Shown one piece after another: positions 1-64,000 of a DNA stretch of 64,000 nt. A program made the position numbers and the translations under genes. Below the pieces are notes generated by a model, which was not told where the DNA came from, ran no database searches, and was given only the letters and a program-made list of their open reading frames with translations. Position 1 is the first letter of the stretch. Each line of letters starts with the position of its first letter. The stretch covers positions 1 through 64,000 of the forward strand of contig JAFTID010000025.1 of assembly GCA_017457085.1 (NCBI GenBank). Reading direction: 5' to 3'. The stretch is from Phascolarctobacterium sp. GTDB taxonomy: Bacteria > Bacillota > Negativicutes > Acidaminococcales > Acidaminococcaceae.

Positions 1-23
1 GTGTTTGTATATAATTCATTTTG

Positions 24-95
24 AAACCTCTGGTTTGATCAAGATGTTTACATCCTGCCAAGATGCATCTTTATCTTACCATGAGGTTTTTTGCT
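24..95 (+). terminator. possible terminator of an upstream gene
   Basis: AAACCTC at 24-30 can pair with GAGGTTT at 83-89, followed by a run of T. The loop is long and holds its own small palindrome (AAGATGCATCTT). It may end a gene left of the window. Weak evidence, since no such gene is visible. Confidence 0.25.
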
Positions 96-179
96 TTTCT
101 TTTATGACTTATAAATCCCACAAGAAAAATGATTGACCCAATTTTTTCGGAAATTGTGAGCCACTTGACCTAAAAGTAT

Positions 180-339
180 GTCACTTATATAGTGAGTCTT
201 CTTTTTTTCTGTCCTTTGCCTTTTTCTTTTGGTAAGTTTTCTTTTTCCCTTTCCTGTCTTTATTTTCTTCTGCCCTGTATCAAGCAAAACTGAAAGTTTT
301 GCTTCCCTGTTCTCTAAGTTACTACTAACTTGGAGTTAT
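180..339 (-). repeat. dispersed hairpin repeat, family A, copy 1
   Basis: Read on the minus strand this copy has hairpin I (312-335, ten-pair stem with one G-T pair, loop CTAC), a linker like GAACAGGGAAG, hairpin II (282-304, ten perfect pairs, loop GAA), a purine-rich tract containing GGCAGAAGAAA and ACCAAAAGAA, and a terminal CTCACTATATAAGTG. The same order of parts recurs at 45348 and 46931. The stem of hairpin II has a different sequence in each copy but still pairs. No protein is visible here. It could be a non-autonomous mobile element or a transcribed structured RNA. Confidence 0.6.
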
Positions 340-355
340 GGAGTGTGTTTTATTA

Positions 356-387
356 TTGACCAATTGTTTTTTTTTTTTTTGTACAAT
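356..387 (+). promoter_or_regulatory. probable phase-variable promoter with T14 spacer
   Basis: A -35-like TTGACC (356-361) and a -10-like TACAAT (382-387) are separated by 20 bases, 14 of which are an uninterrupted T run (367-380). A spacer of about 17 is optimal for sigma-70-type promoters, so loss of about three T residues would be expected to strengthen it. Such tracts in promoter spacers of surface-protein genes are a known slipped-strand phase-variation device. That it switches here is an inference. Confidence 0.55.
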
Positions 388-455
388 TAGATACAGATAG
401 GTGTAAATGTACACATATTAATTAAAATATTTTTAAGGAAGAAGGCGTAATTTTT

Positions 456-2543
456 ATGTCTAAAAAGACGTTTAAAAGAAGCTTGGCACTTGGCGCGTTG
501 ATGGCGTTTGTTATTACTGGTAGTGCTTGGGCAAGTGATGGTCATTTAGGTTGGGACTATGTTAGTGATAATGATTGCTATAGACCTGCGAATCAGAACA
601 ATGACGCTGTGCTTGAACATTATACTTTGACTGAAGTGAAAAACTTTTGTGGTTATGGTAAAGTAACAATTGGTGAGGGCTTCATTATTGGGGATTCTGT
701 AGGTGGCAATTTTAACCAATTGGGTGATGTTATGATAGTAGGTAATCTGGAAGGTGATGGTGTTGTAGATATTAATGGTTGTGTGCTTAAGAGTGGTTCG
801 GTTATGGGGAGTTTTGCGGGCACAGGTAATATAAATCTTAGTGGTAATACTGAGTTAGAAGATGTTACGTTGTCTGGTGGTCTTAACGGTGGTGTTCTCA
901 ATATTAATGGTTGGAATGGAGAAATCTCCCAAGTAGCCTTTTTCAATACCATTAACATTAACGAAGGTTCTTCCGTAAAATTTGGTTTTGTGGAGGGCGA
1001 AAATAGTGATTTTCCTCAACCTGAGTGTACTGTTAACGTAAAAGGTGCTACTTGGAATGTGGATGAAGATAATACTGTAGTTAGTGCTTATTTCGATGCT
1101 ACTTCTACTTTGAAAATTGATGGTGCTACTTTTGAAAAGAATACTGGCGTTTATGCTCTGAACGGTAATAAAAAAGGTAGCTTGACAGTTGCAGAAGGTG
1201 CGAAAATCGTTATCAATGGTGGCGAAGTTGACGGCGTTTACAATGTGGCAAAAGATTTTGCTAATAACCAAGGCGCAAACTGGGCTCTTCAAGCAGATAA
1301 CGCTTTGTGGTATGTAGATTGGACTGATTTAGATAAAGATGCTAATACTTTACAAGGTACAATTAAGGCTAAATCTGCACAACAAATGGTAGAAACCGGT
1401 GTTGCAACTAACGAAAACAAAGAGATTCTTGTTGAAATTGCTGGTTCTACCATCGAAGAAAATGTAAACCCGACTGTTGATGCAATCAAAGAATTGACTT
1501 CTGTTGAAAGCAACTTAACTTCCGACCAACAACAAAAAGCTATTGCCGCAGTGCTTCAAGTTGGCGAAGCTGGTGGCTTTACTGGTAACGTTGTAAGCGT
1601 TAGCAAACAAGTAAATGGTTCCGTTGGCGCACGTAACTCCTTCTCTGGTCCTAAACATGGTGGTCCTCGTCACAGAGGCGGTCATGGACCTAGCGTAACC
1701 GAAGAAGCTAATGGTAGCGCAATTTGGGCACAATATGTTCATGGTAAAGATAAAGTTGACGGCATTGATATGGGCGGTGTAGAAAACGCTTACGAAAGCC
1801 AATTCAATGGTGTAGTATTGGGCACTGACTTCAAACAAGTTGGTAGCTATGCAAGCGGTATCGCATTTAACTATGGCGAAGGCGATAGCCACAGCAAGAA
1901 AAACGTTGTACAATCTGACAGCGAATTTGATTTCTGGGGCGTAAGTTACTACGGCGCAGTTAAGAAACAAGATACCAACTTCATTTTCGATATTGGCTAC
2001 AGCGAATCTGATAGTGATGTAGAACAAAAATCTGGTGCAAACACTATTACTGCTAACCCCGAAGCAAGCACTTGGACTGCAGGCGTTAAGGTTGAGAAGC
2101 TTATCGACAAAGGCGCAGTACAAATCGTTCCTTATGCTGGCTTGCGCTTTATGACCATTGATACTGCCGAATACGAAGCAAAAGGTGGCACGACTTCTGA
2201 AGCAACTTATTATTCCACCGAACGTCAAAATATTTGGCTGGTGCCTGTTGGCGTAAGCTTGAGCCAAGAAAATGTTTATGATAGCGGTTGGATTGTAACT
2301 CCGAAAGCTGACTTGTCCTACACTTGGGCAATGGGTGATACTGATAGCAGTATGACCGTTAATATGCCTGGCGTAGGTTACTATGATTTGGGTTATACCG
2401 TAATGGACGACGGTAGCTTTATGGCAACCGTTGGTTTGGATGCACAAAAAGAAGATTGGACTTTCGGCGTAGCATATAGCTATCAAAAAGGCGACAGCGC
2501 TCGTAGTGATAGATGGTATGTAAACGCTCGTTACAGCTTCTAA
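456..2543 (+). CDS. autotransporter-type outer-membrane protein, paralogue 1
   Basis: Predicted surface protein of 695 residues. Residues 1-26 form a signal peptide (positive start, hydrophobic core, ending SAWA). Residues 27 to about 390 are rich in Gly, Asn, Thr and Val with repeated short beta-type segments such as LNINGWNG, typical of a beta-helical passenger. A Gly/His/Arg-rich linker near 395-410 leads into about 275 residues of alternating aromatic strands ending in ARYSF. The C-terminal Phe is the usual outer-membrane barrel signature. The passenger matches no family I recognise. Its 5' leader and signal peptide are nearly the same as those of the gene at 25521, but the rest has diverged. 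Transcription probably starts at the T-tract promoter upstream. Confidence 0.8.
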   Translation: MSKKTFKRSLALGALMAFVITGSAWASDGHLGWDYVSDNDCYRPANQNNDAVLEHYTLTEVKNFCGYGKVTIGEGFIIGDSVGGNFNQLGDVMIVGNLEGDGVVDINGCVLKSGSVMGSFAGTGNINLSGNTELEDVTLSGGLNGGVLNINGWNGEISQVAFFNTININEGSSVKFGFVEGENSDFPQPECTVNVKGATWNVDEDNTVVSAYFDATSTLKIDGATFEKNTGVYALNGNKKGSLTVAEGAKIVINGGEVDGVYNVAKDFANNQGANWALQADNALWYVDWTDLDKDANTLQGTIKAKSAQQMVETGVATNENKEILVEIAGSTIEENVNPTVDAIKELTSVESNLTSDQQQKAIAAVLQVGEAGGFTGNVVSVSKQVNGSVGARNSFSGPKHGGPRHRGGHGPSVTEEANGSAIWAQYVHGKDKVDGIDMGGVENAYESQFNGVVLGTDFKQVGSYASGIAFNYGEGDSHSKKNVVQSDSEFDFWGVSYYGAVKKQDTNFIFDIGYSESDSDVEQKSGANTITANPEASTWTAGVKVEKLIDKGAVQIVPYAGLRFMTIDTAEYEAKGGTTSEATYYSTERQNIWLVPVGVSLSQENVYDSGWIVTPKADLSYTWAMGDTDSSMTVNMPGVGYYDLGYTVMDDGSFMATVGLDAQKEDWTFGVAYSYQKGDSARSDRWYVNARYSF

Positions 2544-2569
2544 TTTCATAAACCATATAAAAACAACGA

Positions 2570-2593
2570 AAGCTCCCTCATTCGAGGGAGCTT
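2570..2593. terminator. bidirectional terminator between convergent genes
   Basis: A perfect ten-pair stem (AAGCTCCCTC / GAGGGAGCTT, loop ATTC) lies between the autotransporter gene and the convergent symporter gene. Almost the same hairpin follows the second autotransporter at 27716. Confidence 0.6.
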
Positions 2594-2599
2594 CACTAT

Positions 2600-4096
2600 T
2601 TATTCGTCAAATCTTTCTGGGAAGAAGATTTCTAAAGTTTCATCGTCAACGGTTTCGCCGAAGCTGTTACCGATGAGGAAGAATACTAAGGAAAGACCAA
2701 TACCGATTACGATTTGGTGCAAGTCCAGAACTTTAATCTTCATTGCCATGGAACCGCAGTAAACCAGTACACCGCCAACCATAGCTGCAATGGCACCGTT
2801 CTTATTAGCTTTGTACCAGAACAAGCCGAAAATCAGTACCCAGAAGAAAGCAGTTTGCAAGCCGCCGAAGGCAAACATATTGATAATCCAAATTACGCTA
2901 GGCGGAGTAATGGCAATTACATAAACAAATAAGCCAAGGATTACAGTTGCCGCAAGGCTCAGCTTACGAACGCTGTCGTTGGAAAGCTCTTTACCTTGGG
3001 AAGCCAAGTGGTTCATGTATACATCCTTAATGATAGAGGAGGACGCTGCCAAAAGCAGGGAAGATACAGTAGAAATAGTTGCTGCAATAGGACCAATGAT
3101 AGTTACGCCTGCCCAGAAGGGGCCCATACTTTTTACAATGGTTAGCGGAGTTATGTTATCAACGCTGCCACCGTAGCTTGCCAAATCACCGGTAAGGATG
3201 CCTTTGCTGAGAACACCGATTACGGTCGCAACCAAGGTCATGGCACCGATTACCACGGTACCGATTACGATTGCTTTGTGGAGAGCTTGAGTGTTTTTAA
3301 AGCTGATACCACGTACAACGGATTGAGGCAATGCCAAGGTGCAGATACCAACCAACATCCATTGGCTGATGTATAGGGACATAGGCATTTTGCCACGGGA
3401 GAGAGGTTCCAGCATATCAGGATGGTTAGTGCTGATGTGCTTCATAATATTATCGAAGCCGCCACCGGTTTCCATCATTGCGCCAAAGAGCAGGCACATA
3501 CCTGCAATCATAGCAATTGCACAGAAGGAGTCGGTGATGGCAACACCTTTGAAACCACCAATGGTGGTGTAGAAGACTACGATTAAACCAAAGAGGCTTA
3601 AACCTGTCAGGTAGGAGTAACCAGTTACTGCTTCGAACAGTTTTGCTGCACCTACGAATTGGGCAACCATGGTAGCGCAGAAGAAACCTACGATTACGAT
3701 GGCTGCAAAGTTCGCCAGGAAGTTAGATTTATAACGGGCACGCAGTACGTCGATAACGGTTACTGCATCAATGCGACGGGCGATGAGGGCAATCTTTTTG
3801 CCAAACACGCCAAGTACCAGAAAGATAACTACTACTTGGACGATTGCCATGTATAACCAGCCGTAGCCAATTATCCACGCCATACCGGGACCACCTACGA
3901 AGGTACTAACGCTACTGTAGGTAGCAGCTGTGGTCATTGCCAGTACGAAACCGCCTAGTGTACGTCCACCGATGAAATAGTCTTTGGCGAAGTTTTTCTG
4001 GCGATCATCCGCTGAGGATTTTTGAACATAAGCACTTATGCCAAGCATAAGTATAAGAAAGGCAATTACGGGGAGAAGATTAAAGATGCTGCTCAT
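2600..4096 (-). CDS. panF: sodium/pantothenate-type symporter (SSS family)
   Basis: Inner-membrane carrier of 498 residues in the sodium:solute symporter family. There are about 13 hydrophobic segments. The N-terminal region has KDYFIGGRTLGGFVLAMT, followed by TYSSVSTFVGGPG, which matches the PanF branch (pantothenate uptake with sodium). It is preceded by, and overlaps by four bases (ATGA) with, a small YhdT-like membrane protein, the usual panF partner. Both are probably translated from one mRNA. PanF is the best guess; another carboxylate substrate is possible. Confidence 0.8.
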   Translation of the reverse strand: MSSIFNLLPVIAFLILMLGISAYVQKSSADDRQKNFAKDYFIGGRTLGGFVLAMTTAATYSSVSTFVGGPGMAWIIGYGWLYMAIVQVVVIFLVLGVFGKKIALIARRIDAVTVIDVLRARYKSNFLANFAAIVIVGFFCATMVAQFVGAAKLFEAVTGYSYLTGLSLFGLIVVFYTTIGGFKGVAITDSFCAIAMIAGMCLLFGAMMETGGGFDNIMKHISTNHPDMLEPLSRGKMPMSLYISQWMLVGICTLALPQSVVRGISFKNTQALHKAIVIGTVVIGAMTLVATVIGVLSKGILTGDLASYGGSVDNITPLTIVKSMGPFWAGVTIIGPIAATISTVSSLLLAASSSIIKDVYMNHLASQGKELSNDSVRKLSLAATVILGLFVYVIAITPPSVIWIINMFAFGGLQTAFFWVLIFGLFWYKANKNGAIAAMVGGVLVYCGSMAMKIKVLDLHQIVIGIGLSLVFFLIGNSFGETVDDETLEIFFPERFDE

Positions 4097-4347
4097 TTGG
4101 TTTCCTCCTCGTCGTCTAAGTCAAAGTCTACAAAGACACATCTGGTGAGGTACAGGGTAACCAGAACTGCAAAAATCCAAGTTCCCAGACAACCTCCCCA
4201 CACCCACAGAGGAGTATGCAAATAAGAGACATTTACATCTGCAAGGCCAAAGCCTGCAACCCACCAAAAAGCAATAACTGCGACGGTGGCAAGAATAGTT
4301 GCCTTCGCTTCACGGTTAGCTTGGCGGAATTTGTCGCTTCTTTTCAT
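4093..4347 (-). CDS. YhdT family small membrane protein (DUF997)
   Basis: An 84-residue protein with two hydrophobic helices (about 20-42 and 48-72) and an acidic tail (DFDLDDEEETK). This matches the YhdT family, which normally sits directly upstream of panF, as it does here with a four-base overlap. Its role is not established; an accessory role for the symporter is inferred from gene order. The ATG at 4347 is chosen because GAAGGGAG lies about 8 bases before it. An upstream in-frame TTG would fall inside that ribosome binding site. Confidence 0.75.
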   Translation of the reverse strand: MKRSDKFRQANREAKATILATVAVIAFWWVAGFGLADVNVSYLHTPLWVWGGCLGTWIFAVLVTLYLTRCVFVDFDLDDEEETK

Positions 4348-4433
4348 CGTGAAAAAAGCTCCCTTCAAAAGTGTACACGGTGCGTAGCACTCGCGTCGCT
4401 TTTATTTTGACACACTTTGCAAGAATACGCAAT

Positions 4434-4448
4434 ATTTTTGTGATATAA
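4434..4448 (+). promoter_or_regulatory. extended -10 promoter
   Basis: TGATATAAT at 4440-4448 is an extended -10 element (TG, one base, TATAAT) upstream of the gene at 4473. The only good -35-like sequence (TTGACA near 4407) is too far away to belong to it. Confidence 0.4.
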
Positions 4449-4472
4449 TATAGCCCATAAAGGATGATTATA

Positions 4473-4808
4473 ATGTACAATTTATTTACTCAATGGCTAA
4501 CTTTAGGTGTAATATTCTTTATGGCAAATTACGCCTTGAATTTTATAGAGGTCGTAACTTTGGGAGGCTTAGTCGCAGGCTCCTTTTTACTGGCGGCGTG
4601 GACTACTTTGGCAGAGCATTTAGCACGTAAATTACCAAAGTTTACAGGCAAGTCTGCCGTATGTGCGGCGGTGCTTTTAGGAGTGCAAGGCTTGTGCGCC
4701 GTGCTTCCCGGTTATAAGGTTGAACTTTCAGGGTTGCTGCTGGTGAGTTTAATACTTTACAGCGCCCTTGCCATATTCATAGGAAAATTTTTAGACGGAG
4801 AGGTATAA
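4473..4808 (+). CDS. small integral membrane protein, YvlD/holin-like
   Basis: A 111-residue protein made almost wholly of four hydrophobic segments (about 5-20, 25-45, 62-78 and 84-103). The pattern ending LPGYKVELSGLLLVSLILYS loosely resembles the YvlD / phage-holin-4-2 family, but I am not sure of the family. The second ATG is preferred because AAGGA lies 8 bases before it, while the first ATG (4464) overlaps that site. It ends 2 bases before the next gene, so the two are probably cotranscribed. Confidence 0.55.
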   Translation: MYNLFTQWLTLGVIFFMANYALNFIEVVTLGGLVAGSFLLAAWTTLAEHLARKLPKFTGKSAVCAAVLLGVQGLCAVLPGYKVELSGLLLVSLILYSALAIFIGKFLDGEV

Positions 4809-4810
4809 GA

Positions 4811-5629
4811 ATGCAAATTAAACTGATTGCTACTGATATGGATGATACTTTGTTGAATAGTGAGCATAAGCTTTCTGAACGCAATGCCAAAGCTATTCAA
4901 AGCGCTTTGGAAAAGGACGTAGTTTTTATGCTGGCAACTGGCAGAATGTACTGCTCTGCTCGTCCCCACGCTTTGAATATGGGCTTGGACGTGCCTTTGG
5001 TAACTTATAACGGAGCTTTGGTCAAAGGCAGCAAGGACGGCAAAGTGTTTTACGAACACAGATTAAGCTACGATACTGCCAAAGAAGTTCTTGCCTACTG
5101 CGAAGAGCATAAGTATTATGCGCAGGTTTATATTGGTGACGATATTCTTGTAGATAAAAAAGGCAAATGGTCCGATATGTACGCCTTCATCATTGGTGTA
5201 CCCATTACTGAAATTGGTGAAGCTCTTTACGATATTAAGGAAGCGCCCTATAAAATTTTAGTAATGACTGAAACCGAAGACTTTGAAAACGCATGGAAGG
5301 CTTTTGAAGAAAAATTTGCAGGTAAGCTGGTTGTTACCAGTTCCAGAGACAATTTCTTGGAGCTGATGGAACCGGGCGTAAATAAATGGGAAGCAGTAAA
5401 AGCTGTGGCGGCAAGCTACAACATTAAGCCGGAAGAGATTATGTGCATTGGCGATTCTAACAATGACCTTGCTATGATTAAGAACGCAGGCATTGGTGTT
5501 GCAGTTGCAAACGCTAAGGACAGCGTAAAGGCGCAGGCAAAAATTGTTACTGCCTCCAACGACGATGATGGTGTTGCTTTAGTAGTAGAAGCAATTTTAA
5601 CTCAACAGGTTACTGTACCCGAAGAATAA
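4811..5629 (+). CDS. Cof-type HAD superfamily phosphatase
   Basis: A 272-residue cytosolic phosphatase. The nucleophile motif DMDDTLLNS is at residues 8-16, a threonine motif ATGRM near 41, a lysine further on, and the metal-binding motif GDSNNDLAM near 217, giving HAD motifs I to IV in order. The cap between them is the type IIB (Cof) kind. Members dephosphorylate small sugar phosphates or cofactors; the substrate cannot be told from sequence. It sits between a membrane protein and a radical SAM gene with short gaps, so it may share their transcript. Confidence 0.85.
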   Translation: MQIKLIATDMDDTLLNSEHKLSERNAKAIQSALEKDVVFMLATGRMYCSARPHALNMGLDVPLVTYNGALVKGSKDGKVFYEHRLSYDTAKEVLAYCEEHKYYAQVYIGDDILVDKKGKWSDMYAFIIGVPITEIGEALYDIKEAPYKILVMTETEDFENAWKAFEEKFAGKLVVTSSRDNFLELMEPGVNKWEAVKAVAASYNIKPEEIMCIGDSNNDLAMIKNAGIGVAVANAKDSVKAQAKIVTASNDDDGVALVVEAILTQQVTVPEE

Positions 5630-5638
5630 AGGTAAATT

Positions 5639-6673
5639 ATGGCGATTATTCCTATTTTTATTCCTCATGCCGGGTGTCCTCACCAATGTGTTTTTTGCAA
5701 CCAAAAGACCATTAGCGGGCAAAAGACTGCGGCAGTGGAGGGAGCTAAGGAACAAATTAAAAAGTGGTTGGAATGGGTAAAGCCTTCTTTAGAAAATGAA
5801 GCTGCCTTTTACGGTGGCTCCTTTACGGGCTTGGACATTGCCCTGCAAAAGGAACTCCTTGCTTTGACGGACGAACTTCTCGAACGCAAGGTGATTGGTA
5901 GCGTGCGCCTTTCTACCCGCCCAGACTATATTTATGGCGAGCGTTTAGAACTATTGCGTGCCCACGGAGTGAAGCTGGTAGAATTAGGCGTGCAGTCCTT
6001 GGACGACAAGGTGCTTGAAGCGGCAGAACGTGGTCATACGGTAGAGCAAGTAGTAGAAGCAGTAGCTTTGCTTAAGGAATACGGCTTTAAGGTTGGCGTG
6101 CAGCTGATGGTGGGTATGCCCAAGCAGGATTTTGCCAGCGTAAAAGACACTGTAGAAAAAGTGCTTGCTTTAAAACCGGACATTGCTCGCATTTATCCTT
6201 TGCTTGTGATTAAGGGAACTCCTCTTGCCAAAAGCTATGCGGCTGGCGAATTTGAACCTCTAACTTTAGAAGAAGCAATTCGTCAAAGTGCCTACGTGTA
6301 TAAGAAATTGTTCAAAGCGGGTGTAAAAATTATCCGCGTTGGTTTACATCCCGACGACGAACTGTGCGCAGAAGGGAACATCTTGGCAGGACCTTTCCAC
6401 CCGTCCATGGGTGAGCTTGTGCAAAGCTACTTGCTCCGTGAAGAACTCACTCCTAAAATTTTAGAAGTAGCTAAACAAAATGGAGAAGCAGTTCTTATTT
6501 TGTGTCCTCGTAATCTGGAATCAAAACTTCGTGGGATGCGAAACGGAAACCTTAAATATTGGAGCCTATTAGTCGCTCCCAAAAAACTTATTATTAATGG
6601 AACAAGTGTTAGTAAAATAAAAATCATATGTGTTTCAAGCAACGATTTGGAAGAAGCAGCGACGCAGGATTAA
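5639..6673 (+). CDS. radical SAM protein, Elp3/HemN-like
   Basis: A 344-residue radical SAM enzyme. The cluster motif CPHQCVFC (Cys-x3-Cys-x2-Cys) is at about residues 13-20, GGSFTG follows near 60, and RLSTRPDYI and GVQS match the Elp3-like branch. There is no acetyltransferase domain. The reaction is unknown. The gene lies just upstream of smc. The last 20 or so codons and the stop lie inside a long imperfect inverted repeat (about 6608-6821), so the C-terminus may have been rewritten by an inserted element. Confidence 0.75.
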   Translation: MAIIPIFIPHAGCPHQCVFCNQKTISGQKTAAVEGAKEQIKKWLEWVKPSLENEAAFYGGSFTGLDIALQKELLALTDELLERKVIGSVRLSTRPDYIYGERLELLRAHGVKLVELGVQSLDDKVLEAAERGHTVEQVVEAVALLKEYGFKVGVQLMVGMPKQDFASVKDTVEKVLALKPDIARIYPLLVIKGTPLAKSYAAGEFEPLTLEEAIRQSAYVYKKLFKAGVKIIRVGLHPDDELCAEGNILAGPFHPSMGELVQSYLLREELTPKILEVAKQNGEAVLILCPRNLESKLRGMRNGNLKYWSLLVAPKKLIINGTSVSKIKIICVSSNDLEEAATQD

Positions 6674-6821
6674 GAAAATATCACAGAGCGAAGCCTGAGC
6701 TGTAGTTTTATAGTTATTGTAAATTCTATGAGGCGAATAATGAGCTGTGATATTTTCTTCTAAAAGGAGCGTAGCGTATTCCATGTTGCTGAAATACATA
6801 TGATTTTTTATTTTGCAAGGA
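6608..6821. repeat. long inverted-repeat element, family B, copy 1
   Basis: The outer arms share an AAAATAAAAATCATATG-like sequence (6614-6630 against about 6796-6813) plus GCAAC/GTTGC blocks. The inner arms are a perfect 15-base pair, AAGAAAATATCACAG (6672-6686) against its complement (6745-6759). The segment GCCTGAGCTGTAGTTTTATAG resembles the minus strand of the element at 40949. It covers the 3' end of the radical SAM gene and most of the gap before smc. No coding capacity is seen; it looks like a MITE. Confidence 0.5.
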
Positions 6822-6923
6822 CTTATTTTTATGTATACACTCACTCTGTCAATTAGAGGTTGAGAAGAATCGTAAAAGTATGATAAAATAATACGATACA
6901 ATATATAGAATGGGTGATTCTGC

Positions 6924-9900
6924 GTGCGCTTAAAGTCCTTTGCGACCTATGGCTTCAAATCTTTTGCTGATAAAACTGAATTAACTTTTGATAAAGGTAT
7001 TACTGCTGTTGTTGGACCTAACGGTTCCGGCAAGAGTAATATTTCTGATGCCATTCGTTGGGTATTGGGCGAGCAAAGTGCTAAGTATCTGCGCGGTAGC
7101 AAAATGGAGGACGTAATTTTCTCCGGTAGCAGTAAGCGTAGAGCCTTGGGCGTTGCAGAAGTAACCTTGAATTTTGACAATAGCGACCACGCTTTGGATA
7201 TAGATTTTGAGGAAGTAAGTCTTACTAGACGTTTGTTCCGCAGTGGCGATAGCGAGTATTCCATTAATAAGAAAAGCTGCCGTTTGAAAGATATTGTGGA
7301 CTTAATGGCAGATACTGGTCTTGGTAAAGGCTCTATGTCCATCATCGGGCAAAATAAGATTGACGAGATTCTTAATAGCCGTCCGGAAGAACGTCGCACT
7401 ATTTTTGAAGAAGCTGCAGGCATTGCCAAGTACCGTTTGCGTAAGAAAGAAGCAGTGCATCGTCTGGATGCTGTTGCCAATAACTTGGTGCGTATCAACG
7501 ACATTAAGACTGAGGTTGAAAACCAAGTTGGCCCCTTAAGCTTGGCAGCAGAAAAGACTGCGCAATACAATGCTTTGAGCAAGGAGCTGCGCCAATGTCG
7601 TTTGACAGGCTTCATGCGCAAAATAGATAGCATTGAAGAAGTACGCAAGCAGTTAGATGAAAAGAAAGCGCTTTTAGAAGCAGAATTTTCTGCTCAAAGT
7701 GCTATCTTGAGTACTAAAGAAGCTGAATATACTAAATTGCAGTTGGAGCTGGACAAATTAAGTGAAAGCTACGCACAACTGCAGGAAGATATTAAAAATA
7801 AAGAGCTTGCTTTGGAAAAATTACGTGGTAAAAAGGGAACCTTGGACGAACGTATCGTTCAAAGCAAGAATCAATCGGAGCGTTTAGAAAAACGTAACGA
7901 AGGCTTGAACCAACAAGCAGACGATTTAGAACGGGATATGCAAAAGCTGGCAGTAGAGTTTGATGAGCTGGAAAAGGTTCGTGCTGTTGCCGAACTTAAC
8001 GTGAGCAGCCTAACTGCTGAAAAGGAAGCCAAAGAGCTTGCGTTGCAGGAAGCTAATAAGCAAACCGAAAACATGAAGTCCGATGTGTTTGAAGGCTTGC
8101 AAGAATTGATTAACCTGCGTAATGAACTTCGTGTGTTAGAGCAGGAGCAGGAAGAACGTGTACGTCGTCGTGAATCTTTGAAGCACAGAATCGAAGAAAC
8201 AGAAGCTGTGATTAACGATTTAGAAGAAGAACACCGTAAGATTTTAGAAGCCCAATCCCGCAATAATAATGAAGGACAGCTTTTGGCAAGGGAAGCAAAT
8301 GCCCTGCAAAAGGAAAATTCCGAACTGGAAGCACAGCTGAAGAATGTTTTAAGCAATCAACAGCAATGCCAACGTCGTTTGACTGCTGCAGAAACCAAGG
8401 AGCAATCTTTGCAAAAGATGCAGGCAGCCTACGAAGGCTTTGGTTACGGCATTAAAACCGTGCTGAAGGCTCCGGAATACTGGCGTGAAAAGATTATCGG
8501 TGTGGCGGCGGAGCTTTTAAAAGTAGAAGACAAGTATGTTACTGCTTTGGAAACTGCTTTAGGCGAAGGTGCCCAAAATATTGTGACCGAAGATGCTGCA
8601 ACTGCGAAAAGCGCCATTGCCTACTTAAAGGCAAACAACGCTGGCAGGGCAACTTTCCTTCCTTTGGATACTGTTAAACCGCGCAATCTTTCTGTGGAGG
8701 AAGAACGCTTGGCTAATTTGCCCGGTGTGTGTGGCTACGCAGTAGATTTAGTGCAATATGACAAGCAAGCAGAAAACGCCATCCGTTTCTTGTTGGGGCG
8801 TGTACTGATTGCAGAAAACATAGATGCAGCTTTGGCGGCGGCGAAGGCTGGCAAGTTCCGTATTAGAGTAGTTACCCTTGAAGGTGACGTAGTTAATGCG
8901 GGCGGTAGTATGACAGGTGGTAGCCGTAAGCAGCGTGAAGGCTATCTGAGCCGTGCTAAGGAAATTCAGCAGGCTGGTGTAGCAGTTGATGAACTGCGCA
9001 AAGAAATGCTGAACTGGCAGGAGCAGTTGGAAGAAGTGGAAGCTGCTCAAAAAGCACTGCAAGAAAAATTGCAGGCTGTGGTTGAAAAATTACAGCAACG
9101 TAAAATTAAGGCTAATGAACTGGAACTGCAAAACCAACGTTTAGGTCAGGACAAGGCTCGTGAAAACGAAAAGCTGGTACTGCTTTACGATGACAGGACC
9201 GCAGTTGCCAATGAATATATGGCTAATCGCGACAAGGTGAAAAACCTGCGCACTAGCGTACAGGAAAAGGAAGCCAAGGATAGCGAAGCCAAAACTATCT
9301 TAGAGAATTTGCAAAAGCAAATTGCTAGACAGGGCAGTGAGCTGACTGCAGTAGAAAACCAACTGCAGGATGCGATGATTAAATTAGAAACATCTGCTGC
9401 CAAAACAGATTTTATGAGCGAGCGTATGAAGAACCTTGACGGTGACACCCTGCGTTTGCGTAATGAAATCAAGGTAAATGTTGAAGAACAAGAACGCTTA
9501 ACCCAAGTTGTTGCTGACTGTGAAGCAGAAAAAGTAAGAATTGATACTGAAAGCAGCTCCTTACTGCAAGACTTGCAAGAAATTGTAGGTGGTAAGGACC
9601 GCTTTACGGAAGAACGTTTTGCAATCAACGCACAACAACAGGTTGCTGAACAACAAATTACCGAAGCAAGAAAGCTTGTGAACAGCAGTGAAAACAAGCT
9701 GCGCCAAATCGAACTGGAAATGACCAGACAAAATAGCGATTATGAGCATGCTTTGGAGCAATTGGGAAGCGAATACAATATGGATGTGGCAGCGGCTCGC
9801 AATGAAGAGCTGTTGGAAATGGATGCTAAGGCTCTGCAACGTTTGGAAAGCAAGCTAAATGTGAAGATTGCCGATCTTGGACCCATTAACCCTGCTGCAA

Positions 9901-10478
9901 TTGAAGAATACCAAGCGGTTAAAGAACGCAGTGAATTTTTGGCGAAGCAGTACAACGATTTATGCGAGGCTAGGGAAAACTTGGAAGCAGTCATCAGCGA
10001 AATTAATTCCGGCATGACCAAGAAGTTTAAGGAAGCCTTTAACCAAATTAACGTGTACTTTGCTGATTGCTATGTAAAACTTTTCGGTGGTGGTACTGCC
10101 CTTCTGAAATTGTCTAATCCGGAAGATGTTTTAAATTCCGGTATTGATATTGAAGTGCAGCCTCCGGGAAAACGATTGCAAAGCCTGTACTTAATGTCCG
10201 GTGGCGAACGTGCCTTGACGGTTATTGCTTTGCTTTTCGCCTTGCTTAGCTATCAGCCGTCTCCCTTCTGCATCTTGGACGAAATTGATGCGGCGCTGGA
10301 CGATGCCAATATTATGAGATTTTCTAATTTCCTGCGTGAATACGCGACTAATACACAGTTTATTATTATCACTCACCGTAAGGGCACCATGGAATGCGCA
10401 GACATTATGTACGGCGTAACCATGGAAGAATCCGGTGTATCGAAGCTGCTGTCTGTAAAGATTAGCGAAAAGGAGTAG
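6924..10478 (+). CDS. smc: chromosome partition protein SMC
   Basis: A 1184-residue condensin ATPase that compacts and segregates the chromosome with ScpA and ScpB. The N-terminal head has Walker [21 protein letters not shown] near residue 32. Two long coiled-coil arms flank a hinge at about 505-640. The C-terminal head has the signature LMSGGERA and Walker [14 protein letters not shown] near 1115. Length is normal. Translation starts at a GTG whose product [16 protein letters not shown] fits the family. ftsY follows at once, as in many Firmicutes. Confidence 0.97.
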
Positions 10479-10484
10479 TTGAAG

Positions 10485-11411
10485 ATGGGATTTTTTGAGC
10501 GTTTAAAAGAAGGTCTTAGCAAAACTCGCCGTAACTTTACTGAAAGAATCCAAGAATTAGTAAGCTTTTCTGCTTCCATTGACGAAGACTTTTTAGAAGA
10601 GCTGGAAATGATTCTGCTTTCTGCGGACGTAGGCGTTAAGACTACTGAAAAATTGATTAAAGCAGTACGTGATGCTGCCAAGAAAAATGAAATCAAGGGA
10701 ACCGAAGAGGTTATTCCCTTCCTGAAAAAATATTTGTCCGAAATGCTGGCTGACAGCGGTCAACGTACCCGTATTGGTGCGAAGCCTACTGTAATTTTAG
10801 TTGTTGGCGTTAATGGCGTTGGTAAGACCACTACCATTGGCAAGCTGGCAAATTACTTCACCCTGTTCAAATATAAAGTAGTATTGGCGGCAGGCGACAC
10901 CTTCCGTGCAGCTGCTTCTGAACAGCTTACAATTTGGGCAGAACGTGCAGGCTGTGACATTGTTCGCCACGCTGAAGGCGCTGACCCGGCGGCAGTAGTA
11001 TTTGATGCTTTGAAGGCTTCCATTGCCCGCAAGGCAGATATCCTGTTCATTGATACTGTTGGTCGCTTGCATAACAAAGCTAATTTAATGAACGAACTTG
11101 AAAAGGTTCACCGCATTATTAAACGTGAAATTCCTGATGCTCCCCACGAAACCTTCTTGGTACTGGATGCTACCACTGGTCAAAACGCAATCAACCAAGC
11201 GAAGGTGTTCATGGAAACTGCCAACGTTACTGGCGTAGTGCTTACTAAACTTGACGGCACTGCTAAGGGCGGTGTGGTTATCGCTATTAAAGAAGAGCTT
11301 GGCTTGCCTGTAAAATGGATTGGCGTAGGCGAAGGCATTATGGATTTCCGTCCCTTCGAGCCTGAAAAATTTGTTGAAGCTTTATTTGAACTGACAAGTA
11401 AAAATACTTGA
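10485..11411 (+). CDS. ftsY: signal recognition particle receptor FtsY
   Basis: A 308-residue SRP receptor GTPase that docks ribosome-SRP complexes at the inner membrane. It has an N-terminal helical NG-domain bundle, P-loop [15 protein letters not shown] near residue 107, [16 protein letters not shown] near 189 and [10 protein letters not shown] near 250. It lacks the long acidic A-domain of E. coli FtsY, as is usual in Firmicutes. The ATG at 10485 is chosen because AAGGAG at the end of smc lies 9 bases before it and [11 protein letters not shown] is the family start. Confidence 0.95.
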
Positions 11412-11470
11412 CACAGCAGAACTTTTCCAGTATAATTGCATAGTCGGATATTTTGAGTGAGGAAAGAACA

Positions 11471-11818
11471 TTGTTAGAGCAAGATTTTGAGCAACGAATG
11501 AGGCTGGGCAGACTGTTTGATATGTACGGCGGCCTGTTAACTGAAAAACAGCAGCAATGCTTAAAATATTATTTCTACGATGATTTGTCCTTAACGGAAA
11601 TCGGCGAAGAGCTTGGAGTTTCCAGACAAGCAGTCCACGATTTACTGAAAAGAGTGGAACAAACACTGGAAAAGAACGAGAAGAAGCTTGGGCTTCTGGC
11701 TCGTGATGAAGCTGATAAAGAACGCTTGCGTTCTGTAATAAAACTGTTGGCTGGCAAACAGCCGCAAAATGAAAAAGCCATTCAAATCTTAAACGAGATG
11801 TGTGGCGAAAGTAGGTAA
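11471..11818 (+). CDS. ylxM: YlxM/p13-like DNA-binding protein (UPF0122)
   Basis: A 115-residue helix-turn-helix protein with the family pattern LLTEKQQQCLKYYFYDDLSL followed by IGEELGVSRQAVHDLLKR. YlxM is encoded between ftsY and ffh in many Firmicutes and is linked to SRP function. I prefer the TTG start at 11471 because GAGGAAAG stands just before it; an in-frame TTG at 11453 would add six residues but has no clear ribosome binding site. Confidence 0.85.
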   Translation: MLEQDFEQRMRLGRLFDMYGGLLTEKQQQCLKYYFYDDLSLTEIGEELGVSRQAVHDLLKRVEQTLEKNEKKLGLLARDEADKERLRSVIKLLAGKQPQNEKAIQILNEMCGESR

Positions 11819-11828
11819 GGTTAATTAG

Positions 11829-13178
11829 ATGGCTTTTGAAAATTTATCTGAAAGATTACAAAATGCTATAAAGATGTTCCGTGGTGCTGGCAAAATCACT
11901 GAAGATGATTTAAAAGCACCTTTACGCGAAGTGCGTATGGCTCTCTTAGAAGCTGACGTAAACTTCAAAGTAGTTAAAGATTTTATCGGTAAGGTTAAAG
12001 AACGCGCTTTGGGTGCAGAGGTTAGCGAAAGTCTTAATCCCCACCAACAAATCATCAAAATCGTTAACGACGAATTGATTCAACTGTTGGGTGGTACTCA
12101 AAGCAAATTGACCGTAGCTCCCAAACCGCCCACCATCATCATGCTGGTTGGTTTGCAAGGTGCAGGTAAAACTACTACCGCCGGTAAATTGGCACATTAC
12201 TTAAAGCACAAGAAAAACAAGAAACCTTTGCTGGTTGCAGGCGACGTTTACCGTCCCGCAGCGATTACCCAATTACAAGTTTTGGGTGAACAGCTAAATG
12301 TGCCCGTATTCACTTTGGGCGACAAGGTTTCTCCTGTTGAAATTGCTCGTCAAGCAATTGATAAAGCTTTCACTTTGGCTTGCGATACCATCATCATCGA
12401 TACCGCAGGTCGTTTGCATATTAACGAAGAGCTGATGAACGAATTACGCCAAATTAAAGGTGCCGTTAATCCTCACGAAATCTTGCTGGTAGTTGATGCT
12501 ATGACCGGTCAAGATGCAGTAACCGTAGCAGAAAGCTTCAATGGTGAGCTTGGCATCGACGGCTTGATTGTAACCAAGCTGGATGGTGACGCTCGCGGTG
12601 GTGCAGTACTTTCCGTAAAAGCAGTAACCGGCAAACCGGTAAAAATGATTGGTATGGGCGAAAAGCTTGACGCTTTGGAACCCTTCCATCCCGACCGTAT
12701 GGCTTCCCGTATCTTGGGTATGGGCGATATCCTGACCTTGGTAGAAAAAATTCAATCTACCACTGACCTGGCTAAAGCCTTGGAGATGGAAAAGAAACTG
12801 CGCAAAGATGAATTTACTCTGGAACAGTTCCTTGACCAAATGCAACAAGTGAAAAAATTAGGTTCCTTGGAAACCATTTTGGGCTTAATCCCCGGCATGG
12901 GCGGTATCAGCCAAAAGCTGAAAGAAGCTAATGTGGACGAAAAAGAATTTGACCGCATTGAAGCAATCATTCGTTCCATGACTCCGAAAGAACGTCGTAA
13001 CCCGGACATCATCAACGGTAGCAGACGTAAACGTATTGCAGCAGGCTGTGGCATGCGCGTACAAGACGTTAACAAGCTGCTGAAAAACTTCGAAGAAAGT
13101 AAAAAAATGATGAAGAAAATGCAGGGTATGGCAAAATTTGCTTCTAAAGGTGGATTTAAACTCCCCTTTACACATTAA
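11829..13178 (+). CDS. ffh: signal recognition particle protein Ffh
   Basis: A 449-residue SRP GTPase that binds signal peptides and SRP RNA. The N domain is followed by P-loop GLQGAGKTTTAGKLA near residue 105, DTAGRLHINEELM near 187 and TKLDGDARGGA near 245. The Met-rich M domain carries SRRKRIAAGCGMRVQDVN and ends in a Lys/Met-rich helix. It lies in the order ylxM-ffh-rpsP, and a gap of 47 bases separates it from rpsP. Confidence 0.97.
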   Translation: MAFENLSERLQNAIKMFRGAGKITEDDLKAPLREVRMALLEADVNFKVVKDFIGKVKERALGAEVSESLNPHQQIIKIVNDELIQLLGGTQSKLTVAPKPPTIIMLVGLQGAGKTTTAGKLAHYLKHKKNKKPLLVAGDVYRPAAITQLQVLGEQLNVPVFTLGDKVSPVEIARQAIDKAFTLACDTIIIDTAGRLHINEELMNELRQIKGAVNPHEILLVVDAMTGQDAVTVAESFNGELGIDGLIVTKLDGDARGGAVLSVKAVTGKPVKMIGMGEKLDALEPFHPDRMASRILGMGDILTLVEKIQSTTDLAKALEMEKKLRKDEFTLEQFLDQMQQVKKLGSLETILGLIPGMGGISQKLKEANVDEKEFDRIEAIIRSMTPKERRNPDIINGSRRKRIAAGCGMRVQDVNKLLKNFEESKKMMKKMQGMAKFASKGGFKLPFTH

Positions 13179-13225
13179 ATAAAAAATAATTAAATGAGAT
13201 ATTTCGTTAAGGAGGTGAATTTAAC

Positions 13226-13495
13226 ATGGCAGTTAAAATCCGTTTAATGCGTATGGGCGCTAAAAAAGCTCCTTTCTATCGTATTGTTGTTGCTGACGCA
13301 CGTTCTCCGCGTGACGGCAGATTCATCGAAAGCATCGGTTATTATGATTCCACCAAACAACCGGCTGACGTAAAAATCGACGCTGAAAAAGCAGTTGATT
13401 GGATGACCAAAGGTGCACAACCCACCGACACCGTTAAATCCTTGTTCAGCAAAAATGGCATCATGAAACAATATGCTGATTCCAAAGCAAAATAA
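13226..13495 (+). CDS. rpsP: 30S ribosomal protein bS16
   Basis: An 89-residue ribosomal protein starting [20 protein letters not shown], the family signature, with [14 protein letters not shown] following. It has normal length and a strong ribosome binding site (AAGGAGGTG) about 8 bases upstream. It heads the ribosome maturation group rpsP-khpA-ylqD-rimM-trmD. Confidence 0.97.
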
Positions 13496-13514
13496 TTAGA
13501 GAGGCGTGACCTAC

Positions 13515-13742
13515 ATGAAAGAATTGGTAGAAGTAATGGCCAAGTCTCTTGTAAGTAATCCGTCTGCAGTAGTCGTGGAGGAGGAAACTACCGGTACAAC
13601 AACGGTGCTTCGCCTCCATGTTGCTTCTGAAGATATGGGTAAAGTTATCGGAAAACAGGGCCGTATCGCCAAAGCGATCAGAACAGTTATGAAGGCAGTT
13701 GCAACTCGCGAGAATGTAAAAGTTATCGTTGAAATTATCTAA
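13515..13742 (+). CDS. khpA: KH-domain RNA-binding protein KhpA
   Basis: A 75-residue single KH domain protein with the GxxG loop in MGKVIGKQGRIAKAIRTVMKA. KhpA (YlqC) binds RNA, often with KhpB, and affects cell envelope growth in several Firmicutes. It usually follows rpsP, as here. The ATG at 13515 fits both the family start MKELVEVMAKSLV and the GAGG site 10 bases before it. The GTG at 13506 lies too close to that site. Confidence 0.92.
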   Translation: MKELVEVMAKSLVSNPSAVVVEEETTGTTTVLRLHVASEDMGKVIGKQGRIAKAIRTVMKAVATRENVKVIVEII

Positions 13743-13762
13743 TATTAAGGATGGTAAAACTA

Positions 13763-14167
13763 ATGGATAAAATGTTGGTTAGAGTTCCTGTTGCAGTTAA
13801 AGCTAAAGTAACCGAAGACTTAAAGTTGAAAATTATTGGAGATCTCCAAAAAACTATAAAAAATATGGAATTGGATCTTGAACAATTCGAATTCCAAGCA
13901 AAAAAAGCGCTGCATCAAGCAGCTAGCGATTTGAGCGTGCTCCCGGCTTTGCGCGAACAAATCGAAGTAGAAAGAAATAAACGAGTTTCTGCAAAAGCTG
14001 AAGCTGAAGCAAAATTAAAACGTGCTGAAGATTTGGCTATTGGTGCTGAAATTGGTCATGGTACCTTGGAACGCACTGTAGAAATCACCATTGGTACCAA
14101 CATCGACGCTCTCATGGGTGCTGAAATTGTTACCGAAGATGGTAAAGTTATTGCTTTCCGCGAATAA
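13763..14167 (+). CDS. ylqD: YlqD family protein
   Basis: A 134-residue protein with a predicted coiled-coil middle (about 20-85, rich in Lys, Glu, Gln and Ala) and a small beta-rich C-terminal part (GAEIGHGTLERTVEITIGTN). This matches YlqD, a family of unknown role encoded between khpA and rimM. The start at 13763 is chosen for the AAGGATGG site upstream. Its stop overlaps the rimM start by one base (TAATG), suggesting coupling. Confidence 0.8.
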   Translation: MDKMLVRVPVAVKAKVTEDLKLKIIGDLQKTIKNMELDLEQFEFQAKKALHQAASDLSVLPALREQIEVERNKRVSAKAEAEAKLKRAEDLAIGAEIGHGTLERTVEITIGTNIDALMGAEIVTEDGKVIAFRE

Positions 14168-14670
14168 TGGATAAAGAAATAATTATCGGTAAAATTGTCG
14201 CTCCGCACGGTGTGCGGGGCGATATTCGCATTATGCCCTTAACAGAAAAGCCGGACTTGTTCTTAGAACTTGATTATCTTCTGTTGGAGGGTGGCAAAAA
14301 ATTAACTGTTAAAAACGCACGCTTCCACAAACGTATGGTACTGGTGACTACTAAGGAAGTTACTACTATGAACGATGCAGAGCTGTTGCGTGACAAACAT
14401 ATCTACATTAAGGCAGAAGATTTGCCGGCATTGGAAGAAGATGAGTTTTATGTAGCTGATTTGGTTGGTATTCCTGTTTATGACTTGGAAGGCAAACAAA
14501 TCGGTACCTTCAAAGATTCTCTTTCTACTGGCAGCAATGACGTGTACGTGATTGCTGTTCCCGGTGCTAAAGATATTTTAGTGCCTGCCTTGAAAGAATA
14601 TTTTAAAGAAATCAACCTTGCTGAAAAGCGCATTGTGGTACAATTACCGGAATGGACTGATGAAGAATGA
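14167..14670 (+). CDS. rimM: ribosome maturation factor RimM
   Basis: A 167-residue 16S rRNA processing factor that helps assemble the 30S head with bS19. The N-terminal barrel starts IIIGKIVAPHGVRGDIRI. The C-terminal PRC-barrel part has EFYVADLVGIPVYD and DILVPALKEYFKEIN. It overlaps trmD by four bases (ATGA), so the two are probably coupled, as in many bacteria. Confidence 0.95.
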   Translation: MDKEIIIGKIVAPHGVRGDIRIMPLTEKPDLFLELDYLLLEGGKKLTVKNARFHKRMVLVTTKEVTTMNDAELLRDKHIYIKAEDLPALEEDEFYVADLVGIPVYDLEGKQIGTFKDSLSTGSNDVYVIAVPGAKDILVPALKEYFKEINLAEKRIVVQLPEWTDEE

Positions 14671-15464
14671 GGTTTTTATTTATAACATTATTTCCTGAAC
14701 AAATTGAGCAGGCTGTTTCCCACAGCATTATCAAACGTGGCATTGACAAGGGATTAATTGAAGTAAGCTGCATTAATCCCCGTGAATTCACTACTGATAA
14801 GCATCGTACTGTGGATGACACTCCCTTTGGTGGCGGTGCAGGTATGGTTTTGAAGCCGGAACCCATGGTAGCAGCAATTCGTAAGGCAAAGGAGCAGTTG
14901 CCCGATGCCCGTGTGGTTGCCATGTGCCCAGGTGGACGTACCTTGAAGCAAAGCATCGTAGAGGAATATGCTCATAGCGGTCAGGATTTAATTTTCGTAT
15001 GTGGTCATTACGAAGGCTTTGATGAACGCATCTTTAATTGGGTGGACGAAAAGCTTTCCATTGGTGATTACGTGCTTACTGGCGGTGAAATGCCTGCGCT
15101 CATTATCATGGATGCAGTTAGCCGCTTTATCCCCGGTGTGTTGGGTAAGCTTGTCAGTGCGGAGGAAGATTCCTTTAGCACAGGTATGCTGGAATATCCC
15201 CAGTACACCCGCCCTGTAGATTTTGAAGGCTTGGTAGTGCCGGAGATTTTACGCAATGGCAACCACGCCCTTATCAATCGCTGGCGTAGAAAAAAATCCT
15301 TGAAGGCAACTTATAGACTTCGTCCTGACCTGCTCAGTCAAGAGGTGCTAGATGCCATCGCTGGTAAAGTACCTCGTGACATGAAAAAGGACGAGAAGAA
15401 GTTTTATGCCGAAGTAAGGGAAGAATTGGCTCAAGAGGCTCTTGAAGCTACTGAAGGTGAATAA
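14667..15464 (+). CDS. trmD: tRNA (guanine37-N1)-methyltransferase TrmD
   Basis: A 265-residue SPOUT methyltransferase that makes m1G37 in tRNA and so prevents frameshifting. Visible motifs are MRFLFITLFPEQIE at the start, FGGGAGMVLKPEP near 53, and the knot segments CGHYEGFDERI and SIGDYVLTGGE around 112-138. Its catalytic Asp is in the FDERI region. Length is a little above the usual 240-250. The next gene starts two bases after its stop. Confidence 0.96.
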   Translation: MRFLFITLFPEQIEQAVSHSIIKRGIDKGLIEVSCINPREFTTDKHRTVDDTPFGGGAGMVLKPEPMVAAIRKAKEQLPDARVVAMCPGGRTLKQSIVEEYAHSGQDLIFVCGHYEGFDERIFNWVDEKLSIGDYVLTGGEMPALIIMDAVSRFIPGVLGKLVSAEEDSFSTGMLEYPQYTRPVDFEGLVVPEILRNGNHALINRWRRKKSLKATYRLRPDLLSQEVLDAIAGKVPRDMKKDEKKFYAEVREELAQEALEATEGE

Positions 15465-15465
15465 A

Positions 15466-16041
15466 ATGGCTGATTTATATGTAGGCCTTGTTCATTACCC
15501 AATTTATAATAAGCGTATGCACGTTATTGCAGGCGCTGTTACAAATTTTGACATTCACGATATTTCCCGTACCTGTCGTACTTATGATGTGCGTCGTTAC
15601 TACATAATTCATCCTTTAGATGTGCAAAGGGACATTATCAAGAAGATTATCGGCTACTGGCAGGAGGGTTACGGAAGAACCTACAATCCTGACCGTAGCA
15701 ATGCTCTTGATATCGTCTGCTGGCAGGCAGATATTGAAGCTGCGGCCCAAGACATTGAAGCCCAATGTGGTAAACGTCCCTACATCGTAACAACTGATGC
15801 GAGAATTTATCCTAACACTGTTTCCTACAGCTTCATGCGTAAGCAGCTTAAGGAAGGGGATAGACCAATCCTTCTTCTTTTTGGCACAGGCTTTGGCATT
15901 GAAGCAGAAACCATGAGCAAATTTGATTATATTTTAGAGCCTATCTATGGTGCTTGTGACTATAATCACTTGTGCGTACGCAGTGCTGCGGCGATTATTT
16001 TAGACCGCTTGGCAGGCGAACCGTGGTGGGAAAAAGAGTAG
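15466..16041 (+). CDS. SPOUT-type RNA methyltransferase (PF09936-like)
   Basis: A 191-residue protein with a knot-like C-terminal half (RPILLLFGTGFGIEAE, then YNHLCVRSAAAIILDRL). This matches the Methyltrn_RNA_4 family often encoded after trmD in Firmicutes. The RNA target is not known. The ATG at 15466 follows GAAGGTG and trmD's stop. An in-frame upstream ATG would lie inside trmD and looks spurious. Confidence 0.8.
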   Translation: MADLYVGLVHYPIYNKRMHVIAGAVTNFDIHDISRTCRTYDVRRYYIIHPLDVQRDIIKKIIGYWQEGYGRTYNPDRSNALDIVCWQADIEAAAQDIEAQCGKRPYIVTTDARIYPNTVSYSFMRKQLKEGDRPILLLFGTGFGIEAETMSKFDYILEPIYGACDYNHLCVRSAAAIILDRLAGEPWWEKE

Positions 16042-16071
16042 AATTTCTGTTAACTTTGATGCAAAATTTCA

Positions 16072-16100
16072 TTGCATTATAAGTATAGATGTGGTATAAT
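16072..16100 (+). promoter_or_regulatory. promoter for rplS
   Basis: TTGCAT (16072-16077), a 17-base spacer and TATAAT (16095-16100) form a good sigma-70-type promoter upstream of rplS. Confidence 0.7.
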
Positions 16101-16106
16101 GCACGT

Positions 16107-16165
16107 TGTGTAATACGGACGGTCCGCTGTGGAGTTCGCACATGAACGTCTATGATTTTAGGAGG
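16107..16165 (+). promoter_or_regulatory. structured rplS leader, possible L19 autoregulation
   Basis: The transcribed leader can fold as an outer helix GGACG/CGTCT enclosing a TGTG-GAGTTCG-CACA hairpin, just before the ribosome binding site AGGAGG. L19 leader RNAs are known upstream of rplS in Firmicutes. I have not matched this sequence to that family, so it is a suggestion. Confidence 0.4.
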
Positions 16166-16170
16166 AAAAA

Positions 16171-16512
16171 ATGAACATTATTGAAGTATTGGAACAAGAA
16201 CAACTCCGTTCCGACATCCCCGAATTCCGCGCTGGTGACACTGTAAAAGTTCACGCAAAAATCGTTGAAGGCAACAGAGAACGTATCCAAGTATTTGAAG
16301 GCGTTGTAATTTCCCGTAGCGGTTCTGGCGTACGTGAAAACTTCACCGTTCGTCGTATTTCTTATGGTGTTGGCGTAGAAAGAACTTTCCCGGTTCATAG
16401 CCCGCGTATCGATAAAATCGAAGTGGCTCGTCGTGGTATCGTTCGTCGCGCTAAACTGTACTATCTGCGCAACCTCACTGGTAAAGCAGCTCGTATCAGA
16501 GAACGCCGCTAA
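16171..16512 (+). CDS. rplS: 50S ribosomal protein bL19
   Basis: A 113-residue ribosomal protein at the 30S/50S interface. The sequence has the family segments [20 protein letters not shown] and [20 protein letters not shown], and ends in a basic tail KAARIRERR. It has its own promoter and structured leader and is followed by a terminator, so it can be made apart from the trmD group. Confidence 0.97.
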
Positions 16513-16533
16513 TTTTAATTTTGTTCTTAATGG

Positions 16534-16562
16534 AAGGGACTGTGCATTACAGTCCCTTTTAT
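16534..16562 (+). terminator. rho-independent terminator after rplS
   Basis: AAGGGACTGT / ACAGTCCCTT form a ten-pair stem with loop GCATT, followed by TTTTATT. Confidence 0.85.
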
Positions 16563-16589
16563 TATTTCCAAGGAAATTTTGCCTTTCTG

Positions 16590-16618
16590 CTGACTAGAGC
16601 AGGATTTTATGTTAAAAT
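16590..16618 (+). promoter_or_regulatory. promoter for lepB-rbgA
   Basis: CTGACT (16590-16595), a 17-base spacer and TAAAAT (16613-16618) lie 40 bases before the lepB start. Confidence 0.6.
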
Positions 16619-16658
16619 AGAAAACGAATTCTTTTAGAACGTGAAAGGAGTGCTTAGA

Positions 16659-17234
16659 ATGAGCAGTAAAAAAAGCTCTTCCTCTTGGCAAGATGCAGCC
16701 AGCGATTGGCTTATTTCTATTATTGTGGCAGTAGCGTTGGCTTTCTGCATTCGTACTTTTTTAGTGGAACCTTATATGGTAGAAGGTTCTTCCATGTATC
16801 CTACCTTGAAGCATCACGAACGATTAATTGTTGATAAGCTTAGCTACTTCATCACCGACCCGAAAAAAGGTGAAATCGTAGTGTTCCGTTATCCTAAAGA
16901 CGAAAGCCGCGATTTTATTAAACGCGTTATTGCAGTTGGTGGCGACACCATTGAAATGGACAACGGTAAAGTTTTCGTTAATGGTAAGCAAATTGAAGAA
17001 GGCTATATCTATAAAAACGATCCTAAAGGACCGAACATGTCCAATTATAGCAAGTCCGTTGTTCCCGAAGGTCATATCTTCGTGTTGGGCGATAACCGTA
17101 ACAATTCTGAAGACAGCCGTTACAGAGGTGTAGGCTACGTTCCGCACCGCTTGGTGAAGGGCAGAGCCATCGTTGCTTTCTGGCCTTTGAACAGCTTCCG
17201 TTTAATTAGCGCTGATGCAGGTACCGTTAAATGA
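16659..17234 (+). CDS. lepB: signal peptidase I
   Basis: A 191-residue membrane-bound serine protease that removes signal peptides on the outer side of the inner membrane. One membrane helix (about 15-35) precedes the catalytic Ser motif EGSSMYPTL near residue 46. The catalytic Lys is in RDFIKRVIAVGGD near 87, and the box GDNRNNSEDSRYRG follows near 145. The ATG at 16659 is preferred since GAAAGGAG stands upstream; an in-frame GTG at 16641 overlaps that site. It overlaps rbgA by four bases. Confidence 0.93.
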   Translation: MSSKKSSSSWQDAASDWLISIIVAVALAFCIRTFLVEPYMVEGSSMYPTLKHHERLIVDKLSYFITDPKKGEIVVFRYPKDESRDFIKRVIAVGGDTIEMDNGKVFVNGKQIEEGYIYKNDPKGPNMSNYSKSVVPEGHIFVLGDNRNNSEDSRYRGVGYVPHRLVKGRAIVAFWPLNSFRLISADAGTVK

Positions 17235-18091
17235 AGATAGAAGATTTTAAAATTCAGTGGTTCCCCGGTCATATGACTAAGGCGAAGCGCATGATGGAAA
17301 GCCAAATTAAATTGGTTGACGTGGTGGTAGAAATGTTGGATGCCCGCATCCCTCGTTCCAGTACTAATCCCATGCTCATTAACGTCTTAGGCAATAAACC
17401 CAAGGTAATCGCACTGAACAAAACTGATATGGCAGATAATGCTAAAACTGATTTGTGGATGCAAAAGCTGAAAAACAGCGGCTTGCCTGTGTGTAAAGTA
17501 GATTGTGCCACCGGCAAAGGCGTGAAACAGCTTATTTCCATGATTCAAGTGGCGGCGAAGCCTGTTATTGATAAATGGTTAAAAAAGGGCGTGCGCAACC
17601 GTCCTGTCCGCGTAATGATCGTGGGTATTCCCAACGTAGGAAAGTCTACACTTATCAACCGCCTCGTTGGAAAGAATAAGGTTGTTGCCGCAGATAAGCC
17701 CGGTGTTACCCGTGGTCAACAATGGATTACCATTGCCAAAGGCTTAGAGCTTTTAGACACTCCCGGTGTACTTTGGCCTAAGTTCGAGGATCCGGAAGTA
17801 GGCTTCTGTTTGGCAGCGACTGGCGCCATTAAGGAAGATGTCTTTGACAGGGAGGATGCAACTGAGCTTCTTATTGAACGCTTGATGCAACGCTATCCCG
17901 AAGAATTGAAAACTAAATATGCAGTAGAATTTGAGAATAGTGATGACGTAAGGGCAGTTATAACGAAAATCGCGACCTCTCGCGGCTGTATCAAAGCCGG
18001 CGGTGTTTTAGATTTGGATAGAGTTATTCAAACAGTGTTAAGGGATTTTCGTTCTGGACGCTTGGGGCGTTTCACACTGGACGAGCCCTGA
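17231..18091 (+). CDS. rbgA: ribosome biogenesis GTPase YlqF/RbgA
   Basis: A 286-residue circularly permuted GTPase needed for late 50S assembly. It begins IQWFPGHMTKAKRMM, a strong family mark. G4 (NKTD) comes before G1 (GIPNVGKSTLINRL near 132) and G3 (DTPGVLWPKF near 176), which shows the permutation. Its start overlaps the lepB stop (ATGA). A terminator follows. Confidence 0.95.
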   Translation: MKIEDFKIQWFPGHMTKAKRMMESQIKLVDVVVEMLDARIPRSSTNPMLINVLGNKPKVIALNKTDMADNAKTDLWMQKLKNSGLPVCKVDCATGKGVKQLISMIQVAAKPVIDKWLKKGVRNRPVRVMIVGIPNVGKSTLINRLVGKNKVVAADKPGVTRGQQWITIAKGLELLDTPGVLWPKFEDPEVGFCLAATGAIKEDVFDREDATELLIERLMQRYPEELKTKYAVEFENSDDVRAVITKIATSRGCIKAGGVLDLDRVIQTVLRDFRSGRLGRFTLDEP

Positions 18092-18116
18092 ACCAGTCTT
18101 TAATTCTAAACAATTC

Positions 18117-18145
18117 AAGCCGTCTGTTTTACCAGACGGCTTTTT
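18117..18145 (+). terminator. rho-independent terminator after rbgA
   Basis: AAGCCGTCTG / CAGACGGCTT stem with loop TTTTAC, followed by TTT. Confidence 0.9.
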
Positions 18146-18157
18146 ATATAAAGACGC

Positions 18158-18204
18158 AGTACCCAAAAGTTTTAAAGTGTCACAAGAGCAGTTGTTGGGG
18201 TACT
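18158..18204 (+). promoter_or_regulatory. inverted repeat upstream of rnhB
   Basis: AGTACCC (18158-18164) is complementary to GGGTACT (18198-18204), with A/T-rich repeats of AAAAGTTTTAAAG type next to both. It lies between the rbgA terminator and rnhB and may be a leader hairpin or operator. No clear promoter was found here. Confidence 0.25.
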
Positions 18205-18235
18205 TAAAAAACTTTTAAAGAAAGGAGAAGAAAAA

Positions 18236-19066
18236 ATGACTATCAACCAAATCAAAGAAATTTTGTTGGGCAATCCAACAGCAGATCAAATTGAAGAATT
18301 GTCTCAGGACAAACGAGTAGCAGTGCAAAAGCTATTGCAAAGCTATCATAAGCGTTGTGAAAAGGCAGCCTTGGAAAAAGAGCGCTTTCATAAAATGCTT
18401 AGCTATGAACGTCAATATTATGACGAAGGCGCCAAGCTAATTGCTGGCGTGGATGAAGCGGGACGTGGTCCATTGGCTGGACCATTGGTAATCGCCGCAG
18501 TTATTTTGCCACAGGATATTTTTATTAGTGGCTTAAACGATTCTAAACAGATTTCGGCAAGCAAGCGGGATAAGTTGTATGACGAAATTTTACAGAAGGC
18601 TGTTTCCATCAGCGTAAATGTTGTCAGCATCAGTAATATTGATGAACTGAACATTTACCGCGCAACCCAAGTGGGAATGGCAGAAGTACTATTGAATTTG
18701 GACTTGCAGCCCGACGTAGCACTAATAGATGCTATGCCCGTGGAAGCAGGGAATATACAAACGGTTTCGTTGGTACATGGTGATGCCTTAAGTGCTTCTA
18801 TAGCAGCGGCTTCCATTGTAGCCAAGGTAACACGTGACAGAATAATGGAAAAATTGGCAGTCCTTTATCCAGCCTACGGCTTTGCAGGCAATAAAGGCTA
18901 TGGCAGTAAAGAACACATGCAGGCCATTAAAATAGAAGGCGCAACTCCTTGGCATCGTCGTAGCTACGAGCCAGTTAAAAGTATGAATTTAGATGCAGTC
19001 AAGAGGCGGGAAAATATTCTGTATTCACCTTTAAAGGATGGATATGAATATGAACCGCAGAATTGA
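18236..19066 (+). CDS. rnhB: ribonuclease HII
   Basis: A 276-residue nuclease that cuts RNA in RNA-DNA hybrids and removes misincorporated ribonucleotides. The catalytic segment IAGVDEAGRGPLAGPLV is near residue 68 and carries the Asp-Glu pair, and the later Asp is in ALIDAMPV near 163. An N-terminal extension of about 65 residues precedes the catalytic core, as in B. subtilis RnhB. The C-terminal end overlaps yraN. Confidence 0.95.
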   Translation: MTINQIKEILLGNPTADQIEELSQDKRVAVQKLLQSYHKRCEKAALEKERFHKMLSYERQYYDEGAKLIAGVDEAGRGPLAGPLVIAAVILPQDIFISGLNDSKQISASKRDKLYDEILQKAVSISVNVVSISNIDELNIYRATQVGMAEVLLNLDLQPDVALIDAMPVEAGNIQTVSLVHGDALSASIAAASIVAKVTRDRIMEKLAVLYPAYGFAGNKGYGSKEHMQAIKIEGATPWHRRSYEPVKSMNLDAVKRRENILYSPLKDGYEYEPQN

Positions 19067-19412
19067 ATTAGGTAAGTTTGGTGAAGATTTTGCCTGTACA
19101 TACCTGCAACGACAAGGTTATCGTATAGAGTTTAGAAACTTTCGTTGCAAAATAGGCGAGATTGATATCATAGCAGTAAAAGATAATGTTTTAAGCTTTA
19201 TTGAAGTTAAAACACGTCGTTCCACAACCTATGGACGACCTTTGTTGGCAGTTAATCTAGCAAAACAAAAGAAAATTTATCGCTGTGCTGAACTTTATAT
19301 GCAATCTAAGGGTATAATTCAAAACATGCCGGTACTTTCTTTTGATGTTATTGAAATTATTATGGAAGGTACTGCGGTAAAAATGTTTCACCATTATCCG
19401 CATTGCTTTTGA
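19044..19412 (+). CDS. yraN: YraN family endonuclease-like protein (UPF0102)
   Basis: A 122-residue protein with a restriction-endonuclease-like core: GKFGEDFACTYLQRQGYRI, then GEIDIIAVKDNVLSFIEVKTR, giving the E/D...ExK pattern. Members are predicted nucleases of unknown target and commonly lie between rnhB and comM. The start at 19044 is preferred (5 bases after AAAGGA); 19038 and 19050 are in-frame alternatives. It overlaps rnhB by 23 bases. Confidence 0.85.
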   Translation: MNMNRRIELGKFGEDFACTYLQRQGYRIEFRNFRCKIGEIDIIAVKDNVLSFIEVKTRRSTTYGRPLLAVNLAKQKKIYRCAELYMQSKGIIQNMPVLSFDVIEIIMEGTAVKMFHHYPHCF

Positions 19413-19431
19413 GATAGAAGGAGATGCGAAG

Positions 19432-20952
19432 ATGTTTGCAAATATTTATGGCGAAACTACCTGTGGGATTGAAGGCGTAACGATAAGTGTAGAAGTTGAT
19501 GTTGCTAATGGCTTGCCTGCTTTCGACATCGTAGGCTTGCCGACCATGTCAGTGCGTGAAGCGAGAGAAAGGGTAAAATCTGCTTTGCGCAATTCAGATT
19601 ATCCTTTTCCGATGACACATATAACTGTTAATCTGGCTCCTGCTGATTTGAAAAAGGACGGTTCCGGCTTGGACTTGCCCATTGCCATTGGCGTTCTGGT
19701 CAGCGCCAAGCTTTTGAAGGTGGAGAACACAGAGGACAAGGTTTTCATAGGCGAGTTAAGCTTAGATGGCGGTGTCCGTAGGGTAAATGGTGTGCTTTCC
19801 ATGATTATCGAAGCACAGCGTGACGGCTTTAAAGAAATTTACATACCTTTAGAAAATGCACCTGAGGGTAAGCTGGTGAAAGGGATTGACGTTTATCCTG
19901 TTACTAGCTTACGGGAACTGGTGTGGCATCTAGAAGGCAGTAAAAAAATAAGCCCACTACCTAAGGAAAATATCCTGCGTAATTTGGAGCGAGCTTACAA
20001 TGTAGATTTTTCTGAGGTGAAAGGACAGCCTGTTGCCCGTAGAGCTTTAGAGATTGCTGCGGCAGGTGGTCATAGTATTTTGATGATGGGGGCTCCCGGT
20101 TGTGGCAAGACCATGTTGGCACGTAGGCTTGTAACTATTTTGCCACCAGTTACAGAAGCGGAAGCCTTAGAGATTACTAAGATTTATAGCATCGTAAATA
20201 TGCTCCCAACTTCGGAGTCCGTAATTGTGGAGCGACCTTTCCGTAGCCCACATCATAGTGTGTCAGCTAGCGCACTGCTTGGTGGCGGTACTTATCCCAG
20301 ACCGGGAGAGGTTACCCTTAGCCACAATGGTGTGCTATTTTTAGACGAGCTGCCTGAATTTGAACGTAATGCTTTGGAAATGTTACGTCAGCCTTTGGAG
20401 GATGGCGAGGTTAGTATTTCCAGAGTAAGGGGTAGCGTAACCTTTCCGTCCAAATTTATGATGATTGCTGCCCAAAATCCCTGCCCTTGCGGATTTTTAG
20501 GTGACAAGAGCAGGCGTTGTGTATGTAAGCAAAAAGAAATTGATAATTATCGTCGTAAAATTTCCGGCCCCTTGCTGGATAGAATTGATATGCAGATTAA
20601 TTTGACCAGAGTGGAGTTTAGCGAATTAAAAAACAAGGCTCCGGGCGAATGCTCTGCTGATATTCGTAAGCGAGTGGTTAAGGCACGGAATGTGCAGCTG
20701 GAAAGATTTAGCGGTAGTAATATTTACTGCAACGCCCAAATGACTAGGCGAGAGGTTACAAAATATTGTTTATTAGACGAAGCTGCACAGAATGTGCTAG
20801 GAAAATATTTTACAGCATTGCATTTAAGCGCACGAAGTCATGATAGAATTTTAAAAGTTGCGAGGACAATTGCTGACCTATCTGGCAGTGATAGGATTAC
20901 AGCTACCCACATTGCAGAGGCTATTCAGCTGCGAACTAGTGTAAGTGGATAA
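19432..20952 (+). CDS. comM: YifB/ComM family Mg-chelatase-like AAA+ ATPase
   Basis: A 506-residue AAA+ protein. The N-terminal Lon-like domain begins FANIYGETTCGIEGVTI. Walker A GAPGCGKTMLARRL is near residue 221 and Walker B VLFLDELPEF near 302. A zinc-like Cys set follows (CPCGFLGDKSRRCVC) near 345. ComM is a hexameric helicase that promotes branch migration during natural transformation. The full domain set suggests it is functional here. Confidence 0.92.
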   Translation: MFANIYGETTCGIEGVTISVEVDVANGLPAFDIVGLPTMSVREARERVKSALRNSDYPFPMTHITVNLAPADLKKDGSGLDLPIAIGVLVSAKLLKVENTEDKVFIGELSLDGGVRRVNGVLSMIIEAQRDGFKEIYIPLENAPEGKLVKGIDVYPVTSLRELVWHLEGSKKISPLPKENILRNLERAYNVDFSEVKGQPVARRALEIAAAGGHSILMMGAPGCGKTMLARRLVTILPPVTEAEALEITKIYSIVNMLPTSESVIVERPFRSPHHSVSASALLGGGTYPRPGEVTLSHNGVLFLDELPEFERNALEMLRQPLEDGEVSISRVRGSVTFPSKFMMIAAQNPCPCGFLGDKSRRCVCKQKEIDNYRRKISGPLLDRIDMQINLTRVEFSELKNKAPGECSADIRKRVVKARNVQLERFSGSNIYCNAQMTRREVTKYCLLDEAAQNVLGKYFTALHLSARSHDRILKVARTIADLSGSDRITATHIAEAIQLRTSVSG

Positions 20953-21088
20953 ACGCTAGAGATAATTTTGTCTTTATTCAGCGTACTACTCAACTTGCAA
21001 GTAAGGTGTGCCACGAGATACAATCTAATAAGTTTTTCTGTTTGCCGTTACAATAGAGTTAATACTTCTAGGAATGAGGTGTAATTGC

Positions 21089-21412
21089 TTGCAAACTGAA
21101 AACTATATCATAGACAGAGTCGAAAGAATTCGTCAGGCTAAAAATTTGAGCCGTTACCGTATGGCGCAAAGATCAGGCTTGTCTCAGTCTTCTATTTCTA
21201 ATTTGTTGAACAGAAGAAATGTTCCTTCTATTCAAACTTTAGAAAAAATTTGCAATGGTTTGGGTATGACCTTAGCTCAATTTTTCTCCGCAGATGGTGA
21301 AAGACCTGACTTAACTAAAGAACAGGAACATGTTTTGGACGTCTGGGATCAGCTGAATGAAATGGAAAGAGCTAGGGTAAAAGCATTTGTACAAGGCATG
21401 CGTGATATCTAA
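21089..21412 (+). CDS. XRE family transcriptional regulator
   Basis: A 107-residue protein. The N-terminal helix-turn-helix of the Cro/C1 type has RMAQRSGLSQSSISNLLNRR and SIQTLEKICNGLGMTLAQFF. The C-terminal half is short and acidic (LDVWDQLNEMERARVKAF). The TTG at 21089 is chosen because GAGGTG precedes it by 7 bases; the ATG at 21074 overlaps that site. Its targets are unknown. Two further XRE genes of like size lie at 24555 and 25097. Confidence 0.75.
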   Translation: MQTENYIIDRVERIRQAKNLSRYRMAQRSGLSQSSISNLLNRRNVPSIQTLEKICNGLGMTLAQFFSADGERPDLTKEQEHVLDVWDQLNEMERARVKAFVQGMRDI

Positions 21413-21444
21413 ATTTTCCTGTGCAGTGTATACAGACAGTAGCA

Positions 21445-21493
21445 TTATAATATGGTAAAATAATAGCATCACTTAGGTGGTGCTATTATTATT
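21445..21493 (+). terminator. hairpin between XRE gene and ACT gene
   Basis: A 14-pair stem (21459-21472 with 21477-21490, loop TTAG, one G-T pair) follows a TATAAT-like box at 21445. It may end the XRE transcript or be a leader structure of the ACT-PFL operon. Confidence 0.5.
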
Positions 21494-21551
21494 TAGAAGA
21501 AAGTTTTTCAGCAAGCCTGAAAATTAAGCTTTTATATTTAGGAGGTTCGTT

Positions 21552-21821
21552 ATGCGCGTTGTATTAACAGTTATTGGTAAGGATAAGGTTGGCATCATTG
21601 CTGGCGTAAGCAATGTTCTGGCAGAATGCAATATTAATATCATCAACATTAATCAAAATATTATGCAAGGTTTCTTTAACATGGTACTCATTGGTGATAT
21701 GAGCGAAGCTACCGTGTCCCTGCAAGAAGCTAAGGACAAAGTACATGCCTTGGGCGAAAAAATTGGCGTAGAAATTCGTATGCAAAGTGAAGAAATTTTT
21801 ACTGCTATGCATCGCGTGTAG
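21552..21821 (+). CDS. ACT domain protein (UPF0237)
   Basis: An 89-residue single ACT domain, starting VVLTVIGKDKVGIIAGVSNVL, which is the typical first strand and ligand-binding turn. ACT domains bind amino acids or similar ligands. This family is nearly always encoded next to a PFL (DUF711) protein, as here with a 9-base gap. A clear AGGAGG site precedes it. It probably senses a ligand for the partner enzyme; the ligand is unknown. Confidence 0.9.
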   Translation: MRVVLTVIGKDKVGIIAGVSNVLAECNINIININQNIMQGFFNMVLIGDMSEATVSLQEAKDKVHALGEKIGVEIRMQSEEIFTAMHRV

Positions 21822-21830
21822 GAGGAAGTT

Positions 21831-23192
21831 ATGTTATTTAATTCCAACGACATTTTAGAAACAACACGCATGATTACCGAAAATAAATTGGATGTGCGCA
21901 CCATCACAATGGGCATTAGCCTGCGTGACTGCGGACATTCTGATATTAAGGTAACTGCGCAAAAAATTTATGATAAAATTTGCCAAAAGGCAGAACACCT
22001 TGTAAAAACTGGTGAAGACCTTGAGGTTGAACTGGGCGTGCCCATTATTAATAAACGTATTTCTGTTACACCTATCTCCATGGTTGGCGAAAGCTGTGAT
22101 GCAAATGATTACGTTCCTTTGGCGCAAGCCTTGGACAAAGCTGCGAAAAATGTTGGCGTAAACTTTATCGGTGGTTTTTCTGCCTTGGTAGATAAAGGCT
22201 ACACCAAAGGCGATAGAAATTTGATTGCTTCTATTCCGGAAGCTTTGGCTGTAACTGACATTGTTTGTTCTTCTGTAAGTGTTGGTTCTACCAAATGCGG
22301 TATTAATATGGATGCAGTTAAGCAAATGGGCGAAGTTATTAAATTAGCTGCAGCTCGTACTGCTGACCGTGATGCTATTGGTTGCGCAAAACTGGTAGTG
22401 TTCTGCAACGCTGTGCCTGACAACCCCTTTATGGCAGGTGCCTTCCATGGCGTGACCGAGCCTGAAACTGTTATTAACGTAGGCGTAAGTGGACCGGGCG
22501 TTGTTAAGAATGCTTTGGAAGCGGTGCGTGATGGTGATATTGGTATGGTTGCAGAGACCATTAAAAAGACTGCTTTCAAAATTACCCGCGTTGGTCAATT
22601 GGTTGCTCAAGAAGCTGCTCGCCGTTTGAATACTCAATTTGGCATTATTGACCTTTCCTTGGCACCCACTCCTGCCATTGGCGACTCTGTTGCTCACATT
22701 TTGGAAGAGATTGGTCTCGAAAGCACTGGCTGCCCCGGGACAACTGCTACCTTGGCAATGCTGAACGATGCTGTAAAAAAAGGTGGCTTGATGGCTTCCA
22801 GCTACGTTGGTGGTCTTAGTGGCGCTTTCATTCCTGTTAGCGAAGATGCTGGTATGATTGCCGCTGTTGAACGTGGCTGCTTAACTTTGGAAAAATTGGA
22901 AGCAATGACCTGCGTATGCTCCGTTGGCTTGGATATGATTGCCATTCCCGGTGATACCAGTGCTGCTACCATTTCTGCAATTATTGCGGACGAAGCTGCT
23001 ATTGGCATGATTAACAATAAAACTACTGCTGTACGCCTGATTCCAGTTCCAGGTAAAGGCGTTGGCGACACCGTAGAATTTGGCGGACTTTTGGGTTACG
23101 CTCCCATTATTCCTGTAAATAATTTCAGCGCAGATAAATTTATTTCTCGAGGCGGACGTATTCCTGCCCCTGTTAGGAGCTTGACTAACTAA
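21831..23192 (+). CDS. PFL family protein (DUF711/UPF0210)
   Basis: A 453-residue cytosolic protein of the UPF0210 family, distantly like glycyl-radical enzymes but without a known activity. Typical segments are [21 protein letters not shown] and the terminal [15 protein letters not shown]. Length is normal for the family (about 450). It forms a conserved pair with the ACT protein upstream, and its stop overlaps the nth start by one base. Confidence 0.9.
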
Positions 23193-23827
23193 TGTTACGC
23201 AAGGCAAAACGCGAAGCTATATTAAGAATATTGGAAGAAACCTATAAGGATACCAAGACTGCCCTGAATTACAGCACACCTTTTGAATTGTTGGTAGCAG
23301 TAATTCTTTCTGCCCAATGTACTGACGAGCGTGTTAACAAAATTACGGCACGCATCTTTCCTAGATTAAATACTCCGGAAAAAATGGGTGCACTTACTCA
23401 AGAGCAGATGGAGCAGGAAATTAGGGACTGCGGTTTGTACAGAGCTAAGGCGAAAAATTTGCTTGCTACCTGCAAAATGCTGGTAGAAGAATTTGATAGC
23501 CAAGTCCCTGATAAGATTGAAACCTTGATGAAGCTTCCCGGTGTGGGCAAGAAGACTGCCAACGTAATTGCAAGCATTATCTACAACGTGCCTGCCATTG
23601 CAGTAGATACCCACGTCTTTCGTGTAAGTCATCGCTTGGGAATGGCGAAGGGGGCAGACCCTTTGGCAACAGAAAAGGAACTGCAAAAGGCAATTCCCAT
23701 GGAAAAGTGGAGCGATGCTCATCACTGGTTTATTTGGCACGGACGTAAGATTTGCAAAGCGAGGAAGCCGTTGTGTGGTGAGTGCGTGCTTCTAGAGGAA
23801 TGTCCGTTTAAGGAAAAGAACTTGTAA
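23192..23827 (+). CDS. nth: endonuclease III
   Basis: A 211-residue DNA glycosylase/AP lyase of base excision repair. The helix-hairpin-helix is KLPGVGKKTANVIAS near residue 112 and contains the catalytic Lys. The catalytic Asp is in AVDTHVFRVSHRLG near 132. Four Cys near the end (C-x6-C-x2-C-x5-C) bind the 4Fe-4S cluster. The start overlaps the previous stop (TAATG), so it is probably coupled to the ACT-PFL operon. A strong terminator follows. Confidence 0.96.
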   Translation: MLRKAKREAILRILEETYKDTKTALNYSTPFELLVAVILSAQCTDERVNKITARIFPRLNTPEKMGALTQEQMEQEIRDCGLYRAKAKNLLATCKMLVEEFDSQVPDKIETLMKLPGVGKKTANVIASIIYNVPAIAVDTHVFRVSHRLGMAKGADPLATEKELQKAIPMEKWSDAHHWFIWHGRKICKARKPLCGECVLLEECPFKEKNL

Positions 23828-23838
23828 AACAAAACGAA

Positions 23839-23870
23839 AAGGGAAGTTGCGTTCGCAACTTCCCTTCTTT
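23839..23870. terminator. bidirectional terminator
   Basis: AAGGGAAGTTGC / GCAACTTCCCTT form a 12-pair stem with loop GTTC. T-rich tails are present on both strands (CTTT on plus, CCCTTTTCGTTTT on minus). It would end nth on the plus strand and the candidate RNA on the minus strand. Confidence 0.85.
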
Positions 23871-23989
23871 AGTTAGATGATGTTATTTGGCAGGCGTAGC
23901 GTTCCCCTGCATCTCTCGGATTTCTCCTGTCAGTACCATCGGCGTGTGGTCTCTACGAAATTTACCACCTCAAATAGCAACATCCTTCT
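23839..23989 (-). ncRNA. candidate stand-alone structured small RNA
   Basis: The minus strand carries a complete transcription unit: a promoter (23996-24024), about 110 bases of predicted structure, and a terminator. A terminal helix pairs 23971-23984 with 23879-23889. Inside it are hairpin P2 (GTGGT/ACCAC, loop with CGTAG), a GGA-GAAA-TCC hairpin, and hairpin P4 (GCAGG/CCTGC, loop with CTACG). The two loops are perfectly complementary over five bases, suggesting a kissing interaction. CGCCGATGGTAC (23933-23944) is also a 5S rRNA loop-E signature, but the domain holding 5S helix III is absent. I do not recognise the family. Confidence 0.5.
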
Positions 23990-23995
23990 GCTAAC

Positions 23996-24024
23996 ATTTT
24001 AAATTAGAATAAGATGCTAGTCAA
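23996..24024 (-). promoter_or_regulatory. promoter for the candidate small RNA
   Basis: On the minus strand TTGACT (24019-24024), a 17-base spacer and TAAAAT (23996-24001) form a near-consensus promoter. It overlaps the last codons and stop of the PBECR-like gene. Confidence 0.6.
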
Positions 24025-24406
24025 GTTTTTGGAAGATTATTCCCATATTTCTCAATCTTTGCTTAAATCTTTTATCTTTTTCTGCAACAGCAGTTATTAT
24101 AGAATTTTTATAATTAGGATTATCATCTTCTACTGCTAATCTTACAACGAGGTTGATGGATTTATTCTTGTCTTGAATTTTTTTACACATTAAAACGGTA
24201 TTAGGTTTATTGTCCTGCAAAATATAATCTGGATTTTCAACTATAGAAGCAAAAAGTGGAGCGTAGTTGAGAAAAAACTCTTCACCCCTACGAGTAATTA
24301 TATGTTCAGCTCGGTCATTTCTTAATATTACTTCGTTAGTTACAATTTTAGAAAAGCAATTTTGTAATTGTTCAATTTTTAATTTGCCTATCAGTTTATA
24401 ATCCAT
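24017..24406 (-). CDS. PBECR-like predicted nuclease domain protein
   Basis: A 129-residue protein. Segments such as TNEVILRNDRAEHI, then a PDYILQDNKPNTVLMCK-type strand pair, NLVVRLA and KNSIITAVAE resemble the phage Barnase-EndoU-ColicinE5/D-RelE-like (PBECR) nucleases, usually seen as phage or toxin modules. Here it is a single-domain orphan with no phage genes nearby. The conserved His in RAEHI and later Arg could be active-site residues, which is an inference. Its 3' end contains the promoter of the candidate RNA, so the two may be functionally linked. Confidence 0.5.
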   Translation of the reverse strand: MDYKLIGKLKIEQLQNCFSKIVTNEVILRNDRAEHIITRRGEEFFLNYAPLFASIVENPDYILQDNKPNTVLMCKKIQDKNKSINLVVRLAVEDDNPNYKNSIITAVAEKDKRFKQRLRNMGIIFQKLD

Positions 24407-24507
24407 GGCACGCTCACTATAGTAAAATTATCTTGCCTATATTTTATCAGATTTATCGTAAAAATTCAAACAAAGTTTTATTTTGTTTGGTGTAAATAAT
24501 ACTAATA

Positions 24508-24573
24508 TACTTAAAAATAAAAACGACTGTCAATGCGAACTTCGAGAGAAGTAGTTATTTGACAGTCGTTTTT
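24508..24573 (-). terminator. terminator overlapping the XRE stop codon
   Basis: AAAAACGACTGTCAA and TTGACAGTCGTTTTT pair over about 15 bases, with an inner ACTTC-TCTC-GAAGT hairpin and T-runs on both sides. One arm lies inside the last codons of the minus-strand XRE gene (stop at 24555-24557). Confidence 0.75.
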
Positions 24574-24896
24574 TTATTTGCAAGCATGACCATAAGTAAA
24601 TGATTGATTGCTTCTAATTCGTTTTCATCTAATTGGTCGAGCATTTTTAAGGTCGTTCGAAGTGTATGAGGTTGAGTAATTTCTACTCTAAAAAATTCTT
24701 GCGGAGTAATGTCAAGACATTCGCAAATGGAGAGGAAGCCTTGCATGGATGGAAGTGACAGTTTATTTTCTATTCTATTGATGTAACTGCTGTTTTGTCC
24801 CATTATCAAGCTTAATTCTCTTGCTGAAATATTACGTTCATCACGCAGTTCGTATATTCTTTCAGCAAAGAAGTCTTTAAAATCTGAGCTTTTCAT
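24555..24896 (-). CDS. XRE family transcriptional regulator
   Basis: A 113-residue protein with an N-terminal helix-turn-helix (ARELSLIMGQNSSYINRIEN, then MQGFLSICECLDITPQEFF) and a short helical C-terminus (MLDQLDENELEAINHLLMVM). It is transcribed away from the XRE gene at 25097, with a 200-base shared control region holding repeats of ACAAAGWC. It probably regulates that region, itself included. Confidence 0.8.
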   Translation of the reverse strand: MKSSDFKDFFAERIYELRDERNISARELSLIMGQNSSYINRIENKLSLPSMQGFLSICECLDITPQEFFRVEITQPHTLRTTLKMLDQLDENELEAINHLLMVMLANKKTTVK

Positions 24897-24935
24897 TATA
24901 TTTTTAGCACCTCCTCTAAAAATATTTTAAACGAT

Positions 24936-25033
24936 ACAAAGACACCTGTGAGATAAATAAAACTATTTTATTGATTTGACATAGGATATACAAAGTCGTA
25001 TAATGAGGGAAATAGGATATTTGAAGTCTTTGT
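24936..25033. promoter_or_regulatory. ACAAAGWC operator-like repeats
   Basis: The octamer occurs as ACAAAGAC (24936-24943), ACAAAGTC (24990-24997, inside the promoter spacer) and inverted as GTCTTTGT (25026-25033). These are plausible sites for one or both flanking XRE proteins. Confidence 0.45.
24976..25004 (+). promoter_or_regulatory. consensus sigma-70-type promoter
   Basis: TTGACA (24976-24981), a 17-base spacer and TATAAT (24999-25004) match the consensus exactly. It drives the XRE gene at 25097 and perhaps the autotransporter behind it. An ACAAAGTC box in the spacer suggests repression. Confidence 0.85.
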
Positions 25034-25096
25034 GATAATATTTTAAGACATTTTATGACGTAAAAGTTTAATTTTACGTGCAAAGGTTGTGAGTTT

Positions 25097-25432
25097 ATGA
25101 TGAAAGAAAATTTTAAACTTCTTGGTCGCAGGGTAAAGTATATGCGAATGGATAAGGGTATTTCTCAAACCAATATGGCGGAAATGTTGGGACTATCTCA
25201 AACCAATTTAAGCAATATGGAAGGTGGCAGGACTGCCATTACCACCCAGAACCTTTTCAAGATGCAAGAAATTATGGGCTGTAAGATAGCGGATTTTTTT
25301 GTGGACTTTGATAGCAAATTTGAAGAAGCATCTGAGTCTGAAACAGAGCAATCTGAAAAACAGGCTCTTGAACTTGAAGATGCAGTAAAGATTTTGAAAC
25401 TGCTTAAAGCGGTGGATATTAAAGGGTTATAG
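25097..25432 (+). CDS. XRE family transcriptional regulator
   Basis: A 111-residue protein with helix-turn-helix GISQTNMAEMLGLSQTNLSNME followed by ALTTQ-like spacing and an acidic Glu-rich tail (about 75-95). It lies 88 bases upstream of the second autotransporter on the same strand. No terminator was seen between them, so both may share the consensus promoter at 24976. It may therefore control surface-protein expression, an inference from position only. Confidence 0.8.
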   Translation: MMKENFKLLGRRVKYMRMDKGISQTNMAEMLGLSQTNLSNMEGGRTAITTQNLFKMQEIMGCKIADFFVDFDSKFEEASESETEQSEKQALELEDAVKILKLLKAVDIKGL

Positions 25433-25520
25433 GTTATATGGCTACGAGTTGTAGCGTGTAATAAAATTTTATTTCTTACTTAGCTTTGATTAAAAATATT
25501 AAGGAAAGAAGGCGAAATTT

Positions 25521-27620
25521 ATGAGTAAGAAAATGATGAAACATAGTTTGGCACTTGGTGCGTTGATGGCGTTCGTAATTACTGGTAGTGCTATGGCGGC
25601 GGAATTAACCGATGTTAATGTTGTAAGAGAGGATTCTTCAACTGATACCAGTAAATTAATTGCTCTTAATACTGGAGAGTATGCTGAGGCATTAACTTTT
25701 AAAGGAGATAATCTAAGTATATCTGTGAATAATAAAGTATCATCTGAAGAAACTTTTGGCTTTTATGATCTTCCATGCAAATATGAAAATGTTTTAGGCG
25801 TAGAAGGTGTTACTAAAAAAATTGAAGTAAATGCTGATGCCATACAAGCAGTTAGGGCTGTAGAACTTGGTGGTTATGGTGGTAGTGGTAGTCTCACTGT
25901 TAATGCAGATGAATTCATTATTAAAACACATTCTGAAGAAAATATGTCTAGAGCATTGAATCTTAGGAGTGGATATAATTTAACAATCAATGCAGATAAA
26001 ACTACTATTGTTGCTACTAGTGGAGAGAATGGACTAAGTTTAGGCATCGGTGCATTTAGTGGGAGTACTTTAAATGTTAAAGGTGACTTGGCAATAGTTG
26101 CTGATTATGCTATTGCTGTAAGTGGTGGTGCTTCTGTAAAGATTAACGAAAGTGGTAACGATACTGTACAGATCAATGGGCTTGTTTCTTTCCATAGAAC
26201 TGGTGGCAACGAAATTGATTCTGTTTTAGAATTAAATATTTCTGGTGAAGATTCTTATCTTAATGGTAATATTATTGCTGAAGATGATAGACATGATGAC
26301 CCTACTAGTGTAGTTAATGGAATGAAATTTAGCCTTTCGGATAAAGCGCAATGGACTACTGATGATGCAAGCTTTGTAAATAATTTAGAATTAAATGATG
26401 GCGTGATTAATGTAGTAGGTGGTAGTGAAGGTTCCGTAAGTGTAGATAATATTACTGGCACTGGTGGTACAATTTGTGTTGACAATGCAACTGAAGGACA
26501 ATTTGTTGTTGGTGCTAAAGGAACTGATACTGAGGGTAATGATACTAAACTTACAGTTTCCACTAATAACCAAGATTTAGAGTTGAGTGAATTAGTTGGC
26601 GTAGTAGCAACTGCCGAAACTGATGCTTCTGGCAATGTAACTAGTTATACAAATGCTGCAGACTATGTTGAAAAAACTGGTGGCGATGTATATTCTTCTG
26701 AAAAATATGAAGTAAATGATGATGGTTCTCTTGGAGAAAGCTTTAATGTTGTAGATTCTGCAAACGTTTCTGTAAACGATATGGCTGCTATCGGTTTGAT
26801 GAGCTGGCGTGCAGAAATGAACGATATGAATAAACGTATGGGTGAACTGCGCAATGCTAATGGTGAACACGGCGTTTGGGTTCGTATGGTTCGTGGCGAA
26901 AGCGAATATAATAGTGTTAAAAATCAATATAATCAATATCAATTGGGCTATGACGAAAAACTCAGCACTGACCCGTCTTGGACTGTAGGTGTTGCACTTA
27001 GCTACACTGATGCAGAAAACAATTTCGCACAAGGTAATGGTGAAAGCACTAACAAGGCATTGTCCATTTATGGTAGCAAACTGAACGAAGATGGTACTTT
27101 CATTGACTTGATTGCTAAATACGCTCGTCTTGAAAATGATTTCACTACTTACAGTGGTATGGGGGCTGCTGATTATGATGCAAATGGCTACAGCTTTAGT
27201 GCTGAATTTGGTAAACGTATCCAACAAGGCAAAGGCTTGTGGATTGAACCCCAAGTAGAATTGACTTATGGTAAAGTTGGCAGTGCTAACTATGTAACCG
27301 AAAATGGTGTTAACGTAGCACAAGATAGCATGGACTCCATCGTTGGTCGCATTGGCTTTAGCCTTGGTAAAGACATTAAAGATGGTAACGTATATGCACG
27401 TGCTTCTTACCTGTATGACTTTGATGGTGAAACTAAAGCTGTGCTCAATGGCGTGGAAACTCTTGAAAACGATCTTGGTGGCGGCTGGTGGGAAGTTGGC
27501 GTAGGTGCTAACATTAACCTGTCTAAAGCAACCTATATTTATGCTGATGTAGAAAAAACTTTTGGTGGCGAAGTTGACACCAATTGGCAATGGAACTTGG
27601 GCGTAAGATATAGCTTCTAA
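25521..27620 (+). CDS. autotransporter-type outer-membrane protein, paralogue 2
   Basis: A 699-residue predicted surface protein. The signal peptide (1-26) shares LALGALMAFVITGSA with the protein at 456. The passenger (27 to about 400) is Gly/Asn/Thr/Asp-rich with no recognised domain. A linker (SVNDMAAIGLMSWRAEMNDM) leads to a barrel of about 250 residues starting near VWVRMVRGE and ending GVRYSF. The passenger is unrelated in detail to that of paralogue 1, while the leader AAGGAAAGAAGGCGAAATTT is nearly the same. Two hairpins follow. Confidence 0.8.
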   Translation: MSKKMMKHSLALGALMAFVITGSAMAAELTDVNVVREDSSTDTSKLIALNTGEYAEALTFKGDNLSISVNNKVSSEETFGFYDLPCKYENVLGVEGVTKKIEVNADAIQAVRAVELGGYGGSGSLTVNADEFIIKTHSEENMSRALNLRSGYNLTINADKTTIVATSGENGLSLGIGAFSGSTLNVKGDLAIVADYAIAVSGGASVKINESGNDTVQINGLVSFHRTGGNEIDSVLELNISGEDSYLNGNIIAEDDRHDDPTSVVNGMKFSLSDKAQWTTDDASFVNNLELNDGVINVVGGSEGSVSVDNITGTGGTICVDNATEGQFVVGAKGTDTEGNDTKLTVSTNNQDLELSELVGVVATAETDASGNVTSYTNAADYVEKTGGDVYSSEKYEVNDDGSLGESFNVVDSANVSVNDMAAIGLMSWRAEMNDMNKRMGELRNANGEHGVWVRMVRGESEYNSVKNQYNQYQLGYDEKLSTDPSWTVGVALSYTDAENNFAQGNGESTNKALSIYGSKLNEDGTFIDLIAKYARLENDFTTYSGMGAADYDANGYSFSAEFGKRIQQGKGLWIEPQVELTYGKVGSANYVTENGVNVAQDSMDSIVGRIGFSLGKDIKDGNVYARASYLYDFDGETKAVLNGVETLENDLGGGWWEVGVGANINLSKATYIYADVEKTFGGEVDTNWQWNLGVRYSF

Positions 27621-27661
27621 GTGAGCGCTTATTATTTCACGTGAAACATTTCTAAAAATTC

Positions 27662-27692
27662 AAAGAGCAAGGTGCGCTGCACCTTGCTCTTT
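27662..27692 (+). terminator. terminator after autotransporter 2
   Basis: AAAGAGCAAGGTG / CACCTTGCTCTTT, a perfect 13-pair stem with a five-base loop. Confidence 0.8.
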
Positions 27693-27715
27693 CTTACGTA
27701 TGCATAAACAACTAA

Positions 27716-27737
27716 AGCTCCCTCTTGCGAGGGAGCT
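27716..27737. terminator. AGCTCCCTC/GAGGGAGCT hairpin between convergent genes
   Basis: A nine-pair stem with loop TTGC lies before the end of the convergent NSS transporter gene. It is almost the same as the hairpin after autotransporter 1 (2570). Confidence 0.55.
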
Positions 27738-27762
27738 CGTTTCATTTTCAGATGAATTTTTC

Positions 27763-29121
27763 TTATTTGAAGAAGATTGCTTTGTAACCCATTACGAAGA
27801 TGTAGAGTACTACGAGGGGCAGTACATAGGTTACATAACCGCGAATCCATTTGGGGAATTTCAGACCGTTACCAGTATCGGCTTCTTTAATGAAGTTATC
27901 CCAGCCCCAACCATAACGGTTGGTGCAGAATGCCAAGTAAACCAAGCTGCCGATGGGGAGCAGGTTGTTACTTACGAGGAAGTCTTCCAAGTCAAGAACG
28001 CAGGTGCCTTTGCCCAAGGGTTGGAAGTCACTCCAAACGTTGAAGCCTAATACGCAAGGCATGGAAAGCAGGATGATTGCGATGGACATAATACGAATGG
28101 TTTTTTTACGAGACCATTCGGTAAGTTCGCTAACCATACAAACGATGTTTTCGAATACTGCGATTACGGTAGAGAGTGCTGCGAAGAGCATAAAGAGGAA
28201 GAACAAGGTTCCCCAGAAGTGACCGCCTGCCATTGCGTTAAATACGTTAGGCAGAGTTACGAAGAGTAAGCCAGGACCGCCGCCAGGATTTACACCAAAG
28301 CTCATGCAAGCCGGGAAGATAATCAAGCCGGAGGTGATTGCCACGAAAGTATCCAAAACCATAATCCACATGGATTCGCCAGTCAAGGATTGGTCTTTTT
28401 TTATGTAAGAACCAAAGATTGCCATGGATCCGATACCCAAGGACAGGGTGAAGAAGGATTGACCCATTGCAGCGAAGACTGCTTCTTGGTTAATTTTGCT
28501 GAAGTCAGGCAAAAGGTAGAATTTCAAACCTTCTGCACTGTTAGGAAGCATTACGGAGTTAGCTGCCAAAACTACAATCAAAACCAAAAGCAATGCCATC
28601 ATGTTTTTGGTAATGCGTTCTACGCCTTTTTGTACGCCCATGTAGCAAACGCCCATACCAGTTGCGGTCATGAGAATCATGTTAAAGGTCATTGCTACGG
28701 GGTCACCCAGCAAGCTGCCAAATACACCGCCAATTGCGTTGGCATCCAAACCCATCAAATCGCCTTTTGCCATTTTATAAAGATAGTAAGACATCCAACC
28801 GGAAACGGTGGTGTAGAACATCATTAAAACTACGTTGCCGGTGATGGCAGCGTATTTGAACAAGTGCCATTTGGTTCCTTTAGGTTCCAAAATGTCAAAA
28901 GATTTAGCAGCACTGCGTTGGCTGGCACGACCAACAGAGAATTCTGCTACCATAATGGGTAAACCCAAAATGAGCAAGAAGATTAAATACATGAGTACGA
29001 AGGAAGCACCACCGTATTGACCGGTAATGTAGGGGAAACGCCAAACGTTACCTAAACCGATTGCGCAACCTGCGGAGATCAGGATAAACCCTAATCTAGA
29101 CGAAAAGGTCTCTCTTTCCAA
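27763..29121 (-). CDS. sodium-dependent NSS/SNF family transporter
   Basis: A 452-residue inner-membrane carrier of the neurotransmitter:sodium symporter family, with about 12 hydrophobic segments. The first helix has GCAIGLGNVWRFPYITGQYGG, the substrate/sodium site of LeuT-like proteins. Amino acids are the usual substrates. The TTG at 29121 (METRETF-like start, read MERETFSSRLGF) is preferred because AAAGG stands 9 bases before it; an ATG at 29130 abuts that site and would add three residues. Confidence 0.88.
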   Translation of the reverse strand: MERETFSSRLGFILISAGCAIGLGNVWRFPYITGQYGGASFVLMYLIFLLILGLPIMVAEFSVGRASQRSAAKSFDILEPKGTKWHLFKYAAITGNVVLMMFYTTVSGWMSYYLYKMAKGDLMGLDANAIGGVFGSLLGDPVAMTFNMILMTATGMGVCYMGVQKGVERITKNMMALLLVLIVVLAANSVMLPNSAEGLKFYLLPDFSKINQEAVFAAMGQSFFTLSLGIGSMAIFGSYIKKDQSLTGESMWIMVLDTFVAITSGLIIFPACMSFGVNPGGGPGLLFVTLPNVFNAMAGGHFWGTLFFLFMLFAALSTVIAVFENIVCMVSELTEWSRKKTIRIMSIAIILLSMPCVLGFNVWSDFQPLGKGTCVLDLEDFLVSNNLLPIGSLVYLAFCTNRYGWGWDNFIKEADTGNGLKFPKWIRGYVTYVLPLVVLYIFVMGYKAIFFK

Positions 29122-29270
29122 AACAAACATCCTTTCTTTTAGAAGAATAAAAATTCCACTATGTTAATCACTTAATTATATACTGTTTAACTGCAATTTG
29201 CAATCGAATAGTACTTTAATTAATGCTTGTTAAGGTAGAGAGACCTTTATTATTTACTTTTTAATATTTT

Positions 29271-30746
29271 TTAAACTTTTTGTACGAGAGCCGCTGCCAT
29301 TTCTCTCAGGTCAGGCTTCATAATTTTGCCAGTACCGTTTTTCGGCATTTTTTCGATGAAGAAATAGTGACGGGGAACTTTGTACAGTGCCAAGTGTTCC
29401 AAGAGGTATTTGCGGATTGCTTTTTTGTCGCCTTCCATACCTTCTTTGAGAACGATGAATGCGCAAACTGCTTGACCGCGGAGGCTGTCGTTAACGCCAA
29501 CTACTGCACATTCCAGAACTTCCGGAAGGGTGTAGATAACTTCTTCAACTTCACGGGGATATACGTTTTCGCCGCCAAGGATAATCATATCTTTGGAACG
29601 GTCAACGATGAAGATGTAGCCTTCGTCGTCCATATAAGCCAAGTCGCCAGTATGGAGCCAGTTGTTACGCAGGGTTTCTGCAGAAGCTTCCGGTTGGTTC
29701 AGGTAACCGAGCATTACGTTGTAGCCTTGTACGCACAATTCGCCAACGGTGCCGTTAGGAAGTTTGGTATCGTTTTCGTCATGGATTTCTACTTTAACGT
29801 AGGGAAGTGCCAAGCCGATGGAACCAACTTTAATTTTGTCGCCAGGGTTTACTGCGCAAACAGGAGATGCTTCGGAAAGACCATAGCCTTCTTGGGGATA
29901 TTTGCCAAATTTTTCTTTGAAAGCTTTGGACAAGTGAGCAGGCAACGGAGCGCCACCAGATACGAACCAGCGCAGGGAAGCCAGATGTTCAGGTTCTGCA
30001 GCACGCAGGAACATTTGCGCGAAGGTGGGGATACCGCAGAATTGGTCAACCTTGTGGGTTACAATCAAGCGCAGGATTTCAGCAACGTTGTAGTTGTCTT
30101 GGATAACAACTGCGCCACCTTGTTTCATGGGGCCTGCAACGCACACAGTCCAGCCAAAGCAATGGTGCATGGGCAGTACGCAGAAAGCTTTATCTTTCGG
30201 TTGCATGGAGATTGCATTGGTAAAGCTGTGAATGTTAGCGAGAATGTTTTTGTGGGAAAGCATTGCACCTTTCGGGTTACCGGTGGTGCCAGAGGTATAG
30301 ATAATGGAGCAGCATTCGTCTTCGTCCATTGCTACGGGAGCAGGAACAGCATCAGGAATATCTGCTAATTGGTCAAAGGTAAGTACTTCTAAGCTATCAA
30401 CACCGCGTTTTGCCAAAGCATCTGCTAAATCCAGCGGAGCGTGGCTCAACATCAGTTTGATTTCAGCATCTTTAACAATGAAAGAAGTTTCAAAGGGGGA
30501 CAGCATGAAGTTGATGGGTACTACAATTGCACCAGTTTTTACGATTGCGTGGTAAGCAATTACGAATTCGGGGCAGTTTTTGCTGAACAGACCAATGCGG
30601 TCGCCTTTTTTAACGCCTTTGGTTTGCAGATATGCAGCCCAGTTATCAACAGCTTTTCTTAATTCACCGAAGGTGATGTTTTGATCTTTGAAGATAAGTG
30701 CAGACCAATCGCTAGGATGGTTTGCGATAGATTCATAAAACAGCAT
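29271..30746 (-). CDS. AMP-forming acyl-CoA ligase (FadD-like)
   Basis: A 491-residue adenylate-forming enzyme that activates a carboxylic acid, probably a fatty acid, to its CoA ester. The AMP loop SIIYTSGTTGNPKGAMLSH is near residue 152, the YGLSEASPV segment near 290, the hinge motif HTGDLAYMDDEGYI near 370 and the C-terminal catalytic Lys in KNGTGKI near 475. Chain-length preference cannot be told. The ATG at 30746 follows GGGAGGAAAA. A hairpin (about 30765-30797) lies just upstream in its leader. Confidence 0.88.
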   Translation of the reverse strand: MLFYESIANHPSDWSALIFKDQNITFGELRKAVDNWAAYLQTKGVKKGDRIGLFSKNCPEFVIAYHAIVKTGAIVVPINFMLSPFETSFIVKDAEIKLMLSHAPLDLADALAKRGVDSLEVLTFDQLADIPDAVPAPVAMDEDECCSIIYTSGTTGNPKGAMLSHKNILANIHSFTNAISMQPKDKAFCVLPMHHCFGWTVCVAGPMKQGGAVVIQDNYNVAEILRLIVTHKVDQFCGIPTFAQMFLRAAEPEHLASLRWFVSGGAPLPAHLSKAFKEKFGKYPQEGYGLSEASPVCAVNPGDKIKVGSIGLALPYVKVEIHDENDTKLPNGTVGELCVQGYNVMLGYLNQPEASAETLRNNWLHTGDLAYMDDEGYIFIVDRSKDMIILGGENVYPREVEEVIYTLPEVLECAVVGVNDSLRGQAVCAFIVLKEGMEGDKKAIRKYLLEHLALYKVPRHYFFIEKMPKNGTGKIMKPDLREMAAALVQKV

Positions 30747-30764
30747 TAATTTTCCTCCCAAAGC

Positions 30765-30798
30765 GCAAGAGCGGACACGCCATAGAAAATACTCTTGC
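30765..30798 (-). promoter_or_regulatory. hairpin in the acyl-CoA ligase leader
   Basis: CGCAAGAG and CTCTTGCG pair over eight bases, about 20 bases before the start codon on the minus strand. It could be an operator or an mRNA hairpin. No function is assigned. Confidence 0.3.
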
Positions 30799-30886
30799 GT
30801 AAATTAACTCCCTTTATTATACTAAAATTACAAGTATATAGACAACCTAATTTTGTAATAATTTATATAGAACGGAGAGTTTTTTT

Positions 30887-31639
30887 ATGAAATTAATTTC
30901 CTGGAACGTTAATGGCTTACGTGCCTGCATGAATAAAGGCTTTGAAGATTTCCTGCGCGCTGCTGATGCAGATGCTTTCTGCGTGCAGGAAACCAAGATG
31001 CAAAGAGAGCAAGCTGAATTTGTTTTTGACGGCTACGAAGAATATTGGAACAGCGCAGAAAAGAAAGGCTATTCCGGCACTGCAATCTTTAGTAAAAATG
31101 CTCCCTTGAACGTTACCTATGGCATCGGTTTGGAAGAACATGACAAGGAAGGCAGGGTAATTACTGCTGAATACGAAAACTTCTACCTTGTAACCGTGTA
31201 CACTCCCAATTCCCAAAGAGAGCTGGCGCGTCTTGACTATCGTATGGTGTGGGAGGATTTGTTCCGCGCTTACTTGTTAGAGCTTGATAAAAAGAAACCT
31301 GTCATTGTCTGCGGTGACCTTAACGTGGCAGCAGAAGAAATAGATTTGAAGAACCCTAAGACCAACCGTAAGAACGCAGGCTTCACCGATGAAGAACGTG
31401 CAAAATTTAGAGAGCTGAAGGCTGCAGGCTTCGTTGATACCTTTAGACACCTGCATCCCGAAGAAGTAAAATACAGCTGGTGGAGCTATATGTTCAAGGC
31501 TCGCGAGAAGAACGCTGGTTGGCGTATTGACTACTTCGTAGTTTCTGAAAGAATTGCAGACAAGGTGCAGGCTGCAGAAATTCACAACGAAATTTTGGGC
31601 AGCGACCATTGTCCTGTAAGCATTGTGATTGATTTGTAA
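30887..31639 (+). CDS. xth: exodeoxyribonuclease III
   Basis: A 250-residue AP endonuclease/3'-exonuclease of base excision repair. Motifs are [12 protein letters not shown] at residue 4, the metal-binding Glu in QETKMQ near 36, YTPNSQ near 103, the Asn/Asp of [13 protein letters not shown] near 143, WRIDYFVVS near 213 and SDHCPVSI near 239. All key residues are present. It is followed after 15 bases by uvrB, so repair genes are grouped here. Confidence 0.95.
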
Positions 31640-31654
31640 TAGTGGTGATGTAAA

Positions 31655-33664
31655 ATGGATTTTAAAATTCAAGCACCCTTTGAGCCTGCTGGTGACCAAC
31701 CTCAAGCTATCGACAAGCTGGTGGAAGGCATTGAGCAAGGCTTGCGTACCCAAGTGCTGCTTGGTGCAACTGGTACTGGCAAAACCTATACCATTGCCCA
31801 GGTAATTAACAAGGTGCATAAGCCGACACTTGTCATCGCTCACAACAAAACCTTGGCAGCACAGCTTGCCAGTGAGCTGAAAGCCTTCTTCCCGGAAAAC
31901 GCAGTGGAATATTTTGTTTCCTATTATGATTACTACCAACCGGAAGCCTATATTCCCCAGTCCGACACCTACATTGAAAAGGACGCGTCCATTAATGACG
32001 AAATAGATAAGCTGCGCCACTCCGCAACCAGTGCCTTGTTTGAAAGGCGCGACGTAATCATCGTTGCCAGCGTGTCCTGCATTTACGGCTTAGGTGCGCC
32101 CCAAGACTACTACGATATGGTATTGTCCCTGCGTTTAGGGCAAATCGTAGATAGACAAAAGATATTACATAAATTGGTAGAGATTCAATATGACCGCAAT
32201 GACATTGACTTTAAACGTGGTACCTTTAGGGTACGGGGCGATGTTATTGAGGTTATTCCTGCTGCCTACGGAGAAAAGGCAGTGCGCATTGAGCTTTTTG
32301 ATGACGAAGTTGATCGCATTATGGAGTTTGATGTTCTTACAGGTGAAATTCTTGCCCAACGTAACCACGTGGCAATCTTCCCTGCTTCTCACTATGTAAC
32401 CAGTCGTGAAAATTTAGAGCGTGCCATGGAAGACATTAAGGTTGAATTGGCAGAACGCTTGGAATATTTGAATGACCACGGCAAGCTTTTGGAAGCGCAA
32501 CGTTTGGAGCAACGCACCAATTACGATTTAGAGATGATGAACGAAATGGGCTACTGCTCCGGCATCGAAAACTATTCCCGACATTTGGCAGGACGTAAGG
32601 CGGGGGAAGCTCCCTTTACCTTGGTAAACTACTTCCCCAAAGATTTCCTCTTGGTAATTGACGAATCCCACGTAACCTTACCCCAAATTCGTGCCATGTA
32701 CGCAGGGGATAGAAGCCGTAAGGAAATGCTGGTAGAGCATGGCTTCCGTTTGCCCTCTGCCTTTGACAATAGACCGTTGACCTTTGACGAGTTCCAAAGT
32801 CAGGTGAACCAAGTTGTGTATGTTTCTGCAACGCCTGCCAAATATGAAATGGAAGAAACTCAGAACACAGTTGAGCAAATTATTCGTCCAACTGGCTTAC
32901 TGGACCCGCAAATTGAAATTCGTCCCATTAAAGGACAGATTGACGATTTGCTGGGCGAGATTAACAAAACTGCTGCCAATGGGGAGCGCGTACTGGTTAC
33001 TACTCTTACCAAACGCATGGCAGAGGATTTGACCGAATACTTGAAACAGGCAGGCGTGCGTGTACGCTATCTCCATTCTGAAATTGCGACTATCGAGCGT
33101 GCAGAAATTATTGATGCCCTGCGTGGTGGCAAGTTTGACGTGCTGGTAGGCATTAACCTTTTGCGCGAAGGCTTGGACTTGCCGGAGGTTTCTTTAATCG
33201 CCATCTTAGATGCAGATAAGGAAGGCTTCTTGCGTAGTGATACTGCCATGATTCAGACCATTGGTCGTGCGGCGCGTAATGAACATGGCAGAGTAATTAT
33301 GTACGCTGACCGTATTACGGACAGTATGCAACGCGCTATTGATGAAACTAATCGCCGTCGCGAAAAGCAACAGGCGTACAATAAAGAGCATGGCATTACG
33401 CCCAAGACTATTTACAAGGAGCAACGTCAGCTTATTAAACTGACCAAGGTTGCCGAAGAAAGCGAAGCTGCAGATTACGCAGATAAAGCTCTCAAGAAGA
33501 AATCTACCAAGGAATTGCAACGTATGGCGAAAGAACTGGAGCGTCGCATGCAGGAAGCTGCCAAGGCGCTGGACTTTGAGGCGGCGGCAGAACTGCGTGA
33601 CCGTTTGATTCTCGTGAAAGGGCAAATGGGGCAACAACTTTTACCTAAGAAGAAGCGTAAATAA
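31655..33664 (+). CDS. uvrB: excinuclease ABC subunit B
   Basis: A 669-residue damage-verifying helicase of nucleotide excision repair. Walker A is [13 protein letters not shown] near residue 38, the beta-hairpin is in [20 protein letters not shown] near 92, and helicase motifs DESH (near 337) and QTIGRAARN (near 535) follow. A UVR domain at the C-terminus contacts UvrC. Its stop is followed at once by a perfect 18-pair hairpin before uvrA. Confidence 0.97.
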
Positions 33665-33708
33665 AACAGATTTATAATTTTCATGTTGCGGAAAATTATA
33701 AATCTGTT
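33665..33708. repeat. perfect 18-pair hairpin between uvrB and uvrA
   Basis: Bases 33665-33682 are exactly complementary to 33691-33708, with the eight-base loop ATGTTGCG. The stem is A/T-rich and no T-run follows, so it is not a standard terminator. It begins directly after the uvrB stop and ends 15 bases before the uvrA start, overlapping the edge of its ribosome binding region. It could pace uvrA translation or protect mRNA ends, or act as an operator. Confidence 0.7.
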
Positions 33709-33723
33709 ATGAGGTTACTATAT

Positions 33724-36573
33724 ATGCAAGACAAATTGATTGTGAAAGGTGCTAGGCAGCACAACTTAAAGAACATAACGGTAGAAATCCCAAGGGATAA
33801 GCTTGTAGTTATTACTGGTTTAAGTGGTAGCGGTAAGTCTTCCTTGGCGTTTGATACCATTTATGCGGAGGGGCAACGCCGTTACGTGGAATCCCTTTCT
33901 GCTTACGCACGCCAATTTTTAGGGCAGATGGATAAGCCGGAAGTAGATTATATTGAAGGGTTAAGCCCTGCCATTTCCATTGACCAAAAGACCACTAGCC
34001 GTAACCCTCGTTCCACCGTGGGTACTGTTACGGAAATTTACGACTACCTGCGCCTGCTCTTTGCTCGCGTAGGCGAACCTCATTGCCCTTGCTGTGGTGA
34101 GCTAATAGAACAGCAAACTGTTCAGCAGATTGTAGATAGAGTGCTGGAAATGGAACAAGGCACTAAGTTTATGATTATGGCTCCCTTGGTGCGTGGTCGC
34201 AAGGGTGAACACGTAAAAGTGTTGGACGATATGCGCCGTCAAGGTTACGTGCGTATGTATGTAGATGGCGAAGTGCGTACCCTAGATGAAGAAATCAAGC
34301 TAGAAAAAAATAAAAAGCACAGCCTTTCCGTTGTTATTGACCGTTTGGCAGTACGCGAAGGTATTCAGCAGCGTTTGTCTGACTCTGTAGAAACTGCTTT
34401 GAAATTGGCAGATGGCTTCGTGGAAGTGGCAACCTTGGGCGAAAATGCACAGGTGCAGCTTTTCAGCGAGCATTTTGCCTGCAATGACTGTGGAATTAGC
34501 TTGCCTGCCATTGAACCACGCCTGTTCTCCTTCAATAATCCCTACGGTGCTTGCCCTGTCTGCACTGGCTTAGGTATGAACATGGAATTTGACAAGGCAT
34601 TGATTATTCCTGACGGCAGTAAGACCTTTGCCGAAGGTGTCATTGCTTCTTTAAGCAACAATATGAATTCCTATCGCATGAAGCAGTTGGGCGCAGTACT
34701 TAGTGCTTACGGCTACGACTTCGACAGCACTTGGGATAGCTTACCTAGTGAAGTGCAAAAGCTGTTGTGGGAAGGTACCGGTGAGCGTAAGTACAGCTTC
34801 TGGTACGAAAATTTGCAGGGCGAAACCCGTCTCCACGAAACTACCTTTGACGGTATCCTGCCCATTATGAAAAAGCGTTATCGTGAAGCCTTTAGTGATA
34901 GTATGCGTCAGGATTTGGCAGAATTTATGACTAGCACTCCCTGTCCTGAATGTCACGGTTCTCGTCTGAAGCCAGAAGTGCTTTCCATTTTGGTTGGTGG
35001 CAAGAATATTTGCGAGGTTACTTCCTTGACCGTTCGTGACTGCATGAAATTTTTTGAGGATTTACAGCTGACCAATCGTCAACAGGTTATCGCTCGCCAA
35101 GTTTTGAAAGAGATTATGGCGCGTTTAAAATTCCTCAACGATGTTGGCTTGGATTATTTGACCTTGGATAGAAGTGCAGGTACCCTTTCCGGTGGCGAAG
35201 CACAACGCATTCGCCTTGCTACCCAGATTGGTAGCGGTTTGACTGGCGTGCTGTATATCTTGGACGAGCCTTCCATTGGCTTGCACCAAAGAGATAACAG
35301 CAAGCTTTTAGAAACCTTGAAGCATTTGCGTGACTTGGGTAATACCTTAATCGTTGTTGAACACGACGAGGAAACCATGTACGCCGCAGATGAAATTGTA
35401 GATATTGGCCCTGGTGCTGGTGAACACGGCGGCGAAGTTGTTGCCCAAGGTACTGCGGAAGAAATTAAGGAGGTAGAAGCTTCTGTAACCGGGCAGTACC
35501 TTAGTGGTCGCAAGTTTATCCCTGTGCCGAAAAAGCGCCGTGAAACTGACGGACGTTTTATTTCCATTAAAGGCGCACGTGCCAATAACTTGAAAAATAT
35601 TAACGTAGATATTCCCTTAGGTGTGTTTACCGTGGTAACTGGTGTCAGCGGTAGCGGTAAATCTACCTTGATTAACGATATTTTATATAACGCACTGGGA
35701 GCCAAGCTTCACGGTGCGCGCCTGCGCCCGTCCGAACACGATGCCATTGAAGGCATTGAGTACACGGACAAGGTCATCAACATTGACCAATCTCCCATTG
35801 GTCGTACACCTCGCAGTAACCCTGCAACTTATACAGGCGTTTTCGATTTTATCCGTGAGCTGTTCAGCCAGACCAACGAAGCTAAAATGCGTGGCTATAA
35901 ACCGGGACGCTTTAGCTTTAATGTGAAGGGCGGTCGCTGTGAAGCTTGTCGTGGTGATGGTGTGAACAAAATTGAAATGAACTTTTTGCCGGACGTGTAC
36001 GTTCCCTGCGAGGTTTGTCACGGTGCAAGATATAACCGTGATACCTTGGAAGTACATTACAAGGGCAAAACCATTGCGGAAGTTTTGGATATGACAGTTT
36101 CCGAAGCCTTGGAGTTTTTCAAAAACTTACCTCGCATTGCCCGCAAGCTGGAAGTTTTGGAAGACGTTGGCTTGGGCTACATTCATCTTGGACAAGCGGC
36201 TACAACTCTTTCCGGCGGCGAAGCTCAGCGTGTAAAACTGGCAACGGAGCTTTCCAGAAGAAGCACTGGTCGCACTATCTACATTCTGGACGAACCTACT
36301 ACTGGTCTTCACATTGCTGACGTGCATAAATTACTGGAAGTTTTGCAGCGTTTAGTAGAAGCTGGGGATAGCGTAGTTGTCATTGAACATAATTTAGATG
36401 TTATCAAAACTGCGGACTACATTATTGACCTTGGCCCCGAAGGTGGCGACAAGGGCGGAACCTTGGTAGCCTGCGGAACTCCTGAGGAAGTTGCCAAGGT
36501 AAAGGCTTCTTACACAGGTCAATACGTGAAACAGGCTTTGACGCAGGCTAAGAAAAATGGGTGGCTAAAATGA
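33724..36573 (+). CDS. uvrA: excinuclease ABC subunit A
   Basis: A 949-residue DNA-damage sensor with two ABC ATPase halves. Walker A boxes are [20 protein letters not shown] near residue 31 and [16 protein letters not shown] near 640. Signature LSGGEAQR occurs in both halves, and zinc-binding Cys sets (CPCCG, CNDCG, CPECHG, CEACRG, CEVCHG) lie between. The ATG at 33724 is preferred as GAGG precedes it by 9 bases; an ATG at 33709 overlaps the hairpin edge. It overlaps uvrC by four bases. Confidence 0.97.
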
Positions 36574-38411
36574 GTGCCGAAGAATTTAGCGAAAAAATTC
36601 AACAGGCATTAGCAGTACTGCCCGATAAACCGGGCGTGTACCTGATGCACGATGCTCACGGCAAAGTAATTTACGTGGGCAAGGCAGTAGTCCTGAAAAA
36701 TCGTGTGCGTAGTTATTTTCGTAACCTTGCTTCCCACACGCCCAAGGTTAAGGCGATGGTGGAGAAGATTGCGGAAATCGAAACCATTGTTACCAGTAGC
36801 GAAGTTGAAGCCTTAATTTTAGAATGTAACCTTATCAAAAAGTATCGTCCACGCTACAACATTATGCTCAAGGACGATAAGACCTATCCTTTTTTGAAGG
36901 TAACTACCAACGAGGACTTTCCTCGGATTTACGTAACCCGTAGGCAAATGCGTGACGGTGCCAAATATTACGGACCTTACGCTGACGTAGGGGCGATGCA
37001 CGATACGGTGAAGCTGCTTAGGACAATGTTCCCCCTGCGCACCTGTCGTAAGATGAACCCGGACAGACCGTGCCTGAACTATCACATCAAACGTTGTCTT
37101 GCTCCCTGCGCAGGCTACGTAAGCCGTGAAGAATATGGCAATATGATTAAGTCCGTGTGCATGGTGCTGGACGGAAGAACTACGGAGCTGGAACGTGACT
37201 TGAAGCGCCGCATGCAGGAAGCTGCGGATAATTATGCTTTTGAAGAGGCGGCGCGCTTGCGTGACCAGTTGCAGGCAGTAACTCGTCTTAACGAACAGCA
37301 GAAGGCAGTTACAGGCAGTGGCGGCGATATGGATATCATCGGCTTCGCTAAGGATATGACTGGTATTTGCCTGCAAATCTTCTTTGTGCGCAAGGGTAAG
37401 CTCATCGGTCGGGACAATTTCTTTTTACCAGACGGTGGCGAGGCGGAGCAGGAGGTTATGTCTGCTTTCGTGAAGCAGTACTACAACGAAGCAACCTTCA
37501 TCCCCAAAGAAATTGTGGTACCATTTTTGCCTGACGAGGAAGAAAAACAGCTTATTGAAATTTGGCTGGCAGATAAAGCGGAGCGTAAGGCAGAACTTAT
37601 TTTGCCCCAACGTGGTGTGAAGAAGGAACTGCTTGTACTTGCCAACGATAACGCTAAAAAATTATTGGAAGAACGCTTGCGTAAGGGTAGTCTTTCCTTG
37701 AAGGATGACCTTGCTGCGGCAGAGGAACTGCAACTGGCACTTGCCTTGCCAAATCCCTTGGAGCGTATGGACTGCTTCGATATTTCTCACACCCAAGGCA
37801 GTGAAACTGTAGCTTCCATGGTTGTGTTCCGCAATGGTAGCATCAGCAAGAAGGATTACCGCAAATATAAAATTGTTTCCGCAGAAGGCAAGCCTGACGA
37901 TTTCAAATCCATGCAAGAGGTTGTGTACCGTCGCTACAGGGACTATGAAGATTTGCCTAGCCTAGTTGTCATTGACGGTGGCAAAGGGCAGTTAAGCTCT
38001 GCCTTGGAGGTTATCCGTGGCTTGGGCTTGCACGATTTACCGGTTGTAGGCTTGGCGAAGCGTGAGGAAGAAATTTTTATCCCCGGTCAAAGCGAGAGCA
38101 TTTTGCTGGATAGGGACGGGGCAGCTCTCCATTTAATTCAACGTATCCGCGACGAGGCGCATCGCTTTGCAATTACCTTCCACCGTAAATTGCGGGGCAA
38201 GCGTAATCTTGTTTCCGTGCTTGACCACGTGGAAGGCATTGGTCCTAAACGTAGGCAGGAGCTGTGGAAGAAGTTTAAAACTTTGGAAGCAATGAAGCAG
38301 GCTAGTGTGGAGGAACTGGCGGCGGTAGAGGGTATGAATTATCCTGCGGCGCAAACCTTGTACGATTTCTTCCGTATGGAGCTGCTAGATAAAAAAGAAG
38401 TTTTAAAATAG
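36570..38411 (+). CDS. uvrC: excinuclease ABC subunit C
   Basis: A 613-residue nuclease making both cuts in nucleotide excision repair. The GIY-YIG domain is at 18-100 ([20 protein letters not shown]), four Cys follow near 155-175 ([18 protein letters not shown]), then a UVR motif near 205. The RNase H-like domain has [11 protein letters not shown] near 400 and [12 protein letters not shown] near 470, and HhH motifs end the protein. The ATG at 36570 overlaps the uvrA stop (ATGA); a GTG at 36561 is an alternative. Confidence 0.97.
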
Positions 38412-38435
38412 TTTTCTTAATTCACAGATAGTTTA

Positions 38436-38464
38436 CTGACAAGGTAGTGTATCTGTGCTATAAT
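38436..38464 (+). promoter_or_regulatory. promoter for rubredoxin
   Basis: CTGACA (38436-38441), a 17-base spacer and TATAAT (38459-38464). Confidence 0.75.
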
Positions 38465-38497
38465 GAAGTCGTAAAAAGAAATTAAGGAGTGATACCA

Positions 38498-38659
38498 ATG
38501 AAAAAGTATGTATGCAATGTATGCGGTTATATTTATGATCCTGAAGTAGGTGACCCCGATAATGGTGTTGCTTCCGGCACTGCTTGGGAAGACGTTCCGG
38601 CAGAGTGGGTGTGCCCTCTGTGCGGTGTAGGCAAAGATGATTTCAGCGAAGAAGCATAA
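38498..38659 (+). CDS. rubredoxin
   Basis: A 53-residue iron-only electron carrier. The two iron-binding pairs are [10 protein letters not shown] near residue 5 and [13 protein letters not shown] near 37, with [10 protein letters not shown] and WEDVPAEW between, all typical. Rubredoxins pass electrons to rubrerythrin or superoxide reductase in anaerobes, and a rubrerythrin gene lies at 53966. It has its own promoter, an AAGGAG site and a terminator, so it is monocistronic. Confidence 0.95.
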
Positions 38660-38672
38660 ATAAAATAAACGT

Positions 38673-38708
38673 AAGGCTCTGCAGGAATGCGCGGGGCCTT
38701 AATTTTAT
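38673..38708 (+). terminator. terminator after rubredoxin
   Basis: AAGGCTCTGC / GCGGGGCCTT stem with G-T pairs and an eight-base loop, followed by AATTTTATT. Confidence 0.65.
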
Positions 38709-38737
38709 TTGACACTTTATGTGAAACACGCTACAAT
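38709..38737 (+). promoter_or_regulatory. promoter of the antitoxin-like small RNA
   Basis: TTGACA (38709-38714), a 17-base spacer and TACAAT (38732-38737). Strong match, with no open reading frame downstream. Confidence 0.8.
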
Positions 38738-38743
38738 AAAAAT

Positions 38744-38835
38744 ACAAAAGGCACTGCCGTTGTAGACGGTTTGCCTAAGGACTAGTTAAAAGATAACCGT
38801 TACTTTGGCGAGTGGGCGGTTATCTTTTCGTATTT
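38744..38835 (+). ncRNA. candidate antitoxin small RNA of a type I module
   Basis: The promoter at 38709 would give an RNA of about 90 bases that ends at a 12-pair hairpin (38788-38799 with 38817-38828) and a T-rich tail. Its first part (38750-38775, GGCACTGCC...GGTTTGCC) is an inverted copy of the leader of the toxin-like mRNA on the other strand (38965-38994). The 3' parts of the two RNAs overlap and are complementary. GGCACUGCC could also pair with GGUGCUGCC at the toxin ribosome binding site, with one mismatch. Confidence 0.6.
38788..38828. terminator. bidirectional terminator shared by sRNA and toxin mRNA
   Basis: AAAAGATAACCG and CGGTTATCTTTT are perfectly complementary, with a 17-base loop. 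The toxin stop codon lies inside one arm. The plus strand continues CGTATTTTT. Confidence 0.8.
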
Positions 38836-38909
38836 TTACCGAAAGAAAATCCTATCTGTAAAGCTTTGAGGACGATGCCTATAAAAGCGATAACTTCAAG
38901 AATAGTCAT
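38820..38909 (-). CDS. small hydrophobic toxin-like peptide (29 residues)
   Basis: The peptide has a short acidic start (MTILE), a hydrophobic stretch (VIAFIGIVLKALQIGFSF) and a basic end (GKNTKR). This is the plan of type I membrane toxins and resembles small putative holin-like toxins, though I claim no family match. AAGGAGG lies 8 bases before the ATG, an unusually strong site. Upstream on the mRNA a CCTCC segment (38938-38942) can pair with that site, and a CCCTC-TTCG-GAGGG hairpin (38953-38966) competes for neighbouring bases, so translation may be controlled by leader folding and by the opposing RNA. Confidence 0.6.
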   Translation of the reverse strand: MTILEVIAFIGIVLKALQIGFSFGKNTKR

Positions 38910-38952
38910 AGGCAGCACCTCCTTTTATAAAAATATTGGAGGGCTAACGAAA

Positions 38953-38994
38953 CCCTCCGAAGAGGGCAAACCGCCTACCGTTACAGGTAGTGCC
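38953..38994 (-). promoter_or_regulatory. structured leader of the toxin-like mRNA
   Basis: From the inferred start near 38995 the leader reads GGCACTACC...GGTTTGCC (38965-38994), a self-complementary unit matching the sRNA 5' part, then a UUCG-capped hairpin (38953-38966). A second alternative pairing joins GGAGGG with CCCTCC further on. Confidence 0.55.
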
Positions 38995-39001
38995 TAGATA
39001 T

Positions 39002-39030
39002 ATTTTAACAAATTGTTTGCAAATAAGCAA
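39002..39030 (-). promoter_or_regulatory. promoter of the toxin-like mRNA
   Basis: On the minus strand TTGCTT (39025-39030), a 17-base spacer and TAAAAT (39002-39007). Confidence 0.6.
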
Positions 39031-39039
39031 ATTAAAACG

Positions 39040-39071
39040 AAAAGAAGTTCTCTAGATTGAGAGCTTCTTTT
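39040..39071. terminator. terminator hairpin insulating the toxin locus
   Basis: AAAAGAAGTTCTC and GAGAGCTTCTTTT form a 13-pair stem with one mismatch-type G-T pair, with T-runs on both strands. Confidence 0.65.
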
Positions 39072-39080
39072 ATTTTGTCA

Positions 39081-39124
39081 TAATGCGGGAGAAAAAGTTT
39101 GTGTGAAGAAATAGTGAGTAATAA
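39081..39124 (+). repeat. duplicated leader segment, copy 1
   Basis: About 42 bases here (core GTGTGAAGAAATAGTGAGTA) recur with few changes at 41151-41194. Each copy lies ahead of a gene of this island (macro domain; septoil-knot-like). Confidence 0.65.
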
Positions 39125-39161
39125 TAAAGAAGTTTTGAATAGATTAAAGAGGTGAACAACT

Positions 39162-40208
39162 ATGCCACTTTTGATTGTACGCAATGATATAACTGAAATG
39201 CATGTTGATGCCATTGTCAACACTGCAAATCCTATGCCAACTGTTGGTAGTGGGGTGGATAGTGCCATCTACAAAAAGGCTGGTTGGACGGAGCTGCTGA
39301 ATATCAGGCAAAAGATAGGTAAACTGGCAGTAAGCAACATCGCTGTAACTCCTGCTTTGAATTTAAAAGCCAAGTACATCGTTCATGTAGTTGGCCCTCG
39401 TTGGCGTGGGGGTGATGCTCACGAAGCAGAGCTTTTAACTAAGTGTTATCAAAATGTTTTGGAAGCTGCAACTGAATATGGTTGTGAATCTATTGCTATC
39501 CCGCTTATTTCCACAGGAAATTACGATTTCCCTAAAGAATTAGCTTTGCAGATTGCCAAAGAAACCATTTCTAAATATTTGGAAGCAAACGATTTAAATG
39601 TTTACCTTGTAGTTTACGATAGAGAGTCCTTCCAATTTTCTAAGCGCTTGTTTGATGATGTGCAATCATATATTGAGCAAAACTTAGAGCAAGAACGTTT
39701 TCTAAAGCATTCTCTCTCTAGAAGAAGCCTTAATAGAATAGAAGCGTGTGTTGACAGTTATGATCTTCATATTGATGAAGAGCATAAAGTTTGCAATAAT
39801 ATTTCATCTAAAGAATTAAAGTATGCAAGACGTTCTTTAGATGATTTAGTCGCAGAAATTGATAGTACTTTTGCAGAGAGTTTGTTCAAATACATAGACG
39901 ATAAAGGGTTAACAGATCCGGAAGTTTATAAACGTGCTAACTTAGACAGAAAGCTGTTCTCCAAAATCAGAAAGAACAAAAATTACAAGCCCAGTAAAAA
40001 TACTGCGTTGGCACTTGCTGTTGCTTTAGAACTCAATCTTGACGAGACTAAAGATTTTATAGGCAAGGCAGGTTATGCTTTAACACGTAGCAGTAAAATG
40101 GATATCATCGTTGAATTTTTTATCTTGCAAGGTAATTACGATATACTCGAATTGAACGAAGTACTTTTCTATTACGAAGAACCTTTGCTTGGTTCAAATG
40201 TCGCTTGA
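39162..40208 (+). CDS. macro domain protein with C-terminal extension
   Basis: A 348-residue protein. Residues 1-165 are a macro domain: IVNTANPMPTVGSGVDSAIY holds the ADP-ribose-binding Asn and Gly loop, and PLISTGNYDFPKELA holds the second loop. Such domains bind or remove ADP-ribose. Residues 235-348 form a helical region with an XRE-like look (YKRANLDRKLFSKIRKNK, then ALAVALELNLDETKDF) found in related macro proteins. A vWA protein follows on the same strand. Together they may act in an ADP-ribose-linked stress or defence response, an inference from context. Confidence 0.75.
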   Translation: MPLLIVRNDITEMHVDAIVNTANPMPTVGSGVDSAIYKKAGWTELLNIRQKIGKLAVSNIAVTPALNLKAKYIVHVVGPRWRGGDAHEAELLTKCYQNVLEAATEYGCESIAIPLISTGNYDFPKELALQIAKETISKYLEANDLNVYLVVYDRESFQFSKRLFDDVQSYIEQNLEQERFLKHSLSRRSLNRIEACVDSYDLHIDEEHKVCNNISSKELKYARRSLDDLVAEIDSTFAESLFKYIDDKGLTDPEVYKRANLDRKLFSKIRKNKNYKPSKNTALALAVALELNLDETKDFIGKAGYALTRSSKMDIIVEFFILQGNYDILELNEVLFYYEEPLLGSNVA

Positions 40209-40274
40209 CGAGCGACCACTCCTTTGCTTAAAAGATCTATACTTAGGTCAACAAAGCAAAGGAGGTTTCTATTT

Positions 40275-40922
40275 ATGAAACAATTAACTGAAGTAGTATT
40301 TATCTTAGACCGTAGCGGTTCCATGAGCGGATTGGAAAAGGACACCATTGGTGGCTTCAACAGTGTGCTTTCTAAACAAAAAGAGGGCGAAGGGGAAGTG
40401 CTTGTTTCCACAGTCCTTTTTGATAACAAATGCGAAGTGCTGCATGACCGCTTGCCTATCCAAGAAATCAATCCCATGACTAAAAAAGAGTATTATGTGC
40501 GTGGCTGCACAGCTCTTCTTGATGCAGTTGGTGGTGCAGTTCATCACATTGGTAACATTCATAAATACGCTCGCGAAGAAGATAGACCGAGCAAGACTTT
40601 GTTTGTAATCATTACCGATGGTATGGAAAACTCCAGTAAGCGTTACGATTATGCGAAAGTGAAGCAAATGATTGAACGCCAACAAGAACGTTACGGTTGG
40701 GAGTTTATGTTCTTGGGTGCGAATATGGATGCCATTGGCGAAGCAAGACGCTTTGGCATCAAAGCACACATGGCTGCTGAATACTTGTGTGATGAAGTTG
40801 GTACTGCACTGAATTACGAAGCAGTTAACGAAGTTATGTGTAACGTAAGAGCTTGCAAAGCGATGACCGATAGTTGGAAAAAGAACATTGAAGAGGATGT
40901 GGCGAAGAGAAGACGTCGTTAA
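40275..40922 (+). CDS. von Willebrand factor A domain protein (TerY-like)
   Basis: A 215-residue single vWA domain. The metal site (MIDAS) is visible as DRSGSMSG near residue 11, a Thr in RGCTALLDAVG near 79 and Asp in IITDGMENSS near 117. No signal peptide or membrane segment is seen, so it is cytosolic. It resembles TerY-type proteins of stress clusters. AAAGGAGG precedes the ATG at 40275; a start further upstream would overlap the previous gene's trailer. It lies 66 bases after the macro gene. Confidence 0.8.
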   Translation: MKQLTEVVFILDRSGSMSGLEKDTIGGFNSVLSKQKEGEGEVLVSTVLFDNKCEVLHDRLPIQEINPMTKKEYYVRGCTALLDAVGGAVHHIGNIHKYAREEDRPSKTLFVIITDGMENSSKRYDYAKVKQMIERQQERYGWEFMFLGANMDAIGEARRFGIKAHMAAEYLCDEVGTALNYEAVNEVMCNVRACKAMTDSWKKNIEEDVAKRRRR

Positions 40923-40948
40923 AAATTGAATATAGTAATTAATCAAGA

Positions 40949-41138
40949 CGCTGTATAGTTTTAGTTCAACAGTGACTCCTAACGCAACATTTTAGTTAAA
41001 AATATCATTGCCCACATATTCGCTTCGGAGATGTGGGCAATATCATTATAATTACAGCTCAGATGCGGGCTTAATGATATTTTTCTCGATTAAGTTGTTG
41101 CTACTCGTCACAATCGTTTCACTAAAATCTATACAGCG
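40949..41138. repeat. long inverted-repeat element, family B, copy 2 (MITE-like)
   Basis: The ends are CGCTGTATAG-TTTTAG (from 40949) and CTAAAATCTATACAGCG (to 41138). Inside are GCCCACAT/ATGTGGGC (41010-41017, 41031-41038) and AAAAATATCATT/AATGATATTTTT. The whole 190 bases can fold back on itself. No gene is present and no clear target-site duplication was seen. The minus strand shares GAGCTGTA-centred sequence with the element at 6608. Confidence 0.6.
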
Positions 41139-41150
41139 TTTATTTAGTTT

Positions 41151-41194
41151 GCAGTAAAATGCAGGAGAAAATTTTTGTGTGAAGAAATAGTGAG
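41151..41194 (+). repeat. duplicated leader segment, copy 2
   Basis: The second copy of the segment described at 39081, directly upstream of the septoil-knot-like gene. Confidence 0.65.
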
Positions 41195-41216
41195 TAGTAA
41201 AGAGGGAGTGTGTAAA

Positions 41217-41528
41217 ATGAAGAAGTTATTAAGAATATTTAGCTTACTGACAGTTTTACTTATAGCAGTTCCGTTGATTTGTGAAGCTTCCGTTACGCAT
41301 TGCAAAGGAATTAAGTTATGTGGCAAGGTTAAAGTTGTAAAGCATTTTGCAGATTTGAAAGTACAGGTTGTCAAAAATTTTCCTGACCTAAAAGTGAAGA
41401 GGGTTAAGCATTTTCCTAACGATATTGGTGAGTGGCAGTTTGTTACCCATGGCGAGGATTTTACAATTCAGTACGTAGATAACTTTCCAGATTTGAAGAT
41501 TAAGTTTGTGGAGCATTTTCCTGGGTAA
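41217..41528 (+). CDS. secreted repeat protein, 7(1) septoil knot-like
   Basis: A 103-residue protein with a signal peptide (about 1-22, MKKLLRIFSLLTVLLIAVPL...). The rest is a run of short repeats of the form KVVKHFADLKV, QVVKNFPDLKV, KRVKHFPN, QYVDNFPDLKI, KFVEHFPG, with GEWQFV in the middle. This matches my recollection of the 7(1) septoil knot domain, a knotted secreted fold of unknown function. The ATG at 41217 has GAGGGAGTG upstream. It sits between a MITE-like element and a McrBC system. Confidence 0.65.
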   Translation: MKKLLRIFSLLTVLLIAVPLICEASVTHCKGIKLCGKVKVVKHFADLKVQVVKNFPDLKVKRVKHFPNDIGEWQFVTHGEDFTIQYVDNFPDLKIKFVEHFPG

Positions 41529-41578
41529 GGGAAGGCTTGAAAATTGGTAAGAAACGTTTGGCAACGGAGGTGTTTATA

Positions 41579-41728
41579 ATGCAAAATATTCCAAAAGAAC
41601 ATATTGATGCACTCATTAAATCAGAAAGGTTAGAAGCAATAGGTAAAATGGAATATGTTACTCAAGAAGAACTCGATAAGTATATAGAAAAGATTTTTGA
41701 AAACTTTGATAAATATAAAGTGATATGA
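41579..41728 (+). CDS. 49-residue protein upstream of mcrB
   Basis: A small soluble protein (MQNIPKEHIDALIKSERLEA...), mostly helical and charged, with CGGAGGTG before the ATG at 41579. It does not resemble a family I know. It lies 49 bases before the chosen mcrB start on the same strand, so it may be cotranscribed with the restriction genes. A regulator or antitoxin-like role is possible but not shown. Confidence 0.6.
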   Translation: MQNIPKEHIDALIKSERLEAIGKMEYVTQEELDKYIEKIFENFDKYKVI

Positions 41729-41777
41729 ATTAGTGCTCATAAAACTCTTTGATGAAAATGATTGGTGGGATTTTGAA

Positions 41778-44051
41778 ATGAAAATTTCTGATTTAATTAT
41801 AGAAACGTTTAAAGATTGTATAATAGGAACAATTTTTTCAAGGCAAGAAATAATAAAAAATGTGTCTGAAAAATTTGATATTAATGAAAGTAGTATAATT
41901 CCTTCTGATTATTGTTATAATCGTTGGAACAAAGGTGTAAGTGAAACGAAGAGACTTTGCTTATTTGAGTATATCGATACCACGGACGAGAAGAAATATC
42001 GATATTTAGGGCAAGATTGTTCATATAACGGCAAAGTTTATCACAAGGCTAAAGGTGATATGGAAAAATGTGTTGGTGAATATGTAGATGGTGTTTTTAC
42101 TAAATATGAAGTTGGTGATGATTTTATGAATGATACATATATACGTGATGCTTGGTTACTGACATGGAATCCCAAAAGGTGGGAGTGGTCAGATTTTAAA
42201 GATGCGGTTGAAAAGACTAAAAACAATGAGATATACGCTGAAAACTGGAGCTGTAGTAATACTCATGTTAAGATTGGTGATAGAGTGTTTCTAACTATGT
42301 TAGGAACAGATGACAATGGGATAATCGCATCTGGTTATGCTTATAGAGAGTCTTTTGAAGATTTACATTGGAATGAAAGTCTAGCTAATGAAGGGAAAAG
42401 TATCAGGAGAATTGGTGTTCGTTTTGATACTATAATAGATTTTGAGAGAGATGATTTTATTAAACAAAAACAGTTAATAGAGATGTTCCCTGAACAAAAA
42501 TGGAATCCTCAAGGATCTGGAATTAAGATAAAAGAAGAGTATGTTAGTAAATTAGAAAATATTTGGAATTCTATAATCAAAAAGGATGGTAAAATGCTTG
42601 AGAAAAAATTTCAATATCATAAAAACCAAATCTTATACGGACCTCCTGGTACTGGTAAAACTTATAATAGTGTGAATTATGCTGTTGCTATCATCGAGAG
42701 TAAGGATATTGATGAAGTCAGAAAAGAAGACAGGCAAGAAGTACTGAAAAGATATAACAAGTATAAAAAAGATGGATTAATAAATTTTTGTACTTTCCAT
42801 CAATCATTTGGATATGAGGAGTTTATTGAGGGAATAAAACCTGAAACAACAGAAGATAATAATGTGATTTACAAATATACGGATGGCATTTTCAAAGAAT
42901 TTTGTGAGAAAAAATCTGTAGAGAGAAGCATTGGATTTAACGATAAACCAACAGTTTGGAAAATTGTATTGCAAAAGACTACAGATAACACTATTAAAAA
43001 AGAGTGTCTGGAAAACAATCATATTCGTATTGGATATGTCGATGATAAGTCTTATGATGAGATTGTAAATGAAAATGATAATAGTTATGTAAAAGATTTT
43101 GTTGAGAATATTGCGATTGGTGATCTAGTTGTCGTACATTGTTATCCAAATAGTTATGATGCTATTGGTGTGGTTACTAGTGAGTTTAGAAAAGATGAAA
43201 GCTTTACTGAATTTAAGCAGATAAGAGATGTAAAATGGCTTCTAAAGGATGGCATCATTAGAAATGTGGATACTATTTGTGAAAAGTTCGACACAAGGGC
43301 AACAATCGCTAGAATAAGTACTGCAAATTTGAATGAAATATTAAATCTTATAAAAGAATTTGGTGTTTTGTCTAAAGAGGATAATGATATAGAACCTAAT
43401 AAAGTTTTCATCATCGACGAAATCAATCGTGGTAACATTTCCAAAATTTTTGGCGAACTAATTACTTTGATTGAAGATAGCAAGCGTATTGGTGCTGATG
43501 AAGAATTAATTATCAGCCTGCCATATTCAAAGAAACCTTTTGGTGTTCCTAATAATGTTTATTTGCTTGGTACTATGAACACTGCTGACCGTTCTATTGC
43601 TTTAATTGATACTGCTTTGCGTCGCAGATTCAAGTTCGTTGAAATGCGACCAAATGCTGAATTAGTAGATGTTGAAGTTGCTGGGATTAAAATTAAAGAA
43701 ATGCTTGAAATGATTAACAGACGAATTGAAGTGCTTTATGACCGTGAGCATACCATCGGGCATTCTTTCTTTATGGGATTGTCTAATAATTCTACTATTG
43801 AAGATTTGGCAGAAGTGTTTGAATGTAACGTTATACCCTTGCTTAAAGAGTACTTTTACGATGATTACGAAAGAATTGCTGCTGTTTTAGGTGATAACCT
43901 TAATCAAGACGATATTTATAAAAATTTCATTAGCAGACAAAATAATAATTACGCTAAAATTTTTAACAGTGAGATTACCTTGATGCCTGCTTATAAATTT
44001 AATACAGATGCTTTGAAAAATCCTGAAGCTTACAAGAAAATATATTTATGA
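41778..44051 (+). CDS. mcrB: McrB-like GTPase with EVE/PUA-like modules
   Basis: A 757-residue subunit of a modification-dependent restriction system. Residues 1-100 are an uncharacterised N-terminal domain. About 120-220 resembles an EVE-type reader (AWLLTWNPKRWEWSDFKDAV). Walker A YGPPGTGKT is near 293 and Walker B VFIIDEINRGNISKIFGELI near 544, followed by TMNTADRSIALIDTALRRRF. Between Walker A and B lies a second EVE-like insertion (about 395-500, with IAIGDLVVVHCYP). The ATG at 41778 has GGTGGGA upstream; a GTG at 41733 adds 15 residues. Confidence 0.85.
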   Translation: MKISDLIIETFKDCIIGTIFSRQEIIKNVSEKFDINESSIIPSDYCYNRWNKGVSETKRLCLFEYIDTTDEKKYRYLGQDCSYNGKVYHKAKGDMEKCVGEYVDGVFTKYEVGDDFMNDTYIRDAWLLTWNPKRWEWSDFKDAVEKTKNNEIYAENWSCSNTHVKIGDRVFLTMLGTDDNGIIASGYAYRESFEDLHWNESLANEGKSIRRIGVRFDTIIDFERDDFIKQKQLIEMFPEQKWNPQGSGIKIKEEYVSKLENIWNSIIKKDGKMLEKKFQYHKNQILYGPPGTGKTYNSVNYAVAIIESKDIDEVRKEDRQEVLKRYNKYKKDGLINFCTFHQSFGYEEFIEGIKPETTEDNNVIYKYTDGIFKEFCEKKSVERSIGFNDKPTVWKIVLQKTTDNTIKKECLENNHIRIGYVDDKSYDEIVNENDNSYVKDFVENIAIGDLVVVHCYPNSYDAIGVVTSEFRKDESFTEFKQIRDVKWLLKDGIIRNVDTICEKFDTRATIARISTANLNEILNLIKEFGVLSKEDNDIEPNKVFIIDEINRGNISKIFGELITLIEDSKRIGADEELIISLPYSKKPFGVPNNVYLLGTMNTADRSIALIDTALRRRFKFVEMRPNAELVDVEVAGIKIKEMLEMINRRIEVLYDREHTIGHSFFMGLSNNSTIEDLAEVFECNVIPLLKEYFYDDYERIAAVLGDNLNQDDIYKNFISRQNNNYAKIFNSEITLMPAYKFNTDALKNPEAYKKIYL

Positions 44052-44066
44052 TAATGGAGCATAAGT

Positions 44067-45347
44067 ATGAAAACTTATACTATCCGTGAGTATGAAAGTT
44101 TTACTCGTGCAAAAGAAAATTATGGAAGTGGTTATTACTACTTGAAAGAGGAAACCTTTGATGCTTTGAAGCAGTTTGTTCTGGAAAATAAAGGTACTGG
44201 TGAAACAGAAGGTTTGGAACTGATGTCCCATTCCTCACGCAAAGGTATTGGTGAGATAATAACAGCTAAGAATTATGTTGGGGTTATTGCTATGCCGGAT
44301 GGTACTGTGATTGAAGTGCTTCCTAAGATTGCAAATTCTACGAAAGTAGAAGAATCACAGAAACTTTTGCTTGCTATGCTTAAAACTGTGAAAGACTTGC
44401 CGTTCAAAACTTTTAATATGGCCCATCTCAATGTTGAGCGTATACGTATATTTGAAGTTTTTATTAGTATGTTTATCAATGAAGTGAAACTTCTTGTGCA
44501 AAAAGGTTTGAAGTCTGATTATGTGCTTCACCAAGATAACGAGAAGTTTTTAAAAGGCAAGCTTCTTTTCCAAAATCATTTGAAGCATAATTTGGCACAT
44601 AAGGAGCGTTTTTTTGTAGAGTATCACTTATATGACATTAATCGTCCTGAGAATAGGATTATAAAAACGGCTTTGCGTTATTTATTTAGATTTAGTAATT
44701 CTGCAAAGAACAAAAAGGATTTGCATGCATTGTTGAATGTTTTTGATGAAGTTCAGGGTTCTATGAATGTTGATGCTGATTTTGAAATATGTTCTAACGG
44801 TCGGGATATGCGAGCTTACGAACAAGTTTTGCGTTGGTGTGAAGTCTTCCTGCGTGGTAATAGCTTTACAAACGCCAAAGGAGACAAGCGAGCGACAGCA
44901 CTTCTTTTCCCGATGGAACAACTTTTTGAAAGTTATGTTGCAGAACATTTGCGAAAAGCAATGATTTCCGAGAATTATGACATTCGACTTCAAGACAATA
45001 AACACCATCTGTTTGGACAAAAATTTGCTATGCGACCAGATATTGTTGTGAAGCATAAGCAAGATGGGAAATTGGTAGTTTTGGATACAAAATGGAAGTT
45101 ATTGAATGCTTACAGCAATAACTATGGGATTTCTCAAAGTGATATGTATCAGATGTACGCTTATGGGAAAAAGTATGAAAGTGAAAAAGTAGTATTGCTT
45201 TATCCTTGGAACGACAAGATTGCTAATTTAGGTAGTCCTATTGATTTTCCGCCTTCTACTAATGATAAGGTGAGTGTGTCGGTAAGGTTCTTAGATTTAA
45301 CTAATAAAGATTTTATTCAAGATGTTGTGAAAGAATTTTTCTCATAA
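44067..45347 (+). CDS. mcrC: McrC-like restriction endonuclease subunit
   Basis: A 426-residue McrC family protein: an N-terminal region that contacts McrB, and a C-terminal PD-(D/E)xK nuclease whose residues are visible in MRPDIVVKHKQDGKLVVLDTKWK near 335-357. It starts 16 bases after mcrB, so the two are cotranscribed and form an NTP-driven nuclease that cuts DNA with modified bases. A family A repeat begins right after its stop. Confidence 0.88.
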   Translation: MKTYTIREYESFTRAKENYGSGYYYLKEETFDALKQFVLENKGTGETEGLELMSHSSRKGIGEIITAKNYVGVIAMPDGTVIEVLPKIANSTKVEESQKLLLAMLKTVKDLPFKTFNMAHLNVERIRIFEVFISMFINEVKLLVQKGLKSDYVLHQDNEKFLKGKLLFQNHLKHNLAHKERFFVEYHLYDINRPENRIIKTALRYLFRFSNSAKNKKDLHALLNVFDEVQGSMNVDADFEICSNGRDMRAYEQVLRWCEVFLRGNSFTNAKGDKRATALLFPMEQLFESYVAEHLRKAMISENYDIRLQDNKHHLFGQKFAMRPDIVVKHKQDGKLVVLDTKWKLLNAYSNNYGISQSDMYQMYAYGKKYESEKVVLLYPWNDKIANLGSPIDFPPSTNDKVSVSVRFLDLTNKDFIQDVVKEFFS

Positions 45348-45573
45348 CTCTAAGTTACTGCACTCTTAGAGAACAAGGTAGAAAAGCTTTTAGCTTTTCT
45401 TGATTCTGGCAAAGAAATAAAGGAGAGAAGAAAACTACCAAAAGAAGAGAGGAAAAAAGAAAGTCTCACTTATATAATGGGTAATTTCACACCAAAAGGG
45501 GACATGATTTCTAAAAAATATTTTTTTAATTTTATGTCCCCTTTTTCATTTTTTACCCCATTATTATAGTGAG
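45348..45573 (+). repeat. dispersed hairpin repeat, family A, copy 2
   Basis: Parts in order: hairpin I (45348-45371, CTCTAAG/CTTAGAG), GAACAAGGTAG, hairpin II (45380-45400, AGAAAAGCT/AGCTTTTCT, loop TTT), a purine-rich tract with GAAAACTACCAAAAGAAG, then an inverted repeat (45465-45573) with ends CTCACTTATATAATGGG and CCCCATTATTATAGTGAG and inner AAAAGGGGACAT/ATGTCCCCTTTTT. It follows mcrC's stop directly. Confidence 0.7.
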
Positions 45574-45593
45574 AGGGATTTTTGGAGATTTGT

Positions 45594-46313
45594 ATGGGAC
45601 TCTGGACAAAAGAAAGCTTGCAGGCTAAGTTATTTGCTTTGCAGGATTTGCAGTATCAAAAATTTCATAGCAGTTTGTTGCCTGGCGTGGAAAACATTAT
45701 CGGCGTGCGTATGCCTGTGCTTCGGAAGCTGGCTAAAGAAATTCTGAAAGGTGATTGGCAAAGCTATTTGGAACTTACAATTTCCAAGCCTAGTGATTTT
45801 TACGAGGAAGATATTATACAAGCATTACTAATTGGCACAAGCAAAATTACTTGTCAGGAAAGGCAGGCTTACATTCGTGCCTTTGTTCCCAAGATTAACA
45901 ATTGGGCAGTATGCGACTTGTTCTGCGGCACGCTGAAAGAAGCACAAAAATATCCGCAAGAATATTGGCAACTGCTTGTTCCTTATTTTGAATCTAATAA
46001 TGCTTACGATTTACGTTTTGCTTCTGTAATGCTCCTTAACCATTTCACTAGCGAAGCTTACGCCCAAGATGCCTTAGAGTTGTTGCATAACATCAAGCAC
46101 GAAGATTATTATGTGAAGATGGGTGTAGCGTGGGCAATTTCTATTTTTTACATCAAGCAGCCACAGCTGACTCTACCTTTGCTTCAAAAAAATCATCTAG
46201 ACGATTTTACTCACAACAAAGCAATTCAAAAAATTAGGGAAAGTTTTAGGGTGAGTGGTGAAGATAAGGAAATGCTGAAGGCGTTGAGGAGAAATAAGGA
46301 AAGTTATGAATAA
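45594..46313 (+). CDS. AlkD-like DNA alkylation repair protein
   Basis: A 239-residue all-helical HEAT-like protein of the AlkD family, which excises alkylated bases. Visible segments are GVRMPVLRKLAKEI near residue 37, YEEDIIQALLIG near 68, INNWAVCDLFCGTLK near 102 and YVKMGVAWAISIFY near 180. The start at 45594 follows GGAG by 6 bases; an upstream TTG overlaps that site. It lies next to the restriction system but is not clearly part of it. Confidence 0.82.
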   Translation: MGLWTKESLQAKLFALQDLQYQKFHSSLLPGVENIIGVRMPVLRKLAKEILKGDWQSYLELTISKPSDFYEEDIIQALLIGTSKITCQERQAYIRAFVPKINNWAVCDLFCGTLKEAQKYPQEYWQLLVPYFESNNAYDLRFASVMLLNHFTSEAYAQDALELLHNIKHEDYYVKMGVAWAISIFYIKQPQLTLPLLQKNHLDDFTHNKAIQKIRESFRVSGEDKEMLKALRRNKESYE

Positions 46314-46330
46314 AAGCAAAGGGGATTGCT

Positions 46331-46726
46331 GTGAAATTGTATGATGTTTTTCAAAAAGAACTTGCTATTTTAAAAACTGCTACAATACAGGATTTATCAA
46401 ATGATTTTGTTGTCAGTGGGATTTGTTATAAATTTAGAGTTCAATTTGATTTGAGTTGGAAGATTTTAAAAGAGTTTCTCAAGCATGAAGGTTGTTACGT
46501 GTCTAGTAGTGCTTCTTCACGTGAGATTATTAAAGAAGCTTACAAAATATACGATTTTCTCGATGAAGAGATATGGCTCTCTATGCACAAGGATAGATAC
46601 GATATGACATATGCGTATGATAGTGAACGAGCTAAAAGTTTAGTTGCAAAAATTTTGGGTTGTTATATTCCCGCATTGATTGCTTTGCAAGAAAATATTG
46701 GAGAACGATATCGTCTAATTATTTGA
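46331..46726 (+). CDS. HI0074 family nucleotidyltransferase substrate-binding protein
   Basis: A 131-residue helical protein with the family pattern VVSGICYKFRVQFDLSWKILKEFL and ASSREIIKEAYK. HI0074-type proteins usually pair with a minimal nucleotidyltransferase (MNT), related to HEPN-MNT modules. No MNT gene is visible on either side, so it is an orphan. It starts with GTG 17 bases after the AlkD-like gene and is followed by a 50-residue protein. Confidence 0.75.
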   Translation: MKLYDVFQKELAILKTATIQDLSNDFVVSGICYKFRVQFDLSWKILKEFLKHEGCYVSSSASSREIIKEAYKIYDFLDEEIWLSMHKDRYDMTYAYDSERAKSLVAKILGCYIPALIALQENIGERYRLII

Positions 46727-46759
46727 CAACAATTTTGTGAGTGGAAAGGAGCAAGTGCT

Positions 46760-46912
46760 ATGAAAGAGAATAAAGAGTACATACAAGCGTTAGAAAAAGC
46801 AAAAGAGAATTATGCAGATTTAAAAGAACGTGGTGAGGAAGCTATTGGCAAAGATGCTCTGGAATTCATGGATAGCCTTATGACTTCTGAAGAAATTATT
46901 GAACGTGTTTGA
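46760..46912 (+). CDS. 50-residue hypothetical protein
   Basis: A small acidic helical protein (MKENKEYIQALEKAKENYA...), ending TSEEIIERV. AAAGGAG stands 8 bases before its ATG, a good site. No family is recognised. Its place 33 bases after the HI0074-type gene suggests it may be a partner. A family A repeat starts 18 bases after its stop. Confidence 0.6.
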   Translation: MKENKEYIQALEKAKENYADLKERGEEAIGKDALEFMDSLMTSEEIIERV

Positions 46913-46930
46913 ATGTACTTTTGCATAATT

Positions 46931-47177
46931 CTAAGTTACTACATAACTCTTACTAACTACTAACTTAGGAACAAGGTAGCAAAGTTAAAACTTTGCAGGA
47001 ACGGATGGCAGAAGAAAAAAAGAAAAAGAAAAAAAGAAGATTTCACTCTATAACTACAACTGAGAATGCAAAAATGGCAATGTGAAGATAAAATTTTTTT
47101 GAAAAAAGTAGAAATCTTAAATTTTTTAGGAGGAACATTGCCAAAATCAGAAGTTTAGTTGTAGTTATAGAGTGAAA
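46931..47177 (+). repeat. dispersed hairpin repeat, family A, copy 3
   Basis: Parts in order: hairpin I (CTAAGTTA 46931-46938 with TAACTTAG 46961-46968), GAACAAGGTAG, hairpin II (46979-46996, GCAAAGTT/AACTTTGC), GGCAGAAGAAA and a purine tract, then an inverted repeat (47041-47177) whose last 21 bases on each side are perfect complements. With nothing coding inside, this element fills most of the 394-base gap before dcuC. Confidence 0.7.
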
Positions 47178-47264
47178 GTACTTTTTATGAGATATTTTAT
47201 TTCAACACGCCAAAGTATTTTGTATACATAACCAAGGCATATATTTTTTTTATTTTCTTTGGTT

Positions 47265-47270
47265 TATAAT
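47265..47270 (+). promoter_or_regulatory. -10 box of dcuC
   Basis: TATAAT is preceded by AACCAAGG...CTTTGGTT, an interrupted palindrome (about 47229-47263) that could be an operator. No good -35 is seen, which would fit activator-dependent control. Confidence 0.4.
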
Positions 47271-47306
47271 AGGGTGTACAAATTTTTAAACGGAGGGGAA
47301 ATTTTT

Positions 47307-48566
47307 ATGATGATTATGTTGGGCGCCTTAGTAGTATTGGGCGTAATTTGGTTACTCTTAAAGCGTCATGAATCTAGAATGGTTCTGATTGCTGCTGGTA
47401 TTTTGATGTGCTGTTTGGGTGGTAACCCTATGGCGGCGTTGAATGCTTTTGCAAAAAGCATGACTAATGCTGGTCTTATCACTTCTGTTTGCTCTTGCAT
47501 GGGCTTTGCTTGGTGCATGAAATACACTGGCTGTGATAAACACTTGGTTGTTGCTATCGGTAAAGTTTTGAAAAAAATGGGCTTCCTGCTCATTCCCGGT
47601 GCAACCTTGGCAACCTTTATCGTTAACATTGCTATTCCTAGTGCTGCAGGCTGCAGTGCTGCTGTAGGCGTAATTTTTATTCCTATCATGATGTCCGCAG
47701 GTATTCACCCTGCTATGGCTGCTGCTGCTGTTAAATCTGGTACTTATGGCAGTATGCTTAACCCCGGCTTGCTTCACAATGGCGTAGTAGCTAAATTGGC
47801 AGGCGTTGGCATTCCTGAAGTTATCGCAACTCATATGCCCGCTACCGTTGCTGGCGTTATCGTTGCAGCTGTAACCTTGACTATCGTGGCAATCTTCTTG
47901 AAAGAAAACAAAGGCTATGTTCCTGCTGATGGCGGCGAAGCTGCTGTAGAAGACCTTAGCGTAAATCCGTTGTATGCTATTATGCCGATGGTTCCCATTA
48001 TCATTCTGGTATTGGGTAACACTAAAGTTGTTCCTGCTTTCAAAATGGGCGTTCCCCAAGCAATGATTATCGGTGCTTTGCTGGCTTTGGCTGCAACTCG
48101 CAAAAGTCCGGTTAAATTGACCAAATCCTTCTTCGATGGTATGGGCGATGCTTATGCAAACATCATCGGTATCATCATTTCCGTAGGCGTTTTCGTAGCA
48201 GGCTTGAATGCTCTTGGCTTGATTAAAGCGTTGATTAACTGGATGCTCAATTCCAGCGGTATCGTTAAGATTGCTTCTGCTTTTGGTCCGTTCCTGCTGG
48301 CTCTTATTTCCGGTAGTGGCGACGCTGCGACTGTTGCGTTCAACGAATCTGTTACTCCGCACGCAGTTGAATTTGGTCTGAACACCATTAACATGGGTGC
48401 TATGGCTGCATTGGGCGGTACCTTAGGTCGTACCATTTCTCCGATTGCAGGCGCAACCATTATCTGCGCTGGTATCGCAGGTGTTGACCCTATGGAAGTT
48501 TGCAAACGTAATGCTTTGGGTATTGTTCTGGCATTGATCGTTGGCATGGTTCTTCTGGTATTCTAA
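47307..48566 (+). CDS. dcuC: C4-dicarboxylate transporter, DcuC family
   Basis: A 419-residue inner-membrane carrier with about 12 hydrophobic segments. The motif SGSGDAATVAFNESVTPHA near residue 333, GNPMAALNAFA near 44 and LGRTISPIAGATII near 378 match DcuC. DcuC proteins exchange or export succinate and related acids in anaerobes. The ATG at 47307 has GGAGGGG upstream; a more distant in-frame start would lie before the promoter-like box. A terminator follows. Confidence 0.88.
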   Translation: MMIMLGALVVLGVIWLLLKRHESRMVLIAAGILMCCLGGNPMAALNAFAKSMTNAGLITSVCSCMGFAWCMKYTGCDKHLVVAIGKVLKKMGFLLIPGATLATFIVNIAIPSAAGCSAAVGVIFIPIMMSAGIHPAMAAAAVKSGTYGSMLNPGLLHNGVVAKLAGVGIPEVIATHMPATVAGVIVAAVTLTIVAIFLKENKGYVPADGGEAAVEDLSVNPLYAIMPMVPIIILVLGNTKVVPAFKMGVPQAMIIGALLALAATRKSPVKLTKSFFDGMGDAYANIIGIIISVGVFVAGLNALGLIKALINWMLNSSGIVKIASAFGPFLLALISGSGDAATVAFNESVTPHAVEFGLNTINMGAMAALGGTLGRTISPIAGATIICAGIAGVDPMEVCKRNALGIVLALIVGMVLLVF

Positions 48567-48576
48567 TTTTAAAATA

Positions 48577-48616
48577 AAAGGTATCCATCTTGTTCAAGGC
48601 AAGGTGGATACTTTTG
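48577..48616 (+). terminator. terminator after dcuC
   Basis: GTATCCATCTTG / CAAGGTGGATAC stem, seven-base loop, then TTTTG. Confidence 0.85.
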
Positions 48617-48660
48617 TATAACGACAATTTTGTATAATTATTTGTAAGGGGGATATGATT

Positions 48661-49953
48661 ATGACTAAATTTAATGTTGCTGCGGTTGGCGATTTTATGC
48701 TGGTGCAACGCATTCATCCTGAAGATAAAAGCGCATTGGCTATTAAAGAATTAGTTGCTGATGCAGATGTACGTTTTGTAAATTTGGAAATGCAAATCCA
48801 TGACTTTGAAGTGTATCCTGCTTCTGAAAGTGGTGGTACTTGGGCAGCAGGTCGTCCTGCAGCACTTGATGATTTGGAATGGTTAGGCTTTAACCTTTTG
48901 GCTACTGCTACCAACCACTCCTTAGACTATGGTCAAGAAGGTCTCAAGAAAACCATTGAGCATTTAAAGGCAAAAGGTTTTGTTTACGCTGGTATCGGTA
49001 ATAACCTTACGGAAGCAAGCCAACCGAGATATTTAGATACTCCTGAGGGCAGAGTTGGTTTTATCAGCTCCTGTTCTTCCGGTCCTAACTGGAATATTGC
49101 CAGCAATCCTAGCGGAACCAATATTGGTCGCCCCGGTATGAATATGCTGCGTTTTGATAGTGTTAACTATGTTTCTGCAGAAGAACTGGAAACCTTGAAG
49201 AACATCGTTGAAAAAACTTATGTAAACGCTAATACCAATCTTCTTACTCGCGAAGGCTTCTTGAAACCTTCTAAATATTATTCCGTTGGCAATGCTAAGT
49301 TTGATGTTGGCGAACCTGGCACCAATACTTACTGCAACGCTCGCGATTTGAACCGCATTATTTCCTACGTGAAAGACGCTCGTAGACAAGCAGATACTGT
49401 GCTCGTAAGTCATCACGGTCATGAAATGCGTGGTACTGATAAGCAAAAGGCAGCTTCCTTCATGCATGACTACGCTCGTGCCTGCATTGATGCTGGTGCA
49501 GATGCTTTCTTGGGACATGGTCCCCACATTCTGCGTGGTATTGAGATTTACAAAGGCAAGCCTATTTTCTATTCCTTGGGTGACTTCTTCCTGCAAAACG
49601 ATTCTGTGGAATGTCAACCGCCTGAGTTCTACGAAAAATATGGCGTAGATAGCTTTGCTCCTGTTTCCGAAGCTTTTGCTGCCCGCAGTGAAAACGATAC
49701 TAAAGGCTTGATGCTTGACCGTTTGGCTTTGGAATCCGTAATCGTTAAATTTGCCATCGAAGATAATGTTATCAAAGAAGTTCTGCTGTATCCCATCACC
49801 CTGGGCTTGGGCAAATCCCGTTCCCGCAAAGGTCGTCCTGAATTAGCAGACGAAGCTACTGGTACCCGTATCCTGCAAGAATTGCAAGGTTTGTGCGACG
49901 AATACGGTACTAAGATTATCATTGAAAAGGGCATTGGCAAAATTAAACTGTAA
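48661..49953 (+). CDS. CapA family metallophosphatase-like protein
   Basis: A 430-residue protein of the CapA (poly-gamma-glutamate synthesis) family. It starts FNVAAVGDFMLVQRI, and ATNHSLDYGQEGLKKT near 83, SHHGHEMRG near 258 and LGHGPHILRGIEIYKGKPI near 292 supply the calcineurin-like metal site. There is no signal peptide, unlike many CapA proteins, so it is probably cytosolic. The substrate is unknown. The ATG at 48661 has AAGGGGG 8 bases upstream; an ATG at 48655 is too close to it. Confidence 0.8.
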   Translation: MTKFNVAAVGDFMLVQRIHPEDKSALAIKELVADADVRFVNLEMQIHDFEVYPASESGGTWAAGRPAALDDLEWLGFNLLATATNHSLDYGQEGLKKTIEHLKAKGFVYAGIGNNLTEASQPRYLDTPEGRVGFISSCSSGPNWNIASNPSGTNIGRPGMNMLRFDSVNYVSAEELETLKNIVEKTYVNANTNLLTREGFLKPSKYYSVGNAKFDVGEPGTNTYCNARDLNRIISYVKDARRQADTVLVSHHGHEMRGTDKQKAASFMHDYARACIDAGADAFLGHGPHILRGIEIYKGKPIFYSLGDFFLQNDSVECQPPEFYEKYGVDSFAPVSEAFAARSENDTKGLMLDRLALESVIVKFAIEDNVIKEVLLYPITLGLGKSRSRKGRPELADEATGTRILQELQGLCDEYGTKIIIEKGIGKIKL

Positions 49954-49995
49954 GGTGCAGGAGTTAGCTGATGCTTTGGCATAAGTAAAAATAAA

Positions 49996-50048
49996 ACAGG
50001 CACGCTATGACAATTCCCTTTGGGGAAACTTGTACATAGTGTGCCTGT
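49996..50048. terminator. bidirectional terminator between convergent genes
   Basis: ACAGGCACGCTATG / CATAGTGTGCCTGT, with an inner TTCCC-TTTG-GGGAA hairpin. It separates the CapA-like gene from the convergent gene at 50060. Confidence 0.75.
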
Positions 50049-50059
50049 ATTGTTTAGTT

Positions 50060-50365
50060 TTATTTTTCTACGATGGTGTATTCTTCCATGGCTTGCAGCA
50101 GTTCCTTGCTGTTGGCAGGGTGTTTTGCGCACAGCTCTTGTAGTGCGGCAAAGTCTTTCAGCTCTTTACCCCAGAGGAAGCAGTCATCGTCATTGTAAGC
50201 AGCAACTACAATGGATTTTTTGCTGTCGCAGGGAGTTTTGCCTAAGTCATCGGTAAGCATGATGTAGGCGTCGTCAAAGTCCATACCGTAAACAGTTATT
50301 TTTTCTTCGGGAGTATCATCTTCCCAGAAGCCAAGCTTTTCAAAATCAGCAGCAGTAATGTTCAT
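50060..50365 (-). CDS. hypothetical acidic protein
   Basis: A 101-residue soluble acidic protein (MNITAADFEKLGFWEDDTPE...). It has no signal peptide or membrane segment and no motif I recognise. It is monocistronic and convergent with the CapA-like gene. An AGGTAG-type site precedes the ATG. Coding is supported by length and composition only. Confidence 0.6.
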   Translation of the reverse strand: MNITAADFEKLGFWEDDTPEEKITVYGMDFDDAYIMLTDDLGKTPCDSKKSIVVAAYNDDDCFLWGKELKDFAALQELCAKHPANSKELLQAMEEYTIVEK

Positions 50366-50495
50366 ACAATCTACCTCGCTTTGTATTTAATACCTTTATC
50401 ATAAAACATTTTTGTAGCTTTGTCGAATGTTGCAGAGGAAAAAAGTACGTGGGTGTAGTATAATAAAGGCAGGATATTTTGAAAGAGGCGATGCC

Positions 50496-50696
50496 ATGAA
50501 GAAGAAACAACAGAGCAGTGGTTTAATGCAAGTGGAATTCGTATGTCCTAAATGCGGAAAGAAGCTGGCGTGGGCTTTGCCTACTTCTGAAATAAATTGT
50601 CCTAAATGTGGGACTTGGGTTACGAACCGTAACCGCAAAATTGAAAATGTTCTTTATTTGCCTCTGGATAGTGACCAGATGGTACTCTTTTGTTAA
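50496..50696 (+). CDS. small double zinc-ribbon protein
   Basis: A 66-residue protein with two knuckles, VCPKCGKKLAW near residue 15 and NCPKCGTWV near 33, which together would hold one zinc. The start at 50496 follows AAGAGGCG; a longer frame from 50427 lacks a good site. The function is unknown. It lies 17 bases before the M20 amidohydrolase gene and may be cotranscribed with it. Confidence 0.65.
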   Translation: MKKKQQSSGLMQVEFVCPKCGKKLAWALPTSEINCPKCGTWVTNRNRKIENVLYLPLDSDQMVLFC

Positions 50697-50713
50697 ATTG
50701 AGGGGGTTAGTAA

Positions 50714-52015
50714 ATGGAAAAAATTTGGCAAGCAGCTGCAGGTTTGCAGGAAGAAATGGTTGCAAGACGTAGAGATTTGCACCAACATCCGGAAACAGGT
50801 TGGACTGAATTTAGAACTGCCTGCATGGTTGTAAAAGAATTAGAAAATTTAGGTTATGCTGTTGCTTACGGTGCAGAAGTTGTAGACGAAGCTTCTATGA
50901 TGGGCGTGCCAAGCGTAGCAGATTTAGAAAAATATATGGAACGCGCCATCAGCGAAGGCGCTGACCCGGAAGTAGTTGCTAAAATGGCAGGCGGCAAGAC
51001 TGGCGTAGTTGCTGTTTTGGATAGCGGTAAACCGGGCAAAACAGTTGGCTTCCGTTTTGATATGGACTGCAACGACGTTGAAGAAGATGCCGGCGAAGCT
51101 CACCGCCCCAAACAAGAAGGCTTTAATTCTTGTCACGTTAACGCTATGCACGCTTGTGGTCATGATGGTCACGTTACCATCGGCTTGGCTGTGGCAAAAC
51201 TTTTGGTTGAACACAAGGAAGAGCTTGTTGGTAAAGTTAAATTAATTTTCCAACCAGCGGAAGAAGGCGTGCGTGGTGCTTACGCTATGATTAACGCAGG
51301 CGTAGCAGATGACATTGACTACTTCTTTGGTGGACATATTGCTTTCAAAGCGACTACTGACGATAGCTTGGTATGTTTGACTGATGGCTTCCTTGCTACT
51401 ACTAAATTGGACGCAGTTTATAAAGGCGTTTCTTCTCACGCAGGTTTGGCTCCTGAAGAAGGAAAGAACGCACTTCTTGCTGCGGCGCAAGCTAGTATTT
51501 CCCTGCACAGCATTTCCCGTCACGGCAAAGGTGCTTCCCGCATCAACGTTGGCGTACTGAATGCAGGTACTGGTCGTAACGTACTACCTGACATTGCAGT
51601 TCTGAAAATGGAAACCCGTGGCGCAACTACCGAAATCAACGAATTTATGGTAGGCGAAGCAAAACGTATGCTGCAAGCAGCTGCAGATTTGTATGATGTG
51701 AGCGTAAGCGTTACTAAGGCTGGCAGTGCACCTGCGTGCGTAGCAGATTTTGAATTAGCAAAAGAAGTTGCAGAAATTGCTAAAGCTTCCGGTCAATACA
51801 AAGAAATCATCGATTATATGGATATGGGTGGCAGCGAAGACTGCGCTTACTTTATGGAACGCGTACAACAAAAGGGTGGTCGTGCCCTGTATATGATGTA
51901 CGGTGCTACCATTGCGGCAGGTCACCACAATAGCCATTTTGATTTCAACGAAGCTTGCTTGTGGAAATCTGCAGGCTTGTTGACCACTTTGGCGCTTGCT
52001 TTTACTAAAAAATGA
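50714..52015 (+). CDS. M20 family amidohydrolase, AbgA-like
   Basis: A 433-residue metallohydrolase. RRDLHQHPETGWTEF is near residue 19, the metal-binding residues lie in GFRFDMDCND (near 115), HACGHDGH (near 151) and PAEEG (near 184), and a dimerisation domain with VSSHAGLAPEEGKNA follows near 240. It best resembles AbgA, a subunit that splits p-aminobenzoyl-glutamate. Other amidated amino acids are possible substrates, and no abgB-like partner is seen next to it. Confidence 0.83.
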   Translation: MEKIWQAAAGLQEEMVARRRDLHQHPETGWTEFRTACMVVKELENLGYAVAYGAEVVDEASMMGVPSVADLEKYMERAISEGADPEVVAKMAGGKTGVVAVLDSGKPGKTVGFRFDMDCNDVEEDAGEAHRPKQEGFNSCHVNAMHACGHDGHVTIGLAVAKLLVEHKEELVGKVKLIFQPAEEGVRGAYAMINAGVADDIDYFFGGHIAFKATTDDSLVCLTDGFLATTKLDAVYKGVSSHAGLAPEEGKNALLAAAQASISLHSISRHGKGASRINVGVLNAGTGRNVLPDIAVLKMETRGATTEINEFMVGEAKRMLQAAADLYDVSVSVTKAGSAPACVADFELAKEVAEIAKASGQYKEIIDYMDMGGSEDCAYFMERVQQKGGRALYMMYGATIAAGHHNSHFDFNEACLWKSAGLLTTLALAFTKK

Positions 52016-52102
52016 TTTACCACTTTTTATCTTGGCTGACAAGCTTTAGACATAAATCTTTGTTATGCTAGTGCCTAAGATAAAATTGTGGAGGATATGT
52101 TT

Positions 52103-52717
52103 ATGAAAATGTTGAAGAAAATTATGTTGGTGGCTTCCTGTGGTGCTATGCTTTTGGCAGGCAGTGCAGTTGCCAATGCTCATTGCTGTGAATATGAATG
52201 CTTGCCTGTCACCGAGGAATGTCAAACTCAGGCGGTGCAAGAAGTGCTTTCTATTACTGGTGAAATTTTAGAAGTACAAGCTAATATGGTAGTAGTAAAA
52301 GGCGAAAACAATATCATCGCCGCAGTGATAAATGATGGAACTTACTTGCTCAACGGTAAAAATGGCAAGGCGAAAGAGCTAAATAGTTTTAAAGTTGGCA
52401 AGGTAGTTACCGTGTACCACTCTCCTAAAATGACCAGAAGTATTCCTGCGCAAACTGAAGCTTATGCCATCGTATTAGGCGATAATGATGTTAAGCAGGG
52501 CAAATTCTTCAAGGTTGACCAAGTTACTCCGTCTGAAGATGGCAAGTATGTAAGCGTGCTGGATTCCAATCACGGGCTTATTGCTACCATTGACAAAAAA
52601 GCTTGCAAAGTTTATGACGAAATCAAAGCAGGGGATAACCTGATGGTATGGTACGATATGATGACCATGAGCTTACCGGCAAGAACTAACGCGCAAAAGG
52701 TTGTAGTTCTGCCTTAA
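52103..52717 (+). CDS. secreted two-repeat protein of unknown function
   Basis: A 204-residue protein with a signal peptide (about 1-26, ending SAVANA). After a Cys-bearing stretch (HCCEYECLPVTEEC) come two units of about 70 residues with like beta patterns: each ends in a Tyr-rich turn, KMTRSIPAQTEAYAIVL and MTMSLPARTNAQKVVVL. They look like a tandem duplication of an OB-like fold. It is probably periplasmic. The ATG at 52103 is 7 bases after GGAGGA; earlier starts are too close to that site. Confidence 0.65.
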   Translation: MKMLKKIMLVASCGAMLLAGSAVANAHCCEYECLPVTEECQTQAVQEVLSITGEILEVQANMVVVKGENNIIAAVINDGTYLLNGKNGKAKELNSFKVGKVVTVYHSPKMTRSIPAQTEAYAIVLGDNDVKQGKFFKVDQVTPSEDGKYVSVLDSNHGLIATIDKKACKVYDEIKAGDNLMVWYDMMTMSLPARTNAQKVVVLP

Positions 52718-52743
52718 TCTGAATTTAGAAGGGATTGTTTGTG

Positions 52744-53388
52744 ATGAAAATTTTTATGGATACTGCTAATGTGGAAGAAATTGCTCGTTTTGTAGATTGG
52801 GGCGTTGTGTACGGCGTTACTACCAATCCTAGCTTGATTGCGAAAACTGGTCGCACCCAAGCGGAAGTTATTCCTGAAATCGCCAAGCTGGTGGAAGGTC
52901 CTGTAAGTGCAGAAGTAATCAGCACCGAATGCCAAGGCATGGTAGAAGAAGCACGTAAGCTGGTACAAATTGCAGAGAACATCGTTATTAAAATTCCCTG
53001 CATTCCTGAAGGCTTGAAGGCTGTTAAAATTTTGAGTGCAGAAGGCATCAAAACCAACGTAACCTTGGTGTTCAGCATGTCCCAAGCACTTTTGGCTGCT
53101 CGTGCTGGTGCAACTTATGTTAGTCCGTTCATCGGTCGTCTTGATGATATTGGCGAAGATGGCGTACAACTGGTAAAAAACATTGTAGATGCTTTCCAAA
53201 AATATGGCATCGCTACCGAAGTTATTGCCGCTAGCATTCGTAATCTGGCTCACGTTGATGCAGTGATGCTCACCGGTTGCCAAATTGCAACCATTCCTAC
53301 TAAAGTTCTTGAGCAAATGATTAAACATCAGCTCACCGACAAAGGTTTGGAACAATTCTTGGCAGATTACCAAAACAGCTTGAAATAA
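52744..53388 (+). CDS. transaldolase / fructose-6-phosphate aldolase (TalC/Fsa type)
   Basis: A 214-residue class I aldolase of the short transaldolase family. [11 protein letters not shown] at residue 6, [11 protein letters not shown] near 26 and the Schiff-base Lys in [15 protein letters not shown] near 83 are present. It takes part in sugar-phosphate exchange; whether it acts as transaldolase or Fsa cannot be told. The ATG at 52744 follows AAGGGA; GTG at 52741 is an alternative. Confidence 0.9.
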
Positions 53389-53439
53389 AAAATCTTGGTG
53401 AGAAATTTTTGCTAATAGCACTAATCCTTATTACTTTTC

Positions 53440-53467
53440 TTGACATTTAAAGGATTGTCAGTATAAT
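53440..53467 (+). promoter_or_regulatory. promoter of the perR-rubrerythrin operon
   Basis: TTGACA (53440-53445), a 16-base spacer and TATAAT (53462-53467). Confidence 0.8.
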
Positions 53468-53483
53468 TCTAATTAGGAATTAT
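53463..53483. promoter_or_regulatory. PerR/Fur box-like operator
   Basis: ATAATTC-TAATTAG-GAATTAT has perfect seven-base arms around a seven-base centre and overlaps the -10 box and start region. This is the design of a PerR box, so the operon is probably repressed by its own first product. Confidence 0.65.
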
Positions 53484-53503
53484 TTTTATAAAGGATGGTG
53501 CGT

Positions 53504-53908
53504 ATGGCGAAAAGGAACACTATTCAAAGACAATTGGTAATCGCTGCAGTACGTTTCTTGGCAGATCATCCTACTGCGGAAGAAGTGTATGACCGTATTA
53601 CCATGGAATATCCGGACATTAGCAAGGGTACTGTGTATCGCAACCTGAACTCTTTGGTTGAAAGTGGTTTGCTTGGCAAGGTTTCCGTTCCAAGTGGTGC
53701 TGACCGTTTTGACCATATCTTAGCGAAGCATTATCACATTAAATGTACTCATTGCGGTAAGTTCATGAACGTGGAAGACATAGATTATTTCCATGATCTT
53801 GACCAAAAGGTTGCTTCTGCAACTAGTTTTAAAATGGAACACCATGACATAGTATTTAGCGGCTTATGCCCCGAATGCCAAAAGCTGAAAGAGGCAGAAG
53901 CTAAATAA
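53504..53908 (+). CDS. perR: Fur family regulator, PerR-like
   Basis: A 134-residue metal-dependent repressor. The winged helix has HPTAEEVYDRI and ISKGTVYRNLNSLVESGLL. DRFDHILAKHYHIKC carries metal-site His and Asp residues, and the two Cys pairs CTHC near 83 and CPEC near 122 bind structural zinc. The PerR assignment rests on the rubrerythrin gene that follows and the PerR-like operator. The start at 53504 is 8 bases or so after AAAGGATGG; 53495 is too close. Confidence 0.85.
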   Translation: MAKRNTIQRQLVIAAVRFLADHPTAEEVYDRITMEYPDISKGTVYRNLNSLVESGLLGKVSVPSGADRFDHILAKHYHIKCTHCGKFMNVEDIDYFHDLDQKVASATSFKMEHHDIVFSGLCPECQKLKEAEAK

Positions 53909-53965
53909 TAAATTTACAAGCTTGGCACTTATGCCGCAAATAAATTTCTGGAGGAGGAAATTATC

Positions 53966-54505
53966 GTGGAATTGAAAGGCACTAAAACTGAACAAAACTT
54001 GATGACTGCATTTGCAGGTGAATCTCAAGCAAGAGTAAAATATGGTTACTATGCAAGCGCAGCTAAAAAAGAAGGCTACAACCAAATCGCAGCTTTCTTT
54101 GAAGAAACTTCCGGTAACGAAAAAGAACATGCTAAATTGTGGTTCAAAGCTTTGCACGGCGGTAAAGTTCCCGGCACCATCGAAAACTTGAAAGATGCTG
54201 CTGCTGGCGAAAACTATGAATGGACCGAAATGTACGCTGAATTTGCTCAAACTGCAAAAGAAGAAGGCTTCGTAGAATTGGCTAGACTCTTTGAAGAAGT
54301 AGGCAAAATCGAAAAAGAACACGAAGAAAGATATCGCGCTCTCTTGGCTAATATTGAAAACGACCGCGTATTCAAACGTGAAGAAAAACAAGTTTGGATT
54401 TGTACCAACTGCGGTAAAATCGTTGTTAGCGAAAAAGCTCCGGAAAAATGCCCGGTTTGCGACCATCCGCAAGGATACTTCCAAATTCGCGCAGTAAACT
54501 ACTAA
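53966..54505 (+). CDS. rbr: rubrerythrin
   Basis: A 179-residue peroxide reductase of anaerobes. The diiron domain carries ExxH-type motifs ([12 protein letters not shown] near 16, EKEHAKLW near 55, EKEHEERY near 118), and the C-terminal rubredoxin domain has WICTNCG near 143 and [12 protein letters not shown] near 160. It starts with GTG after a strong GGAGGAGG site, 57 bases after the PerR-like gene. A strong terminator follows. Confidence 0.95.
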
Positions 54506-54513
54506 TGTTATAC

Positions 54514-54547
54514 AAAAAATAGCACTGTGAAAGCAGTGCTATTTTTT
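54514..54547 (+). terminator. terminator after rubrerythrin
   Basis: AAAAAATAGCACTG / CAGTGCTATTTTTT, 14 perfect pairs with a six-base loop. Confidence 0.9.
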
Positions 54548-54636
54548 ATGTAGAAAAGAGATGGACTTCTAACGTTTTTGGTGAAGCCGTGTTTTTGTGG
54601 TATAATTTAAGTATATTATACTGGTGAGGTGTGCGT

Positions 54637-56007
54637 ATGAAAGCAAACATTCCCGTACAAAAGGGTGAAGTTATAGAGATAAATATTACTGGTTTAGGTA
54701 GCAGTGGTGAGGGTGTTGGCAAATACCAAGGCTTTACTGTGTTCGTGCCCGGTGCGTTGCCTACTGAAACTGTTAAGGCAAGAGTAGGCTTGGTAAAGAA
54801 AAGCTATGCAACTGCGAGAATTGTAGAAATTTTGCAACCTTCTTCAGAGCGTGTGGAACCTGCCTGCCTTGTGTATAAGGAGTGCGGTGGGTGCCAGCTA
54901 CAACATTTGTCCTACGCAGGTCAATTGAAAATGAAAGAACAACAAGTTCGTGATGCCATTACTCGTATTGGTCACTTAGACACAGAAGTTTTGCCTGTAA
55001 TCGGTTGCCCCAATCCGTGGAACTATCGCAATAAAATGCAGTTCCCTGCGGCAATGGGAGCAGAAGGTAAAATTGAAATTGGTTGTTACGCAACTGCAAC
55101 TCACAGCGTAGTAGATACTGCAGGCTGCTTGATTCAAAAAGAAGCTAACAACCAAGTACTGCTTGCTGTGCGTAAGTGGATGGAAAAATTCAACATCACT
55201 GCCTACGATGAAAAAACTGGTAAGGGTTTAGTGCGCCACGTTATGAGCCGTGTTGGTGTTCATAGCGGTGAAATTATGGCGGTGCTGATTACCTCTGCCT
55301 ACGATATTCCCAATAAAAAAGAACTTATCGACATTCTGGTACAAGATGTTCCCGGTTTGGTAAGTGTTATTCAAAATATCAATAAAAAGCCTACCAATAT
55401 CATAATGGGCAACAAAACCCGCGTGATTTATGGTAAGCCTAATATTAAAGATAGCTTGGGCGCGTTAAGCTTTAACGTGTCTGCCCAATCCTTCTTCCAA
55501 GTAAACAGCGAGCAAGCAGAAAAGCTCTACAATAAAGCTTTGGAATACGCTGCACTCACTGGCAACGAAACCGTTGTTGACGTTTACTGCGGAACAGGTA
55601 CAATCTCCCTGTATATGGCGAAACACGCTAAAAAAGTTTACGGTATCGAAATCGTTGCGCCTGCTATCGAAGATGCGAAGAAAAATGCAGTTGCTAACGG
55701 TTGCGCCAATGCAGAGTTCATCTTGGGCGATGCTGCGGTAGAACTGCCTGCACTTTTAGATGGGGGCGTGAAGCCTGACGTAATTATGCTCGACCCGCCT
55801 CGTGCCGGCTGCGAAGAAAAGGTGCTTGCTGCCATTGCTAAGGTTAAGCCGGAACGCATTGTGTATGTTTCCTGTAACCCTGCTTCTTTAGCACGGGACT
55901 TGGCTTATTTAGAAAAATATGGCTACAAGACCACAGTTGTTCAACCCGTAGATATGTTCCCTTTCACAAGCCATGTAGAAAATGTTGCGTTGTTGGTTAG
56001 GGTGTAG
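54637..56007 (+). CDS. RNA (uracil-5-)-methyltransferase, RlmD/RumA family
   Basis: A 456-residue methyltransferase forming m5U in 23S rRNA or tRNA. An N-terminal TRAM domain has EINITGLGSSGEGVGKY near residue 8. Iron-sulfur Cys are in CLVYKECGGCQLQH near 74. The methyltransferase part has DVYCGTGTISLYMA near 313, LDPPRAGCEEKVL near 386 and the catalytic Cys in YVSCNPASLARD near 410. The precise uracil is not assignable. ATG at 54637 follows GAGGTG. Confidence 0.9.
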   Translation: MKANIPVQKGEVIEINITGLGSSGEGVGKYQGFTVFVPGALPTETVKARVGLVKKSYATARIVEILQPSSERVEPACLVYKECGGCQLQHLSYAGQLKMKEQQVRDAITRIGHLDTEVLPVIGCPNPWNYRNKMQFPAAMGAEGKIEIGCYATATHSVVDTAGCLIQKEANNQVLLAVRKWMEKFNITAYDEKTGKGLVRHVMSRVGVHSGEIMAVLITSAYDIPNKKELIDILVQDVPGLVSVIQNINKKPTNIIMGNKTRVIYGKPNIKDSLGALSFNVSAQSFFQVNSEQAEKLYNKALEYAALTGNETVVDVYCGTGTISLYMAKHAKKVYGIEIVAPAIEDAKKNAVANGCANAEFILGDAAVELPALLDGGVKPDVIMLDPPRAGCEEKVLAAIAKVKPERIVYVSCNPASLARDLAYLEKYGYKTTVVQPVDMFPFTSHVENVALLVRV

Positions 56008-56051
56008 GAGTTGTTGCATAAATTGCAACAAGTGAAGATGAGGTATAACTT

Positions 56052-56462
56052 ATGATTAAACCTATTATGAAAGACGTGCTGTTCTTGGCGCAAAAGTCTG
56101 AGCAAGCAATAGCTAAGGATAAAAATATTGCTATTGATTTATTAGATACACTGCAAGCTAACGCAGACCGTTGTGTTGGTATGGCTGCGAATATGATTGG
56201 CGAGCGTAAACGCATCATTGTATTTAACTTGGGAAAAACTAACGTGGTGATGTTCAATCCTGTTATCGTGAAAAAAGAAAAGCCTTACGAAACAGAAGAA
56301 GGTTGCCTTTCTTTGATTGGAGAACGAGCTTGCATTCGTTACGAAACTATCGAAGTTGAATACCAAGATATGAAAATGCGTAAGCAACGCAGTAAGTTTA
56401 GTGGTTTCACTGCGCAAATTATTCAACACGAATGCGACCATTTAGAAGGGATAATAATATAA
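56052..56462 (+). CDS. peptide deformylase-like protein
   Basis: A 136-residue metallohydrolase. Motif 2 EGCLSL (near residue 79) and motif 3 QHECDHLEG (near 125) supply the Cys and two His metal ligands and the Glu. In motif 1 the usual GxGxAAxQ is replaced by VGMAANMIG, with Met in place of Gln, seen in type III-like deformylases. Whether it is the main deformylase is unclear. It lies 24 bases before a radical SAM gene. Confidence 0.8.
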   Translation: MIKPIMKDVLFLAQKSEQAIAKDKNIAIDLLDTLQANADRCVGMAANMIGERKRIIVFNLGKTNVVMFNPVIVKKEKPYETEEGCLSLIGERACIRYETIEVEYQDMKMRKQRSKFSGFTAQIIQHECDHLEGIII

Positions 56463-56486
56463 GACATTACGAAAGGATGATACATT

Positions 56487-57608
56487 TTGAAAATTGCTAA
56501 GAAAGATGCCTTGATGTGGTTTAGATTTTTTGCACAGCTTCCTGATGATGAAGAACTGATGCCCAAACAAATGGAGCTTGTTTACGCAACCTTTGCACAA
56601 ATTGAAGCTGCAATTGATGCTCGTAACGAAAAGCTGATGGCTGAAATCAAAGGCTTGCAATCCATTGACGGCAGAACTTATTTTGTAGGAAATCCTGATA
56701 AATTTGCTCGTGGCTGTCGCTCCTGCCTTACCGGTACAGGCTTGACTGCTATCCGCAAGACCAACAAATGCAATATTAGATGCAAGTTCTGCTATAACTA
56801 CGGTGATTTAGAAAACATTATGCCTATTGGCGAAGGTATGTGGGAAATTGGCGGTACCCGTTTCTATGAACGCGATTTAGATTTGCTCCTTTCCGTGCAA
56901 AACAAACCTACTGGTATTTCTTACGTGTACCTTGAACCCTTTATGGAAATTGAAAAATACTACAGCATTATCCGTAAGTTTAGCGAAGCTGGCATTCATC
57001 AGCACATGTACACCAACGGTACCCTTGCCAATGAAGAAAACTTGAAGGCTTTGGGGGAAGCTGGTTTGGACGAACTGCGCTTTAACTTGGGCGCTACCAA
57101 TTGCAACGATAAGGTTATTGAAGCTATTGGCATTGCTAAGAAGTACATCAAACACGTTGGTATCGAAACTCCCATGACTCCGGAATTCTTCGACACTTTC
57201 TTCCAAAAGAAAGAACAAATTCTGGCAACTGGTGTGGACTTCATCAACTGCGCGGAATTGCACCTGAACGCTAATAATATTGAAAACTATGCTGGCGAAA
57301 GCATGTACATCTATCGTCAAGGCTACATCTCTCCCATTTGGAGCAGGGAACTGACCTTGAAGCTGATGAAGATTGCTGACGATGAAGGTTGGGATATTGC
57401 CATCCACGACTGCGCTAACCGTACTAAATTTGCCCGCGGCTTGAACTTGGCGGCGAAGGAAGGCAAATGGTTTGGTGCTAGCGATTACTGTGGCGAATTT
57501 ACCAAGCTGCCGTACTGGGTGTTCCTGCCCATTCTGGAAGATGAAAGCTTCCAATTTTTGGAGGAAGAAGAACTTCCTGCAGGCTATCGTCCCGGCGAAT
57601 TGTACTAA
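56487..57608 (+). CDS. radical SAM protein
   Basis: A 373-residue radical SAM enzyme. The cluster motif CNIRCKFCYN (Cys-x3-Cys-x2-Cys) is near residue 95, with a further Cys pair just before it (CRSC near 75), which may bind a second metal or cluster. It starts at TTG, 8 bases after AAAGGATG. The reaction is unknown, and no peptide substrate gene is seen next to it. It is followed after 12 bases by an HD-domain gene. Confidence 0.8.
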   Translation: MKIAKKDALMWFRFFAQLPDDEELMPKQMELVYATFAQIEAAIDARNEKLMAEIKGLQSIDGRTYFVGNPDKFARGCRSCLTGTGLTAIRKTNKCNIRCKFCYNYGDLENIMPIGEGMWEIGGTRFYERDLDLLLSVQNKPTGISYVYLEPFMEIEKYYSIIRKFSEAGIHQHMYTNGTLANEENLKALGEAGLDELRFNLGATNCNDKVIEAIGIAKKYIKHVGIETPMTPEFFDTFFQKKEQILATGVDFINCAELHLNANNIENYAGESMYIYRQGYISPIWSRELTLKLMKIADDEGWDIAIHDCANRTKFARGLNLAAKEGKWFGASDYCGEFTKLPYWVFLPILEDESFQFLEEEELPAGYRPGELY

Positions 57609-57620
57609 AGGAAAAATAAA

Positions 57621-58283
57621 ATGCGTATAACTTTTGAAGAGATTAAGAACAACGAAACCATTAGAACCTATATTAAAAAAGCAGATGAATCTTTGCGTTC
57701 CCTTGGTTTTACGGAGCATAGCTTTGCTCACGTAACAAAGGTTGCCGTAACTGCGAGAGATATTCTCTTGAAGCTTGGTTACAGTGAACGTGAAGCAGAG
57801 CAAGCTGCGGTAGCAGGTTTTATGCACGATATCGGTAACGTTATTAACCGTAAGGATCACGCGCAAAGTGGTGCGGTAATGGCGTTCCGTATTTTGGATA
57901 ATATGAACTGCGACCCGGAAGACACTGCTACCATCATCACTGCCATTGGTAACCATGACGAAAGCACTGCGTTCCCCGTGAACCCTGTAGCTGCGGCGCT
58001 GATTATTGCAGATAAATGTGACGTGCGCTCCAGTCGTGTGCGTGACAAGGCAACTATCGCTTTGGATATTCACGATAGGGTAAACTACGGCGTAACTAAA
58101 TCTGCTTTGGACATCAACGAGGAAGAAAAAATTATCACTTTGAATATTGAAATTGATACTAATATCTGTAGCGTGATGGAATACTTTGAGATATTCATCG
58201 AGCGTATGTTACTTTGTAAAAAAGCTGCTGAAAAACTTGGTACCCGTTTCCAACTGGTTATCAATAATCAACAAATACTTTAA
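57621..58283 (+). CDS. HD domain phosphohydrolase
   Basis: A 220-residue metal-dependent hydrolase. The metal residues are His in EHSFAHVTKVA near residue 35, the HD pair in GFMHDIGNVIN near 75, a His in KDHAQSGA and an Asp in IIADKCDVRSSR near 134. The substrate is unknown; nucleotides are usual for the family. It probably shares an operon with the radical SAM gene. A terminator follows. Confidence 0.85.
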   Translation: MRITFEEIKNNETIRTYIKKADESLRSLGFTEHSFAHVTKVAVTARDILLKLGYSEREAEQAAVAGFMHDIGNVINRKDHAQSGAVMAFRILDNMNCDPEDTATIITAIGNHDESTAFPVNPVAAALIIADKCDVRSSRVRDKATIALDIHDRVNYGVTKSALDINEEEKIITLNIEIDTNICSVMEYFEIFIERMLLCKKAAEKLGTRFQLVINNQQIL

Positions 58284-58285
58284 TA

Positions 58286-58322
58286 AAAAATGCCTTGCTG
58301 TTTTTATGGCGAGGTATTTTTG
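58286..58322 (+). terminator. terminator after the HD gene
   Basis: AATGCCTTGC / GCGAGGTATT stem with two G-T pairs, followed by TTTTG. Confidence 0.75.
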
Positions 58323-58417
58323 TTTAGAAAAGGTTACGGTAAGAAAAGTTTAAGTTTACAATTGTCCTTGTGGGTGATATACTTTTACCAATAAGAATTT
58401 TAGAAGGGGGCGTATTT

Positions 58418-59185
58418 ATGTCTTACAAATTGTGGAATATTTTAGGTGAATTGAAATCTCCGGAGTACGAATGGGTAGAACTGTCTCACTCTTTGAACAA
58501 CGATAGCCCGTATTGGGGTGGCATTCCTGAAGGTTCTGTTGAACTTGGCAAAGTTTGCTACGATTGGGGTAACCCGATGTTGGAATGCATTATCCATACT
58601 TTTAAATTCCCCGGTCAATTTGGTACCCATATTGATTTCCCTGCTCACTTCATTAAAGATGGCAAAACCTCTGAATACTATGGTGCTGAACAATTGATGT
58701 TCCCGCTGTGCGTTATCGATATTACTGCTAAAGTTGCAGAAGACGTTCATTACGCAGTAACCGTTGAAGATATTAAAGAATATGAAGCAAAATATGGTCC
58801 GATTCCTGATGGTGCTTTCGTTGCTCTCCGTACTGACTGGAGCAAAAACTGGCCTAACATGGATGCAATCAGCGGTATTGCTGAAGATGGCAGCGAAAAC
58901 TTCCCCGGCTGGTCCATGCCTGCACTGAAATATATTTATGAAGAACGCAACGCTGCTGCTAATGGTCATGAAACTCTAGACACCGACGCTTCCGCCCTTG
59001 CTTGTGAAGCTGGCGACCTTGCTTGCGAACGCTATGTACTTGCGCAAGGCAAACTGCAAATCGAAGTTCTTGATAATCTTGACAAGGTTGCTCCTGCTGG
59101 TGCAATTTTGGTTGCGGCTTGGCCGCGCATTGAGGGAGCTAGTGGTATGCCTGTAAGAGTTTATGCGATAACTCCGAAACTGTAA
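58418..59185 (+). CDS. cyclase family protein (kynurenine formamidase-like)
   Basis: A 255-residue metallohydrolase. The family motif GTHIDFPAHF (HxGTHxDxPxHF type) is near residue 68 and binds the metal. WVELSHSLNNDSPYW starts the fold. Members include kynurenine formamidase and isatin hydrolase; the substrate is not assignable. The ATG at 58418 follows GAAGGGGGCG; a longer frame from 58370 lacks a site. It is monocistronic. Confidence 0.82.
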   Translation: MSYKLWNILGELKSPEYEWVELSHSLNNDSPYWGGIPEGSVELGKVCYDWGNPMLECIIHTFKFPGQFGTHIDFPAHFIKDGKTSEYYGAEQLMFPLCVIDITAKVAEDVHYAVTVEDIKEYEAKYGPIPDGAFVALRTDWSKNWPNMDAISGIAEDGSENFPGWSMPALKYIYEERNAAANGHETLDTDASALACEAGDLACERYVLAQGKLQIEVLDNLDKVAPAGAILVAAWPRIEGASGMPVRVYAITPKL

Positions 59186-59189
59186 AATC

Positions 59190-59310
59190 GTTATAAGCAC
59201 CGTTATGCTTTGTCGCAATTCATTTGCTTGCTCGACGTACGCTTTAGTACGCCATCGCGGCGCAATCTTGCTCCGCCTTGTTATCCAGCACTTCTGACGC
59301 GTTTGATGTA
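59190..59310. other. non-coding segment with GC-rich hairpins
   Basis: Part of the 335-base gap before yggS. It holds CGTAC-GCTTTA-GTACG and several GGCGC/GCTCC-type pairings, richer in C and G than its surroundings. No open reading frame with a ribosome binding site was seen. It may be an REP-like repeat, but no second copy is in this window. Confidence 0.3.
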
Positions 59311-59353
59311 AAATAAAATTAAATATTTTTGATGAACGAAAGTTTAGAAATCT

Positions 59354-59389
59354 ACAGCACTCTTTTGCGAAACAGGGTGCTGTTTTTTA
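59354..59389 (+). terminator. terminator
   Basis: ACAGCACTCT / AGGGTGCTGT stem followed by TTTTT. It lies 168 bases after the cyclase gene and would end any transcript of that gene or of the gap. Confidence 0.8.
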
Positions 59390-59520
59390 TCCAGTGCTTT
59401 CATAGACAATCTTGCTTACTTTATGATAAAATTATTAGTTGAAGAAATAGGAATTTTACTTTTTAAAGACCTTCATGAGAAAGTCCAATGATGCAAAAAT
59501 TACGTGCAGGAGGGCTTAAA

Positions 59521-60219
59521 GTGTTAGCAGATAATTTGAAAATAGTTCAAGGAAAAATAGAAGCTGCCTTGCAAAATCGCAAGGAGAAAAAGGAAACAGG
59601 TGATGCTGTAACTCTAGTAGCAGTCACCAAAAATCATACACCGGAAGTTATTACAGAAGCTTTGGCTTTGGGGGTGGAATGCATCGGTGAAAACCGTGTG
59701 CAGGAGGCGAAGCATAAAAAGGAAGTTCTGCCTGCTGGTGGCAAGTGGCATTTGATTGGTCATTTGCAAACTAACAAAGCTCGTCAGGCCGTTGCTCTTT
59801 TTGATTTGATAGAATCTGTAGATAGTGAGCGTTTGCTCGCACTTTTAGACGAAGAAGCTGCTCGCATCGGTAAGGTGCAGGAAGTTCTTTTACAGCTGAA
59901 CATTGCTGAGGAAGAACAAAAAACAGGCTTTTCCAAGGAAGAGTACCAAGCAATTTTACCCAAGCTTGATGCTTACAAAAATATTTGCGTCCGTGGCTTG
60001 ATGGTTATCGCCCAAGCTTGTACGGATGTTGAAGAAACTCGTCCTGTTTTTGCTAAAGGCTACGCTTGCTTCTGCAAGTTGAAGGAAGCTCGCCCCGAAG
60101 TGGATTGCTTATCCATGGGTATGAGTAATGATTACACCGTTGCCATTGAAGAAGGCGCTAACATGGTACGTGTTGGCACAGCCTTGTTCGGACAACGTGA
60201 CTATAGTTTAAAATTTTAA
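59521..60219 (+). CDS. yggS: YggS family PLP homeostasis protein
   Basis: A 232-residue pyridoxal-phosphate-binding protein with an alanine-racemase-like barrel. The PLP Lys is in TLVAVTKNHTPEVI near residue 35; GENRVQEAKHK near 66, KWHLIGHLQTNKA near 85 and LSMGMSNDYTVAIEEGANMVRVGTALFG near the end are all typical. GTG at 59521 is chosen as AGGAGGG stands 7 bases before it. It begins the ylm division cluster. Confidence 0.92.
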   Translation: MLADNLKIVQGKIEAALQNRKEKKETGDAVTLVAVTKNHTPEVITEALALGVECIGENRVQEAKHKKEVLPAGGKWHLIGHLQTNKARQAVALFDLIESVDSERLLALLDEEAARIGKVQEVLLQLNIAEEEQKTGFSKEEYQAILPKLDAYKNICVRGLMVIAQACTDVEETRPVFAKGYACFCKLKEARPEVDCLSMGMSNDYTVAIEEGANMVRVGTALFGQRDYSLKF

Positions 60220-60236
60220 GAATTGGTGGTAAGAAT

Positions 60237-60863
60237 ATGAAGATAATTGAACGTATTGTAGATGCCTTAGGCTTGTATGACGATAGCGAAGACGAAATCT
60301 TAGAGGAAGAGGTTGTAGAGAAGAAGCCTGCCAAGGCTGAGAAGCCTGAGGCGAAATTTGAACCTACTCCGAAAAAAACTCTTTTTGAAAATAAAACAGG
60401 CTTGTTCCGTAGAAAACAGGCTGAGGAAGAAGTTGAAGCTTTGCCGGAAGCGCCTGTTCAAGTTGCAGAAGCGAAAGATGAAACCACTCCGAAAAAAAGC
60501 GGTTTTTTTGCTCGTAAAACTGTAGAAAAACCTGTGGAGCCTCCTGCTGGTGGCAAGACTATTTCCATGCCCATTGCTGACAAGCAAGTGCGCGTAGTGG
60601 TAATTGAACCTACCATTTTTGATGATTCCCAAAAGATTGCAGATTATCTGCGTGGTAATCAACCTGTGGTAGTTAATTTTGAAAATACTGATAACATTGT
60701 TACCAAGCGTATGACTGATTTTATCAGCGGTACTATTTACGCATTGGGTGGCAGTATGAAGAAGATTGGTCGCAGCATTTTAGTATGCGCGCCTAGAAAC
60801 GTAGATATTGATGCAGGCATTAGCATCTATAATGAAAAGGGTGAACAACCGTGGAAAAAATAA
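60237..60863 (+). CDS. sepF: cell division protein SepF
   Basis: A 208-residue FtsZ-binding membrane anchor. The amphipathic N-terminal helix (MKIIERIVDALGLYDD) is followed by a long Lys/Glu/Pro-rich linker (about 20-115) with two copies of a PKK-led basic patch, then the SepF core (VRVVVIEPTIFDDSQKIADYL, FISGTIYALGGSMKKIG). The linker is longer than in B. subtilis SepF (about 150 residues in total). Its end overlaps proC by 13 bases. Confidence 0.92.
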   Translation: MKIIERIVDALGLYDDSEDEILEEEVVEKKPAKAEKPEAKFEPTPKKTLFENKTGLFRRKQAEEEVEALPEAPVQVAEAKDETTPKKSGFFARKTVEKPVEPPAGGKTISMPIADKQVRVVVIEPTIFDDSQKIADYLRGNQPVVVNFENTDNIVTKRMTDFISGTIYALGGSMKKIGRSILVCAPRNVDIDAGISIYNEKGEQPWKK

Positions 60864-61672
60864 ATGTAAATAAAATTGCATTCATCGGTGGCGGTGCCAT
60901 GGCAGAAGCCATCATCAAGGGTATTACTGGTAGTGGTTTAGTTTCAGGCAGCACCATTGCTGTAGGGGAACACACTCCTGAACGTTGTACCTATTTGAAT
61001 GAAACTTATGGCGTAAATGCTACTACTGATAATAAAGAAGCAGTTCGTGATGCTGATTTGGTAATCTTTGCCGTAAAACCCCAAGTTGCTCCTGTAGCTT
61101 TGACTAAAGAGCTGATTGCAGAGTTTAAGGAAAGTGCGTGGGTGCTTTCCATTATGGGTAGCGTTACCATCGAAATGCTTCATAACTACGCACCTAACTT
61201 CCCCGTAATCCGCACTATGCCCAACACTCCGCTGGCAGTTGGCGCAGGCATGACTGCCATTTGTCGTGATGAAAAGGTTACTGACGAGATGCTGGAAATT
61301 GCTAAAGCTATCTTCGGCTGTTGTGGTGAAGTCGAGGTTGTGGCTGAAAGTGCTTTGGAAGCAATTACTGCTGTTAGTGGCTGCGGACCAGGCTATGCCT
61401 TCGTAATTATTGATGCTTTGGCAGATGCTGGTGTGCGTGCTGGCTTGCCCCGTGCATTGGCAATTAAATTGGCGGCGCAAACTTTAGCTGGCAGTGGCAA
61501 GATGTGCATTGAAACTGGCTTGCACCCTGCAGTTTTGCGTGACCAGGTAACTAGCCCCGGTGGTACTACCATTGCGGGTATCCATGCGTTGGAAAATCAC
61601 GGTGTGCGCGGTGCCTTCTATGATGCAGTGCAAGCTGTGCTGAAACGTAGCGACGAATTACAAGGAAAATAA
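60851..61672 (+). CDS. proC: pyrroline-5-carboxylate reductase
   Basis: A 273-residue NAD(P)H-dependent enzyme making proline. The nucleotide loop IAFIGGGAMAEAIIKGI is near residue 8, RTMPNTPLAVGAGMTA near 115 and the C-terminal DQVTSPGGTTIAGI near 233. It starts with GTG inside sepF. Its place between sepF and ylmH, where ylmG is usual, is seen in other Firmicutes too. Confidence 0.95.
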   Translation: MEKINVNKIAFIGGGAMAEAIIKGITGSGLVSGSTIAVGEHTPERCTYLNETYGVNATTDNKEAVRDADLVIFAVKPQVAPVALTKELIAEFKESAWVLSIMGSVTIEMLHNYAPNFPVIRTMPNTPLAVGAGMTAICRDEKVTDEMLEIAKAIFGCCGEVEVVAESALEAITAVSGCGPGYAFVIIDALADAGVRAGLPRALAIKLAAQTLAGSGKMCIETGLHPAVLRDQVTSPGGTTIAGIHALENHGVRGAFYDAVQAVLKRSDELQGK

Positions 61673-61675
61673 TTT

Positions 61676-62461
61676 ATGGCAGATAGAGAAAAGATTTTAA
61701 GATATTTTAGAGCTGGCGGTGATGAACAGTTGGCGGCGAAGCTTCTTGATTTAGCAGAAGGTGCCAACAAAAGCCGTAAGTATCGTGTGAGTGAGTTCCT
61801 TGACCCTCACGCCTACAATGTGGCAGAAATCATCGTTGCCAATTTTGAAAACATTAAACTGGAAAGCTATGGTGGCTTTAAAAATGCAGAGCGTGTAAAG
61901 GTTGCCTTCATTGCGGAAGATTTTTATGGTACTCCTGATTATGGTATTACCTATTTCTTAGCAGGCTGGGATAAACGCTACTACGATTTGTCCCATCGTG
62001 ATATTTTAGGCGCGTTTATGGGCACTGGCTGCAAACGTGAAGCTTTGGGTGATATTGTTTTTGTTCCCGAAGGCGCGCAGTTTGTAGTGGAAAAGACCTT
62101 GACCAACTACCTGAACAGCAATTTAACGCAAGTCGGTTCTGCACCTGTTACCTTGACGGAAATTACTGCAGAGGATTTGCTGCAAAAAGAAGAAAAGGTA
62201 AAGGTAATTAACGCAACTGTTGCAGACCTGCGTTTAGATGCAGTGGCTGCCGCTGGTTATGGCGTTTCCCGTAGCAGAATGTCTGACGAGATTAAGAGCC
62301 TGAACGTAAAGCTGAACTGGAAGGAAGCGAAGAAGGCTGCCCAAGCAGTAAACGAAGGGGATGTAATTTCCTTCCGTGGGCGTGGTAGGGTAGAGGTTGC
62401 TGAAATTCGTGGCACCACTAAAAAGGGACGTATTAGCGTAACCTTGAAACGATTTATTTAA
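61676..62461 (+). CDS. ylmH: YlmH family S4-domain RNA-binding protein
   Basis: A 261-residue protein of the YlmH family, linked to ribosome quality control and cell division. The N-terminal part has FLDPHAYNVAEIIVANF and VAFIAEDFYGTPDYGI. The S4 domain at about 180-245 contains LRLDAVAAAGYGVSRSRMS and VNEGDVISFRGRGRVEV. It lies four bases after proC and 15 bases before divIVA. Confidence 0.9.
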   Translation: MADREKILRYFRAGGDEQLAAKLLDLAEGANKSRKYRVSEFLDPHAYNVAEIIVANFENIKLESYGGFKNAERVKVAFIAEDFYGTPDYGITYFLAGWDKRYYDLSHRDILGAFMGTGCKREALGDIVFVPEGAQFVVEKTLTNYLNSNLTQVGSAPVTLTEITAEDLLQKEEKVKVINATVADLRLDAVAAAGYGVSRSRMSDEIKSLNVKLNWKEAKKAAQAVNEGDVISFRGRGRVEVAEIRGTTKKGRISVTLKRFI

Positions 62462-62476
62462 GGATGGGGGATTGTA

Positions 62477-63262
62477 ATGTTAACACCTCAAGATATTAAG
62501 AATAAAACTTTTACCAAAGGCTTCCGTGGCTATGAAGTAGAAGAAGTAGATAAATATTTGGCGGAGCTTCGCAAGGAGTACGAGTATTTGTATATTGACA
62601 ATATGGAGCTGAAAGAAACCATTGAACGCGTAAGCTCCAAGCTGGAATACTACCAACAAATGGAAGCTACCATGCAAAGCACTTTGGCTGTAGCACAGGA
62701 AACTGCTGACGAAGTTAAGACTAACAGCGAAAAGAAGGCTGCTCTCTTGGAACACGAAACCCAAGTGAAATGCGACCAGCTTTTGGCAGATACTATGGCT
62801 AAGGTTGAAGATATGTACAGCCAAGCTAAGACCAAAACTGAAAATATGCTCAACGCTACCGAAGCAGAATGTAGCAAGCTGAAAGAAGAAACTAAATCCT
62901 TTGTGGAAAAAATGCGTAACACTGCAGAGGTTGAAGTTGCAAAACTTAAAGTTACTACGGAAGATACCTGCAAACGTCGCACCAATACTGCGGAAGCAGA
63001 AGCTGCTAAAACTTTGGAAACTGCTCGCACTGAAGCTAATAAGATGATGATGGAAGCTAACGTTAATTACCGTAAAATTGTTGGCGATGCAGAAGAACGT
63101 TGCCGTAAAATTATTTTTGATGCTGAAGCTAGAGCATCCTTGGCAGAAAATGCTTATAACAACCAAGTTAAGAAATCAATGGTACATCGTAAGAATATGC
63201 TGCACCTTTTGAAAACTCAAATGGAATTGCTGGAAAATTTTGAGGACCATACCGGCGAATAA
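62477..63262 (+). CDS. divIVA: DivIVA family protein
   Basis: A 261-residue coiled-coil protein that marks curved membrane at poles and septa. The N-terminal lipid-binding segment is LTPQDIKNKTFTKGFRGYEV, followed by EEVDKYLAELRKEYE. The rest is an almost continuous coiled coil rich in Ala, Glu, Lys and Thr. It is longer than B. subtilis DivIVA (164 residues). It closes the ylm cluster. Confidence 0.93.
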   Translation: MLTPQDIKNKTFTKGFRGYEVEEVDKYLAELRKEYEYLYIDNMELKETIERVSSKLEYYQQMEATMQSTLAVAQETADEVKTNSEKKAALLEHETQVKCDQLLADTMAKVEDMYSQAKTKTENMLNATEAECSKLKEETKSFVEKMRNTAEVEVAKLKVTTEDTCKRRTNTAEAEAAKTLETARTEANKMMMEANVNYRKIVGDAEERCRKIIFDAEARASLAENAYNNQVKKSMVHRKNMLHLLKTQMELLENFEDHTGE

Positions 63263-63274
63263 CGGAGGGACAGA

Positions 63275-63946
63275 ATGATTATTTTAGTTCGTCATGGCGA
63301 AGCAACCCATCATACTTTAAAGCTTACTGGTGGTTGGACTGATTCTGATTTAACTGAAAAGGGACGTTGGCAAATTGAAATGGCTGCGAAAAAATTGGCG
63401 GCGGATTTTTCTGGCAGGAATACTAAATTACGTATTTTGACTAGCGATTTGAAGCGTGCAGTGGAATCAGCAGAAATTATCGGTAAAGCTTTAGGTTTGG
63501 AAGATAAAATTGAAAAGTATGCTTTCCTGCGTGAAAAGAATAATGGGGAAGCGGCAGGCTTGACGGAAGAAGCAGCTAAAAAAATCTATTGTCGTCCTGC
63601 AACTGAGCAGGAGCTTAACCATCGCAATTATCCTGGTGGTGAAACTCGCATTGAGTTTTATGAACGCAACGTCCACGGCTTAATTGAAAAGGCTGATTTG
63701 GATAAGGAAAACCTTATCATTGTTGCCCATAAGGGTACGGTGCAAAACATTATTTTCCATTGGTTGGGAATGGATATGAAGCAGGTAGTTGACTTGAATA
63801 TGTCTGTTGACGTGTTGCCTGCCAGCGTATCTGTTTTGGGTAGAAATAAATGGCACGAACACGCAATTTTCCGTTTGAACGACACCTCTCATTTGAATGA
63901 AGGCAAAGGCTACGGAATATTTGATTTTAAATATGAAAAACGCTGA
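63275..63946 (+). CDS. histidine phosphatase family protein
   Basis: A 223-residue phosphatase of the phosphoglycerate mutase superfamily. The catalytic His is in ILVRHGEATHH at residue 3, a second phosphate-binding Arg in SDLKRAVESAEII near 58 and the second His in LIIVAHKGTVQNII near 148. It could be a cofactor-dependent mutase-like or broad phosphatase. It follows divIVA after 12 bases with CGGAGGG as its site. Confidence 0.85.
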   Translation: MIILVRHGEATHHTLKLTGGWTDSDLTEKGRWQIEMAAKKLAADFSGRNTKLRILTSDLKRAVESAEIIGKALGLEDKIEKYAFLREKNNGEAAGLTEEAAKKIYCRPATEQELNHRNYPGGETRIEFYERNVHGLIEKADLDKENLIIVAHKGTVQNIIFHWLGMDMKQVVDLNMSVDVLPASVSVLGRNKWHEHAIFRLNDTSHLNEGKGYGIFDFKYEKR

Positions 63947-63962
63947 TGCAGAGCGATTTGTG

Positions 63963-63991
63963 TTGACTTAAAATATTGACTGGGTTATAAT
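63963..63991 (+). promoter_or_regulatory. promoter of a gene beyond the window
   Basis: TTGACT (63963-63968), a 17-base spacer and TATAAT (63986-63991) at the right edge; no start codon is visible before the window ends. Confidence 0.7.
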
Positions 63992-64000
63992 TATTGTGTT

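What the first reader, a model, noticed from the sequence alone, without database searches (positions are those of the whole stretch)
23839..24024. Promoter-RNA-terminator unit with a predicted kissing-loop fold
On the minus strand TTGACT-N17-TAAAAT is followed by about 110 bases enclosed by a terminal helix, then a strong terminator. Two inner hairpins carry loops CGTAG and CTACG that are exact complements, a tertiary contact typical of evolved structured RNAs. The 5S loop-E signature CGCCGATGGTAC is also present, though overall it is not 5S rRNA. I cannot match it to a known RNA class.
Basis: partly seen in the sequence, partly recalled or inferred. Interest (0 to 1): 0.75.

Follow-up and report, generated by a model that had tools for sequence, protein, structure and literature searches.

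The report
Likely RNA antidote to phage toxin
A small folded RNA belonging to a known family of unknown function (skipping-rope) sits directly behind a predicted RNA-cutting toxin gene in well over a hundred bacterial and phage loci, and most likely works as the RNA that neutralises that toxin.

Summary
It is a member of Rfam RF02924, "skipping-rope" (48.6 bits, cut-off 36.7). The family's pseudoknot was already known, so the RNA class and the kissing loop are not new. It is not 5S-related.

What appears new is the partner. The gene just upstream (129 aa) encodes a PBECR2 nuclease-like domain. In 380 Negativicutes genomes, 50 of 52 full-length toxins of this clade have the RNA within 69 nt; the two exceptions lie at a contig edge and 1.3 kb away. 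Of 80 further loci, mostly Clostridia, picked by toxin alone, all 80 have it 35-56 nt downstream. RNAs without a toxin are common (37 of 100) and keep the full fold. Thirteen Ntox50 toxins and one distant PBECR2 lack it.

In phages the same domain is the C-terminus of MuF/minor-capsid proteins (polymorphic toxins), again followed by the RNA. In two sister genomes the window's 0.67-kb toxin+RNA cassette is absent.

Best reading: the RNA is the antidote (type III-like antitoxin, or immunity RNA) of a BECR-type phage toxin. The association is shown; toxicity, binding and neutralisation are inferred. I found no report of this pairing, but the original 2017 paper was not readable here.

The parts
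23882..23978 (-). skipping-rope RNA core (RF02924), P1 to P1'
   Evidence: cmscan 48.6 bits, E 1.7e-8; own model 83 bits
23996..24024 (-). RNA promoter TTGACT-N17-TAAAAT; the -35 overlaps the last codons/stop of the toxin gene
   Evidence: 139 of 164 homologues have a >=9/12 promoter, mostly ending 12-22 nt before P1, against about 39 in shuffles
23837..23868 (-). intrinsic terminator behind the RNA
   Evidence: terminator-like site in 127 of 164 homologues against 19-31 in shuffles
23953..23957 (-). pseudoknot 5' side CGTAG (loop of P2)
   Evidence: covariation
23895..23899 (-). pseudoknot 3' side CTACG (loop of P4)
   Evidence: covariation
23935..23943 (-).
   Evidence: 100% paired in 29 homologues; its loop varies
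24017..24406 (-). PBECR2-type nuclease-like protein (129 aa), the predicted toxin
   Evidence: PF18810 35.3 bits (cut-off 27.1), PHROG 29609 E 1e-27; AF2 model pLDDT 94.7 matching phage minor capsid/MuF C-terminal domains
23840..24505 (.). toxin+RNA cassette absent from the same site (nth / XRE gene) in two sister genomes
   Evidence: L281 and L282 align to 23817/23840 and resume at 24505/24506

Best explanation
The RNA is the antidote of the neighbouring PBECR2-domain RNase. The toxin is either a stand-alone protein, as here, or the C-terminal warhead of a phage MuF/minor-capsid polymorphic toxin that may be carried in the virion. The RNA is made from its own promoter, and probably also as the 3' end of the toxin transcript. 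It folds into a compact pseudoknot and, I infer, binds and blocks the toxin, as type III RNA antitoxins do. This would protect the producing cell or lysogen. Orphan RNAs would act as orphan immunity against incoming phage toxin. Shown: fold, pseudoknot covariation, own promoter and terminator motifs, clade-specific pairing, gain/loss as a unit, orphan asymmetry. Inferred: RNase toxicity, direct binding, neutralisation, virion delivery.
For: (1) Toxin to RNA: 50/52 full-length toxins in 380 genomes and 80/80 loci chosen only by toxin. (2) Both gene orders occur: 44 downstream on the same strand and 6 convergent, so it is not just a 3' UTR. (3) Asymmetry: 37/100 RNAs have no toxin and 8 sit by a toxin fragment, while full-length toxins with no RNA are 0-2/52; orphan RNAs keep 98.6% of helix pairs against 98.4% for partnered ones. 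(4) Controls: 0/13 Ntox50 loci and 0/1 distant PBECR2 have the RNA. (5) RNA subtype matches toxin clade in 143/143 nearest neighbours; Mantel r 0.62, permutation max 0.25. (6) Cassette gained or lost as a unit. (7) In phage contigs the RNA lies where MuF immunity genes lie, in 23/34 behind the PBECR2 domain and in others behind MuF proteins with other toxin domains, sometimes in tandem. (8) Active-site-like residues H (146/146), R and S are conserved, fitting the BECR active site described in PMC5512222.
Against: No experiment shows that the protein is toxic, cuts RNA or binds this RNA. The BECR fold rests on Pfam and on viral predicted structures; the PDB fold search had no significant match. 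The order (protein first, RNA downstream) and the usually single RNA copy differ from ToxIN. Within subtype I alone, toxin-RNA distance correlation is weak (r 0.22, p 0.002, but the permutation maximum is higher).
Confidence: 0.75

Rival explanations
1. The RNA is a positive partner: a cofactor, chaperone, guide or co-packaged RNA that the nuclease needs, rather than an inhibitor.
For: The strict toxin-to-RNA dependence would look the same for an essential cofactor.
Against: 37% of RNAs persist, well folded, without a toxin, which a pure cofactor would not do; the RNA is closed by its terminal helix and has no obvious free guide segment; it has its own promoter motif.
Confidence: 0.12
2. The RNA is a cis regulator (terminator/attenuator or 3' stabiliser) of the toxin mRNA or of the phage head operon.
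For: Usual position 1-48 nt behind the gene with a terminator after it.
Against: Own promoter motif at a fixed distance; convergent arrangements; stand-alone modules without head genes; orphan RNAs.
Confidence: 0.08
3. The RNA is an independent base-pairing sRNA, as its Rfam type suggests, that merely travels with the toxin on mobile elements.
For: Rfam classes it as sRNA; many orphan copies exist.
Against: 50/52 and 80/80 at tens of nucleotides, clade-specific, with matching subtypes and 0/13 for another MuF toxin family, is too tight for hitch-hiking.
Confidence: 0.04

Closest known systems
Rfam RF02924 skipping-rope RNA
   Same: Sequence, secondary structure and pseudoknot; the window RNA is a member above the cut-off.
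   Different: Nothing structural; the family is listed only as an sRNA, and the toxin partner is not mentioned in any text I could read.
AbiF-RCd22 (prophage protein toxin with a structured RNA antitoxin; PMC12373285)
   Same: Phage-borne RNase-like toxin beside an Rfam 'orphan' structured RNA; there the RNA neutralises the toxin in cis and in trans by direct binding.
   Different: HEPN toxin instead of PBECR2; RNA upstream and co-transcribed, here downstream with its own promoter.
Type III toxin-antitoxin (ToxIN)
   Same: Endoribonuclease toxin plus a short pseudoknotted RNA with its own terminator.
   Different: Unrelated toxin family; RNA behind rather than before the gene, mostly one copy instead of many repeats; not tested experimentally.
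MuF polymorphic toxins of temperate phages (PMC5576092, PMC12226406)
   Same: In phages the toxin domain is the MuF/minor-capsid C-terminus and the RNA occupies the immunity-gene position, with orphan and tandem copies.
   Different: The known immunities are proteins; here the candidate immunity is an RNA.
PBECR domains (PMC5512222)
   Same: The protein is a PBECR2 member by Pfam with the expected His and Ser/Thr.
   Different: No RNA partner or antidote appears in the passages of that paper I read ('ncRNA' has 0 occurrences).

Membership tests
Rfam RF02924 skipping-rope | covariance-model score above the gathering cut-off | tested here: met
   48.6 against 36.7 bits, full length
Rfam RF02924 skipping-rope | covarying pseudoknot | tested here: met
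   annotated in PMC7779021 Fig. 3A
5S rRNA | match to the 5S model / loop E fold | tested here: not met
   no 5S hit at E<=1; motif is a hairpin with variable loop
PBECR2 (PF18810) | profile score above the cut-off | tested here: met
   35.3 against 27.1 bits
PBECR2 / BECR fold | His in N-terminal helix and Ser/Thr in strand 4 | tested here: met
   H 146/146, S/T 145/148 across the clade; His35 lies in helix 30-40 of the model
PBECR2 / BECR fold | structural match to a solved BECR RNase | tested here: inconclusive
   no significant PDB hit; best plausible 7m5f_C, TM 0.37; viral MuF C-terminal models match
Type III toxin-antitoxin | RNA inhibits the toxin protein by direct binding | not testable with these tools
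   needs co-expression and binding assays
Type III toxin-antitoxin | RNA with tandem repeats upstream of the toxin gene, terminator between | tested here: not met
   RNA is downstream or convergent, mostly single copy
MuF polymorphic toxin with immunity | MuF/minor-capsid N-terminus plus toxin C-terminus | tested here: met
   met for five phage homologues tested; the window protein itself is stand-alone

The most novel reading that the evidence does not exclude
A polymorphic toxin system whose immunity factor is an RNA: the phage packs a BECR RNase warhead on its MuF head protein, while producer cells and lysogens are protected by skipping-rope RNA, and bacteria keep orphan RNAs as protection against such phages.
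Probability: 0.55. Interest if true: 0.88.

Novelty: new variant of a known kind. Interest (0 to 1): 0.78.

Why it matters
It would give a function to a widespread RNA family of unknown role, add a BECR-type family to the few RNA-neutralised toxins, and be the first RNA immunity that I know of for phage-borne polymorphic toxins. The central claim (toxic protein, RNA rescues in trans) can be tested directly in laboratory E. coli.

Tried and rejected
5S rRNA origin (no Rfam support; motif explained as P3). The short ORF from the conserved GAUG (reads through to a stop in the window copy but not in several homologues, by eye). Chance association with MuF loci in general (0/13 Ntox50 loci). RNA-guided nuclease (no free guide segment; inference). 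A first toxin-RNA correlation used a wrong subtype label and was redone. PADLOC and NCBIfam know nothing of the toxin. The 2017 paper that defined skipping-rope (10.1093/nar/gkx699) is not held, so an earlier remark on this gene context cannot be excluded.

Full report
Observation. The minus-strand unit is as described: a promoter with 10 of 12 consensus matches (24024-23996), a structured RNA and a strong terminator (23868-23837). Folding is better than shuffles (z -3.8). Rfam identifies 23978-23882 as skipping-rope, RF02924, the only Rfam family found in the whole 64-kb window (alignment). No 5S match appears even at E<=1.

Fold. On 29 homologues (A8) the structure P1, P2, P3, P3b, P4 plus the CGTAG/CTACG pseudoknot has 99.2% of cells paired, against 86.5% when shuffled and at most 41% when slid. 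Sixteen pairs have changes on both sides; the pseudoknot is 98.9% paired with both-side changes at 4 of 6 pairs. Over 165 distinct RNAs, 147 keep at least 5 bp, with dozens of different duplexes such as CGUCCG/CGGACG, CGUGGC/GCCACG and CGCCGC/GCGGCG. It is also known: Rfam 14 shows pseudoknot pk_1 for this family with covariation (PMC7779021). The loop-E-like string is hairpin P3 (GCC/GGU), whose loop varies.

Partner. The ORF just upstream on the same strand (24406-24017, 129 aa) matches Pfam PBECR2, a phage Barnase-EndoU-ColicinE5/D-RelE-like nuclease (35.3 bits, cut-off 27.1), and PHROG 29609. The same protein recurs upstream of the RNA in other genomes. I therefore searched 380 Negativicutes genomes separately for the RNA and for the protein with a 15-sequence profile, and compared coordinates. 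Of 52 full-length proteins, 44 have the RNA downstream on the same strand (gap 1-48 nt) and 6 convergent (42-69 nt). One of the two exceptions lies at a contig edge; the other has the RNA about 1.3 kb downstream. Of 100 RNAs, 55 are near a full-length toxin, 8 near a fragment and 37 have none. An independent sample of 80 loci chosen by the protein alone, mostly Clostridia, had the RNA 35-56 nt downstream in 80/80. The profile was built from RNA-adjacent proteins, so these rates hold for this clade of PBECR2, not for all PBECR domains.

Controls. Thirteen Ntox50 toxins in the same genomes have no RNA hit nearby in the table, and the 12 I rescanned with all filters off have none; neither has a distant PBECR2 protein, the best Pfam scorer in the class. 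The two RNA subtypes go with two toxin clades without exception (143/143), Mantel r 0.62 against a permutation maximum of 0.25; within subtype I the correlation is weak. Orphan RNAs are as well folded as partnered ones, so they seem to be under selection without the toxin.

Phage origin. A pattern scan of viral contigs gave 34 contigs with a confident RNA. In 23 the toxin homologue lies just upstream, often as the C-terminus of a 390-724 aa protein. Five tested proteins have Phage_Mu_F or Phage_min_cap2 plus PBECR2. The order terminase-portal-MuF-RNA-scaffold/capsid can be read in several loci (gene names inferred from position and sequence). RNAs without PBECR2 lie behind MuF or minor-capsid proteins with Ntox50 or DUF6883, or with a weak Tox-MPTase4 match. 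Seven of these loci were rescanned with Rfam and all carry RF02924 above its cut-off. This is the position where MuF polymorphic toxins carry immunity genes (PMC5576092). The AF2 model of the window protein (pLDDT 94.7) matches phage minor capsid and MuF C-terminal models but no solved structure significantly.

Local history. In two sister genomes, nth runs directly into the XRE gene found upstream of the window cassette; the segment of about 665 bp with toxin and RNA is missing. Toxin and RNA therefore come or go together. The genome holds a second toxin-RNA pair on another contig.

Mechanism. RNA promoter motifs lie at a fixed distance (139/164) and terminators follow (127/164), so the RNA is probably a separate transcript. 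The asymmetry between orphans, both gene orders, and the known behaviour of AbiF-RCd22 (PMC12373285) and ToxIN point to an RNA that binds and blocks the protein. Toxicity, cleavage target, binding and virion delivery are inferred, not shown.

Novelty. RNA family, pseudoknot, PBECR2 and MuF toxins are each known. The pairing and the antidote role were not found in the literature held; the original paper of 2017 and preprint servers could not be read.

Noticed in passing
L001:1090-1597 (same genome, contig C19): A second complete toxin+RNA pair; toxin about 36% identical to the window's, loop pair CGTACC/GGTACG.
   Followed up: yes
L102, L084, L087, L115, L127 (phage contigs); L032, L187, L190, L193 (genomes): Tandem, divergent RNA copies behind one toxin or MuF gene, reminiscent of immunity-gene arrays.
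   Followed up: partly
L147 and G106:C7, G108:C21, G234:C77, G250:C3, G266:C227: A toxin subgroup encoded convergently to its RNA instead of upstream of it.
   Followed up: partly
L137 (G128): Toxin gene slightly truncated at its C-terminus and separated from its RNA by about 1.3 kb, perhaps an insertion.
   Followed up: no
window 21074-21412, 24555-24896, 25097-25432: Three small XRE-type regulator genes around the site; the two right of the cassette are kept in sister genomes that lack the cassette.
   Followed up: partly
window 23837-23868: The terminator stem lies between convergent nth and the RNA and may serve both strands.
   Followed up: no
L071 (phage contig): Orphan RNA behind a MuF protein ending in DUF6883, itself perhaps an undescribed toxin domain.
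   Followed up: no
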